The position numbers were made by a program, and so were the translations under genes. A DNA stretch of 45,568 nucleotides from Dehalococcoidia bacterium (lineage in GTDB: Bacteria > Chloroflexota > Dehalococcoidia > Lucifugimonadales > Lucifugimonadaceae). The notes beneath the pieces were generated by a model. It saw nothing but the letters and a program-made list of their open reading frames with translations, was not told the DNA's origin and searched no databases. Positions 1-45,568 of the stretch are shown here, piece after piece. Each line of letters begins with the position of its first letter. Position 1 is the first letter of the stretch. The stretch is taken from assembly GCA_022451965.1 (NCBI GenBank), contig JAKUNJ010000007.1, forward strand, positions 1 through 45,568. The letters run 5' to 3'.

Positions 1-117
1 GATGTTTATGTGCCAGGGTGTCCTCCTCGTCCAGATGCATTGCTATTTGGAATCATGCAACTGCACGAGAAAATTAAGAAATATAGCCTTACTGGCGAAA
101 GAGCAGGGGATGTATAA
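1..117 (+). CDS. nuoB: NADH-quinone oxidoreductase subunit B, C-terminal end (partial)
   Basis: Only the last 38 codons are in the window, read in frame 1 to a TAA at 115-117. The peptide begins [20 protein letters not shown], the typical C-terminal stretch of NuoB/PSST, including the last cysteine ligand of the N2 4Fe-4S cluster (PGCPPRP). NuoB sits at the junction of the peripheral and membrane arms of complex I and passes electrons to quinone. The next gene, nuoC, starts 4 nt after this stop, as in a standard nuoABCD order, so nuoA and the rest of nuoB should lie just upstream of the window. Identification is secure although the piece is short. Confidence 0.93.
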
Positions 118-121
118 TTCT

Positions 122-598
122 ATGAAAAACTGGAATGGTAATTTACTTGCAAAAGAGATTGATTCTCATTTTCCTAATAGCGTAAAAAAATCTAACAACA
201 AAGATGTTTATATTCATCCAGAAAAAATTTATGAAGTAATGAAATTTTTGAAGGAAACATCGGGTTTCTCTTTTGATCTTTTGTCTTCGGTAACTGCTGT
301 AGATTACTATGATCATTTTGAGGTTGTTTATCACTTAAAATCACTTATAACACTTTCAAAAGCCACTATAAAAGCAAAGATTGGTTATGGAAGGCAATCT
401 GAACCAAAAATCCAGAGTTTATATTCTCTTTGGAAAGGAGCTGATTTTCAAGAGAGAGAAATTTATGATCTCATGGGTATCAAGTTTGAGGGCCATCCCA
501 ATATGAAAAGAATATTATTGTGGGATGGATTTCCAGGGCATCCACTAAGAAAAGATTTTGTAACCAACGATCAATCTTTAGTAGGAGATTCTAGTTAG
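122..598 (+). CDS. nuoC: NADH-quinone oxidoreductase subunit C (30 kDa)
   Basis: A 158-residue NuoC subunit of the complex I peripheral arm, which packs against NuoD. The family signature lies in the C-terminal half: EREIYDLMGIKFEGHP followed by MKRILLWDGFPGHPLRKDF. I chose ATG 122 because a purine-rich AGGGGA at 105-110 precedes it by 11 nt. The frame is open further upstream, but that part overlaps the NuoB coding end and has no NuoC similarity. The gene begins 4 nt after nuoB and ends 3 nt before nuoD, so it is an internal operon gene. It is a separate NuoC, not a NuoCD fusion. The length is ordinary for the unfused type. Confidence 0.93.
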   Translation: MKNWNGNLLAKEIDSHFPNSVKKSNNKDVYIHPEKIYEVMKFLKETSGFSFDLLSSVTAVDYYDHFEVVYHLKSLITLSKATIKAKIGYGRQSEPKIQSLYSLWKGADFQEREIYDLMGIKFEGHPNMKRILLWDGFPGHPLRKDFVTNDQSLVGDSS

Positions 599-601
599 CA
601 T

Positions 602-1714
602 ATGTCAGTTAAGAGTGAACCAATAACAATAAATCTAGGTCCTCAACACCCTTCAACTCATGGAGTTTTTAGAATGAGGGTAACATTTGATGGTGAAACA
701 ATTATTGATGTTGAACCTATATTTGGTTATTTGCATAGAGGATCTGAAAAGCTGGCTGAAGAAAGAACTTACACTCAAGTTGTTACTTTGACGGATCGAA
801 TGGATTATGTCTCTTCTATGCTCAATAATCAAGGTTATATATTAGCCCTAGAGGAATTAGCAGGTATAAAACCTAAACCCAGAGGAGTTTGGCTAAGGAT
901 GATAGCTTCGGAGTTACAAAGAATTGCTAGTCATTTAGTTGCAATTGGATTCTTAATTCAAGATTTAGGGGCATGGGGAACTCCTCTTACGTATTCTATG
1001 AGGGAAAGAGAAAAAATACTTCAAATGTTCGAAATGTTGTGTGGTGCTAGAATAACAAATTCCTATTTACGTCCTGGAGGAGTATTTATGGATGCGCCAT
1101 TGCAATTTTGGGATTCTCTTGATAATTTTATCGAAGATTTTCCATCAAAAGTAGATGAATTGGAAAATCTTTTGAGCTCAAATGAAATAATCTTTTCGAG
1201 AACAAAAGGTATTGCTGTGATTACTGCTGAACAAGCCTTGAATGCATCAATAACTGGCCCAATTCTTAGGTCTACTGGAGTTGACTGGGATTTGAGAAAA
1301 TCAGATCCATATGATTACTATGATCAAGTTGATTTTACCGTACCTATTCATAATGCTGGAGATAATTATTCTAGATATTTGCTTCGAGTTCAAGAGATGA
1401 GGGAAAGTTTGAAAATAGTCAAACAATGTATTGAAAGAATTGAACCAGGTCCAGTCAGACCACATCATGATGAGGTTCCTAATTTGGTTAGACCACCTAA
1501 GGGAGATTGTTATACAGCAATTGAAGGATCTAAGGGTGAGTTAGGTTTTTATTTGGTATCAGATGGTTCTATTTCTCCATATAGATGGCACGTTAGATCA
1601 TCATCTCTTATAAACCTAACTTTGCTGAAGGACATGCTTTTAGGAACTTTATTTGGTGATTTATTTGTTACTTTCGGGAGTATCGATATAAATATGGGAG
1701 AAGTTGATAGATAA
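602..1714 (+). CDS. nuoD: NADH-quinone oxidoreductase subunit D (49 kDa)
   Basis: A 370-residue NuoD, the subunit that forms the quinone pocket with NuoB and descends from the large subunit of [NiFe] hydrogenases. Visible signatures are NLGPQHPSTHGV at the N-terminus (the loop with the quinone-site His), YLHRGSEKLAEERTY near residue 50, the RIASHL segment, SYLRPGGV, and the family end DINMGEVDR. It is slightly shorter than many NuoD proteins (about 400) because the N-terminal extension is short. Its stop and the nuoH start share one base (TAATG), which suggests translational coupling. nuoE, nuoF and nuoG do not follow it; the next gene is nuoH. Confidence 0.96.
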   Translation: MSVKSEPITINLGPQHPSTHGVFRMRVTFDGETIIDVEPIFGYLHRGSEKLAEERTYTQVVTLTDRMDYVSSMLNNQGYILALEELAGIKPKPRGVWLRMIASELQRIASHLVAIGFLIQDLGAWGTPLTYSMREREKILQMFEMLCGARITNSYLRPGGVFMDAPLQFWDSLDNFIEDFPSKVDELENLLSSNEIIFSRTKGIAVITAEQALNASITGPILRSTGVDWDLRKSDPYDYYDQVDFTVPIHNAGDNYSRYLLRVQEMRESLKIVKQCIERIEPGPVRPHHDEVPNLVRPPKGDCYTAIEGSKGELGFYLVSDGSISPYRWHVRSSSLINLTLLKDMLLGTLFGDLFVTFGSIDINMGEVDR

Positions 1715-2913
1715 TGTATGAATTTATTTATGACATTTTGAAATATGTTTTAGACTTATTTCTAACCGACTTAAAGTATGAGAATTATATATTAACTTTA
1801 CTAACTGGAATAATCATAGCCTTTGCTATTATTAATGCTGTTCTAGGAGGAGTACTTGCTTTAATTTGGGGAGAAAGAAGACTTTTGGGTAGATTTCAAC
1901 AAAGAACTGGACCCAACAGATGGGGACCTCAAGGAATATTAACATCTACAGCAGATGCAGTAAAAGTTATGTTTAAGGAAGATATAATTCCTGAAGAAGC
2001 TGATAAATATATTTTTAATCTTGCGCCTCTTTTGCTTGTTGTACCGGTATTTATAATTTTTTCTGTAATTCCATTTGGAATGGGTTTATATGCTGTAAAT
2101 ATAAATGTGAGTGTTTTATTCATACTTGCAGTTACTTCTATAAGTGGATTGTCAATAATATGTGCTGCATGGGCCTCAGCAAATAGAATAGCAATTTTTT
2201 CAGCGCTCAGATCTGTAGCTATGTTGATTTCTTATGAGATACCTGTTGGCCTGTCATTAGTAGGAATCTTATTAATAACTGAATCAATGTCAGTCATGGA
2301 TATTGTGAATTATCAATCTCTACCTTTTATATTGATTCAACCTGTTGCGGCTGTTGTTTTCTTTTTGGGGTCACTTGCTGAGATAAATAGAACACCTTTT
2401 GATTTAACAGAGGCTGAATCCGAATTAGCAGCAGGATACCAAAATGATTATTCAGGAATGAAATGGGGGCTGTTTTATCTTGGTGAGTTTGCTGCTGCTA
2501 TTGCCGCAGCATCAGTTTTCTCTACTTTGTTTCTTGGAGGTCCTAATGGACCAATTCTACCTGGTATATTTTGGCTAACAATTAAGGTTGTTGGAGTTTT
2601 ATTTGTAATTATCTGGATTAGAGCTACTTGGCCAAGATTTAGAATAGATCAAGTATTAAATTTAGCTTGGAAAGGACTTTTTGAATTGACATTAGTCAAT
2701 ATTGTTGTAACTTCAGTTACTGTTATAATATGGCCAGAAGGAGATTCTAATAGGATTTTGTACATTGCTCTTGCAAATTGGATATTTGCTTTCCCATTTC
2801 TAATCATTATCTTTAGATTATTAAGAACAAAAAATTATGTTGATTATATAAACATAAAATCATCATATCCTATTGGATCAGATAAGCCTAAATTCGAGAA
2901 AGTAGGAAGCTAA
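1714..2913 (+). CDS. nuoH: NADH-quinone oxidoreductase subunit H
   Basis: A 399-residue integral membrane subunit (NuoH/ND1) linking the peripheral arm to the proton-pumping arm and lining the quinone channel. Visible family motifs are GERRLLGRFQQRTGPNRWGP at about residues 52-71, DAVKVMFKEDIIPE, and NRTPFDLTEAESELAAGYQ around residues 225-245, with the conserved acidic residues of the E-channel. About eight hydrophobic segments can be read. The start overlaps the nuoD stop by one base, and the stop overlaps the nuoI start in the same way. The C-terminal 30 residues are hydrophilic and somewhat longer than in E. coli NuoH. Confidence 0.96.
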   Translation: MYEFIYDILKYVLDLFLTDLKYENYILTLLTGIIIAFAIINAVLGGVLALIWGERRLLGRFQQRTGPNRWGPQGILTSTADAVKVMFKEDIIPEEADKYIFNLAPLLLVVPVFIIFSVIPFGMGLYAVNINVSVLFILAVTSISGLSIICAAWASANRIAIFSALRSVAMLISYEIPVGLSLVGILLITESMSVMDIVNYQSLPFILIQPVAAVVFFLGSLAEINRTPFDLTEAESELAAGYQNDYSGMKWGLFYLGEFAAAIAAASVFSTLFLGGPNGPILPGIFWLTIKVVGVLFVIIWIRATWPRFRIDQVLNLAWKGLFELTLVNIVVTSVTVIIWPEGDSNRILYIALANWIFAFPFLIIIFRLLRTKNYVDYINIKSSYPIGSDKPKFEKVGS

Positions 2914-3590
2914 TGATAGGACTAGGGCTTTTCAAAGGTTTGACAGTAACTCTAAAAAATCTTTTTTCTCCTGTATTTACCGTTCAATATCCTGACAAAA
3001 GAGCTGGTCTTTTTGCTCTTTCAAGGTACTTAAATAAACCAATCTCAAAACTGATTACAGAAAATCCCAAAGAATTCATAATGGGGCTTGTAGGAATGGC
3101 AAAAATTCCAGTCAAGAATGATCAATTTCCTCGGTTTCGAGGTAATGAATTTGTTTGGTACGATGATAGATGTACAGCTTGTGCTTCCTGTGCAAAATAC
3201 TGCCCATTAGGAATTATTGAAATTGTGACTCATCCAAGCGGAGAAAATATGCAGGCAGGTGAAAACTATGCGATCGATAAATTTGACATAGATACTGGTA
3301 GGTGTATGTTTTGTGGTTTATGTGTTGAAGCTTGTCCTTATGATGCCTTGCATATGGGAACTGATTTTGAAAGAGGTAATTATCAAAGAGTCAATTTGGT
3401 TCTTGATAAAGATACTCTAACTTCTCAAAATAAAAATCCAAGTAGTTGGTTTAGACCCCAATTTGAAGAAAAAGATTACGATCCTTGGGATAAAGACTTG
3501 AGCAACCCTAAAGAAGCTGGAAGACATGAAAAACCTAGTTACCAAGATATTAAGAATAAATGGGTCACAAAAAGGAAAACGAATGGATAA
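2913..3590 (+). CDS. nuoI: NADH-quinone oxidoreductase subunit I (2 x 4Fe-4S)
   Basis: A 225-residue ferredoxin-like subunit (NuoI/TYKY) carrying clusters N6a and N6b in the electron wire to NuoB. Two complete C-x2-C-x2-C-x3-CP motifs are present: C87, C90, C93, C97 (CTACASCAKYCP) and C131, C134, C137, C141 (CMFCGLCVEACP). It is longer than the usual 160-180 residues. The extra length is an N-terminal segment before the first cluster and a charged, Asp/Lys/Pro-rich tail of about 60 residues after the second. The start uses the TAATG junction with nuoH; the end overlaps the true nuoJ start by 8 nt. Confidence 0.95.
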   Translation: MIGLGLFKGLTVTLKNLFSPVFTVQYPDKRAGLFALSRYLNKPISKLITENPKEFIMGLVGMAKIPVKNDQFPRFRGNEFVWYDDRCTACASCAKYCPLGIIEIVTHPSGENMQAGENYAIDKFDIDTGRCMFCGLCVEACPYDALHMGTDFERGNYQRVNLVLDKDTLTSQNKNPSSWFRPQFEEKDYDPWDKDLSNPKEAGRHEKPSYQDIKNKWVTKRKTNG

Positions 3591-4227
3591 TTCTTTACTA
3601 AATATTTTCTTAATTTTAGTAGCTACTGTAGGAGTGATGAGTGCATTATTTGTGGTTGTTCAAACAAATGTTTTTAGAGCAGCTATAAGTTTAGCTTTGA
3701 GTTTTATTAGTGTTGCCGTTGTATACTTTGCCATTAATGCAGAATTTTTAGGAGCTGTTCAGATTTTAGTTTATGTGGGGGCAGTTTCTGTTCTAATGGC
3801 ATTTTCTGTACTTCTTGTTAAAGATTTACAAACTGCGTCATCCTCAACTAAAGGTTTTAGTTTTTACACTTCTTTATTTATTTCAGGTTTAATTTTCGCA
3901 ACTTTTACTTACGTAATATTAGCAACTAATTGGATAACTGTTGAAAATATAAAATCTCCCATTGTTGAACAAATTTTATTCGAAGAATATGTTGAAAACT
4001 CAAATGACAATTCTATAACTTCTGTGAGTAATACTTCATTAGAAAGTGAAATTAAGGAAGGTATATTTAATAATTCAATTTTGCCTATAGGAACTTTATT
4101 ATCAACCAAATATTTTGTTTCTCTGCAATTAATAGGATTGATCATCGTAGCATGCGTTATTGGCTCCATTGCTGTTACTAAAAATACTATAGAGAATGAT
4201 CAGGAAGGAAATAAAGAGACAGTATGA
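3583..4227 (+). CDS. nuoJ: NADH-quinone oxidoreductase subunit J
   Basis: A 214-residue membrane subunit (NuoJ/ND6). I place the start at ATG 3583 (MDNSLLNIF...), preceded by AAAAGGAAAA as ribosome-binding site and overlapping the nuoI stop by 8 nt. The frame is open upstream to 3526, but those 19 codons lie inside nuoI and encode a basic, non-membrane stretch. The protein shows hydrophobic helices at the N-terminus, the AAISLALSFISVAVVYF and LGAVQILVYVGAVSVLMAFSV segments typical of NuoJ, a soluble loop around residues 125-165, and a last helix. The C-terminal loop is longer than in E. coli. Its TGA overlaps the nuoK ATG (ATGA). Confidence 0.93.
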   Translation: MDNSLLNIFLILVATVGVMSALFVVVQTNVFRAAISLALSFISVAVVYFAINAEFLGAVQILVYVGAVSVLMAFSVLLVKDLQTASSSTKGFSFYTSLFISGLIFATFTYVILATNWITVENIKSPIVEQILFEEYVENSNDNSITSVSNTSLESEIKEGIFNNSILPIGTLLSTKYFVSLQLIGLIIVACVIGSIAVTKNTIENDQEGNKETV

Positions 4228-4571
4228 CTTTAGACATAGTTTTAATTTTTTCTTCCGCATTATTATCTATTGGTATTTTTGGATTACTAACTCGAAAAAA
4301 TATAGTAATTACTTTAATGTCTCTTGAATTAATATTTAATTCAGTAGTTTTGGCAGTTATTGGATTTACAAGATATAGTATTCATGAAGAATATATACTA
4401 AATTCACTGACTTCTGAAAATATTTTTAATATTTTGTCAGGGAATATACTTGGAATATTTATAATATCTGTTGCTGCAGGAGAAACAGCATTAGCATTGG
4501 CATTAGTTTTGGCTCTTGGTAAATTTAAGTCCACTGTGGAATTAACAGACTTATCTGAAATGAAAAATTAA
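4224..4571 (+). CDS. nuoK: NADH-quinone oxidoreductase subunit K
   Basis: A 115-residue, three-helix antiporter-related subunit (NuoK/ND4L). The pattern FGLLTRKNIVITLMSLELIFNSV near residues 19-41 contains the conserved membrane Glu in the MSLELIFN helix. The last helix has AAGETALALALVLAL with the second conserved Glu. An insertion of about 15 residues between helices 2 and 3 (HEEYILNSLTSENIFNIL) makes it a little longer than the common 100-102. It overlaps nuoJ by 4 nt (ATGA) and is followed after 2 nt by a small gene that is not normally part of nuo operons. Confidence 0.94.
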   Translation: MTLDIVLIFSSALLSIGIFGLLTRKNIVITLMSLELIFNSVVLAVIGFTRYSIHEEYILNSLTSENIFNILSGNILGIFIISVAAGETALALALVLALGKFKSTVELTDLSEMKN

Positions 4572-4573
4572 TT

Positions 4574-4768
4574 ATGTGGATTGATTACAAAAAAGTAAAT
4601 AATTTGACAACAGCTGAAACCTGGAAAAATCTTCTAGAGGCTGAAGGTTTACCTACAAAAATAATTCCAGAACAAGGATTGCTTGAATGGTCTGAAAAAT
4701 CTAAGTTCAGAGTCCTTGTTCCTAAAGGTAGAGAACATGTTGCAGATGAAATAATAAGGAAAATTTAA
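4574..4768 (+). CDS. Small DUF2007-like protein inside the nuo operon
   Basis: A 64-residue soluble protein between nuoK and nuoL. The pattern of an N-terminal strand, the helix TTAETWKNLLEAEGLPTKIIPE, a middle strand, and an end reading FRVLVPKGREHVADEIIRKI resembles the DUF2007 family (annotated 'putative signal transducing protein', small ACT-like/ferredoxin-like fold). That assignment rests on pattern memory, not a search. It has no cysteines and no membrane segment. The start follows nuoK by 2 nt with only a weak ribosome-binding site; the nuoL start follows 13 nt after its stop. The position suggests co-expression with complex I, perhaps as an assembly or regulatory factor, but no function is established. 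Confidence 0.75.
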   Translation: MWIDYKKVNNLTTAETWKNLLEAEGLPTKIIPEQGLLEWSEKSKFRVLVPKGREHVADEIIRKI

Positions 4769-4781
4769 GCAGGGATTTAAT

Positions 4782-6743
4782 TTGATAGAGATACTAACAT
4801 TATTAATATTATTGATACCATTTAGTGTTTTTCTATTTCAATCTTTTTTTGTTGTTTTCTTTGGTCCAGATAAAAAAGAGATCTCAGGATTTATAAATAC
4901 GCTTTTTATTGGCCTTTGCTTTATTTTTTCACTTGTAATTATTTTTAATGTTGAAAATTTTTCTTCTACAATATCATTTAATTGGATAAGTATTAATGAT
5001 GTGGATCTAAATTTTTCATTTATGGTAGACCCTCTAACTGCGATTATGTTAGTAGTAGTTTCTGGTGTATCGTTTTTAGTACAGATTTACTCTATAGGCT
5101 ATATGCATGGAGATAAAAGCTTTTCACGTTATTTTTCCTATATGGCATTATTCACAGGCTCAATGCTTGGATTGGTTATGTCAAGAAATATTTTACAGCT
5201 GTTTATTTTCTGGGAATTAGTGGGTGTTTCATCTTACTTACTTGTAGGATTTTGGCATCAAAGAAATTCAGCAGCAGCAGCAGCTAAGAAAGCTTTTATA
5301 ATGACAAGATTGGGAGATTTTGGGTTCTTATTCTCTATAATTTATTTGTTTAATATAAACCCTGATCTATTAGAAATTCCAAATTTGTATATAGCTATAG
5401 TCTCAGATCAAATTTCTACAAATTCTGCAACAATTATGTCTTTAGGTTTCTTAATTGGAGCAATAGGTAAATCTGCTCAATTTCCTTTACATAATTGGTT
5501 GCCAGATGCAATGGAGGGACCAACTTCCGTTTCTGCTCTTATTCATTCAGCTACTATGGTTACCGCAGGAGTTTTTCTAATATCAAGACTATTTCCTTTA
5601 TTTCAACAGTCAGATATTATGACACTCGTTTCAATAATTGGAGCTATTACATCATTTATTGCTGCTACTATGGCACTAACTACTACTGATATTAAGAGAG
5701 TTTTAGCATATTCCACAATTTCTCAGCTCGGATATATGTTTATGGCCCTTGGATTGGGAGGATATACAGCCGCTATTTTCCATTTATTTACTCATGCTTT
5801 TTTTAAAGCAGGTTTATTCTTGAGTGCAGGGTCTGTTCATCATGCAGCAGGTACATTTAATATGAAATATATGGGAGGACTTAAGTCAAAAATGAAATTC
5901 ACCTATTATTCAATGACAATTTGTGCATTGTCTCTATCTGGTTTATTTCCTTTATCGGGATTTTGGTCTAAGGATGAAATTGTTCTTTCTGCTTATTTAA
6001 GCGGTGGATATATTGGCTACATTTGTATGATTACAGGCTTGATCGTTGCATTTCTAACAGCTTTTTACATGTTTAGAGCAATCTCTCTTACTTTTCTTGG
6101 AGAATTTAGAGGTGGTGGTGATAAAGAATCAGAGGACCTTAAAGCAAATAATATACCTATACCAGAAACAGTTGAACATGTTCACCTTGAAGAATCTCCA
6201 AAATATATGATATATCCTATAATTGTATTATCTTTTTTTGCAATAATTATTGGTTATTTAATAAATCCAGTATTTTCTAATCTTATATTTATTGATAAGC
6301 ATCTATTTGGGGTATTTTTAGAACAAAGCTTGTACCAATTTGATTATCATGGTGCTCATAAATTTAATTTTTCTATAGCCTTAGTCTCCACTTTTATATC
6401 AATAACTGGTATTTTATTTGGTATTAACATTTATAGAAAAAAAATAGAAATTGAAAAAAGTTCTATGATAGTCAGCATTAATAATTTCTTGGATAAAAAA
6501 TATTATATGGATGTTCTTTATGAAAAAATATTTATAAAAAATGTTTTTTATGAAATAATCTGCTCTGGTTCTGAGTGGATAGATAAAAATATATTTGATG
6601 GTATAAATATTGGATTATCAAAGCTTGCTGGTCGATTGAGCTTTAACTCTCTTAAGCTTCAAGATGGTCAAATACATTCTTATAGTCTTGTAATGGTTCT
6701 CACCGGTGTTATTGCTGTATTTATTTTAGTGATTTTAGGATGA
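4782..6743 (+). CDS. nuoL: NADH-quinone oxidoreductase subunit L
   Basis: A 653-residue Mrp-antiporter-type proton-pumping subunit (NuoL/ND5) with the long lateral helix at its C-terminal end. It starts with TTG at 4782, preceded by AGCAGGGA (4769-4775) at good spacing. Family landmarks are FWELVGVSSYLLVGFWHQR around residue 145, the channel lysine helix starting SAAAAAKKAFIMTR, GKSAQFPLHNWLPDAMEGPTSVSALIHSATMV around residue 230, and THAFFKAGLFL around residue 345. The C-terminal about 100 residues are more polar and end in one membrane helix. The length is within the normal 610-660 range. nuoM follows 6 nt later. Confidence 0.96.
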   Translation: MIEILTLLILLIPFSVFLFQSFFVVFFGPDKKEISGFINTLFIGLCFIFSLVIIFNVENFSSTISFNWISINDVDLNFSFMVDPLTAIMLVVVSGVSFLVQIYSIGYMHGDKSFSRYFSYMALFTGSMLGLVMSRNILQLFIFWELVGVSSYLLVGFWHQRNSAAAAAKKAFIMTRLGDFGFLFSIIYLFNINPDLLEIPNLYIAIVSDQISTNSATIMSLGFLIGAIGKSAQFPLHNWLPDAMEGPTSVSALIHSATMVTAGVFLISRLFPLFQQSDIMTLVSIIGAITSFIAATMALTTTDIKRVLAYSTISQLGYMFMALGLGGYTAAIFHLFTHAFFKAGLFLSAGSVHHAAGTFNMKYMGGLKSKMKFTYYSMTICALSLSGLFPLSGFWSKDEIVLSAYLSGGYIGYICMITGLIVAFLTAFYMFRAISLTFLGEFRGGGDKESEDLKANNIPIPETVEHVHLEESPKYMIYPIIVLSFFAIIIGYLINPVFSNLIFIDKHLFGVFLEQSLYQFDYHGAHKFNFSIALVSTFISITGILFGINIYRKKIEIEKSSMIVSINNFLDKKYYMDVLYEKIFIKNVFYEIICSGSEWIDKNIFDGINIGLSKLAGRLSFNSLKLQDGQIHSYSLVMVLTGVIAVFILVILG

Positions 6744-6749
6744 TGTTAT

Positions 6750-8285
6750 ATGTTTAATTTTTTTCTTACAATAACTGTTTTTCTACCTGCTACAACAGCT
6801 TTACTTTTACTTTTACTGAGGACTAGGAAACAAGTAGTTCAAATTTCTATATTTTCTTCTATAATAACTTTCCTTTTATCTCTTCTATTATTTGTCTTCT
6901 ACGATAGAGAAAAAGGAGGTATTCAGTTCATTGATCATCTTAATTGGATCGATTCTCTAAATATTAAGTCTTCATATTTATTAGGACTAGATGGATTATC
7001 TGCCCCCTTAGTTTTATTAACAGGTTTACTGGGTATGGTTGCCTGTATGTCGTCATGGAGAATACAGAAAAGATATAAGGAATATTTTATTTGGTTATTG
7101 ATCTTGGAAACTAGTGTTTTGGGAGTATTTACCTCTTTGGATCTCTTACTTTTCTTTATATTTTTTGAATTTGAGTTAATACCAATGTATATGTTGATTG
7201 GAATTTGGGGATCGGGTAGAAAAGAATATTCTGCAATCAAGTTTGTAATTTTTACACTTGCAGGAGGTGCATTTATGCTTATCGCTATATTAGCTTTATT
7301 CACGAGTGAAGCAGTAAGCACATTAGCTATGGTATCAATACCCGAACTTGGTATTAAAGGGATTCCTGATTTAATTGCAGGCAAAGATCTGATTATTCCG
7401 TCGTCTTTTATTTTTGCATTTTTTTTCATAGCATTTGCTGTAAAACTCCCTTTGTGGCCATTACATAATTGGTTACCCGATGCTCATACAGACGCTCCTA
7501 CTGCAGTCTCAATAATGCTTGCTGGAGTTCTACTTAAAATGGCAGGATATGGGCTTTTCAGAATTAATTTAGGTTTCTTTCAGGACACCCAAGGTTTTAC
7601 AATATTTGATGTAGCTGAATTTTTAGCAATATTAGGAACAATTTCAATAATTTATGGAGCTATAGTTACCATAAGACAAACTGACCTAAAAAGATTAATT
7701 GCTTACTCCTCTATAAGTCATATGGGATTTGTTTTATTAGGTTTCTCTGCAATAAGTAATACAAAAGAATATTCTTTATATTCTCTTAACGGTTCAGCTA
7801 TGCAAATGTTTACCCATGGAACAATTACAGGATTATCCTTCTTAGCGGTAGGTCTCATTTATGACAGAACTCATACAAGAGATATAAATAAACTTGGTGC
7901 ACTGTCTAACAAAATGCCATTAATTTCTTTATTTTTTGTTATTTCAGGCTTAGCTTCTTTGGGACTTCCAGGATTTTCTGGGTTCGTATCAGAAATTATG
8001 ATTTTCTTGGGAAGCTATAGCATATTTCCAGCTTATACAATAATATCTGCATTTGGTGTAGTATTGGCTGCAGGTTATATTCTTTGGATGGTTCAGAGAT
8101 CAATGTTTGGTACTAATAAGCTAGAAAATAATGATAACACCTATAAATATAATGAATTAACAGATGCTAGCTTTTTTGATATTTTGCCTGCATTTTTGAT
8201 AACAATACCAATCATAATAATTGGATTATTACCAAATATATTTATAACTTTTTTTGATATGGGAATTAAGGAGATTATAAAATAA
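6750..8285 (+). CDS. nuoM: NADH-quinone oxidoreductase subunit M
   Basis: A 511-residue proton-pumping subunit (NuoM/ND4). It shows about fourteen hydrophobic segments and the family patterns FFEFELIPMYMLIGIWG near residue 140, KLPLWPLHNWLPDAHTDAPTAVSIMLAGVLLKMAGYG around residues 230-265, and the RQTDLKRLIAYSSISHMGFV segment near residue 310. Conserved Glu and Lys channel residues are present in these stretches. The start is ATG 6750 with TTAGGATG upstream. The stop shares one base with the nuoN ATG (TAATG). It is of ordinary length and intact. Confidence 0.96.
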   Translation: MFNFFLTITVFLPATTALLLLLLRTRKQVVQISIFSSIITFLLSLLLFVFYDREKGGIQFIDHLNWIDSLNIKSSYLLGLDGLSAPLVLLTGLLGMVACMSSWRIQKRYKEYFIWLLILETSVLGVFTSLDLLLFFIFFEFELIPMYMLIGIWGSGRKEYSAIKFVIFTLAGGAFMLIAILALFTSEAVSTLAMVSIPELGIKGIPDLIAGKDLIIPSSFIFAFFFIAFAVKLPLWPLHNWLPDAHTDAPTAVSIMLAGVLLKMAGYGLFRINLGFFQDTQGFTIFDVAEFLAILGTISIIYGAIVTIRQTDLKRLIAYSSISHMGFVLLGFSAISNTKEYSLYSLNGSAMQMFTHGTITGLSFLAVGLIYDRTHTRDINKLGALSNKMPLISLFFVISGLASLGLPGFSGFVSEIMIFLGSYSIFPAYTIISAFGVVLAAGYILWMVQRSMFGTNKLENNDNTYKYNELTDASFFDILPAFLITIPIIIIGLLPNIFITFFDMGIKEIIK

Positions 8286-9712
8286 TGCAATTTGAAGAAC
8301 TAACATATTTGCTATCTCCCATAGTTTTGATACTAACAGCTTTATTTGTATTGATAATTGATTTTTTTGTTAAAAGAAAAGTTATATTAATGCTTTACGC
8401 TCTGTTTGGAATGTTTATATCAGCTTCTATTCTAATAATTCAATTTTTTAATTTTGAAACAAGTAAATCTATTTTCTTTGATACTCTAGTTTTTGATAAA
8501 TTATATATTTTTATGGCTCTTATTATAATTTTGTTATCTTTCGTTATACTAACAGCGTTTTACGACTACATAATTAATCAAGTAACTTTTAGGTCTGAAT
8601 TTATTTCATTATTACTATTATCTTTAGTAGGTTCTTTGTTTGTAATAATGTCAATTGATTTTATTACTTTGTATTTATCTCTTGAATTAGCCTCACTTCC
8701 AATAATTTCATTAGTTGCTTTTGGTAGAGGAAAATTTAGTTTAGAGGCTGCGTTTAAGTATTTGATCTTAGCTTCATTATCGACTGGAATATTTCTAATT
8801 GGGGTTGCATATCTTTATGGAGTTACTGGGTCAATAGATATCCAAAACATGAATATTTCTTCTCTAAATCCAGCAATAATTTTGGGTCTTGTTTTCTTAT
8901 TTATGGGTATAGCATTTAAGTTGTCAATTGCACCTTGGCATATGTGGACCCCTGATACATATCAAGGATCGCCAATGCCCATAGTTACTTATCTATCAAC
9001 AGTATCAAAAGTAGCTGGTTTTGTTTTGATTATCAGAATATTTATTGAGATATTATCTATAAATTTCGATTCAAATAACTTCATAATATTCTTGTCAATA
9101 GTTTCATTTTTGTCAATGACAGTGGGAAATTTTGGAGCTATTTTGCAGAGTGATCTTAAAAGATTATTTGCTTATTCAACGATTGCTCATGCTGGATATA
9201 TGTTAGTAGGTATAATTGCATTAATTTCAACTTCTTCTGCCGGTTCAACTACTCTTTTTTATGTTATTGGGTATGCATTAACCAACTTAACTGTATTTTT
9301 TTGTTTGCAATATGTTATAAATGTTACTCATAGTTCTTCAATAAATTCACTTAGGGGATTATTTAGTGTTTATCCCTTAGTCTCAATATTATTAACTATT
9401 TCTATTCTAAGTCTTTTGGGTATACCTGCTACTGTTGGATTTATGGGTAAGGTATTAGTTTTTAGTTCAGCTGTAGATAATGGATTAGCTTGGTTAGCTG
9501 TAGTTGGTGTTATAAACTCTTTTATTTCTGCATATTATTATTTAGCTATGTTGAGAAACATTTATATTTCTACTGAAAAATTCGAACAAAAGTCTAATAG
9601 CAACAATAACTATATTTTAGTAGCATCATTATCATCATCGTTAGTTTTGATATTGGGGGTTTTCCCTGATTTGTTATTATCTATATTAGATAATGTTGTT
9701 TCATCCATCTAA
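8285..9712 (+). CDS. nuoN: NADH-quinone oxidoreductase subunit N
   Basis: A 475-residue NuoN/ND2 membrane subunit, the third antiporter-like pump. Signatures are the YLSLELASLPIISLVAFGR helix near residue 130, EAAFKYLILASLSTGIFL, FKLSIAPWHMWTPDTYQGSP near residue 215, and QSDLKRLFAYSTIAHAGYML near residue 285. It ends the contiguous nuo genes: the next gene, nadK, starts 12 nt downstream with its own AGAGGT ribosome-binding site. No nuoE, nuoF or nuoG lies between it and the sdh genes, so the local complex I gene set is B, C, D, H-N (A presumably just outside). Confidence 0.96.
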   Translation: MQFEELTYLLSPIVLILTALFVLIIDFFVKRKVILMLYALFGMFISASILIIQFFNFETSKSIFFDTLVFDKLYIFMALIIILLSFVILTAFYDYIINQVTFRSEFISLLLLSLVGSLFVIMSIDFITLYLSLELASLPIISLVAFGRGKFSLEAAFKYLILASLSTGIFLIGVAYLYGVTGSIDIQNMNISSLNPAIILGLVFLFMGIAFKLSIAPWHMWTPDTYQGSPMPIVTYLSTVSKVAGFVLIIRIFIEILSINFDSNNFIIFLSIVSFLSMTVGNFGAILQSDLKRLFAYSTIAHAGYMLVGIIALISTSSAGSTTLFYVIGYALTNLTVFFCLQYVINVTHSSSINSLRGLFSVYPLVSILLTISILSLLGIPATVGFMGKVLVFSSAVDNGLAWLAVVGVINSFISAYYYLAMLRNIYISTEKFEQKSNSNNNYILVASLSSSLVLILGVFPDLLLSILDNVVSSI

Positions 9713-9724
9713 AAGAGGTAATTA

Positions 9725-10561
9725 GTGAAATATAAAAGTATTTGTTCAGTAATAAATCCCGAATCAAGTCAAGCTGTGATTCTAAGTAAAGAGATTGAAT
9801 CAAAATTTTCAGATTTGTCATGGCAAAAAGTTCAGGATTTTAATTTTGAAAATATTACAAAAATAGACTTAGTAATTGCTATAGGTGGAGACGGGACAAT
9901 ATTACGTGCTGTTTCATTAGCAGTAAAATTTGATGTACCTGTATTAGGCATAAATATGGGTACTGTTGGTTTTATGACTGATATTGAAGGTGATAAAGCT
10001 ATTGGAGAAATATCTGATTACTTGAGTGGTGTCAGAATAGAAGAAAGATCTATGCTTGAAATTGAATTTGTTAATTCAAATAAAAAATACTCCTACACAG
10101 CTTTGAATGACATAGTTATTGCTAGAGGTTCTTCAATTTCAATGATAGAAACTATTACAGAAATTGATAATATTCATCTTGCAACCTATAGAGGAGATGG
10201 ATTAGTAATTTCCACTGCAACAGGATCTACAGGTTATGCTTTATCAATTGGTGGGCCTGTGCTAGATCCCAAATCAAATGACTATTTCATAAAGCCTATA
10301 GCAACTCATATGAGTCAGTTTGGTGGTGCAGTAGTTAATTCTGAATCAATTTGTAAAATAACTGTTTCAACTAGAAATGATGCTCAAATAAGTATTGATG
10401 GTTTCATAGAGCACAAAGTAGAAAATAATGACTATTTCACGATCAAGATATCTGACACTAAAGCAAAATTTTTAAGAAAAAATCCTTCAAGTTACTATTG
10501 GGGTTCAATAACTGAAAAACTTGGAATAAGAAAAGGCAACTATATTTCAAAGAATACATAA
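9725..10561 (+). CDS. nadK: NAD kinase
   Basis: A 278-residue NAD kinase (ATP/polyphosphate + NAD to NADP), cytosolic. Diagnostic motifs are AIGGDGTILRAV with the GGDGT loop at residues 54-58, NMGTVGFMTDIE near residue 78, NDIVIARG, and the NAD-binding GDGLVISTATGSTGYALSIGGP stretch near residues 158-180. The start is GTG at 9725 with AGAGGT about 6 nt upstream. It sits between nuoN and a Nudix hydrolase with 12 nt and 1 nt gaps, so it is probably transcribed with complexes I and II. The placement suggests a co-regulated supply of NAD(P) cofactors alongside the respiratory chain (inference). Confidence 0.96.
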   Translation: MKYKSICSVINPESSQAVILSKEIESKFSDLSWQKVQDFNFENITKIDLVIAIGGDGTILRAVSLAVKFDVPVLGINMGTVGFMTDIEGDKAIGEISDYLSGVRIEERSMLEIEFVNSNKKYSYTALNDIVIARGSSISMIETITEIDNIHLATYRGDGLVISTATGSTGYALSIGGPVLDPKSNDYFIKPIATHMSQFGGAVVNSESICKITVSTRNDAQISIDGFIEHKVENNDYFTIKISDTKAKFLRKNPSSYYWGSITEKLGIRKGNYISKNT

Positions 10562-10562
10562 C

Positions 10563-11069
10563 ATGGAATCTAAATTAGTTTATAATGCGGACTCTCTAAA
10601 AATAAGAAGAGATACTTACGAGATGTCTAATAAATCAATCATAAACAAAGATTTTGTTGATCATCCTGGATCTGTGTTGATAATAGGTATTAGGGAGAAA
10701 AAAATTCTTTTTGTAAAGCAATGGAGGCAACCTGTAAAAGAGTTCACAATAGAACTTCCATGTGGAACTCTTGAAACAGATGAGAGTCCACTAATGGGTG
10801 CTGACAGAGAATTCAGAGAAGAAACTGGTTTTGCAGCTAAGAAATATATATCTCTAGGTAAATTTTATGCAGCCCCTGGTTACAGTAGCGAAATGACGGA
10901 ATATTTTTTAGCACAAAAGATTTACGAATCCTCGCTTAGTCCAGATGAAGATGAAGAGATTTATTTAGAAGAATATACTCTTGAAGAAGCTATGAATTTA
11001 ATTAAAAATAATAAAATTATAGATCAAGGCACAATATCGGCTCTAAATATCTATAAATCAATAATATAA
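10563..11069 (+). CDS. Nudix hydrolase, ADP-ribose pyrophosphatase-like
   Basis: A 168-residue Nudix hydrolase. The Nudix box G-x5-E-x7-REFREETGF is complete at residues 68-90, so the catalytic glutamates that bind Mg2+ are present. The preceding strand KILFVKQWRQPVKEFTIELPCGTLE and the layout after the box resemble ADP-ribose pyrophosphatases of the NudF/YqkG type, which split ADP-ribose to AMP and ribose-5-phosphate. Substrate choice cannot be read with certainty. It begins 1 nt after nadK and ends 21 nt before sdhA. Pairing with nadK suggests a role in turnover of NAD breakdown products. Confidence 0.85.
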   Translation: MESKLVYNADSLKIRRDTYEMSNKSIINKDFVDHPGSVLIIGIREKKILFVKQWRQPVKEFTIELPCGTLETDESPLMGADREFREETGFAAKKYISLGKFYAAPGYSSEMTEYFLAQKIYESSLSPDEDEEIYLEEYTLEEAMNLIKNNKIIDQGTISALNIYKSII

Positions 11070-11090
11070 TTTTATTAAGGAGAGTTTTAT

Positions 11091-12773
11091 ATGTATGATC
11101 ATGATGTATTAATAGTTGGTGCAGGATTAGCAGGTCTACGCTGTGCAGTTGAAGCACAAAGGTTAGGTCTTGATGTTGCAGTAATAACAAAAGTTCACCC
11201 TGTAAGAAGTCATTCTAATGCTGCCCAGGGAGGTATTAATGCACCTCTTACAGATCGAGGAGATGATTGGAAAGGTCATGCTTTGGATACAATTAAAGGT
11301 AGTGACTATTTGGCCGATCAAGATGCTGTTGAAATTATGAGTCAAGAAGCAGGTGATGCTGTGCTTGAACTAGAAAGAATGGGTGTTATTTTTTCTAGAG
11401 GAGATGATGGTAAATTAGGAACAAGAAGGTTTGGAGGTCAAAAAGTTGCAAGAACATTTTTTGTTGGAGCTATTACTGGATCTGCGTTACTTCACGTTTT
11501 ATACGAGCAATCACTGAAGATGGGATTAACTGTATATGAAGAATGGTTTGTAACTTCTCTAATTAAGCATGAAGGTGCAGTTAAGGGTGTAGTCGCTCTT
11601 GACTTAAAAACTGGTGAAATTGAAGCTATAACCGCTAAATCAGTGGTAATTGCAGCAGGTGGTGCTGGTAGAGTATTTGAACCATCAACTAATGCACTGA
11701 TTTGTACAGGTGATGGTTTATCTTTGGCTTGGAATAATGGTGCTGGTCTTATGGATATGGAAATGATTCAATATCATCCTACAACCCTAGCCAGAACAGG
11801 AATCCTACTATCAGAAGCAGCGAGGGGAGAAGGAGCTTATCTTCTTAATGCTGAAGGAGATAGATTTATGGAAAAATATGCTCCTGATTACATGGAGTTA
11901 GCTTCCAGAGATGTTGTATCAAGAGCTGAACAAACAGAAATTAATGAAGGTAGAGGTATTGATGGTAATGTTCTTCTTGATCTAAGACATCTAGGCAAAG
12001 AATTTATTGAGACTAGGTTAGGTTATCTTCAAGAGGTTTCAGTTGAATTTTTAGGTATAGATATGTCTGAAAAACCTGTCCCTATAAGGCCTGGTATGCA
12101 CTACATAATGGGTGGTATTAAAACAGATGTCGATGGAGAAACTGGCGTCCCTGGATTATATGCAGCAGGTGAATGTGCAAATGTAAGTGTTCATGGAGCT
12201 AATAGGTTAGGTGCCAATTCATTACTAGACACAGTTGTTTTCGGTAGAAGGTCTGCTGTTAAGGCATCTGATTATGTTAGAACAGTTTCAAATGAAGATA
12301 TTCCCACTAAGGAATTTGTTGATAAGGACCTTAAAAGAATAAAAAGTATAATTGAGTCAGATGGTAAGCTCAGAGTTTCAGAAGTAAGAAATGAAATGGC
12401 TGAAGCAATGACCAAAGGAATTGGAGTATTCAGAGACCAAAAGTCTATGGAGTACGCTAAATCTGTTGTCGATAAAACAAAAATAAAGTATAGAGACTCT
12501 ATCAAAATTGATAACAAAGGTAAGGTCTATAATACTGATTTACTTTTTGCTCTTGAGCTTGGAAATATGATTGATTGTGCTGAATCTATTGTCCATGGTG
12601 CACTGACTAGAAAAGAGAGTAGAGGAGCTCATTTTAGAACTGACTTGACTGAAAGAAATGATAAAGATTGGTTGAAACATACATTGGTGCTAAAAGATCT
12701 GGAAGGTGAGATTACTGTGAAAACTCCGGATGTATCTATCACACAATGGCAACCAGTAGAAAGAGTTTACTAG
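11091..12773 (+). CDS. sdhA: Succinate dehydrogenase/fumarate reductase flavoprotein subunit
   Basis: A 560-residue flavoprotein that oxidises succinate to fumarate. It opens with an FAD-binding Rossmann motif (VLIVGAGLAGLRCAVEA) and has RSHSNAAQGGINA, where H41 is the usual site of covalent 8-alpha-histidyl FAD. Near residue 365 it has VHGANRLGANSLLDTVVFGR, with the active-site Arg. The His and Arg of the dicarboxylate site also appear in MIQYHPTTL and LLSEAARGEGA. A strong ribosome-binding site (AAGGAGAG) precedes ATG 11091. SdhA is followed directly by sdhB and an HdrB-like gene rather than membrane anchors, so it belongs to an E-type (SdhABE) complex. Confidence 0.95.
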   Translation: MYDHDVLIVGAGLAGLRCAVEAQRLGLDVAVITKVHPVRSHSNAAQGGINAPLTDRGDDWKGHALDTIKGSDYLADQDAVEIMSQEAGDAVLELERMGVIFSRGDDGKLGTRRFGGQKVARTFFVGAITGSALLHVLYEQSLKMGLTVYEEWFVTSLIKHEGAVKGVVALDLKTGEIEAITAKSVVIAAGGAGRVFEPSTNALICTGDGLSLAWNNGAGLMDMEMIQYHPTTLARTGILLSEAARGEGAYLLNAEGDRFMEKYAPDYMELASRDVVSRAEQTEINEGRGIDGNVLLDLRHLGKEFIETRLGYLQEVSVEFLGIDMSEKPVPIRPGMHYIMGGIKTDVDGETGVPGLYAAGECANVSVHGANRLGANSLLDTVVFGRRSAVKASDYVRTVSNEDIPTKEFVDKDLKRIKSIIESDGKLRVSEVRNEMAEAMTKGIGVFRDQKSMEYAKSVVDKTKIKYRDSIKIDNKGKVYNTDLLFALELGNMIDCAESIVHGALTRKESRGAHFRTDLTERNDKDWLKHTLVLKDLEGEITVKTPDVSITQWQPVERVY

Positions 12774-12781
12774 GAGTTCTT

Positions 12782-13738
12782 ATGAAAGTAAATTTAAGTG
12801 TTAAAAGATATGATCCTGAAAAAACAAAAGATAATAATTGGCTTGAAGATTATCAAATGGATATCCACCAATCGTCTACTGTATTAGATGCCTTGATTCA
12901 TGTCAGAGAAGAAATTGATGGAACATTAGGCTTAAGATGTGCTTGTAGAGCCTCTATTTGTGGTTCATGTGGAATGAAAGTAAACGGTCAAGCAAAATTA
13001 GTTTGTAAAACTAGAGTAGAAGAATTATCTCCCAATGGAGAAACTCTATTAATTGAGCCAATGGGAAACCAACCAGTTATTAAAGATTTGATAGTAGATA
13101 TAAGTTCTTTTTTTGCAAAAATGGAGCAAGTTAGTCCATTTCTTCAACCCGATAAGCTTCCTGAAAAAGGAGAATTTATTGCATCAAATGATTCTATGGA
13201 AAAACTCTTGACTGAAATGAATTGTATTATGTGCGGATTATGTGTTTCTGATTGTACTGTATTGGAAGTAGATAACTCATTTATAGGTCCCGCTGCATTA
13301 GCTAAAGCGTCAAGATTTGTATATGATCCAAGAGACGATAAAACCTCTGAAAGACTTAACTATTTAAACGATGAGAGCGGAGGTATATGGGATTGTACAA
13401 GATGTATGCAGTGTGTTGAGGTTTGTCCAAAGGGAGTAAATCCAATGGATAGAATAATGGATCTAAGGGAATCTGCAATAGAAATTGGTGCTAAAAAAAC
13501 TCATGGTTATCATCATACAAATTCTTTTGAAAAATCAGTTACAGCTCATGGTAGATTAGATGAAAGTAGATTAGCATTAGAATCAGCTGGAATATTCAAT
13601 ATATTTAGATTGCTAGATTTAGTTCCAGTAGGCCTTAGAGCACTTATCAGAGGTAAATTGCCACCATTATTTCCCCATAAGGCAAAAGATAATAAAAAGA
13701 TTAAGGAATTGGCCAAAGCTATTAAGGAGAAAGAGTAA
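12782..13738 (+). CDS. sdhB: Succinate dehydrogenase iron-sulfur subunit (E-type)
   Basis: A 318-residue iron-sulfur subunit. ATG 12782 is chosen because AGGAG overlaps the sdhA TAG stop 6 nt upstream; an upstream in-frame ATG lies inside sdhA. The 2Fe-2S ligands are C55, C60, C63 and C75. A ferredoxin pattern follows: C148, C151, C154, C158 and then C205, C208, C211, C215 with CP. The classical SdhB third site is C-x5-C (3Fe-4S). Here C-x2-C-x2-C-x3-CP supplies a fourth cysteine (C208), as described for archaeal E-type enzymes with a second 4Fe-4S cluster. A tail of about 100 residues after the clusters is longer than in typical SdhB and may dock SdhE. Its stop overlaps the next ATG by one base. 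Confidence 0.92.
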   Translation: MKVNLSVKRYDPEKTKDNNWLEDYQMDIHQSSTVLDALIHVREEIDGTLGLRCACRASICGSCGMKVNGQAKLVCKTRVEELSPNGETLLIEPMGNQPVIKDLIVDISSFFAKMEQVSPFLQPDKLPEKGEFIASNDSMEKLLTEMNCIMCGLCVSDCTVLEVDNSFIGPAALAKASRFVYDPRDDKTSERLNYLNDESGGIWDCTRCMQCVEVCPKGVNPMDRIMDLRESAIEIGAKKTHGYHHTNSFEKSVTAHGRLDESRLALESAGIFNIFRLLDLVPVGLRALIRGKLPPLFPHKAKDNKKIKELAKAIKEKE

Positions 13739-14613
13739 TGAAATTTGCATTTTATCCAGGATGTGTAGCTAGAGGAGGTACTCCTGAGTTGCTTTCTTCA
13801 TCTATGGCTGTGTTAGATAAACTTGGTATCGAATTAGAAGAACTAACAAAAGCGGGTTGTACAGGTGCTGGAGTTCTTCAAGAAAAGAACCCTTTATTAG
13901 GTGATTCAATTAATGTCAGAACCCTTGCGATGGCTGAGCAGTTAGGATTAAATATTATGACTTTATGCTCAACTTGTCAGGGTGTACTTAGTCAAGCTAA
14001 TCTTAAGGTGAAAAAAGATAAGGAATATTTAGACGAAATAAATGATTTGATAAAAGATGAAGGTTATGAATATAAAGGAACAACAGAGGTAAAACATCTT
14101 TTATGGATATTGGTAGAAGATTATGGTTTAGATAAACTTGAATCTCATTTTACAACAAAACTATCTGATCTAAAATTTGCTCCATTTTATGGATGTTACA
14201 TGGTTAGACCATCTGAAGCACTAGGATTTAATGAAAGACCAGAAAGAAAAATGTATCTTGAACAGGTTATTGAATCTTGTGGGGCTGAGGCTATTGATTT
14301 TCCAGGCAAATTTTCATGTTGCGGATTTCCAATACTCTTTATCAATCAAAAGAACTCACTAAAAATGGTTTCCAATAATACAGGTTCAGCAAAAGATCTT
14401 GGTGCAGATGCTATGGTGACTCCATGTCCACTTTGTCACTTAAACTTGGATGGATATCAAGGTAAAGCCAGAAATAACAATAGAGGTGATAAAGCTGATT
14501 TACCAATAATTCACATGCCTCAAATGATAGCTCTTGCTATGGGAATTGAGAAAAAAGATATAGGCCTTGCAAGACATATAGTTTCAGCTAAAGAAGTTCT
14601 AAATAAAGTTTAA
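13738..14613 (+). CDS. sdhE: HdrB/SdhE-like CCG-domain subunit of succinate dehydrogenase
   Basis: A 291-residue protein with two cysteine-rich CCG domains (PF02754 type), as in heterodisulfide reductase subunit B and SdhE/SdhC of Sulfolobus-type succinate dehydrogenases. The second domain is canonical: C153, C194-C195-G, C230-x2-C233. The first has C9, C41, C77-x2-C80, but the second Cys of the CCG pair is Thr (T42). It has no transmembrane helix. In E-type enzymes this subunit replaces the haem-bearing membrane anchors and passes electrons to quinone at the membrane surface. It overlaps sdhB by one base (TAATG) and closes the 14.6 kb co-directional respiratory block. It is not the unrelated flavin-assembly factor also called SdhE. 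Confidence 0.88.
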   Translation: MKFAFYPGCVARGGTPELLSSSMAVLDKLGIELEELTKAGCTGAGVLQEKNPLLGDSINVRTLAMAEQLGLNIMTLCSTCQGVLSQANLKVKKDKEYLDEINDLIKDEGYEYKGTTEVKHLLWILVEDYGLDKLESHFTTKLSDLKFAPFYGCYMVRPSEALGFNERPERKMYLEQVIESCGAEAIDFPGKFSCCGFPILFINQKNSLKMVSNNTGSAKDLGADAMVTPCPLCHLNLDGYQGKARNNNRGDKADLPIIHMPQMIALAMGIEKKDIGLARHIVSAKEVLNKV

Positions 14614-14640
14614 AATTTACCTTCATTAGAAGTTTGTATA

Positions 14641-15573
14641 TCACTTATTTTTTTTCATAATATCTAACAGTTCAATAACAGAGTCAACTGATTTTGAAAG
14701 AGCTGAATGTTCATCTTTATTCAGGTCAACCTCAATTACTTCTTCAATTCCATTTGCTCCAAGCTTTACTGGAACACCTGCATAAACATCATTAAATCCA
14801 TATTCTCCACTTAATAATGCTGCACATGGTAATATCTGCTGTTTATCTAATAAGATTGCTTCAACCATTTGAACAATTGATGCGGATGGTGCGTAGAATG
14901 CAGATCCTGTTTTCAGCAGAGCAACAATTTCAGCACCACCATCTCTCGTTCTTTGAACTATTGATGCTAATTTATTTTTTTCAATCATATTCTCAACAGG
15001 AACACCACCTACGTTTGTTGCTCCTATAACAGGAACCATAGTATCTCCATGTCCCCCAAGAACATATGCGTTGACACTTTCAACAGAAACATTGAGTTCT
15101 TCAGCAATGAAAGTACTAAATCTAGCAGTATCTAAGATACCGGCCATTCCAATAACTCTTTTAGAGTCAAATCCACTTATATTGTAAGCATGTTGAACCA
15201 TCGCATCTAATGGGTTAGAAACTACAATAATTATAGAATTTGGAGATTGTTTTACTACTTCTTCTGTAACACTACCCACAATTTTCATATTAGTAAGTAG
15301 AAGATCATCTCTACTCATTCCAGGTTTTCTTGCTATTCCAGCAGTAATAACAACTACATCTGAGTTAGCAGTTTCTTCATATCCATTTGAACCAATTATT
15401 TTACTGTCAGTTCCCAAAACAGGGCCTGATTCCAATATATCCAATGCTTTACCTTGTGGCATGTCCTCAACTACATCCACCAATACTACATCAGCATATT
15501 TTTTTTCAAAAATTCTTTGTGCTGTTGTTGCCCCTACGTTTCCTGCTCCTATAACTGATACTTTAAATTTCAT
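14641..15573 (-). CDS. mdh: Malate dehydrogenase (LDH-like type)
   Basis: A 310-residue NAD-dependent malate dehydrogenase of the lactate-dehydrogenase-like group. It shows the N-terminal dinucleotide motif [12 protein letters not shown], the acceptor Asp in VVLVDVVED (favouring NAD), [19 protein letters not shown] with the substrate-loop Arg that marks MDH over [12 protein letters not shown], and the catalytic His in [10 protein letters not shown]. Two ATGs are adjacent. GGAGG lies 6 nt before the second (15573) and only 3 nt before the first (15576), so I prefer 15573. It is the last gene of a three-gene minus-strand unit behind a carboxyltransferase and an unrecognised gene. It converges on sdhE with a 27-nt gap and no obvious terminator. 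Confidence 0.95.
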
Positions 15574-15594
15574 CATTTACCTCCAATTATTTTT

Positions 15595-16959
15595 TTATTT
15601 ACCCCAAGGAGTAATCGCTTTTTTTAATGATTCATATCCCTGTATGAATCCAGGTCGATCTCCACTATAAACTTCATCAAATTTTTCTAATGCACTATCT
15701 AGCCATGAATGTAGTTCCTTATTATCAGGATTAGCATCAATATATGCATCTCTAATAAGCACAAAATGTATTCTGGGATCATATGGTTGTTTAGTTCCTC
15801 CCACCCATTCATCACCATCTAATAATCTTAATAACATTGCATCTGCTGAACCTAGTGTTTGCTCATGAATAGGAGGTCCTGACATTCTATGCATAACTGA
15901 AGTCATATCTCTACCATTACCTGTGGTATAACCCATATCTGACCAAATATTCCTCATATCAACATCTTGCCCTAAATGTTTTGCAACTTTCCCCCCAAAT
16001 GCTCTTAGGGGATCTGAAATATCAGCTAGCAGATCAGTTAATCTGTCTCCGTCTAAATCTGTAGAAAGGACTATAGTTTCTTGTTGTTCGATAATATCCC
16101 ATACTAGAAGACCATAATTTGTATCAGATATATGTTGCTCTATTCTTCCTGACCAATTTTCCATTCCATCTTTGAAATCTGGAGGTAAAATTTTTATTAT
16201 TTTATCGATTCTTTCTTTATGTTCCTCATAGGGATCTACTGCATATTTTCTTCCAACTTCAAATTTGGTTCCTTTTAAAAGCCAAGAATGAAGTCCAGCA
16301 TTAATTCCATCCTCCATTGCTTGAGTAGGTTTAGTTGCGACTCTACCAATTGAGCCAGAATCGTTAACTAATTTTAAGAATAATCTGTTAGCATATGCCA
16401 TTTGAACTGCTGGAGTATTCATTTCAGAATGAACTATTCCTTCATCGTTAACTCCAAATTTCTCTTTATCTTGGGAGTAAGGAAGGCATGGCATTGATCT
16501 TACCACAGTTATCGGCCCATATGGTCTGACATTACAATATACACCAGCCTGAGTTCTTAATGGAGCATTCCCAGACTTACCCATAACAACAACTTTCTTG
16601 CCTCCTCCATCATTTACATATGCATCACCTGCTGTCGACCACTTGATAGAAGTACAAGGCATATTCCCAAACCAAGCAAGAGCTTCAAGTTTAGTATCAT
16701 GTCTGTATTGAGACCACATTGGGACACCATAATAAGGTAGTCCAAGGATATCGATAGCAGCGATTGTTCCTAAAAGTGCATATGCATCAGTTAATGAATG
16801 AGCTACAGGATTAATTTTTCCATCATGGTTACCACCTTGCCAAACTACAGCGTCTGGATATCCCTCAGGCTTTATATCAGCTTTTTCAAAAATATTTGAT
16901 AACTCATTAAATAAATTACCATTGGCCTCAGTTTTAGCTATATTCAATAAGTCGATCAT
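15595..16959 (-). CDS. Unrecognised 454-residue soluble protein
   Basis: I do not recognise this protein. It is 454 residues, soluble, with no signal peptide, no membrane helix and no nucleotide-binding loop I can identify. It has a mixed alpha/beta composition, many Gly, Asp and Trp residues, and stretches that look conserved: VVWQGGNHDGKINPVAHS near residue 38, IKWSTAGDAYVNDGGGKKVVVMGKSG near residue 105, STDLDGDRLTDL near residue 300, and MSGPPIHEQTLGSADAMLLRLLDGDEW near residue 360. A good GGAG ribosome-binding site lies 8 nt before ATG 16959 and overlaps the upstream gene's stop; mdh follows 21 nt later. The tight operon with a carboxyltransferase and malate dehydrogenase suggests a metabolic enzyme of CoA-ester or dicarboxylate metabolism, but this is only context. 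Confidence 0.85.
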   Translation of the reverse strand: MIDLLNIAKTEANGNLFNELSNIFEKADIKPEGYPDAVVWQGGNHDGKINPVAHSLTDAYALLGTIAAIDILGLPYYGVPMWSQYRHDTKLEALAWFGNMPCTSIKWSTAGDAYVNDGGGKKVVVMGKSGNAPLRTQAGVYCNVRPYGPITVVRSMPCLPYSQDKEKFGVNDEGIVHSEMNTPAVQMAYANRLFLKLVNDSGSIGRVATKPTQAMEDGINAGLHSWLLKGTKFEVGRKYAVDPYEEHKERIDKIIKILPPDFKDGMENWSGRIEQHISDTNYGLLVWDIIEQQETIVLSTDLDGDRLTDLLADISDPLRAFGGKVAKHLGQDVDMRNIWSDMGYTTGNGRDMTSVMHRMSGPPIHEQTLGSADAMLLRLLDGDEWVGGTKQPYDPRIHFVLIRDAYIDANPDNKELHSWLDSALEKFDEVYSGDRPGFIQGYESLKKAITPWGK

Positions 16960-16969
16960 TTTTTTCTCC

Positions 16970-18529
16970 TTATAAAGGTATATTACCGTGTTTTTTTGGG
17001 GGATTCTCTGAATATTTTTTGCTAAAAATTTCTAAAGCATTAGCAATTTTTTTTCTTGAGTCTGCTGGATCTATTACATCATCTATATAACCTCTAGAGG
17101 CAGCGATATATGGAGTTGAAAATTTTTCTTTATATTCAGAAATCAATTTTTCTCTAGTTGATTCTGGGTCATCAGACTCTGAAATTTCTTTTCTAGATAT
17201 TACATTTACAGCACCTTCTGGCCCCATTACAGCAATTTCAGCAGTTGGCCAAGCAAGATTTAGATCAGATCTTAATTCTTTAGAATTCATAACTATATAA
17301 GCTCCACCGTAAGCTTTTCTCAGAATAACAGAAATTTTAGGGACTGTTGCTTCTGCGTAAGCATAAATTAATTTTGCTCCATGTCTTATTATTCCTTGAT
17401 GTTCTTGATTTACACCTGGCATAAATCCTGGAACATCTACTAAGGTAATTATAGGAATATTATACGCATCACAAAATCTGACAAATCTTGCAGCTTTATC
17501 AGAAGCATTTATATCTAGCATTCCTGCCATATGCGCAGGCTGATTGGCTACAATCCCAACACTGGAGCCTCTAATTCTTCCAAACCCAATAACAATATTT
17601 TGAGCATAGTTAGATTGTATTTCTAAGAAATCTTTATCATCGATTATGTTATCTATAACATCAATAACATTATATGGTTGAGTAGATTTTTCAGGGATTA
17701 TTGTTCTTAACATTTCACCATTTGGATCACTAGAATTACTTTCAATTTTTTTTGCATTTTCAAGATTATTTTGAGGTAAAAAACTTAAAAGCTTTTTAAC
17801 TGCATTTATACATTTAGCTTCGTTATCATATACGAAATGAGCTACACCAGATTTAGTCGCATGAGGCACTGATCCTCCTAAGTCTTCATGACTTATTTCT
17901 TCGCCAGTTACAGACTTTACAACATCAGGTCCAGTTATATACATTTGACCTATATCTTTTACCATAAAAATAAAATCAGTAATAGCAGGAGAGTAGACTG
18001 CTCCACCAGCTGAAGGCCCTACGATTACCGTTATTTGCGGTACAACACCTGAATACATTGTATTTCTAACAAATACCTCTCCATATCCTGCTAAAGAATC
18101 AACACCTTCTTGAATCCTTGCTCCCCCAGAGTCATTAAAACCAATGATAGGAGCACCATTTTTTGAAGCCATATCCATGATTTTTGCAATCTTTTTCCCT
18201 GCAACCAAAGATAATGAACCTCCCAAAACAGTAAAATCCTGAGCATAAGCAAAAGTTTGTCTGCCGTTTACAAAGCCATATGCTGTAACAACTGAATCTC
18301 CATCATAAACACTTTTATCTAATCCTAAATCTTTAGACTGATGCTGAACAAAAATATCAACCTCTTCAAAATCAGAATTGTCAAAAAATAGTGCTAATCT
18401 TTCCCGAGCCGTTAGTTTGCCTTTTTTCTTTTGAGATTCTATTCTTCTATCTCCACCACCTTTTTGAGCATTTTCTCTTTTAGAATTGAGTTGCTCAATA
18501 AGATTTTTATTTTCATTATTATCAGGCAA
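16970..18529 (-). CDS. pccB: Acyl-CoA (propionyl-CoA type) carboxylase, carboxyltransferase subunit
   Basis: A 519-residue biotin-dependent carboxyltransferase of the PccB/MmdA family with two crotonase-like halves. Visible signatures are GKLTARERLALFFD near residue 36, the acyl-CoA oxyanion region FNDSGGARIQEGVDSLAGY near residue 130, GPSAGGAVYSPAITDF, and in the second half VDVPGFMPGVNQEHQGIIRHGAKLIYAYAEATVPK near residues 365-400 and KAYGGAYIVMNSKELRSD. The start is TTG at 18529 with AAGG upstream; no in-frame ATG exists near the N-terminus. Biotin carboxylase and biotin carrier genes are not adjacent, so the holoenzyme needs partners elsewhere. Propionyl-CoA to methylmalonyl-CoA is the likeliest reaction, but acetyl-CoA or decarboxylase roles cannot be excluded. 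Confidence 0.88.
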   Translation of the reverse strand: MPDNNENKNLIEQLNSKRENAQKGGGDRRIESQKKKGKLTARERLALFFDNSDFEEVDIFVQHQSKDLGLDKSVYDGDSVVTAYGFVNGRQTFAYAQDFTVLGGSLSLVAGKKIAKIMDMASKNGAPIIGFNDSGGARIQEGVDSLAGYGEVFVRNTMYSGVVPQITVIVGPSAGGAVYSPAITDFIFMVKDIGQMYITGPDVVKSVTGEEISHEDLGGSVPHATKSGVAHFVYDNEAKCINAVKKLLSFLPQNNLENAKKIESNSSDPNGEMLRTIIPEKSTQPYNVIDVIDNIIDDKDFLEIQSNYAQNIVIGFGRIRGSSVGIVANQPAHMAGMLDINASDKAARFVRFCDAYNIPIITLVDVPGFMPGVNQEHQGIIRHGAKLIYAYAEATVPKISVILRKAYGGAYIVMNSKELRSDLNLAWPTAEIAVMGPEGAVNVISRKEISESDDPESTREKLISEYKEKFSTPYIAASRGYIDDVIDPADSRKKIANALEIFSKKYSENPPKKHGNIPL

Positions 18530-18539
18530 TTAGTTAACC

Positions 18540-18581
18540 TTATTATTAATTCATAAATATTATTTTCAGACTTAATAATAA
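18540..18581. repeat. AT-only inverted repeat in the pccB/folP divergent region
   Basis: Two perfect 10-nt arms, TTATTATTAA at 18540-18549 and TTAATAATAA at 18572-18581, are separated by 22 nt in the 104-nt gap between the divergent pccB and folP genes. A TATAAT that could be the folP -10 lies just downstream at 18590-18595. The repeat could be an operator, but it is pure A/T in an A/T-rich genome, so chance is a real possibility. Confidence 0.3.
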
Positions 18582-18633
18582 ATATGAAATATAATAATTC
18601 ATAGAACTAAATGCCCAATAAAACAGACTTCTT

Positions 18634-19461
18634 ATGAATAAATTATCCGTAAATACTAAAAGTTTATTAATTATGGGAATAATAAATGCAACTCCTGATT
18701 CTTTTTCAGGTGACGGTATATTCAAAAATAAAAAATTCTCTTTAGAAAGAGAATTAGAAAACATGCTTAAACAATCTGTGGATATTATTGATGTAGGAGG
18801 TGAATCAACTAGACCTGCTTCAGTTTATGAAAATGTTAAAGAAGTGACTGAAAATGAAGAACTCGATAGAGTTTTACCAATCATTGAATTTATAAAGGAA
18901 AATTTTCCTCTTTATATATCTATTGATACAAAAAAACCTTTAGTTGCAAAAGAAGCTATAAAATTAGGCGTTTCTGTAGTAAATGATATTTCTATGCTTG
19001 AAGATGAATCGATCTTAGAATCAATCGGTGAAAATAATATATTTTATGTACTAAATCACTTTAGAAAGAATAAAAAACATAAAAATATTATTCCTGAAAT
19101 TATTGATGACTTATCAAGCAAGATTGATCTTATACTAGAAAAAGGTATCAAAAGAGAATATATAATCTTAGATCCTGGAATTGGATTTGGTAAAAAATTT
19201 GATCAATCAAAAGATGCTTTATCAAATGTAGATATTATTAAGAGATCTTTTAATTTGCCAATAATGATTGGCCCATCGAGGAAATCTTTTATCGGATATT
19301 ATACTGACAAAGAAGTTGATGATAGAATTTTTGGAACTGCTGCTTCAGTTGCATATGGAATCATAAATGGAGCAAATATAATAAGAGTACATGATTACTC
19401 TGAAATGAATGATGTAAGAAAAATGATAAATATTTTGGAAGAATCAAGATTTTCATCATGA
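18634..19461 (+). CDS. folP: Dihydropteroate synthase
   Basis: A 275-residue TIM-barrel enzyme joining hydroxymethyl-dihydropterin pyrophosphate and p-aminobenzoate in folate synthesis. The classical motifs are present: NATPDSFSGDG at residues 18-28, DVGGESTRP at 53-61, SIDTKKP, VNDIS, LDPGIGFGK near residue 182, GPSRKSFIG near residue 212, and RVHDYSE near the end. ATG 18634 has a poor ribosome-binding site. The N-terminal extension before the first motif is normal, so this start is kept. A TATAAT at 18590-18595 may serve as -10, without a convincing -35. Its TGA overlaps the folK ATG (ATGA). Confidence 0.96.
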   Translation: MNKLSVNTKSLLIMGIINATPDSFSGDGIFKNKKFSLERELENMLKQSVDIIDVGGESTRPASVYENVKEVTENEELDRVLPIIEFIKENFPLYISIDTKKPLVAKEAIKLGVSVVNDISMLEDESILESIGENNIFYVLNHFRKNKKHKNIIPEIIDDLSSKIDLILEKGIKREYIILDPGIGFGKKFDQSKDALSNVDIIKRSFNLPIMIGPSRKSFIGYYTDKEVDDRIFGTAASVAYGIINGANIIRVHDYSEMNDVRKMINILEESRFSS

Positions 19462-19934
19462 AATCAAACACTGCTTACTTATCAATAGGTTCTAATCTTG
19501 GTAATAGATCTGAAAATATTAAGAAGTGCTTAAGTCATATTTCAGCTATTTCTATCATAAAAGCCACCTCATCAATTATTGAAACAGAACCATTCAAAGT
19601 ATCTATAAAACAAGATAACTTTCTAAATCTTGTTGTTAAGATTGAATTCCTTAAAGACCATTTTGAGCTCTTGAATGATATAAATTTAATTGAAAGTAAA
19701 TTAGGTCGAATTCGTTCTTCTGTTAGAAATGAACCTAGAATTATAGATATAGATATTATTTTTTTTAATGATTTGATTTTTTCTAATGATAATTTAGAGA
19801 TTCCTCATCCTAGATTTAAGGAAAGGCTTTTTGTTCTTCAACCATTAAGTGAAATCTCTCCAAACTTTATAGATCCAATAACTAAAAAAACAATAAAATT
19901 CTTATTAGATGAAGCTAAGAATACTAGCAATTAG
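19458..19934 (+). CDS. folK: 2-amino-4-hydroxy-6-hydroxymethyldihydropteridine pyrophosphokinase
   Basis: A 158-residue HPPK that pyrophosphorylates hydroxymethyl-dihydropterin to make the FolP substrate. It carries SIGSNLGNRSENI at the N-terminus, ETEPF, QDNFLNLVV, the Mg/ATP-binding RNEPRIIDIDIIFFNDL near residues 90-106, and the PHPRFKERLFVLQPLSEI segment near residue 115. It starts inside the folP stop (ATGA overlap), so the pair is translationally coupled. folB is absent between them. Its last 30 nt overlap, tail to tail, the end of the CopD-like gene on the other strand. Confidence 0.95.
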   Translation: MKSNTAYLSIGSNLGNRSENIKKCLSHISAISIIKATSSIIETEPFKVSIKQDNFLNLVVKIEFLKDHFELLNDINLIESKLGRIRSSVRNEPRIIDIDIIFFNDLIFSNDNLEIPHPRFKERLFVLQPLSEISPNFIDPITKKTIKFLLDEAKNTSN

Positions 19935-20297
19935 ATAAATAATTATTGATATAAAAAAGGAAGGATTTACTCTAAATTCTTTTATAGAATTTCTACTGAC
20001 CCAAGTCAGATATAAAAGTAAAAATGTAAGTAATACTTTCGTAAGCAAAAGAGTCATTTGAGTATTTGAATAATTTCCATAAGTCAGTCTATCAAAAGCA
20101 ATAATCACTCCTGATAGGAAAAGTAAAATACTTGAAACAAGAAGAATAGAGTTATAGTCAGAAATAAAGTCTAATGCATTAATATTTTTGTCTCTATATT
20201 TTATAGACTTGATCAGATACAAAAGTGAGCCACCAAGCCAAATTCCCGCAGATACACTATGAATCCAAGCAAAAAATATGTAAGTAATATCATTCAA
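19905..20297 (-). CDS. Small CopD-like membrane protein
   Basis: A 130-residue protein with four predicted membrane helices (about residues 4-28, 48-68, 78-99 and 112-130). The first helix reads AWIHSVSAGIWLGGSLLY, with H13 followed by a WLGG motif, which resembles the CopD/PF05425-type copper-resistance membrane domain and similar four-helix haem or copper proteins. The start is TTG 20297, 4 nt after the stop of the TlpA-like gene, with only a GAG as ribosome-binding site. Its 3' end overlaps folK by 30 nt. Together with the thioredoxin lipoprotein it may serve copper delivery or redox maturation of cytochromes, which is inferred from the pairing. Confidence 0.75.
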   Translation of the reverse strand: MNDITYIFFAWIHSVSAGIWLGGSLLYLIKSIKYRDKNINALDFISDYNSILLVSSILLFLSGVIIAFDRLTYGNYSNTQMTLLLTKVLLTFLLLYLTWVSRNSIKEFRVNPSFFISIIIYLIASILSFI

Positions 20298-20301
20298 ATT
20301 T

Positions 20302-20805
20302 TTACTCTATTTCAGATATTTTGTTTGATACAATTTGCTCGTCAATAATACCTATCCATCTATTTATTTCATCCCCATTCTTATCAAATAGAATAGTAGT
20401 TGGGAAAACATTTATTTGTAGTAAATCTATTATTGCATCAGATTCATCAGCTACAGATTTATAAGAAATATTTTTTTTCTCAAGCATATTTTTACCATCT
20501 TCTTTGTTATCAAGTCCCAATACTTGTACTCCTATGACTCCAACAGAATCATATTTTTTATTTATATCATCAAGAATATCTAATTCGTAAATACATGGAG
20601 GACAAGAAGGAAACCAGAAATTTATTAATATATTTTTTCCTGAATAATTTTCAATATTAAAATTATTATTGTCAATTGTCGTTTTAGGAAAAACTATTTG
20701 ACCAATATTAGCTTTTTCAGATTGATTATCGCAACCAATTACTATCACAAATACAATAGAAAGTAATAGAAAAATATTTTTTTTAAAAAGATTTAATTTG
20801 ATCAT
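20302..20805 (-). CDS. TlpA/ResA-like thioredoxin lipoprotein
   Basis: A 167-residue exported thiol-disulfide oxidoreductase. The N-terminus is basic, then hydrophobic, and ends in a lipobox-like VIVIGC with the lipid-attachment Cys near residue 25. The mature domain is a thioredoxin fold: NILINFWFPSCPPCIYEL with the CPPC active site near residues 68-71, GVIGVQVLGLDN, and a cis-proline in VFPTTILFD near residue 137. It would act on the outer face of the membrane, for example reducing apocytochromes or copper-site cysteines (family knowledge). Its start lies within the last 23 nt of the glycyl-tRNA synthetase gene, and no good ribosome-binding site is seen, so expression is probably coupled. 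Confidence 0.87.
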   Translation of the reverse strand: MIKLNLFKKNIFLLLSIVFVIVIGCDNQSEKANIGQIVFPKTTIDNNNFNIENYSGKNILINFWFPSCPPCIYELDILDDINKKYDSVGVIGVQVLGLDNKEDGKNMLEKKNISYKSVADESDAIIDLLQINVFPTTILFDKNGDEINRWIGIIDEQIVSNKISEIE

Positions 20806-22231
20806 TAATAGCTTCTAATAATTTGTCTGAACTCACTCGAATTTGCTCCATAGTATCACGATTTCTTATAGTTACTGAATCATCCTCTTCAACACTTTCA
20901 AAATCTATAGTTACACATAGTGGAGTACCTACTTCATCTTGTCTACGATACCTTCTACCAATTGATTGAGTATCGTCATACTGAGTTGTATATAAAGTAT
21001 TCAATCTATCAAAAATATTTTTACTGTATTCAGAAAGTTTTTCATTCCTTGATAATGGAAGTACAGCTATTTTTATAGGTGCAATCTCAGGATGTAATTT
21101 TAATAATGTTCTTGTTTCTTTATCTGTTTCCTCTTCGCAATATGCATCGCATAAGAATGCCAGAACGCTTCTGTCTGCTCCCATCGCAGGTTCTATCACA
21201 TAGGGTGTAAACCTTTTATTATTTTCCTGATCAAAATAAGATAAATCTTTACCAGATAGTTCTGAGTGAGCCTTAAGATCATAGTCTGTTCTATTTGAAA
21301 TAGTTTCTAATTCACCCCAGCTCCAAGGAAATAAATAATCTATATCTGAACTAGCTTTAGAATAATGTGGCAATTCTTCACTTTCGTGTTTCCTAATCAT
21401 TAAGTTTTCTTCTCTAATTCCATATTTTTTAAACCAATCTAATGAGAACTGAATCCAGTAGTCATGCCATTTTTCATCGTCATCAGGGCTGCAGAAAAAT
21501 TCCATTTCCATTTGCTCGAATTCTCTAGTTCTAAATGTAAAGTTACCAGGGGTAATTTCATTTCTGAAAGACTTTCCTTGTTGAGCAATACCAAAGGGAA
21601 TTTTTTTTCTTGAAGAATTTAAAACATTTAGAAAATTAACAAACATAGCCTGAGCAGTTTCAGGTCTAAGATAAATTGTAGAAGAAGAATCTTCAACTGG
21701 TCCAATAAATGTCTTGAACATGAGATTGAAGTTTTTAGGTTCAGATAATATACCTCCATCTGGGGAAGGATTATCTTTATTTTCTGACTCTGCTAATGGA
21801 ATTATTGAAATAATTTTATCTTTTACTAATTTTTCTGCTTCTAATTTATCAGAAGCTTCAACGGCTATAATCTTATTTTCTTTTTTTGCTTCTATTTCTA
21901 ATATAAAAATATGGTCTTCTCTATATCTTTTACCCGTGTTAGAACATTCAACGAGTGGATCAGAGAATGATTCTAGATGACCTGAAGCTTTCCAAACATT
22001 TGGATGCATTAATATTGATGCATCAATACCAAAAATATCATCTCTTTCGCTTACAAAAGATTTCCACCAAAGATTCTTAACGTTTCTCTTAATCTCTACT
22101 CCAATTGGTCCATAGTCCCAAACAGAAGATAATCCTCCATATATTTCACTAGAAGGAAAAATAATTCCTCTTCTTTTAGCCAAAGAAACAAGTTTTTCTA
22201 ATTCTTCAAGCTTGTAACTATTTTTACTCAA
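20783..22231 (-). CDS. glyS: Glycyl-tRNA synthetase (single-chain, homodimeric type)
   Basis: A 482-residue class II aminoacyl-tRNA synthetase charging tRNA-Gly. It is the one-gene (eukaryote/archaea/Gram-positive-like) type rather than the alpha2beta2 type. Visible parts are LAKRRGIIFPSSEIYGGLSSVWDYGPIG at the N-terminus (family signature), LRPETAQAMFVNFLNVL near residue 190, class II motif 2 GKSFRNEITPGNFTFRTREFEQMEMEFF near residues 218-245, motif 3 in YVIEPAMGADRSVLAFL near residue 345, and an anticodon-binding domain with RRYRRQDEVGTPLCVTID. TTG 22231 is the start: AGGAG lies 6 nt upstream. It heads a three-gene unit with the thioredoxin and CopD-like genes. Confidence 0.95.
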   Translation of the reverse strand: MSKNSYKLEELEKLVSLAKRRGIIFPSSEIYGGLSSVWDYGPIGVEIKRNVKNLWWKSFVSERDDIFGIDASILMHPNVWKASGHLESFSDPLVECSNTGKRYREDHIFILEIEAKKENKIIAVEASDKLEAEKLVKDKIISIIPLAESENKDNPSPDGGILSEPKNFNLMFKTFIGPVEDSSSTIYLRPETAQAMFVNFLNVLNSSRKKIPFGIAQQGKSFRNEITPGNFTFRTREFEQMEMEFFCSPDDDEKWHDYWIQFSLDWFKKYGIREENLMIRKHESEELPHYSKASSDIDYLFPWSWGELETISNRTDYDLKAHSELSGKDLSYFDQENNKRFTPYVIEPAMGADRSVLAFLCDAYCEEETDKETRTLLKLHPEIAPIKIAVLPLSRNEKLSEYSKNIFDRLNTLYTTQYDDTQSIGRRYRRQDEVGTPLCVTIDFESVEEDDSVTIRNRDTMEQIRVSSDKLLEAINDQIKSF

Positions 22232-22338
22232 TGATAACTCCTAGTATATATTCTATTAAGATTATCTTAGATTTATAATTTTTTTTATTAGTTTTTTTAA
22301 CGCATTTAGTAAAACCTATTGAAATAAAGCAAACTTAT

Positions 22339-22367
22339 TTGATATTAAGTACTACTCTGCATATACT
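22339..22367 (+). promoter_or_regulatory. Sigma70-type promoter for the SDR-GMC operon
   Basis: TTGATA at 22339-22344 and TATACT at 22362-22367 are separated by exactly 17 nt. This places transcription start roughly 25-30 nt before the ATG at 22400, which has GAGG at 22390-22393 as ribosome-binding site. It is the best-formed promoter I can see in the window and lies in the 168-nt gap between glyS (-) and the SDR gene (+). Confidence 0.6.
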
Positions 22368-22399
22368 TCTAATAAATAAAATTCATATCGAGGCAAGTA

Positions 22400-23227
22400 A
22401 TGAGTTCTCAAGATCTATCTGGAAAAATTGCAATGATTACAGGTGCAGGAAGTGGCATTGGTGCTGGGATTGCAAATGTGTTATTTGAAAGAGGTGCAAC
22501 ACTCGCTCTTTGTGATTTATTTGGAGATTCTGTTTCAAAAACAGCTGAATCTTTATCTGATGACATTCTTCATGATTCTGTTGATGTAACAATCCCCGAA
22601 GATATTGAAAGTTTTAGAGATAAAATTTTAGATAAGCATGGAACTATAGATATTTTAGTGTCTAATGCAGGAGTTATAGGAGGAAAAGGATTTTCTAAAA
22701 GGAAAAATTATTCTAAAGATGATTGGGATAGTACTTACGATGTTAATGTAATCGGTATGGTCAATAGTGCAGATGCAGTTGTAGATCATATGAAAATTCA
22801 AGAATATGGAAAAATTATTAATATTGCTTCTCATGGAGGTAGAAAACCCAGAGGATTAGGAGATATTCATAGAGGTAACGTTCAAACTCCATATTTAGTA
22901 TCAAAAGCTGCTGTTATTCAATATACGCATTTATTAGCCATTGAATTAGGTTCATATAATATAAATGTAAATGCAGTTTGCCCAGGTGTGATTTGGACAC
23001 CAATTTGGGAAGCAATAGCAATTAACCATATAGAGCAAAATCCAAACTTAAAAAATAAAACCCCTAAAGAAGTTTTTGATGAGTTTGCAGTTAAAGCTAG
23101 AACTCCGTTAGGTAGAGAGCAAACTCCTGAAGATATAGGTAAAACTGTTGCATTTTTTGCTTCTGAAGAATCTTCTGAGATAACAGGGCAAGCTCTGAAT
23201 GTAAATGGTGGAGCTACATTAAACTAA
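22400..23227 (+). CDS. Short-chain dehydrogenase/reductase (SDR)
   Basis: A 275-residue classical SDR, an NAD(P)-dependent oxidoreductase for an alcohol or keto group. The cofactor motif TGAGSGIG (T-G-x3-G-x-G) is near residue 15, an Asp at the end of strand 2 (LCDLFG) favours NAD, NAG occurs in VSNAGVIGG near residue 92, and the catalytic Y-x3-K is YLVSKAA near residue 170. The C-terminus has the typical GREQTPEDIGKTVAFFASEESSEITGQALNVNGG. Substrate cannot be read. It heads a + strand operon with a GMC oxidoreductase and two D-glutamate-cyclase-like genes, spaced by 13 nt or less, and has its own promoter. Confidence 0.9.
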   Translation: MSSQDLSGKIAMITGAGSGIGAGIANVLFERGATLALCDLFGDSVSKTAESLSDDILHDSVDVTIPEDIESFRDKILDKHGTIDILVSNAGVIGGKGFSKRKNYSKDDWDSTYDVNVIGMVNSADAVVDHMKIQEYGKIINIASHGGRKPRGLGDIHRGNVQTPYLVSKAAVIQYTHLLAIELGSYNINVNAVCPGVIWTPIWEAIAINHIEQNPNLKNKTPKEVFDEFAVKARTPLGREQTPEDIGKTVAFFASEESSEITGQALNVNGGATLN

Positions 23228-23240
23228 AAGAGGAATTTAT

Positions 23241-24815
23241 TTGAATAAATATTATGACTATATAATTATTGGAGCAGGTTCATCTGGTGCAGTTTTAGCT
23301 TCAAGATTATCTGAAAATCCTAATAATAAAATCTTACTTATTGAAGCAGGGAATACATTTGAGAGAATTGATCAAATTCCAGGAGTTTTGCTCAACGGTA
23401 TGTCAACTGGAGCTGATTGGACAGGTAATTTAGCTATAGGTACTGAATTTGATTGGCAATATAAAGCTGTTTCTAATCCAGAATTTAAAGATATGGGAGT
23501 ACCAAGAGGAAGAGTAGCTGGAGGAACTAGTTCTATAAATGGTCAAGTTTTCTTGAGAGCAATACCTGAAGATTTTGAGAACTGGAAGAATGGAGGTTTA
23601 GAAGATTGGTCTTATGAGCAATGCCTAAAATACTTTATCAAACAAGAAAATGATCTAGATTTTCAAAATGAATATCATGGAAATAATGGGCCAATTCCAG
23701 TCAAAAGGCATAGTTTAGACTCATTATTAGTCGATCAAATGAGCTTCTATAATACTGTAAAGGAAATGGGATACAAAGCAACTGAAGATCATAATTTACC
23801 ATACTCTGAAGGAGTTGGCCCAATGCCATTAAATAATTCAAATGGCATTAGGTGGAGTACAGGTATTTGTTATTTACTACCAGCTCTTGAAAGAGAAAAT
23901 TTAGATGTTTTATCTAATAAAATATGTAAAAAAATATTGATTGAAAATGGTAAACAAATTGGATTACAACTTTATGATGATGAGGTTTTTGAAGGTAATG
24001 AAATAATTATTTCAACTGGTGCTGTTGAAAGTCCAAAGCTATTAATGCTTTCAGGTATAGGTAATAAATCAGAATTTGAAAATTATAATATAAAGCATTT
24101 ACATCAGCTGAAGGGAGTTGGACAGAATTTGAGAGATCACCCAGCTGTTGAATTAAGGTGGAATGCTGATGATTTATTAAATAATGATCTTAGTGATGTT
24201 GGTGCTCAGAAAGTGGGATTAAGATATACATCTTCAAAATCTAAAGATAGGCTTGATATGGTGTCAGTTATGAGATTCCAACCTAAAGAAATGAATCCAG
24301 ACAGTTTACATTTTGAAAAAACTGATTTTGGTAATACCAGAGTAGCAATTACTACAGGCATTTTTTTAGCTAAAAGTTCAGGAAATTTATCCTTAAATAA
24401 GCAAGATCACAACAAATATCCAAAAATAAATTATAACTACTTAAGTAATGAATATGATATGGAAAGGCTTATTGAAGGTGTTAAGCTCAATTTTGAAATT
24501 GCAAGAAATAGTAACTTTGATTCTTTTAGAAAAGAATTAATTGCTCCATTACCTGAGGCATTTGAAAACGATAAGTTATTAAGAAAATGGATTTTATCTA
24601 AAGTTCATACTATGCATCATATTTCAGGTACTTGTAAAATGGGAAGTATTAACGATGAATTTTCTGTTGTTGATAAATATGCAAAGGTAATCGGAATTGA
24701 AGGATTGAGAATAGCTGATTGTTCAATAATGCCAGATTGTGTAAGAGCAAATACTAATGCCACAGCTATTATGATTGGTGAAAAAATTTCTGATCATATA
24801 AAAAATGGAGATTAA
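23241..24815 (+). CDS. GMC-family FAD-dependent alcohol oxidoreductase
   Basis: A 524-residue glucose-methanol-choline oxidoreductase with an N-terminal FAD-binding motif (YIIIGAGSSGAVLASRLSE), GMC signature 1 (GRVAGGTSSINGQVFLRA near residue 91), GMC signature 2 (ISTGAVESPKLLMLSGIG near residue 255), and the C-terminal catalytic region HHISGTCKMGS with its active-site His near residue 460, then DCSIMPDCVRANTNATAIMIGE. It most resembles choline-dehydrogenase-like members that oxidise a primary alcohol and pass electrons to a carrier. The substrate is unknown. The start is TTG 23241 with AGAGGA upstream. It has no signal peptide, so it is probably cytoplasmic, and it ends 1 nt before the next gene. 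Confidence 0.9.
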   Translation: MNKYYDYIIIGAGSSGAVLASRLSENPNNKILLIEAGNTFERIDQIPGVLLNGMSTGADWTGNLAIGTEFDWQYKAVSNPEFKDMGVPRGRVAGGTSSINGQVFLRAIPEDFENWKNGGLEDWSYEQCLKYFIKQENDLDFQNEYHGNNGPIPVKRHSLDSLLVDQMSFYNTVKEMGYKATEDHNLPYSEGVGPMPLNNSNGIRWSTGICYLLPALERENLDVLSNKICKKILIENGKQIGLQLYDDEVFEGNEIIISTGAVESPKLLMLSGIGNKSEFENYNIKHLHQLKGVGQNLRDHPAVELRWNADDLLNNDLSDVGAQKVGLRYTSSKSKDRLDMVSVMRFQPKEMNPDSLHFEKTDFGNTRVAITTGIFLAKSSGNLSLNKQDHNKYPKINYNYLSNEYDMERLIEGVKLNFEIARNSNFDSFRKELIAPLPEAFENDKLLRKWILSKVHTMHHISGTCKMGSINDEFSVVDKYAKVIGIEGLRIADCSIMPDCVRANTNATAIMIGEKISDHIKNGD

Positions 24816-24816
24816 T

Positions 24817-25596
24817 ATGAAAAAATTATCTGCAATTCAAGTTAGAAATAAAGCCAGAAATGGAGAGAACTTTACTACTTCAGGTTTAGCTGAAGGTTTT
24901 GTACAAACAAATGTAGTAATAATTCCAAAAGAAGATGCTTTTGATTTTATGCTTTATTGTCAAAGAAATCCTAAACCCTGTCCGATAATAGAAGTTTTGG
25001 ATCCAGGAAATTATGAATCTTCATTTGCACTTCAATCAGATATTAGAAAAGATATCCCAGAGTATAAATTATTTAATCATGGAAAGTATTCAAAAACATT
25101 AACTGATATAACAAAAATTTGGAGAGATGACTTCGTTACTTTTTTGCTTGGTTGTTCTTTTACATTTGAAAATGAGTTGATAAAGAATGGGCTTGAGCTT
25201 CCATATTTTAAACAAGGAAAAAATGTACCTATGTTTATTACTTCTATAGATACAGAAAAATCTGGAAAATTTTCAGGTAAAATGGTTGTTACTCAAAGAT
25301 GGATTCCAAGGGATAAACTTGTTAGATCTATACAGATAACTAGCAGATTCCCTAATCAACATGGAACACCAATTCAGATAGGTAACTCTTCAGAAATAGG
25401 TATAAATGATCCGACTAAACCAGATTTTGGAGATCCTTGGATACCTCAAAATGATGAATTGATTCCAGTTTATTGGGCTTGCGGAGTAACTCCTCAAATA
25501 GCAATAAAAGAAGCAAAATTAGAAATAATGATAACTCACTCTCCTGGCAAAATGTTCTTGACAGACCTCAAAGATGAAGATATGGCTGTAATCTAA
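24817..25596 (+). CDS. DUF1445 family, D-glutamate cyclase N-domain/YcsI-like putative hydro-lyase
   Basis: A 259-residue protein matching the DUF1445/PF07286 family in length and in motifs I recall: VRNKARNGENFTTSGLAEGFVQTNVVIIP at the N-terminus, PCPIIEVLDPG near residue 50, FLLGCSFTFENELIKNGL near residue 108, the RWIPRDKLVRSIQITSRFPNQHGTPIQIG core near residues 160-190, and a late IPVYWACGVTPQIAI segment. GGAG 6 nt upstream selects ATG 24817; an earlier ATG at 24805 lies inside the GMC gene. The family includes B. subtilis YcsI, found by 5-oxoprolinase genes, and one half of vertebrate D-glutamate cyclase DGLUCY (D-Glu to 5-oxo-D-proline). The other half follows directly (TAATG). Confidence 0.85.
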   Translation: MKKLSAIQVRNKARNGENFTTSGLAEGFVQTNVVIIPKEDAFDFMLYCQRNPKPCPIIEVLDPGNYESSFALQSDIRKDIPEYKLFNHGKYSKTLTDITKIWRDDFVTFLLGCSFTFENELIKNGLELPYFKQGKNVPMFITSIDTEKSGKFSGKMVVTQRWIPRDKLVRSIQITSRFPNQHGTPIQIGNSSEIGINDPTKPDFGDPWIPQNDELIPVYWACGVTPQIAIKEAKLEIMITHSPGKMFLTDLKDEDMAVI

Positions 25597-26435
25597 TGAG
25601 CTATTCTGAAATTGAAAAAATAATTCTTCATGATGATACGAGAGGAATGTCAGATTTATATCAAAAAATTGGAAAAGGATTTATTGAAAGATCAACTAAA
25701 TTAATTCTAGAAAAAAAGGGAGTTATTATTATAACTACAGGTTTCTATATACTTTCAGCAAATGCACCTGAAACTGATGGTCCCCCTGGGGCTGTTGCTC
25801 TTGGGAAATCATTAGAGAAATTAGGCTATGATGTATTTTATGTAACAGATAAATATTCTTATAATATTCTTTCAGGATTGTTGGGGGAGGGGAATATAAT
25901 TGAATTTCCTATAACATCTCATATTGAATCCAGTACTTTTGCAAATAAATTAATTCGAGACTATGATCCTAAGTCATTGATTTCAATTGAAAGAGCAGGA
26001 TTATCCAATGATGGTAAGTATAGGAATTTTAAAGGAGAAGATTTCTCTAAATATAATGCCAAAATAGATTATTTATTTGAGCAACATCCTAGAACTGTTG
26101 GAATCCTAGACGGTGGAAATGAGATAGGAAGTGGAAATTATATTGAGGAAATAATAAAACTAGGAAATATAATTGACTATCCTTCAATTATTACTGCTAC
26201 AGAAAGTATAATTTCTAGCACTTCAAATTGGGGAGCATTTGGTTTGATTGCAGGTCTATCAATTCATGAGAATATAAATTTATTACCAAGCGTGGATGAA
26301 GGTAAAAGGCTTATAGAGAAAACATATAATTTGGGAGCCGTAGAGGGCTTAACAGGAGAATCTAAGCCTTATGTAGATGGAAGATCTCTTGAAGAAGATA
26401 TGATATGTTTGAAAAAGCTTAATTCTCTGTTTTAG
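25596..26435 (+). CDS. DUF4392 family, D-glutamate cyclase C-domain-like
   Basis: A 279-residue protein resembling the DUF4392/PF14336 family, the C-terminal half of vertebrate D-glutamate cyclase. Features that fit are an N-terminal helical part, VIIITTGFYILSANAPETDGPPGAVALGKSLEKLGYDV near residues 45-80, SIERAGLSNDGKYRNFKGEDFS near residue 130 (an acidic and Gly-rich active-site-like stretch), and TVGILDGGNEIGSGNY near residue 170. The gene overlaps the DUF1445 gene by one base, so the two are made together and may form one two-subunit enzyme acting on D-glutamate or a similar D-acid. Its last 17 nt overlap the MFS gene on the other strand. Family assignment is from memory of motifs. Confidence 0.82.
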   Translation: MSYSEIEKIILHDDTRGMSDLYQKIGKGFIERSTKLILEKKGVIIITTGFYILSANAPETDGPPGAVALGKSLEKLGYDVFYVTDKYSYNILSGLLGEGNIIEFPITSHIESSTFANKLIRDYDPKSLISIERAGLSNDGKYRNFKGEDFSKYNAKIDYLFEQHPRTVGILDGGNEIGSGNYIEEIIKLGNIIDYPSIITATESIISSTSNWGAFGLIAGLSIHENINLLPSVDEGKRLIEKTYNLGAVEGLTGESKPYVDGRSLEEDMICLKKLNSLF

Positions 26436-27645
26436 AATTATTTTTTTCTAAAGTTTCCTTAACAAAGAATCTCAAAAAAATGATTCCTGTTATAGCAATA
26501 ATGCCACTAGAAAAACTAGCTGTTGCTAATGAGTAAGAATTTGCTATTATTCCCATAACTGTTGGACCTGCAGCACCTCCACCATCTGAAATAAGTCTCC
26601 ATATACCTAAAAATCCTCCTCTATTATTGGGTGGTGATAAGTCTGATCCGATTGTTAATACTAATCCACTTGAAATACCATTACCAATTCCTGACATTAT
26701 TGCAGATAATATAAGTGTAGAGTATGAGGTAAGAAACATTAATGGGTTGTCAACTGTACCTATTAGTACTAAAGAAAAGCCTAGAATTATAAATGCTGGT
26801 ATTCCAGTATATCTCCTTCCAAATTTGTCCATTATAAAACCTGCGATTGGGAACATCAAAGAGTCAACAGCAAAACTTAATGTTGTTATGTATCCAATTT
26901 CATCTTTACGTAAACCTATATTATCCCCCCATAAGGGTATCACTATTTCTCTACTTGCTCTCAAAAATTGTAAAGCCACAGCAGCCATTCCTGCGGTGAG
27001 ATAAGCGTTTCTATTATCAATGAAAGTATTTCTTAAATCTATCAGATAGCCTTCATTTGACTTTTTATCATTAAATTCTAAATTTCTTGATGTAGTTGTG
27101 ATTAGTATTAGAGTTAATCCTGCAATAAATGCCTGAAAGAAAAAGGGTGCTCTTATAGAGACAAATTGTGCTAATATTCCTCCGATCAATGGTCCAATTA
27201 TTGTAGCTATTCTGCCTAATCCTCCAAATAAAGATAAAGCTTTACCTCTATTTTCATTAGGAATAACTGAAGCTATATAAGCATGTCTTGAAATTGACCA
27301 AAGGGCGAAACTTGCGCCTGCCAATAATCTAGAAAAAAGGAGTAAAGAAAAATTTCCACTTAATCCTGCAAAAATAGCACTTATTCCAAATAATACTACT
27401 CCAGCAACCATTGTTCTATTAAGACCAAATCTTCCTACTAATAAACCTGCTGGAACATCAAATCCCATTGTCCCAAAATGTCTAGCAGCAATAAGAAATC
27501 CTATCAATAAATCTCCAGATTGAAAAGTATCTCTTGCAAATATAGGAAGAACAGGAATAAGTAATCCCTGGCCCATAGAAAGTAAAAAACTTGGAGCATA
27601 AACACTCCAAATTATAGATTTAATTGAAAAATTATCTTTCTTCAA
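26419..27645 (-). CDS. MFS transporter
   Basis: A 408-residue major facilitator with twelve hydrophobic segments. The first half carries the FDVPAGLLVGRFGLNRTMVAG loop, the family's conserved D-x3-G-x-x-x-D/G-R-F-G-type motif between helices 2 and 3. The second-half copy is AGFIMDKFGRRYTGIPA. This resembles drug:H+ antiporter or organic-acid MFS families; no substrate can be assigned. The likely start is TTG 27645, 4 nt after the VOC gene stop, with no clear ribosome-binding site, so translation may depend on coupling. It is the last gene of the minus-strand six-gene operon, and its end overlaps the DUF4392 gene by 17 nt. Confidence 0.88.
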   Translation of the reverse strand: MKKDNFSIKSIIWSVYAPSFLLSMGQGLLIPVLPIFARDTFQSGDLLIGFLIAARHFGTMGFDVPAGLLVGRFGLNRTMVAGVVLFGISAIFAGLSGNFSLLLFSRLLAGASFALWSISRHAYIASVIPNENRGKALSLFGGLGRIATIIGPLIGGILAQFVSIRAPFFFQAFIAGLTLILITTTSRNLEFNDKKSNEGYLIDLRNTFIDNRNAYLTAGMAAVALQFLRASREIVIPLWGDNIGLRKDEIGYITTLSFAVDSLMFPIAGFIMDKFGRRYTGIPAFIILGFSLVLIGTVDNPLMFLTSYSTLILSAIMSGIGNGISSGLVLTIGSDLSPPNNRGGFLGIWRLISDGGGAAGPTVMGIIANSYSLATASFSSGIIAITGIIFLRFFVKETLEKNNSKTEN

Positions 27646-27649
27646 AATA

Positions 27650-28087
27650 CTAAGGGTTTTTAGTATAACCCCAAGCGTCTACGATTCTATCAGAATGCTT
27701 GATATTATTATGAGTTGCAAATTCTATTGTATTACCATCTATATCTTGGATATATATTGCCCTTTGACCATCATGTCTTATTTGGGGACCATTTGTAATT
27801 TGATATTCAGATTTTTTTAGTATTTCTACGGTTTCATCAAAATTTTCTACTTCAAATGCAACATGGAAAGGTACTAATTTGTTTCCGGGACCATCAGGTG
27901 GTTCAATAAGATGTACCATTGTTCCATCAGATATCTTTGACCAAATGACATGTTTTTCATCAACCATCGATGGGATGATAGTCAATCCAAGAAAGTCTCT
28001 ATATAAACTAAAAGATTTCTTTCTATTATTAATTGGGATTGCAACATGATTAATTTTTTTTATTTTTATCTTTCGCGAATCTTTCAT
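27650..28087 (-). CDS. VOC (glyoxalase/dioxygenase fold) protein
   Basis: A 145-residue vicinal-oxygen-chelate protein. It has the paired beta-alpha-beta-beta-beta layout: KINHVAIPINNRKKSFSLYRDFLGL at the start (metal-binding His in NHVAIP), MVHLIEPP, PFHVAFEVENFDETVEIL with a second His, and a C-terminal AIYIQDIDGNTIEFAT with the metal-binding Glu. These are the expected metal ligands. ATG 28087 is preferred, with GAGGGA 5 nt upstream. The VOC fold covers glyoxalase I, ring-cleavage dioxygenases, epimerases and resistance proteins, so the activity is open. It lies between RidA-like and MFS genes with gaps under 20 nt. Confidence 0.85.
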   Translation of the reverse strand: MKDSRKIKIKKINHVAIPINNRKKSFSLYRDFLGLTIIPSMVDEKHVIWSKISDGTMVHLIEPPDGPGNKLVPFHVAFEVENFDETVEILKKSEYQITNGPQIRHDGQRAIYIQDIDGNTIEFATHNNIKHSDRIVDAWGYTKNP

Positions 28088-28104
28088 TTTATCCCTCAAA
28101 AAAA

Positions 28105-28563
28105 TTAACTTACTTCAACTATTATCTCAATTTCTACAGCCATATTATTTGGTAGAGAACCCATTCCAACAGCAGACCTAGCATGTCTTCCTTTATCTCC
28201 AAAAACTTCTACAAAAAAATCTGAGCAACCATTAATTACTTTAGGGTGATCCGTAAAATCAGAAGTTGAATTAACCATCCCAAAAACTTTAACTATTTTT
28301 TTTACTTTATCTAAAGAACCTAAGTAAGATTTCATAGCAGAGACTAAATTAATAGCTGTATTTCTTGCAAGTTCATAAGCTTCTTCTGCTGTAATATCTG
28401 ATCCTACTTTCCCTGAGATGAAATCACCGGATTCATTTCTTGGCCCTTGCCCAGATAAATAAATTAGATTACCAGTTTGTTGAACAGGAATATAATTAGC
28501 TACAGGACTAGGTGGTGTTTTTAATTCTATTCCTAATTCTTTAAGTTTTTCTTCTATTGTCAT
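28105..28563 (-). CDS. RidA/YjgF-family protein
   Basis: A 152-residue member of the Rid (YjgF/YER057c/UK114) family with the longer form typical of non-archetypal Rid subfamilies. Features are GNLIYLSGQGPRNESGDFISGKVG near residue 31, an ARNTAINLVSAMKSYLGSLDKVKKIVKV helix-strand, and RHARSAVGMGSLPNNMAVEIE, which keeps the Arg (HARSAVG) that binds the carboxylate of imine or enamine intermediates in RidA. Archetypal RidA hydrolyses 2-aminoacrylate; this subgroup is less certain. AAGGAG lies 7 nt before ATG 28563. It is located downstream of fumC in the operon. Confidence 0.88.
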   Translation of the reverse strand: MTIEEKLKELGIELKTPPSPVANYIPVQQTGNLIYLSGQGPRNESGDFISGKVGSDITAEEAYELARNTAINLVSAMKSYLGSLDKVKKIVKVFGMVNSTSDFTDHPKVINGCSDFFVEVFGDKGRHARSAVGMGSLPNNMAVEIEIIVEVS

Positions 28564-28579
28564 AATTATTCTCCTTATA

Positions 28580-29965
28580 TTATTTTGGTTCAGTCATACT
28601 AAGTGGTTCTAAAATTTCATCAATCTCTTCGGAGTTTAATTCTGTTTCCTCTAGTGTGACTTCCTTTATAGTTTTTCCTGTTTCAGATGCTATATGAGCA
28701 ATATTTGCAGCTTTATCATATCCTAATCTAGGAGCTAATGCAGTACAAATTGCTAACCCTTGGTTTACCATATTAGGACCTTTTTCAGTTGCTACAAGTC
28801 CTTCTATGCATTGTTTAGAGAAATTTTTACTTCCGTTAGAAAGGATTTCAATAGATTCAAGAAGATTGTGCGCAGCGATTGGCATCATAACATTTAGTTC
28901 AAAATTCCCACTTTGACCAGCTATACTTACAGTTTGATCATTTCCCATTACTTGAGCGCATATCATTGTTACAGATTCTGCTATAACAGGATTAACTTTT
29001 CCTGGCATAATTGAAGATCCAGGTTGAACCTCAGGTAGATTAATTTCACCAATTCCAGCTCTAGGACCTGATCCTAACCATCTGATATCATTTGAGATTT
29101 TCATTAAGCTTACAGCAAAGCTTCTCACGCAACCAGAAGCATACACAATGCCGTCTATTGTAGATTGAGATTGAAAATGATTTTCTGTCTCACTGAATTT
29201 TATATTTGTTTTTTTACTTATTTTGGCTATTACTGAGCCACAAAACTCAGGATTCATTCCTATACCTGTTCCTACAGCTGTTCCTCCTAAAGCTAGTACA
29301 GACAATTCACTTAATGCGGACTCGACTTTCTTAATTGAATTATTTAGTTGACCATAATAACCCTTAAATTCCTGGCCCAATCTAATTGGAGTTGCATCTT
29401 GTAAATGAGTTCTACCTGTTTTAACTATATCCCAAAATTCTTTGGATTTTTTTTCTAGAGATTTTCTTAATATTTCCATCGAAGGTATTAGATTATCTTT
29501 TATAGAAATTGCAGCAGCAATATGAATAGCAGTAGGAATAACATCATTAGATGATTGCCCTTTATTTACATGATCATTTGGATGAACAGGTTCTCTAGAG
29601 CCAATTTTTCCTCCAAGTTTATTAATAGCTAGATTAGAAATGACTTCATTTACATTCATATTTGTGGATGTTCCTGAGCCAGTTTGGAAAATGTCTACGA
29701 TAAAGCTTTCATCATGTAAACCATCAATTACTTCTTGGGCAGATTTAATAATTGAATCTGCGATATTTTGGTCTAATAGATTAAGTTCTAAATTAGTTTC
29801 AGCAGCTGATTGTTTAATCAAGCCTAAGGCTTTAATAAAAGACCTTCCAAATTTCAAATCTGAAATAGGAAAATTTAACTGTGCTCTCCTAGTATTAGCT
29901 CCATATAAAGCATTAGATGGAACTTCTAGCTCTCCCATGGAATCTTTTTCTAATCTCATATTCAT
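28580..29965 (-). CDS. fumC: Fumarate hydratase, class II
   Basis: A 461-residue class II fumarase (fumarate + water to malate). Motifs are QSSNDVIPTAIHIAA near residue 135, GRTHLQDATPIRLGQEF with the catalytic His near residue 187, GGTAVGTGIG near residue 228, and the superfamily signature GSSIMPGKVNP with the catalytic Ser near residue 316. These fit fumarase better than aspartase or argininosuccinate lyase. GGAG lies 7 nt before ATG 29965. It is the only fumarase in the window. It sits inside an operon of transporters and small accessory enzymes rather than with sdh or mdh, so it may also serve the pathway that operon encodes. Confidence 0.93.
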   Translation of the reverse strand: MNMRLEKDSMGELEVPSNALYGANTRRAQLNFPISDLKFGRSFIKALGLIKQSAAETNLELNLLDQNIADSIIKSAQEVIDGLHDESFIVDIFQTGSGTSTNMNVNEVISNLAINKLGGKIGSREPVHPNDHVNKGQSSNDVIPTAIHIAAAISIKDNLIPSMEILRKSLEKKSKEFWDIVKTGRTHLQDATPIRLGQEFKGYYGQLNNSIKKVESALSELSVLALGGTAVGTGIGMNPEFCGSVIAKISKKTNIKFSETENHFQSQSTIDGIVYASGCVRSFAVSLMKISNDIRWLGSGPRAGIGEINLPEVQPGSSIMPGKVNPVIAESVTMICAQVMGNDQTVSIAGQSGNFELNVMMPIAAHNLLESIEILSNGSKNFSKQCIEGLVATEKGPNMVNQGLAICTALAPRLGYDKAANIAHIASETGKTIKEVTLEETELNSEEIDEILEPLSMTEPK

Positions 29966-29980
29966 AAAACTTCTCCATTT

Positions 29981-30361
29981 TTAGTGACGTTTGTCATATT
30001 CTTCAAATGTTTTTGCAGCAGCTGCTAGTGAATTAACCGCAGTTGGGTATCCTCCATAAAAAAGCATTTGAGTTATTAATTCTACAATTTCTTCTTTACT
30101 CCAACCATAGTTTAAGGCCCCTGTAATATGACCAGGTAATTGATTAGGTTTGTCTAAAACTATTAATGCTGCAATTGTACAAAGTGATCGAATTTTTGCA
30201 TCTAATTTAGGACGTTGGTATATATGCCCAAAAAGGGTCGCGTTTATTAGATCAAAAGCTTCTTCCGTACTTTTAGCTACTTCAGGAGTTCCTGGATCAC
30301 CATCATAGTACCATTCTCTCCATTCTTTAGCTTTTTCTAATAATTCATCATAACTTTTCAT
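29981..30361 (-). CDS. Carboxymuconolactone decarboxylase-like protein
   Basis: A 126-residue all-helical protein of the carboxymuconolactone decarboxylase (PF02627) family. The pattern IYQRPKLDAKIRSLCTIAALIVLDKPNQLPGHITGALNYGWSKEEIVELITQMLFYGGYPTAVNSL is typical. It lacks the CxxC of AhpD-type peroxidases (only one Cys, in SLCTIA), so a decarboxylase- or isomerase-like role is likelier than peroxide reduction. GGAGG 8 nt before ATG 30361 selects this start; an earlier ATG at 30376 overlaps the ribosome-binding site. It overlaps the end of the upstream MFS gene by 14 nt and precedes fumC by 15 nt. The true substrate is unknown. Confidence 0.87.
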   Translation of the reverse strand: MKSYDELLEKAKEWREWYYDGDPGTPEVAKSTEEAFDLINATLFGHIYQRPKLDAKIRSLCTIAALIVLDKPNQLPGHITGALNYGWSKEEIVELITQMLFYGGYPTAVNSLAAAAKTFEEYDKRH

Positions 30362-31538
30362 TTTTTTTGCCTCCATGTAATTTAGTTTTATATGGCTTAT
30401 ATATTCCTATAATAAGCGCTAATAAAGTTATTAATGTAGATAACCAAAATATAGCATTAATTCCAAATGAATTTACTATTAAACCTGATAAAGCTGGGCC
30501 TAAAAACATTCCTATAGCATAGTAAGCTTGATATGCACCCATTGCCAAGCCTCTTGAAGTTTCTTCAAAGCTTATAAGGATTAGAGTTATAGTAACAGTA
30601 TAAAGAATACCTCTTCCAAAACCTGAAATAAATTGTAAAGTTGCAATCAAGGATAAATTTTCAACGTAAGAAGTAAATATTAAGCTGATGATCATGCATA
30701 TAGAACCTAAAATAATAGTTTTTCTAGTTCCAATTTTATTGATAAACCAAGCTGATAAACTCATCCCACATATTCCAGCAAGTTGAGATAATGTAGTTAT
30801 ATCACCTATATTTGTTTTCGTTCCTCCCAGATTCTCAATTATGATTGGCAAAAATCCAAAATTTACGCCAAATGTAACAAAATGAAAGCCAATTGCTATT
30901 ATTGAAATTCTTATAAGGATAGTACTTCCTAATATTTCATAAAAATTATAATTCTTCTTATCATTTTTTTTCTTATTTTCTTTAGATGCAAAAAATACTA
31001 TCATTCCTAAAATACTTACAAATAGTGAAGCAATAAAAGGAGTAGTATCTCCAAAATAATCTGCGAGTCTTCCGCTAATCAAAGTTGAAATAGTTATTGC
31101 TATTCCGTTAATACCCATCATAAATGAACTTGCGTAATGCATTAGATTATTTTGAAATTGAGAAGCAAATAATAAACTTATAGCTACCCACCCTGCACCT
31201 GCTACTCCAGTTACTGATCTTGCTAGAAATAATTGAATAGGATCTGATGCTAGTGTTAATCCTAATGAACCTAAAGCTGAGCATAGCATTGTAATAATTG
31301 CAAAAGGTTTAGTTCCCCATTTATCTACTGCTATTCCCAATGGAATTCTTAGTATCATTTGTCCAATAGCGTATGCTGCAACTATATAACCAATCATTGT
31401 TGCTGAAGCGCCAAGATCCTTTGAGTAATTCGGAAGTATGGGAACATATAAATAAAGAGATACCCAAAAGAAGAAAGTTCCAATAACAACATAGATTATT
31501 GAAGGGTTCCTTAAGATTTCTTTAATTAACTGAGACAA
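30348..31538 (-). CDS. MFS transporter
   Basis: A 396-residue major facilitator with about twelve membrane helices and the motif RIPLGIAVDKWGTKPFAI between helices 2 and 3, matched in the second half by SAWFINKIGTRKTIILG. The tail is basic (KTKLHGGKKNEK). It begins the minus-strand operon. The only plausible start is TTG 31538, without a visible ribosome-binding site, so the exact N-terminus is less sure. Together with the carboxymuconolactone-decarboxylase-like, fumarase, RidA-like and VOC genes it suggests uptake and conversion of a small organic acid, but the substrate is not readable. Confidence 0.87.
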   Translation of the reverse strand: MSQLIKEILRNPSIIYVVIGTFFFWVSLYLYVPILPNYSKDLGASATMIGYIVAAYAIGQMILRIPLGIAVDKWGTKPFAIITMLCSALGSLGLTLASDPIQLFLARSVTGVAGAGWVAISLLFASQFQNNLMHYASSFMMGINGIAITISTLISGRLADYFGDTTPFIASLFVSILGMIVFFASKENKKKNDKKNYNFYEILGSTILIRISIIAIGFHFVTFGVNFGFLPIIIENLGGTKTNIGDITTLSQLAGICGMSLSAWFINKIGTRKTIILGSICMIISLIFTSYVENLSLIATLQFISGFGRGILYTVTITLILISFEETSRGLAMGAYQAYYAIGMFLGPALSGLIVNSFGINAIFWLSTLITLLALIIGIYKPYKTKLHGGKKNEKL

Positions 31539-31581
31539 GATATGATATATTTTTTGTTATAAATCAAAATTACTTATTATT

Positions 31582-31597
31582 TGTGGTTAACTCCACA
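31582..31597. promoter_or_regulatory. Inverted repeat, candidate operator
   Basis: TGTGG-TTAACT-CCACA forms a perfect 5-bp inverted repeat around a 6-nt centre. It lies in the 76-nt gap between the divergent MFS (-) and isomerase-like (+) genes, 17 nt before ATG 31615. The G/C-rich arms stand out from the A/T background. It could be a repressor site or a small hairpin covering the leader. Confidence 0.35.
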
Positions 31598-31614
31598 TCA
31601 AAAAGGGGACTTAT

Positions 31615-32547
31615 ATGAAGTTTTGTTATGCCAATAGAAGAATGACATTGTATCCAAATTCCGTAGATCCTTGGGATTTAGATCCAATCGATTATACTAA
31701 TCAATTTCTATCTAAAGTAAAGGAAATGGGTTTTGATGCCCTTGAAATTTCTACTGAAACTTTAGATAGAACTGGTGGTAGTGAAGAAAAAATATCTGAA
31801 TTCAAAAAAAGAATTAATGGATTTGGTCTTGATATAGGTTCAATTAGAAGTGGCGGCACTCTTACTGAAGCAAAAAATGCTCCTGAAAATATAAGAAAAA
31901 TGAAAAAATCAATAGAATATGCTAAATGGGCAGGAGCAGAAGTTGTTAATGGTGCAATCAGTGCACCAGTTAGATATCCTGGTAATCCTGAAGGAAGTCT
32001 TCCAGCATCAGGTAGTGGTTGGTCAAAATCACAAGACTCTTCAAAGGATGCTAATTTATGGGTGTATGAACATCTAGCTAAAGTCTATCAAGATGCTTGT
32101 GATAAAGCTTCAGATGGAAACTTAAATATTTCTGTTGAAATACATCAAAATTCACCAGTTGATAATTCTTGGTCAGCAGTTTATTTGTATGATTTAGTCT
32201 CAAGGAAAAATTTTGGAATAAATCCTGACTTAGGTAATGTTCTATGGAATTATGATCAACCTGAAGAAACCTTTGAAAATTGTATAGATAATGTTGCTTC
32301 AATCTCAAATTATTGGCATTGTAAAAATTTACAAACTGTATACCATCCAGAGAATGAGAGATCTGTTTTTATAAGAGTTCCTTTACCAGATGGTGAAATT
32401 GATTATAGATATGCTATGACATCATTAACTAATGCAGGATATGAAGGTTATATGGCTATAGAAGGAACTCAAAATGGTGATCAGTTCTACAAGGATTATC
32501 AAAGCATAAGTTATGCTAAAAACGTTATCAAATCATTGGATATTTAG
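31615..32547 (+). CDS. Sugar phosphate isomerase/epimerase-like TIM-barrel protein
   Basis: A 310-residue protein of the xylose-isomerase-like/AP-endonuclease-2 TIM-barrel superfamily (PF01261). The usual metal-site residues can be followed through the barrel: FDALEIST near residue 40, LNISVEIHQNSP with a Glu near residue 174, FGINPDLGNVLW with an Asp near residue 205, HCKNLQ with a His, and a last strand YEGYMAIEGTQNGD with the second Glu near residue 284. Family members isomerise or epimerise sugars, inositols or keto-acids; the substrate is not known. AGGGGA lies before ATG 31615. It forms a single-gene unit whose end overlaps the convergent MFS gene by 15 nt. Confidence 0.87.
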   Translation: MKFCYANRRMTLYPNSVDPWDLDPIDYTNQFLSKVKEMGFDALEISTETLDRTGGSEEKISEFKKRINGFGLDIGSIRSGGTLTEAKNAPENIRKMKKSIEYAKWAGAEVVNGAISAPVRYPGNPEGSLPASGSGWSKSQDSSKDANLWVYEHLAKVYQDACDKASDGNLNISVEIHQNSPVDNSWSAVYLYDLVSRKNFGINPDLGNVLWNYDQPEETFENCIDNVASISNYWHCKNLQTVYHPENERSVFIRVPLPDGEIDYRYAMTSLTNAGYEGYMAIEGTQNGDQFYKDYQSISYAKNVIKSLDI

Positions 32548-33771
32548 ATTATTGGGCCCCTTACCAAATTTTGATAGCCAAACTAAAATAATAGAAAAAA
32601 TAAATAAAATAGAAATACCCAAAAAAGCATTTCTATAAGAACCTGTTTGGTCGTGAACTAATCCAGCAATTAATGGAGAAACTGCCATCGGTACAGAAGT
32701 GAGAAATTGATTAATTCCCATTAATGATCCTAGGTTTTTCATACCAAACTGTTCAACAATTATTAATGGTATTAATGCACCGAATGCTCCAAATCCAAGT
32801 CCATAAATAAAACATCCAATCCATAGTAGTGTTTCGTTAGAATCTATGCATAAAACCATTATTCCAATAGTTTGAAAAAACATACTCAAAATAAGAGTTT
32901 TTCTTGCTGAAAAAACTTCACTAGCCCTTCCAAAAATAATTTTTCCAATTACGCCCATTACAGCAATCATCATTAAGCAACTTGTTGCAAAATTTGTTCT
33001 CATTCCCTCGTCTTCTAAAAATTGAGTTAATTGAGTTAATATTCCTTGATACGTCAATACTCCAAGCATAAGAGAAATATTTATTGTCCAAAATCTGAAT
33101 GAATAAAGCGCTTCTCTAATTTCAAAACCTAACTTGGATTGTTCTTTTACGTAAGAAATAGAATCTAAGTCTCTACTAGATCTTATAGATTCAGATTCTA
33201 CTAGATCTAAAGATTCAGATACTATAAAGTATGAAAAAATTCCAAGAAATAACATTATTATCCCAAAAACAATAAAAGCTAATTCCCAGTTTGAAAAAGC
33301 AATTATTGAAGCAGCTAGGGCCGGCATAGTGAATCCTCCAAAATTATTTCCTGATGTAACTGCTCCCATTACTCTTCCTCTAGTTTTGGGAAACCAAAGA
33401 GACACCATCTTACCTGAAGTAATATGAGTAGCTCCTGGAAATCCAGCATAAATAAGCCCACTATAAAAATACCATTGCCATAAATGAGTTATTGTAGGCC
33501 TTAATAGGAAACCAAAACTTATAAGTATCAATGAAATAAATAACACTGTTTTTATTCCATATTTATCAGCCATTTTGCCTAAAATAGGACCAGTTATACC
33601 TGATACAAAAGCTAAAGATAATGCTCCGTTTAATTGAGTTTTAGTCCAACCAAATTCATTTTGAAGAGGAGTGGCAAATTGTCCAAATGCGTATTGAGCC
33701 ATTCCAATAGATAAACCCGTTGAAAGAAAGGCAATTATAGCAATTGGATAGCCTCTGTAGGGTAATTTCAT
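32533..33771 (-). CDS. MFS transporter (OFA/MCT-like)
   Basis: A 412-residue major facilitator with twelve hydrophobic segments. The beginning MAQYAFGQFATPLQNEFGWTKTQLNGALSLAFV and GPILGKMADKYGIKTVLF resemble the oxalate/formate antiporter and monocarboxylate-transporter branch, which moves small carboxylates. AAGG 7 nt before ATG 33771 supports the start. It is divergent from the first PAL-like propeller gene across a 119-nt gap that holds a perfect palindrome, and it converges on the isomerase-like gene. The placement suggests it supplies the substrate for one of these neighbours (inference). Confidence 0.87.
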   Translation of the reverse strand: MKLPYRGYPIAIIAFLSTGLSIGMAQYAFGQFATPLQNEFGWTKTQLNGALSLAFVSGITGPILGKMADKYGIKTVLFISLILISFGFLLRPTITHLWQWYFYSGLIYAGFPGATHITSGKMVSLWFPKTRGRVMGAVTSGNNFGGFTMPALAASIIAFSNWELAFIVFGIIMLFLGIFSYFIVSESLDLVESESIRSSRDLDSISYVKEQSKLGFEIREALYSFRFWTINISLMLGVLTYQGILTQLTQFLEDEGMRTNFATSCLMMIAVMGVIGKIIFGRASEVFSARKTLILSMFFQTIGIMVLCIDSNETLLWIGCFIYGLGFGAFGALIPLIIVEQFGMKNLGSLMGINQFLTSVPMAVSPLIAGLVHDQTGSYRNAFLGISILFIFSIILVWLSKFGKGPNNLNIQ

Positions 33772-33801
33772 ATTGAAGCCTTAGGAAATACTTATATTAA
33801 A

Positions 33802-33815
33802 AAACAAATTTGTTT
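33802..33815. promoter_or_regulatory. Perfect 14-bp palindrome, candidate operator
   Basis: AAACAAATTTGTTT is a perfect palindrome in the gap between the divergent MFS transporter and propeller gene. It lies 11 nt upstream of a possible -35 for the propeller operon and about 30 nt before the MFS start, a position suited to a regulator acting on both directions. Confidence 0.4.
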
Positions 33816-33826
33816 CATCTTATAGC

Positions 33827-33855
33827 TTCACTAAAGTAAATCAAACATCTAATAT
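33827..33855 (+). promoter_or_regulatory. Possible sigma70 promoter for the PAL-like gene pair
   Basis: TTCACT at 33827-33832 and TAATAT at 33850-33855 are spaced by 17 nt, followed 35 nt later by ATG 33891 with AAGGGAAG as ribosome-binding site. The -35 matches the consensus at four of six positions. It is plausible but not certain in this A/T-rich DNA. Confidence 0.4.
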
Positions 33856-33890
33856 GAATGAAAACCAATTTTATTATTTAAGGGAAGCTT

Positions 33891-34835
33891 ATGACTACAA
33901 CTAAAATTATCTATGAGCCTGTTCAGAACTGGGCAAAATTACCCATGGGAATATCTTTTTATGGAGATTGTGGTGGTGTTGCAGTAGACTCAAAAGATAA
34001 TGTATATGTATTCAATAGAGGAACTGATCCAATATGTGTTTTTGACCAAAATGGAAATTTTTTGAGGTCTTTTGGTCATGGAGACTTTGATCGACCACAT
34101 GGTATAGAAATTGATTCTGAAGATAATATTTACTTAGTTGATGATGGCCCTGGAAATTTTGTTCAAAAGAGAAAAAATAATGGTGATATTATTTTTACAG
34201 TAGGTGAAAGAGGTACAGAAGCACCTTGGCAAGGAGGAGAAATGTTTAATAGACCTACTGATATTGCTATTCATCCTTCGACAGGGGAATTATTTGTTTC
34301 GGATGGCTATGGTAACTCTAGAATTCATAAACTTACACCTGACGGAAAACATATACTGAGTTGGGGAGTTCCAGGAACTGGAGATGGACAATTTTCTCTT
34401 CCTCATAATATTTCCATGATAGGTGATGATAAAGTAATTGTTGCTGATAGAGAAAATTTTAGGTTACAAATATTTGACTTAAATGGAAATTATCTCGATC
34501 AATGGCACCTTCATCATCCAATGTCAGTCACTGAAGGAAAAAATGGAGATAAAAATCTCTACATAGGTGAAATGGGACCACCAGATGTTCAAAAGGGAGT
34601 TCCTGGATTAGGGAATAGAATAGTAGTTCTTAGTCCTGAAGGTGAAAAGATCAGTGATTTTGGAGATGGATTACCTGGACAAAATATAGATCAGTTTGTT
34701 GCGCCTCATGGCGTTACTACAGATTCTAAAGGAGATGTTTATGTTGGAGAAGTAGCATGGACCTGGTGGGGATCTAAACAAGATCCAAAGCCATTAGGAG
34801 AGTTGAACTCTTTAAGAAAATGGACAAGGAAATAG
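33891..34835 (+). CDS. NHL-repeat beta-propeller, peptidyl-hydroxyglycine lyase (PAL)-like
   Basis: A 314-residue NHL-type six-bladed propeller that resembles the lyase domain of peptidylglycine amidating enzyme (PAL). The key elements appear in order: R43 in FNRG, H70 in RPHG, the RPTDIAIHPSTGELFVSDGY stretch ending in Y140, H172 in SLPHN, DRENFR at 186-191, and H273 in APHG. In PAL three such His bind a zinc in the central cavity and the Tyr and Arg are catalytic. There is no signal peptide, so this copy is cytoplasmic, unlike secreted eukaryotic PAL. The reaction may be cleavage of an alpha-hydroxy N-acyl glycine-type or similar hemiaminal, but this is inference. A paralogue follows 8 nt downstream. 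Confidence 0.85.
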   Translation: MTTTKIIYEPVQNWAKLPMGISFYGDCGGVAVDSKDNVYVFNRGTDPICVFDQNGNFLRSFGHGDFDRPHGIEIDSEDNIYLVDDGPGNFVQKRKNNGDIIFTVGERGTEAPWQGGEMFNRPTDIAIHPSTGELFVSDGYGNSRIHKLTPDGKHILSWGVPGTGDGQFSLPHNISMIGDDKVIVADRENFRLQIFDLNGNYLDQWHLHHPMSVTEGKNGDKNLYIGEMGPPDVQKGVPGLGNRIVVLSPEGEKISDFGDGLPGQNIDQFVAPHGVTTDSKGDVYVGEVAWTWWGSKQDPKPLGELNSLRKWTRK

Positions 34836-34843
34836 AGGAATAA

Positions 34844-35773
34844 ATGATAGATAATAATACAAAATTTTCACCTGTAGCATTTTGGGCAAAACTACCTCAT
34901 CCAATGAGATTTCATGAAGCTACAAGTGTGGCAACAGATTCAAATGATAATGTTTATGTTTATAATAGAGGCTTATTTCCTCTAATTATTTTTGATAAAG
35001 AAGGAAATTATATAAATCATTGGGGTCAGGGTGAATTTGATAGACCTCATGGAATAAGAATTGATGAAAATGATGACCTTTTTTTAATTGATGATATTGG
35101 ACATATAGTCCAAAAGAGATCTAAGGAAGGTAGAATTATATTCACAATCGGAGAAAGAGGAAAAGCCGCAGAATGGCAAGGTGGAGACTATTTTAATAGA
35201 CCAACTGACGTTGCAATTGATAGACAAACAGGAAATATATTTGTTTCTGACGGTTATGGGAATTCTAGAATCCATAAGTTTGATAGTTTAGGGAAACATA
35301 TCTTAAGTTGGGGTAAACCAGGATCAGAAGATGGAGAATTTTCACTTCCTCACAATATAAGTATTTTTGATAAAGATAAGATAGCACTTTGTGATAGAGA
35401 AAATTTCAGAGTTCAAATTTTTGATTTTAATGGTAATTATCTTGATCAATGGCATTTTCATAGACCAATTGCTATTTATTCTGATCAGTACTCAAAAGAA
35501 GTATATATTGCTGAAGCCGGTGCTCCTGATGTGCAAGCAGGAGTTCCAAATTTAGGATTAAGAGTAGTCATTGTGAATGAAAATGGCGATATGATTTCAT
35601 CTTTTGGGAAAGGAACATTAGGAGAGGAACCTGATCAATTAATAGCTCCTCATGGAATTGCAGTTGATACTCAAGGCTCAGTTTACATTGCAGAGGTTTC
35701 TTTTACTGCTTTTGGTTCAAATCAAGATCCTCAAAGAGAAGTTGTTTCTTTAAAAAAATGGGAAAGAAGTTAG
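34844..35773 (+). CDS. NHL-repeat beta-propeller, PAL-like paralogue
   Basis: A 309-residue paralogue of the preceding gene, clearly alike over its whole length with no gap larger than a few residues. The putative active-site set is also complete: R42 (YNRG), H69 (RPHG), Y138 (SDGY), H170 (SLPHN), DRENFR at 184-189 and H270 (APHG). It too lacks a signal peptide. AGAGGA lies 5 nt before ATG 34844, 8 nt after the first copy's stop. Divergence is spread evenly over the propeller surface while the six cavity residues are unchanged, suggesting both copies are active enzymes, perhaps with different substrates or as a heteromer. Confidence 0.85.
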   Translation: MIDNNTKFSPVAFWAKLPHPMRFHEATSVATDSNDNVYVYNRGLFPLIIFDKEGNYINHWGQGEFDRPHGIRIDENDDLFLIDDIGHIVQKRSKEGRIIFTIGERGKAAEWQGGDYFNRPTDVAIDRQTGNIFVSDGYGNSRIHKFDSLGKHILSWGKPGSEDGEFSLPHNISIFDKDKIALCDRENFRVQIFDFNGNYLDQWHFHRPIAIYSDQYSKEVYIAEAGAPDVQAGVPNLGLRVVIVNENGDMISSFGKGTLGEEPDQLIAPHGIAVDTQGSVYIAEVSFTAFGSNQDPQREVVSLKKWERS

Positions 35774-35913
35774 TTATATTCTTAAGATATGGTTATTTTA
35801 AGTTTGAATAAGATAAGATAATTCCCTGATTTAATTAGATAACAATTTTATTACTCAAATATACATAACAAGTAACTATTAGAAAGTTATAAAATTATAA
35901 GAAAAATAATTTT

Positions 35914-36927
35914 ATGCAATTAATTAACAAAATTAAGAAATCAATAGATTCTAAGACTAAGCCAATTGGTTCACTTGGATTAATTGAAACTATTTCCAAA
36001 AAGATTTGCCTAATTCAAAAGACCACTAAACCTATCCTAAACCAGCCTAAAATAATTGTGTTTGCAGGCGATCATGGAATAGCAAATTCTGGTGTAAGTT
36101 CCTATCCTCAAGAAGTTACACATCAAATGGTTAGGAATTTTTTGAATGGTGGGGCGGGGATAAATGTTTTTTCTAGGACTCACTCAATTGATTTATTAAT
36201 TGTAGATTCGGGTGTGAATTATAAATTTGATAAAACTGAAAAATTAATTAATAAAAAAATAGATTTCGGTACAAAAAGTTTTATTAATCAAAAAGCTATG
36301 TCTGAAAGACAATTAGAAGACTGCTTCAAACATGGGAAAGATTTAGTGCAAGAAATTTCAAAATTAGGAACAAATATTATTGGATTTGGTGAAATGGGAA
36401 TTGGTAATACGTCTTCAGCTGCAATGATTATGAGTTATTTACTGGATATATCTTTAGAAAAATGTGTAGGAATTGGAACAGGATTATCAGAGAAACAACT
36501 CATAAAGAAAAGAAAATTATTATTGGATGCTAAGAGTTTTCATGGAAATATTAATGATTGCTATAAAGTTTTACAGACATTTGGAGGATTTGAAATTGTT
36601 CAAATGACTTCAGCAATGCTTGAATCATATAAACAAAATATGATCATAATGGTTGATGGATTCATATCTTCTTGTGCATTTTTAGCAGCTTCAAAAATCA
36701 ATTCAAAAATTATAAATAATACATTCTTTTGTCATTTGAGTTCTGAGAAGGGTCATAATTTATTGCTGCAAAAGATTAATGAAAGAGCGATATTAAGTTT
36801 AGAAATGAGACTTGGAGAAGGAACAGGTTGTGCTCTTGCATATCCAATAATTCAAAATTCAGTAAATTTTATTAATGAAATGGCTACATTTGAAAATGCT
36901 AAAGTGAGCTCTAAATCAAATGATTAA
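35914..36927 (+). CDS. cobT: Nicotinate-nucleotide-dimethylbenzimidazole phosphoribosyltransferase
   Basis: A 337-residue CobT that activates the lower-ligand base of cobalamin to its alpha-ribotide. Motifs are KPIGSLGLIE near residue 18, VFAGDHGIANSGVSSYPQEVT near residue 50, the NGGAGINVFSR segment near residue 80, GFGEMGIGNTSSAA near residue 155, and RLGEGTGCALAYPI near residue 310 with the catalytic Glu. ATG 35914 has no visible ribosome-binding site. The 140-nt leader is nearly pure A/T and shows no cobalamin-riboswitch elements. It begins a four-gene late-cobalamin operon, overlapping cobS by 8 nt. Confidence 0.95.
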   Translation: MQLINKIKKSIDSKTKPIGSLGLIETISKKICLIQKTTKPILNQPKIIVFAGDHGIANSGVSSYPQEVTHQMVRNFLNGGAGINVFSRTHSIDLLIVDSGVNYKFDKTEKLINKKIDFGTKSFINQKAMSERQLEDCFKHGKDLVQEISKLGTNIIGFGEMGIGNTSSAAMIMSYLLDISLEKCVGIGTGLSEKQLIKKRKLLLDAKSFHGNINDCYKVLQTFGGFEIVQMTSAMLESYKQNMIIMVDGFISSCAFLAASKINSKIINNTFFCHLSSEKGHNLLLQKINERAILSLEMRLGEGTGCALAYPIIQNSVNFINEMATFENAKVSSKSND

Positions 36928-37726
36928 AGAAGAAATAAAGATATTTTTTACTTCATTAATGTTTTATACCAGGATTCCATGTCCTAAATATGTTGATCAT
37001 TCAGAAGAATACTTAAATAAAGCAACTAGATATTTCCCATTAGTTGGAATTATTGTTGGAGTTATAAGTTTTATTTTCTATTGGATTTCTAATCAAATTT
37101 TCAATGTTCAAATTAGTGTAATAATTTCAATTGCTTCAGGAATATTAGTAACAGGGGCATTTCACGAAGATGGTTTTGCAGACACTTTTGATGGATTTGG
37201 TGGAGGTTGGACTAAAGAAAAAATTCTTGAAATCATGAAGGATAGTAGAGTAGGAGTATATGGAGTTATCTCAATAGTAATACTTTTATTTCTAAAGATA
37301 TTTTCCTTAACTTCTTTAGTTTTAATAATTCAATCAAATTTTGACCAAACTAGTGAATTGATAATTTTTATGATTTTTATAACTTATCACTCGATATCTA
37401 GGTTAACTGCAATAAATATAGTTTTTACGTCTGATTATTCAAGAGCTGATGAATTAGGAAAGTCCAAACCGGTTGCAAAAAATAATACTTTTACAGAAAT
37501 ATTTATTTCTTATTTATGGGGATTAATACCCTTGTTAGGACTAACTTATTTTTCTGCTTTATATTTATTGGTAGTTTTTCCACTTTTATTCTTATTTATT
37601 TATTCTTCAAGATATTTCAAAAAATATATAGGTGGATATACTGGAGATTGTCTTGGGGCCGTAGAACAATTATCTGAATTAACATGCTTATTATTTTTTT
37701 TAGCCTTAACAAAATTTTTAACATAG
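36920..37726 (+). CDS. cobS: Adenosylcobinamide-GDP ribazoletransferase (cobalamin synthase)
   Basis: A 268-residue membrane enzyme joining adenosylcobinamide-GDP and alpha-ribazole (phosphate). The family core is TGAFHEDGFADTFDGFGGGWTKEKILEIMKDSRVGVYGV near residues 74-112, with the acidic Mg-binding residues. Several hydrophobic helices follow. The N-terminal TSLMFYTRIPCP is also typical, and the C-terminal GGYTGDCLGAVEQLSEL is conserved. It starts 8 nt before the cobT stop, so translation is probably coupled. cobU follows after 32 nt. Confidence 0.94.
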   Translation: MIKEEIKIFFTSLMFYTRIPCPKYVDHSEEYLNKATRYFPLVGIIVGVISFIFYWISNQIFNVQISVIISIASGILVTGAFHEDGFADTFDGFGGGWTKEKILEIMKDSRVGVYGVISIVILLFLKIFSLTSLVLIIQSNFDQTSELIIFMIFITYHSISRLTAINIVFTSDYSRADELGKSKPVAKNNTFTEIFISYLWGLIPLLGLTYFSALYLLVVFPLLFLFIYSSRYFKKYIGGYTGDCLGAVEQLSELTCLLFFLALTKFLT

Positions 37727-37758
37727 TCTAAAATTTTTGAGAAAGTTGTAGGTTATTT

Positions 37759-38304
37759 ATGGGGAAAAAATTAATTTTTGTTTCAGGAGGCGCAAGAAGT
37801 GGTAAAAGCTCTTTTGTTGAAAATTGGGCGATTGAGAATGGTAAGAAAGTCTTATTCATAGCTACAGCAGAAAGATCTGATGAAGAAATGGAAGAAAGAA
37901 TAGATTCTCATATAAAAAATCGTCCAAGTTCATGGGAAACAATTGAAGCTCCATCAAATATTTCAAAATCACTTGATGATAATTATCAAAAATTTGACAC
38001 TATAATTCTAGATTGCATTAACTTACTTTCCGCAAATGCAATAATGAAATTTTCAGAACATTCTAACCAAGAAGAGTCTGATAAAGCTGTTTTATTTCAA
38101 ATAGAAGATGTAATAAATGCATATAATAAGTCTTCTGCAACATGGTTAATAGTCACTAATGAAGTTGGATTAGGTCTTGTACCTCCTTATAAATTAGGTA
38201 GACTTTTTAGAGATTCATTAGGTAGAGCAAATCAAAAATTAGCTAAAATTTCAGATGAGGTAATTTTTATGGTTTCTGGAATACCAATGTATATTAAAAA
38301 GTAA
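37759..38304 (+). CDS. cobU: Adenosylcobinamide kinase / adenosylcobinamide-phosphate guanylyltransferase
   Basis: A 181-residue bifunctional CobU/CobP that phosphorylates adenosylcobinamide and attaches GMP. It has a P-loop SGGARSGKSSF at residues 9-19, TAERSDEEMEERI near residue 36, HxxxRPxxWxTIEAP in HIKNRPSSWETIEAP near residue 52 (the guanylyl-carrying His region), and the conserved end VTNEVGLGLVPPYKLGRLFRDSLGRANQ near residues 130-157. GTAGGT before ATG 37759 acts as ribosome-binding site. Together with cobT, cobS and cobC it completes nucleotide-loop assembly, suited either to de novo synthesis or to cobinamide salvage. Confidence 0.95.
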   Translation: MGKKLIFVSGGARSGKSSFVENWAIENGKKVLFIATAERSDEEMEERIDSHIKNRPSSWETIEAPSNISKSLDDNYQKFDTIILDCINLLSANAIMKFSEHSNQEESDKAVLFQIEDVINAYNKSSATWLIVTNEVGLGLVPPYKLGRLFRDSLGRANQKLAKISDEVIFMVSGIPMYIKK

Positions 38305-38307
38305 TTT

Positions 38308-38907
38308 ATGGAATTATATGTAATAAGACATACTGAAGTCCACAATCCTGATAATTTATGTTACGGAAATTTTGATATCCCTTTATTGAAAGATTATGAA
38401 CTAAAATCCGATCTTTTATTCTATAATTTACCAAATAATATAGATCAAATTTTTTCAAGCCCTTCAAAACGATGTACTGATTTACTTGATTATCAAAATG
38501 TTGATTTTATAACTAAAAATGAATTAAGAGAGTTGGATTTTGGTGATTGGGAAGGGAAAAAATGGGATGAAATTAATCAAAATGATTTAAATTTTTGGAT
38601 GGAAGATTATGTTAATAGGCATCCTAAGAATGGTGAGAAAATGATAGATTTATATAATCGTTCAATAAAATTTACATATGATGTATTTTATTTGAATCAT
38701 AAGAAAATTTTATTTGTTACTCATTCAGGTGTAATTAGAGCATTACTTTCTGAGGCATTGGATATTAATCTTAGAAATATTTTTGATATTCCAATAAAGT
38801 TTAATGAAATTTACAAATTTAATTTTAATTCTTCAAATAAGCTAAGCTTACATTTCTCTTCAAAAAAAGACATTGAAACAAACTACACTACAAAAAAAAT
38901 CATTTGA
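38308..38907 (+). CDS. cobC: Histidine phosphatase, alpha-ribazole phosphatase (CobC)-like
   Basis: A 199-residue histidine phosphatase. The catalytic motif is VIRHTE (RHT instead of the commoner RHG) at residues 5-10, followed by FSSPSKRC, ELRELDFGDWEGKKWDEI near residue 73 with the acidic catalytic residue, and THSGVIRAL near residue 138 with the second His. Family plus operon position (last gene after cobT-cobS-cobU, 3 nt gap) supports removal of phosphate from alpha-ribazole phosphate or adenosylcobalamin phosphate. A general phosphoglycerate-mutase-like phosphatase cannot be fully excluded from sequence alone. It converges on the malate synthase gene with a 20-nt gap. Confidence 0.88.
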   Translation: MELYVIRHTEVHNPDNLCYGNFDIPLLKDYELKSDLLFYNLPNNIDQIFSSPSKRCTDLLDYQNVDFITKNELRELDFGDWEGKKWDEINQNDLNFWMEDYVNRHPKNGEKMIDLYNRSIKFTYDVFYLNHKKILFVTHSGVIRALLSEALDINLRNIFDIPIKFNEIYKFNFNSSNKLSLHFSSKKDIETNYTTKKII

Positions 38908-38927
38908 TTACATTTATTGATATTTTC

Positions 38928-40592
38928 TTAAAACGGTTCAGGATTAGCTGCAATTTTCTCAAGGTCATCTCGAGTATATGATCCCAATGATCTAAACTCA
39001 TATTCAGTATAGTTTTTTATCCATTGCATAGCAATTTTTGAAGATTTTATATACTTTAATTTTTGGTCTTCAGTTGCATCATCTCCAAGTAGATCAATAA
39101 TATCTCTAGTTTCATCATTTATAATTTCTTTTACAAGCTTAAATGAGTGTTCTTCTTCAGTATCTTCTGAAAATGATTTATGAATTATTCTTTGAGCTAT
39201 TTGTCCAGTTGAAATCCTAGCTGTAGCCAAATCTTCCATCAATGCTGGTCTTTTGCCAGGTTTCCCAGCTAATCTATCGATACCTTTTGCTCCTCTACCG
39301 TTTAACCAACCTTCTATATATTCAAGAAGTGTTCTAACATTCTGCCTTGTGCCTTCCTTTGTAAGAGTTCCTTTAGGATTATCAATCTTTACTGGATAAT
39401 TATCAGGATTCTTCATATCTTCTGATGGCTCCCACCCTGATTGTCTTAGCTTCTTAAATGGTTCAGCTGCTGGATCCATATGATATATGTGAGCAACCCA
39501 AGCTCTAATAAATCCCTGTTTAGCTTCCCATTCTTTGTCTGCCTTTATAGATTTTGCTGCCTCAATATTTACATCTTCGTCTCTTGAGGGTAGTGCAGTA
39601 GCCATTCCTCCAATAGGAACAGCGTCATGTTTTAGACAAATTGCAACTAATCTTCTAAATATATTCGACATGAATTCAGTATTTTGTATTGTTACGTCAA
39701 ACCTATCAGGCCAAACAAATTCTTTATCATGCATTACATATTCTAGGATGCTTGCTTTTAGATCCCATCTAGCAGCATTTAGCCCTGCAGCATATTCTCC
39801 TAACGCAAAAAGCATCTCTTCCATTTGAAATACCGCTGGTAAGGATTCAATTAAGATAATTGCTTTGATATTTATATCATTTATTTCATTAACTGATTTT
39901 TTTATTTCGGTGAACAAACTATTATAAAACTTAGCTTCTCTAGCTGACTCAGTTTTAGGAATATAAAAATAAACCCCTTCTCCTTTTTTGTGTTGTTCTC
40001 TACCTCCAAAGAATAGAGTAAGAGCTGTACCTAAAATTGTTGCTGAAATGGGTTCACCATCTATCGTCACATCTGGCTCGTCTAAATGCAACCCTCTTTC
40101 TCTGTGCATAAAAAATGGAATTTTACCTGGTTCTAATTCATAATGTTTACCTGTTTTTTTATTATCAAAAGTCAAGGTTCCCAGCGTTGCATTCATTCTA
40201 TTTCTTGTTGCATGAATAGAATCTTCTAATGTATGACCTGCTGCATCTTCATCATCATCTAAATCTCCCTCAGCTCTAACTCCCCCAGGACCAGGGTTAA
40301 GTGCATTTATAAGCATAGATGCTATACCTGCTGGACCAGAAATTTCTATTCCTGGTTTTCTGAGATCTTCTGGAAGATCATCAATTTTCCATTCCCCATT
40401 TGCTTCCGATTTATCAAGAGGAGCTGGCATGATACCATTTCTAGCCTTTTCTTGATTCTCAATCCTTTCTTTTCGAATTTCTTTTACTTCATCACTGAAT
40501 TTATCATGAAGATTAACAAGTAAAGTTTGAAATTCTGGTGTAAAAATATCATTACACTCAATCTGTGACTGAAAAGATAATCTGTCTCTCAA
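38928..40592 (-). CDS. aceB: Malate synthase (A type)
   Basis: A 554-residue malate synthase condensing glyoxylate with acetyl-CoA. Visible landmarks are HRERGLHLDEP near residue 163, GVYFYIPKTESAREAKFYNSLF near residue 203, AIILIESLPAVFQMEEMLFALGEYAAGLNAARWDLKASILEY near residues 243-284 with the metal-binding Glu and Asp, GGMATALPSRDED near residue 330, and a C-terminal domain with the catalytic-base Asp expected in LMEDLATARIS near residue 450. The start is TTG 40592 with AGGAGA 8 nt upstream; a TATAAT (40628-40633, reverse strand) lies between it and rpoD. Isocitrate lyase is not in the window, so glyoxylate could come from glycolate or other sources. Confidence 0.94.
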   Translation of the reverse strand: MRDRLSFQSQIECNDIFTPEFQTLLVNLHDKFSDEVKEIRKERIENQEKARNGIMPAPLDKSEANGEWKIDDLPEDLRKPGIEISGPAGIASMLINALNPGPGGVRAEGDLDDDEDAAGHTLEDSIHATRNRMNATLGTLTFDNKKTGKHYELEPGKIPFFMHRERGLHLDEPDVTIDGEPISATILGTALTLFFGGREQHKKGEGVYFYIPKTESAREAKFYNSLFTEIKKSVNEINDINIKAIILIESLPAVFQMEEMLFALGEYAAGLNAARWDLKASILEYVMHDKEFVWPDRFDVTIQNTEFMSNIFRRLVAICLKHDAVPIGGMATALPSRDEDVNIEAAKSIKADKEWEAKQGFIRAWVAHIYHMDPAAEPFKKLRQSGWEPSEDMKNPDNYPVKIDNPKGTLTKEGTRQNVRTLLEYIEGWLNGRGAKGIDRLAGKPGKRPALMEDLATARISTGQIAQRIIHKSFSEDTEEEHSFKLVKEIINDETRDIIDLLGDDATEDQKLKYIKSSKIAMQWIKNYTEYEFRSLGSYTRDDLEKIAANPEPF

Positions 40593-40627
40593 AGTAAGTT
40601 CTCCTCATATTAATTATTATCAGGAAA

Positions 40628-40633
40628 ATTATA
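40628..40633 (-). promoter_or_regulatory. Possible -10 element for malate synthase
   Basis: TATAAT on the reverse strand, 35 nt before the TTG start of malate synthase, within the 74-nt gap after rpoD. No good -35 is seen at 16-18 nt. It may allow separate expression of the gene from rpoD. Confidence 0.3.
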
Positions 40634-40666
40634 CTATTTATTTGACTTAAATCTATATGTTGAAAA

Positions 40667-42193
40667 CTAAGAAATCAGCTCTTTCAAATCTGAAACGTCT
40701 CTATCAGATCGTAATCTTCCAAGAGCCTTTCTTTCAATTTGCCTAATTCTTTCTCTAGTTAGACTTAAGTCTTTTCCTATTTCTTCTAGAGTTCTAGGCT
40801 TACCATCAGTAATTCCAAACCTTAGCTCTAAAACTTTTCTTTCTCTATCATTAAGTTGACTAAGCACAGAATCTATATGACTTCTCATAGAGGATTGGGC
40901 AGCTACTTCAGGCGGAGTTGGAGTCGATTCATCTTCTATAAGATCGCCTAACTCATTTTCACCCTCTTCACCAATTGGAGTTTCAAGTGAAACTGGTTCT
41001 TGAGCCATCTTGAGTATTTCAGCAACTTTATTTGGTTGCATTTCCAATCTGTCAGATAGCTCCTGGATAGAAGGTTCTCTATTAAATTCTTGAGCCAATT
41101 CTCTTCTTGATCTCATAATTTTATTTAATGTCTCAACAACATGAACTGGAATTCTGATAGTTCTAGCTTGGTCAGCTATTGCTCTTGTTATTCCTTGTCT
41201 TATCCACCAAGTAGCATAAGTTGAAAATTTGAATCCTTTTCTAAAATCGAATTTTTCAATTGCTCTCATTAGTCCAATATTTCCTTCTTGAATCAGATCT
41301 AGCATAGATAATCCTCTGTTTAGATGTTTTTTAGCTACAGAAACTACTAATCTAAGGTTAGCTTCACCTAAATGCTTTCTAGCTTTTTCACCTTCTTCTT
41401 TTAATATTCTGAGGTGATTTCTAAAAATATTACCTTCTGTAAGTTCTGCTATTATGGGATTTGGATTCTTGATAGTTTTTTCTATATTTAATTTCGATTT
41501 GATTAGATAATCTTCTGGGAAAATTCTTCTCAAAATTGATAATTCTATAATTTTTTCCTGAGTTTCTTCAAGAGGTATTCCAGTACTGTCTGAAATATAT
41601 TTTGAAGCTTCTAGAAAAAAATCATCAATTTTTTGTCCGTCTATAATTTCTTTTACTTTTTCATTTACAGAAAGTTCAGATAAAGTAAATTCACCTTTTA
41701 TATTGAGAAATTTCTTTAATGATTTGGTAATTTCCTTTAGATCTGATATTTTTTCGAGTAATTTTTCAATGATAAACCCGTTAAGATCCTGATTATCGTA
41801 AAAGCTGTTTGCGTAATCTATTTGTTCATCAGAAAACTCTGAAGGCATTATTAGAATTTTTTTCAAAAAAATAGAACTTTCAATGGACCTCGCTAATATA
41901 ACTTCATCTTTTGCAGATAGTAAGTTTACTTTACCAATTTCTTTGAGATACATTCTTACTGTGTCATTTGAAAGTTCAGAATCATCTTTATTCTTTTTTG
42001 AACTATCTTTACTAGATTCTCTTCTTTGTTCCCAACTTGTTAATTCTGAGCTGCTAAATGATTTTAAGTCTTGTTCTTCTTCATTTGCTTCATCTTCTAT
42101 TGAAGTTTTACTTGAGCGATGAATTTTATCATCATCTGCTTCTTCAAAACCCTCTTCAATTATGTTGCCATCATCATTTGATTTTTGAATCAA
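40667..42193 (-). CDS. rpoD: RNA polymerase primary sigma factor
   Basis: A 508-residue sigma70-family primary sigma factor. The N-terminus is acidic and Ser-rich (about residues 1-70). Region 1.2 follows (SNDTVRMYLKEIGKVNLLSAKDEV), then a divergent spacer of about 150 residues. Region 2 includes the core-binding and -10-recognition helix LDLIQEGNIGLMRAIEKFDFRKGFKFSTYATWWIRQGITRAI, then IRIPVHVVETLNKI (region 3). Region 4 ends the protein with the HTH LTRERIRQIERKALGRLR. TTG 42193 is the start: AGGAGAG lies 6 nt upstream, and TATAAT (42222-42227, reverse strand) may be its -10. The full set of regions and the length identify the housekeeping factor rather than an alternative sigma. Confidence 0.93.
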   Translation of the reverse strand: MIQKSNDDGNIIEEGFEEADDDKIHRSSKTSIEDEANEEEQDLKSFSSSELTSWEQRRESSKDSSKKNKDDSELSNDTVRMYLKEIGKVNLLSAKDEVILARSIESSIFLKKILIMPSEFSDEQIDYANSFYDNQDLNGFIIEKLLEKISDLKEITKSLKKFLNIKGEFTLSELSVNEKVKEIIDGQKIDDFFLEASKYISDSTGIPLEETQEKIIELSILRRIFPEDYLIKSKLNIEKTIKNPNPIIAELTEGNIFRNHLRILKEEGEKARKHLGEANLRLVVSVAKKHLNRGLSMLDLIQEGNIGLMRAIEKFDFRKGFKFSTYATWWIRQGITRAIADQARTIRIPVHVVETLNKIMRSRRELAQEFNREPSIQELSDRLEMQPNKVAEILKMAQEPVSLETPIGEEGENELGDLIEDESTPTPPEVAAQSSMRSHIDSVLSQLNDRERKVLELRFGITDGKPRTLEEIGKDLSLTRERIRQIERKALGRLRSDRDVSDLKELIS

Positions 42194-42221
42194 TTATATC
42201 TCTCCTTTTTTTTACCCCTGA

Positions 42222-42227
42222 ATTATA
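42222..42227 (-). promoter_or_regulatory. Possible -10 element for rpoD
   Basis: TATAAT on the reverse strand, 29 nt before the TTG start of rpoD. The -35 position (17 nt upstream) is only T-rich. It is a perfect hexamer but in A/T-rich DNA. Confidence 0.3.
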
Positions 42228-42281
42228 ATTTTATTCCATTTTCTAAAAAAAAAGAACATAAATTTAATACAGGTTTTACAC

Positions 42282-42308
42282 TTGATAGTTCTAAATATTG
42301 TATATACT
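42282..42308 (+). promoter_or_regulatory. Possible promoter for the aminotransferase gene
   Basis: TTGATA at 42282-42287 and TATACT at 42303-42308, the same hexamers as the SDR operon promoter but with a short 15-nt spacer. They lie upstream of GAGGGA and ATG 42348. If real, this also argues that the open frame before 42348 is not translated. Confidence 0.35.
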
Positions 42309-42347
42309 CTAGATAAAAATATATTTTTTCGAAGAAGAGGGAAAAAA

Positions 42348-43559
42348 ATGAGCATTTCAAGTAAATTCAATTTTGATAATTTATGGTCCGAAAAATCAAC
42401 TGACGCAGATAGACTTATAACAGAGCATGCAAAGTATGATTTTGCTGTAGCTTATCCACCTTATGAAGCTGTTCCAATGTACGGGCTTATAGATGGTTTA
42501 AAATCAAAAGTTGATGCAGATTTAGAAAAAGTTTCTATTGAAATGGCTTATTATCCTCATGTTCAAGGTGATGAATCATTAAGAGAATTCACTGCGAATA
42601 AAATTAAAACTGATAGAGGTATAAATGTAAATAAAGAATCTATTGTTTTGTGTAATGGATCAGGAGAAGCCAATGGATTGGTTATTCAAGCTTTGATTGA
42701 TCCAGGTGACTTTGTTATCACTGAACAATTTGTTTATATGGGTACTACTAAGCAATTAAACTATTTTGATGCTAATATCGTGGGATCACCAATTGATGAT
42801 CAAGGTTTAATACCTCATAAGTTTGAAGAAACAATTTTAGAAATTAAGAGAAATAATGGAGTAATGCCAAAAATGCTTTATACTATTCCAGAGCATCAAA
42901 ATCCTACTGGTTCAACTCTTCCTAAGTCAAGAAGAATAGAAATTATAGAAATTTGTCACAAATATGGCATTCCTATATTAGAAGACGATTGTTATGTAGA
43001 TAATAGATTTGAAGGTTCACCAGAACCATCTTTTGCTTCACTTGATGATTCTGGAATGGTCATTTATGTCGGATCATTTTCAAAACTTATAGCACCTGGA
43101 TTAAGAATGGGATTTTTTACAGCAAGTGATGAAGTTATAGATAGAGCCCTGTCTGTAAAGGTTGGTTCTGGCCCTAATCAGTTTACTGCATATGCTATAG
43201 ATGGATTCCTAAGAAGTAATTTAGATCTACAAAAATCAAATTATGACAAAATATTGAAAGATAAAAAAGAATCTATGGAAAGAGGTTTACAGGAATTTTT
43301 TTCTAATACTAGTGCAAAATGGTCCTCTCCTAAAGGTGGTTGTTACACTTGGTTGGAAATGACAGATGGGACTAATCTATCTGAAGTTAGAGATGAAGTT
43401 TTTGATAGAGGAGTTGGGTATATTGCCGGAGATATGTTTGCCCCAAATGGGGATGGACAGAATATGGCTAGATTATGTTTTGCTTTTGAATCGGTTGAAA
43501 AAAATTATGAGGGAATTAAAGAGTTAGCTTCAATATTTAAGAGCCTAAAAGTAATTTAA
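42348..43559 (+). CDS. PLP-dependent aminotransferase, class I/II (2-aminoadipate/LysN-like)
   Basis: A 403-residue fold-type I aminotransferase. It shows NGSGEANGLVIQALIDPGDFVITEQFVY near residues 103-130, the pyridine-contacting IPEHQNPTGSTLPKSRR near residues 180-196, EDDCYVDNRF near residue 212 with the PLP-binding Asp and Tyr, and the Schiff-base lysine K246 in VGSFSKLIAPGLRMGF. This is the pattern of the MocR/2-aminoadipate aminotransferase branch, but without an N-terminal DNA-binding domain. GAGGGA precedes ATG 42348; the frame is open for 22 more codons upstream, where a promoter-like sequence lies. The amino donor is not readable. Its stop overlaps the convergent fbp stop by 4 nt. 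Confidence 0.9.
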   Translation: MSISSKFNFDNLWSEKSTDADRLITEHAKYDFAVAYPPYEAVPMYGLIDGLKSKVDADLEKVSIEMAYYPHVQGDESLREFTANKIKTDRGINVNKESIVLCNGSGEANGLVIQALIDPGDFVITEQFVYMGTTKQLNYFDANIVGSPIDDQGLIPHKFEETILEIKRNNGVMPKMLYTIPEHQNPTGSTLPKSRRIEIIEICHKYGIPILEDDCYVDNRFEGSPEPSFASLDDSGMVIYVGSFSKLIAPGLRMGFFTASDEVIDRALSVKVGSGPNQFTAYAIDGFLRSNLDLQKSNYDKILKDKKESMERGLQEFFSNTSAKWSSPKGGCYTWLEMTDGTNLSEVRDEVFDRGVGYIAGDMFAPNGDGQNMARLCFAFESVEKNYEGIKELASIFKSLKVI

Positions 43560-44512
43560 GTATTTTCATATATATGCATTTCTGCATTATTTCCTACATA
43601 AAACCCTACTCTTTGATGCAAATTATCTGGTTTGATATTTAATATATTTTTCTCCCCATCTGAGGCAAATCCATTTGCATTTTTTGCTATCAAAGACAAA
43701 GGATTGCACTCATAAATCAATCTTAATTTTCCTAAACCTGTTTTAGAGTCAGCAGGATAAGAAAATATACCACCTTTGATTAGATTTCTATGAAAATCAG
43801 CTACTAATGACCCTACATATCTAGAAGTATAATTACCATTTGCACCAGATTTAAGTGATTTGAGCCATCTTTTATCTTTGTCTGAAAAATTATTCCATTT
43901 AGATTCATTTATTGAATATATCTTTTCGTTACCATAAGAAATGTTTTTAATTGTTAGAAATGGTATACCATTTTCATCGAAGCTAAAAATAGACGTATCT
44001 TCACTCATTGAAACGCACATATCTGAAGATGAGCCATAAACAGTATACCCAGCAACTATTGCATCCTTACCCTTCTGCAGAAGGTTTGATTCATCATTTT
44101 GATCATTATTAATTTTTTTATAAATTCCAAAGATTGTACCTATTGTTACTGAAACATCAATATTAGATGATCCATCCAGAGGATCAAAAACTACAACATA
44201 TTCAGCTTCTTGATTATTTGGGCTCGGAATAATAACTGATTCAATTTCTTCAGATCCCATCAAGAAAACTTTTCCTGAATCTGATAAATTTTTTATTAAT
44301 AAGTCATTAGAAAATTGATCTAATTTTTCTACCTGTTCACCTTGAACATTTATTTTACCTGTTTTACCAACTAAACTATTAATCTTAGAAACTCGAACTA
44401 CTTCAGAAATTTCGTAGCAAGTCTTAGAAATAATATTAATAATACTCTTAAGATCAGAGTCTATTTTTAAGTTATCCAGATGCTGGGCAAGAGTAATATT
44501 TTTATTATCCAT
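43556..44512 (-). CDS. fbp: Fructose-1,6-bisphosphatase, class I
   Basis: A 318-residue class I FBPase, the committed step of gluconeogenesis. The family signature DPLDGSSNID starts at D110; the metal-binding Glu residues precede it in GSEEIES near residue 88. SYPADSKTGLGKLRLIYECNPLSLI near residue 250 holds the sugar-phosphate-binding segment and the last metal ligand Glu. ATG 44512 lacks a ribosome-binding site, so the mRNA may be leaderless or nearly so. Presence alongside malate synthase fits growth on C2 or organic acids. Its 3' end overlaps the aminotransferase gene by 4 nt across a TTAA shared by both stops. Confidence 0.95.
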   Translation of the reverse strand: MDNKNITLAQHLDNLKIDSDLKSIINIISKTCYEISEVVRVSKINSLVGKTGKINVQGEQVEKLDQFSNDLLIKNLSDSGKVFLMGSEEIESVIIPSPNNQEAEYVVVFDPLDGSSNIDVSVTIGTIFGIYKKINNDQNDESNLLQKGKDAIVAGYTVYGSSSDMCVSMSEDTSIFSFDENGIPFLTIKNISYGNEKIYSINESKWNNFSDKDKRWLKSLKSGANGNYTSRYVGSLVADFHRNLIKGGIFSYPADSKTGLGKLRLIYECNPLSLIAKNANGFASDGEKNILNIKPDNLHQRVGFYVGNNAEMHIYENT

Positions 44513-44604
44513 AATTAATATAGTTTAATGGTTTAAGTATATTTATAGAAACATATTACTTAGGCAAGAGTTTTTCAAGAAATTTATACGGTTATATTAC
44601 ACCA

Positions 44605-44627
44605 AAAATAATTTATCAAATTATTTT
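44605..44627 (-). terminator. AT-only hairpin, possible weak terminator
   Basis: A 10-bp perfect stem (AAAATAATTT and AAATTATTTT) around a 3-nt loop. Read on the minus strand it lies about 36 nt after the stop of the small reverse-strand gene and ends in a short T run. All pairs are A-T, so it would be weak. Confidence 0.3.
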
Positions 44628-44662
44628 ATTTATAGTTGTGAAGTGAATAATTAGTTTAATAT

Positions 44663-44776
44663 TTAGACTACAGATATAAGAACACCTGAAATAATTACAA
44701 TTATGTAAAATGACATAATTACTGCAGATCTTTTAGATTCTTTCACTATTAAGTTGTTATCAACTGATTTTCTCAT
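44663..44776 (-). CDS. Possible 37-residue single-helix membrane protein
   Basis: A short reverse-strand frame, ATG at 44776 to TAA at 44663, giving 37 residues. The N-terminal half is polar and basic (MRKSVDNNLIVKESKRS). The C-terminal half is one hydrophobic helix (AVIMSFYIIVIISGVLISVV) ending at the membrane face. This clean two-part design argues for a real small membrane protein. Against it, no strong ribosome-binding site precedes the ATG, and A/T-rich non-coding DNA often encodes Ile/Val/Phe by chance. An AT hairpin lies beyond its stop. Location inside the largest gap between fbp and amt is suggestive but gives no function. Confidence 0.4.
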   Translation of the reverse strand: MRKSVDNNLIVKESKRSAVIMSFYIIVIISGVLISVV

Positions 44777-44977
44777 AATTAAAATCTTTGTTTATTTCTT
44801 TTATGTTGATTATTATCGACAATAAGTATTACCTAACTATTATCAATATGTTACGTATTTGTTTAATAATGAAAATTATAATCATCTGTAATATTTTAGA
44901 AACATTTCTTTAACTCTTTTGAAATATTGCCTAAATAAACTCATTCCATAGTTTAAATTATTTGAAGGAGTAATGTT

Positions 44978-45568
44978 ATGGATTTTAATCCCGTAGCTCT
45001 TGATATAGTATGGACGCTACTGGCAACCGTTCTTGTATTCTTAATGCAAGCAGGTTTTTCTCTGTTAGAGGCTGGTGCGACAAGAGCAAAGAACTCAATA
45101 AACATAGTCATGAAAAATGTTATGGATATGTCCTTGGGTTCACTAGTGTTTTGGTTGGTTGGTTTTGGGTTTATGTTTGGAAGTAACAGTTCTGGATGGA
45201 TCGGAACCGATAACTTCTTATTATCAGAAATAGACCCTGCATCTGAAACTGGATATTTTGATTTTGCATTCTTTATATTCCAGACCGTTTTTGCGGCAAC
45301 AGCAGCAACTATTATTTCTGGTGCTGTGGCAGAAAGAACTAAATTCACTGCTTATCTTATTTATGCTGTAGCAGTAACTGGATTTATTTATCCAATATTT
45401 GGTTCATGGGTATGGGGTGGAGGATGGTTGAATGATGTTGGCCCTGGTTTTGTAGACTTTGCTGGTTCAACAGTTGTTCATAGTGTTGGTGGATGGGCTG
45501 CTTTAGCTGGTGCTATTGTAGTTGGTCCAAGACTTGGAAAATATATTGATGGTGCACCACAAAGATTA
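44978..45568 (+). CDS. amt: Ammonium transporter, N-terminal part (runs off the window)
   Basis: The first 197 codons of an Amt/Mep/Rh ammonium channel; the frame is open to the window end. GAAGGAG 7 nt before ATG 44978 fixes the start. The protein begins MDFNPVALDIVWTLLATVLV without a cleaved signal. It continues with FLMQAGFSLLEAGATRAKNS, SLVFWLVGFGFMFG, FIFQTVFAATAATIISGAVAERTKF and IYPIFGSWVWGGGWL, and near residue 163 has DFAGSTVVHSVGGWAALAGA, with the first His of the pore twin-His pair. These are the family's hallmark segments. Ammonium uptake is the expected role. A GlnK regulator would commonly follow but lies outside the window if present. Confidence 0.95.
   Translation, partial: MDFNPVALDIVWTLLATVLVFLMQAGFSLLEAGATRAKNSINIVMKNVMDMSLGSLVFWLVGFGFMFGSNSSGWIGTDNFLLSEIDPASETGYFDFAFFIFQTVFAATAATIISGAVAERTKFTAYLIYAVAVTGFIYPIFGSWVWGGGWLNDVGPGFVDFAGSTVVHSVGGWAALAGAIVVGPRLGKYIDGAPQRL

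Follow-up and report, generated by a model that had tools for sequence, protein, structure and literature searches.

In a 45,568-nucleotide stretch of DNA from a Dehalococcoidia bacterium (hereafter, we refer to this whole stretch as the window), we identify two adjacent genes, each of which corresponds to one half of DGLUCY, the D-glutamate cyclase of animals. With somewhat better than even confidence, and on the strength of gene contexts across bacteria, we read the pair as an unfused bacterial D-glutamate cyclase module, whose two proteins would act one after the other in turning D-glutamate into usable glutamate via 5-oxoproline. In the proposed route, the DUF4392 protein, carrying six acidic residues as a di-Mn(Mg) site, would cyclize D-glutamate to 5-oxo-D-proline; the DUF1445 protein would act at the 5-oxoproline side; and an ATP-dependent PxpABC, encoded on another contig, would open the ring to give glutamate. 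The substrate would be external D-glutamate, e.g., from wall debris in dissolved organic matter. We infer these reactions, their order, the source of the substrate, and the sequential action of the proteins from gene identities, conserved residues, linkage, and which partner genes are present and which are absent. Counting against the route, we found in the literature no bacterial enzyme of either family with demonstrated D-glutamate cyclase activity.

The animal fusion protein is a D-glutamate cyclase that converts D-glutamate to 5-oxo-D-proline (PMC5339696). Vertebrate DGLUCY (GLUCM) has the same two domains, DUF1445 then DUF4392, on one polypeptide, whereas the window carries them as two reading frames split by a stop codon, in a bacterium without peptidoglycan. 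Sohn et al. (2016) described the animal protein as a fusion of a TON_0340 homolog and an Atu3911 homolog (PMC5132392), and Table 1 of Rendina et al. (2024) gives, for GLUCM_HUMAN, 0 full-length and 6 split gut-microbial homologs (PMC11580864). Those split homologs are likewise two adjacent bacterial genes that jointly cover the human protein; in that table, however, they are counted only, with no gene context or pathway given. At NCBI, DUF4392 proteins already carry the name “glutamate cyclase domain-containing protein.” The animal fusion and the split bacterial homologs are thus already published (PMC5132392, PMC11580864). What may be new are the operon contexts that place the two halves at the two ends of the route, together with the presence of the pair in wall-less bacteria; a literature search of incomplete coverage returned no paper linking D-glutamate cyclase with PxpABC. 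The operon patterns further suggest how the steps are divided between the two domains of human DGLUCY, a question to which we met no answer in the literature surveyed.

The genome is of the SAR202 type of Chloroflexota (1.25 Mb, 97.8% complete), and its closest public relatives are SAR202/Dehalococcoidia (Chloroflexota) MAGs. The pair closes a tight, single-strand run of four genes on the plus strand. This run opens with an SDR oxidoreductase (22400..23227; PF13561/PF00106) and continues with a choline-dehydrogenase/MftG-like GMC oxidoreductase (23241..24815; PF00732/PF05199), whose NCBIfam matches all fall below equivalog cut-offs. The DUF1445 gene (PF07286; UPF0317 “putative hydro-lyase”) occupies 24817..25596 and the DUF4392 gene (PF14336; TON_0340-like) 25596..26435; by profiles and fold, they correspond to the N-terminal and C-terminal halves of DGLUCY, respectively, and both reading frames are intact. 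For the DUF1445 gene, 24817 is a better start than the alternatives because it has a GGAG 6 nt before it and follows the GMC stop codon, whose last base is 24815. The preliminary description had reported that the two genes overlap by one base, and they do: in the TAATG at 25594..25598 (plus strand), the DUF1445 stop codon TAA spans 25594-25596 and the DUF4392 ATG begins at 25596. A promoter-like TTGATA-17-TATACT precedes the SDR gene at 22339-22367. Such promoter-like sites are no more frequent than in shuffled sequence, so we infer co-transcription of SDR-GMC-DUF1445-DUF4392 from spacing only. The MFS gene said to follow the operon (26419-27645) lies on the minus strand, converging on the DUF4392 gene and overlapping its 3' end, which places it outside the predicted transcription unit. 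It belongs to a convergent minus-strand block (26419-29965) of MFS, VOC, RidA, and fumarase/aspartase-type lyase genes that is kept beside the pair in close SAR202 relatives.

Family membership is clear for both proteins. In the Pfam profile searches that the preliminary description had called for, each matched far above its cut-off: PF07286 with E 2.6e-54 (183 bits versus a cut-off of 25) and PF14336 with E 3.7e-59 (201 bits versus 27.9). For DUF1445, there is also a match above cut-off to NCBIfam NF003969, “putative hydro-lyase” (350 bits versus 324), and a profile search of the genome finds one copy of each family. AlphaFold models have a mean pLDDT of 87.5 for DUF1445 and 95.5 for DUF4392. 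The DUF1445 model matches its solved UPF0317 relatives, PSPTO_5379 (2pif, Z 33.3) and Atu3911 (3db9, Z 30.7), which share its family and fold; B. subtilis, whose UPF0317 protein is YcsI, has a PF07286 match as well. All 67 DUF1445 sequences compared share C117, C226, H186, and H245. The DUF4392 model has the fold of TON_0340 from Thermococcus onnurineus (PDB 4fc5, 5gl4; PMC5132392) and all six of its acidic metal ligands, at E59, D61, E132, D172, E176, and D261 (E59, D61, E115, D157, E161, and D246 in TON_0340); five of these are conserved in 89 of 89 aligned sequences and E176 in 88 of 89. TON_0340 differs in that it stands alone, in an archaeon, and was reported to be a weak Mn-dependent phosphatase (PMC5132392).

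Beyond UPF0317 itself, the DUF1445 model is most similar in fold to an NrpR-like nitrogen repressor (3nek, Z 10.5). NrpR is a 2-oxoglutarate sensor, and the likeness hints at a C5-dicarboxylate ligand for DUF1445. The order of its secondary-structure elements had also prompted the idea of an internal duplication, in two cysteine-bearing halves, which is unsupported (hhalign probability 0.1).

The two genes are linked well beyond this genome. Among 301 genomes of the phylum, 30 have both families, 4 have DUF4392 alone, 18 have DUF1445 alone, and 249 have neither (odds ratio 104); leaving out the dominant family f31 changes this to 12, 4, 18, and 249 (odds ratio 41), the odds ratios and p-values being ones that ignore kinship. 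The pairing exceeds chance. An adjacency count, which the preliminary description had also proposed, places the genes on the same strand within 4 kb in 21 of the 30 genomes with both, 17 of them from f31 and 4 from f1, f8, and f46; the order is DUF4392 to DUF1445 in f31 and f46, and DUF1445 to DUF4392 in f1 and f8. We also collected the best 80 named loci with DUF4392 alone as the query, a set that over-represents the kin of the window because it was picked by similarity to the query. DUF1445 lies directly upstream in 46 of the 57 Chloroflexota loci in this set and further upstream in 3, and the remaining 8 lack it (3 of these end at a contig edge); among the 23 non-Chloroflexota loci, only 5 have DUF1445 on the same strand. 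The earlier proposal that the genes correspond to the two domains fused in vertebrate DGLUCY is supported.

Each gene also occurs without the other, in contexts that are informative about its role. In Omnitrophota (L135, 9980-13718), DUF4392 stands without DUF1445 and is followed, with 4-base overlaps, by a MurL-like gene, whose match to NF041275 (E 4e-59) falls short of that model's narrow cut-off, and a MurD gene that clears the cut-off of TIGR01087; in Rokuibacteriota (L093, 10001-13645), MurL-like and MurD genes likewise come directly after a DUF4392 gene without DUF1445. MurL is an epimerase that produces D-glutamate on the peptidoglycan precursor. A survey of the L135 phylum for the DUF4392-MurL arrangement turned up no other DUF4392 genome among 14. 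At the other end of the route, DUF1445 genes that lack a DUF4392 partner are accompanied by PxpA, a metal transporter of the NRAMP type, and PxpBC-type genes on annotated plasmids of Bacillus badius, Lactiplantibacillus, Klebsiella, and Paracoccus, and B. subtilis ycsI shares an operon with PxpABC genes (PMC10448178). The simplest reading of these contexts is a division of labor in which DUF4392 would handle D-glutamate and DUF1445 would handle 5-oxoproline.

This division bears on the two-subunit enzyme that the preliminary description had proposed from the operon pairing, taken here in its obligate form: one D-glutamate cyclase complex in which neither protein is active alone. The pairing itself holds, and the fusion of the domains in vertebrates (PMC5339696, PMC5132392), the one-base overlap in both the window and its close relative L068, and the adjacency in 46 of 57 Chloroflexota loci among the best 80 all speak for such a complex. 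The obligate part of the claim is weakened by the coherent contexts of each gene alone, DUF4392 with MurL/MurD and DUF1445 with PxpA/PxpBC, from which sequential steps, and no obligate two-subunit enzyme, would follow. In addition, 22 of the 52 phylum genomes with either gene hold just one, so that the co-occurrence expected of an obligate complex was not seen; DUF4392 occurs alone in invertebrates (PMC5339696) and in archaea, which are reported to have no DUF1445 (PMC5132392), and DUF1445 alone in fungi (PMC5132392); and gene order varies among lineages. We therefore consider an obligate two-subunit enzyme unlikely.

In our favored reading, the partner that completes the route is 5-oxoprolinase. 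Prokaryotic PxpABC converts 5-oxo-L-proline to L-glutamate (PMC13274462), and its genes are recurrent neighbors of the pair. Dehalococcoidia loci L051, L111, and L118 have the order DUF1445-PxpA-PxpB-PxpC-DUF4392, and Clostridia loci L137, L145, and L146 have PxpB-PxpC-DUF1445-PxpA-DUF4392. Latescibacterota L147 has a Hydantoinase_B gene ahead of DUF1445-DUF4392, and a megaplasmid of Pseudoalteromonas donghaensis (L149, 5441-8676) carries a tight run of DUF1445-PxpA-DUF4392-aminotransferase, where the best NCBIfam match of the aminotransferase is D-amino-acid transaminase (251 bits, below the cut-off of 277). These loci fall in separate parts of the DUF4392 tree, the PxpABC-linked ones requiring at least two separate changes on well-supported branches, and three as drawn. 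PxpA or Hydantoinase_B is present in 30 of 30 phylum genomes with both genes versus 178 of 271 others; PxpA alone shows no correlation with DUF1445 or DUF4392 over the 301 phylum genomes. Among 25 sampled DUF4392 genomes from the named loci, 18 have PxpA, including that of the cultured Ca. Lucifugimonas marina, which carries the pair as well, and seven lack it. We further observe that a class III aminotransferase gene resembling glutamate-1-semialdehyde aminomutase precedes DUF1445-PxpABC-DUF4392 in L118 (5146-6465) and L051 (10460-11785), and that Rokuibacteriota L141 has a similar gene after DUF4392.

The genome under study has its own PxpABC-type operon, which lies away from the pair on contig C5 (L048: PxpA 9244-10011, PxpB 10008-10676, PxpC 10669-11706). 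The preliminary description had argued from the absence of a nearby 5-oxoprolinase to a distinct pathway, an argument left without support by this operon and by the relatives that join the pair to 5-oxoprolinase genes. PxpA and PxpB pass their NCBIfam models (322.6 bits versus 226 and 202.4 versus 145.6); PxpC is divergent, passing Pfam CT_A_B and falling below two NCBIfam cut-offs (179 versus 230 and 142 versus 500). The operon (L048, 9244-13771 in all) runs on along the same strand into genes for a protein resembling OAD_gamma, a biotin carrier, and an OAD_beta subunit of the Na+-transporting kind; in a related genome (L050), the same PxpABC is followed by similar genes. Judged by these matches, the operon is likely but not certain to function as a 5-oxoprolinase, the doubt coming from the NCBIfam scores of PxpC and from the biotin carrier and OAD_beta genes further along. 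Possibly, the PxpABC-OAD genes encode a carboxyltransferase/decarboxylase assembly instead of a plain 5-oxoprolinase.

Where D-glutamate would come from is constrained by what the genome lacks. SAR202 bacteria are described as being without peptidoglycan (PMC10444878, PMC11994032). In the 97.8% complete genome, we found no Mur ligase (PF01225) and no Asp/Glu racemase (PF01177), each of which was found in 10 of 14 control genomes; both are likewise absent from Ca. Lucifugimonas marina and the genomes of L068 and L118. Any D-glutamate substrate would thus be scavenged. Saw et al. (2020) proposed that chirally complex organic matter sustains SAR202 and remarked how little is known of the use of D-amino acids by marine microbes (PMC6946804); scavenged D-glutamate, as predicted here from gene content, would be consistent with their proposal (PMC6946804). 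The gene neighborhoods suggest that a wall-less ocean bacterium recycles scavenged D-glutamate via 5-oxoproline, and the retention of the pair in a 1.25 Mb genome and in Ca. Lucifugimonas marina offers a concrete gene set for D-glutamate use without peptidoglycan.

A more specific version of the route assigns a reaction to DUF1445. Running a cyclase together with a ring-opener that consumes ATP would amount to a futile cycle if no change, e.g., in stereochemistry, took place between the two, which raises the idea that DUF1445 is a cofactor-independent 5-oxoproline racemase. DUF4392 would then cyclize D-glutamate and PxpABC would open 5-oxo-L-proline, giving an ATP-driven inversion of D- to L-glutamate by which wall-less SAR202 would eat peptidoglycan-derived D-glutamate in the ocean. 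If true, this would explain how a cyclase and a ring-opener can share operons without a futile cycle, and the two invariant cysteines of DUF1445, C117 and C226, in a fold not known for racemases, are the residues to which it points. Against it, the reported product of DGLUCY is 5-oxo-D-proline (PMC5339696). Among the matches listed in the DUF1445 fold search there is neither a DAP-epimerase-type nor an Asp/Glu-racemase-type enzyme, an absence that is not proof. We regard a racemase as quite unlikely.

The oxidoreductases upstream of the pair suggest yet another reading, close to the one first proposed for this DNA, in which the SDR and GMC enzymes would oxidize an alcohol and the pair would handle the acid or lactam product. 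Consistent with this are the tight SDR-GMC-DUF1445-DUF4392 run in the window and in L068 (which has the identical gene order and one-base overlap, and groups with the window at 100/99 support within a SAR202 clade of the DUF4392 tree), an SDR-Ldh2-DUF4392 run without DUF1445 beside it in another Chloroflexota lineage (L062, 10369-13089, and L125), and the specialization of SAR202 on unusual organic matter (PMC6946804). However, among the relatives compared, GMC lies within the unit of the pair in the window and L068 only. In other close SAR202 relatives (L070-L084), the SDR gene stays in the vicinity of the pair but is typically 1.2 to 7 kb upstream, with other genes between (an amidase gene among them in Ca. 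Lucifugimonas marina, L073), and some SAR202 with the pair lack it; the partners that recur are the 5-oxoprolinase genes. With the GMC gene next to the pair in just these two closely related loci, we treat the SDR and GMC genes as local partners whose relevance is uncertain, and a separate lactam or acid pathway as improbable.

Least probable of all is that DUF4392 is a small-molecule phosphatase, as proposed for TON_0340, with DUF1445 linked to it via a phosphorylated intermediate: TON_0340 does hydrolyze AMP with Mn2+ (kcat/KM 1.9e2 per M per s; PMC5132392), and DHH-type phosphoesterases are the second-best folds for the DUF4392 model, but that activity is very low and its authors themselves name no physiological substrate (PMC5132392), the fused animal protein cyclizes D-glutamate (PMC5339696), and the neighboring MurL/MurD, PxpA, and D-amino-acid-transaminase-like genes point to glutamate.

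Finally, PF14336 includes a longer subfamily (~340 aa), found twice in G019 (L067, about 5692-6702 and 13406-14446) and once in Sinorhizobium (L150, 6974-8041). Its neighbors are RidA, enolase-superfamily, and ABC-transporter-like genes in G019, and threonine/serine dehydratase and RidA genes in Sinorhizobium; it seems to be a separate branch of the family.
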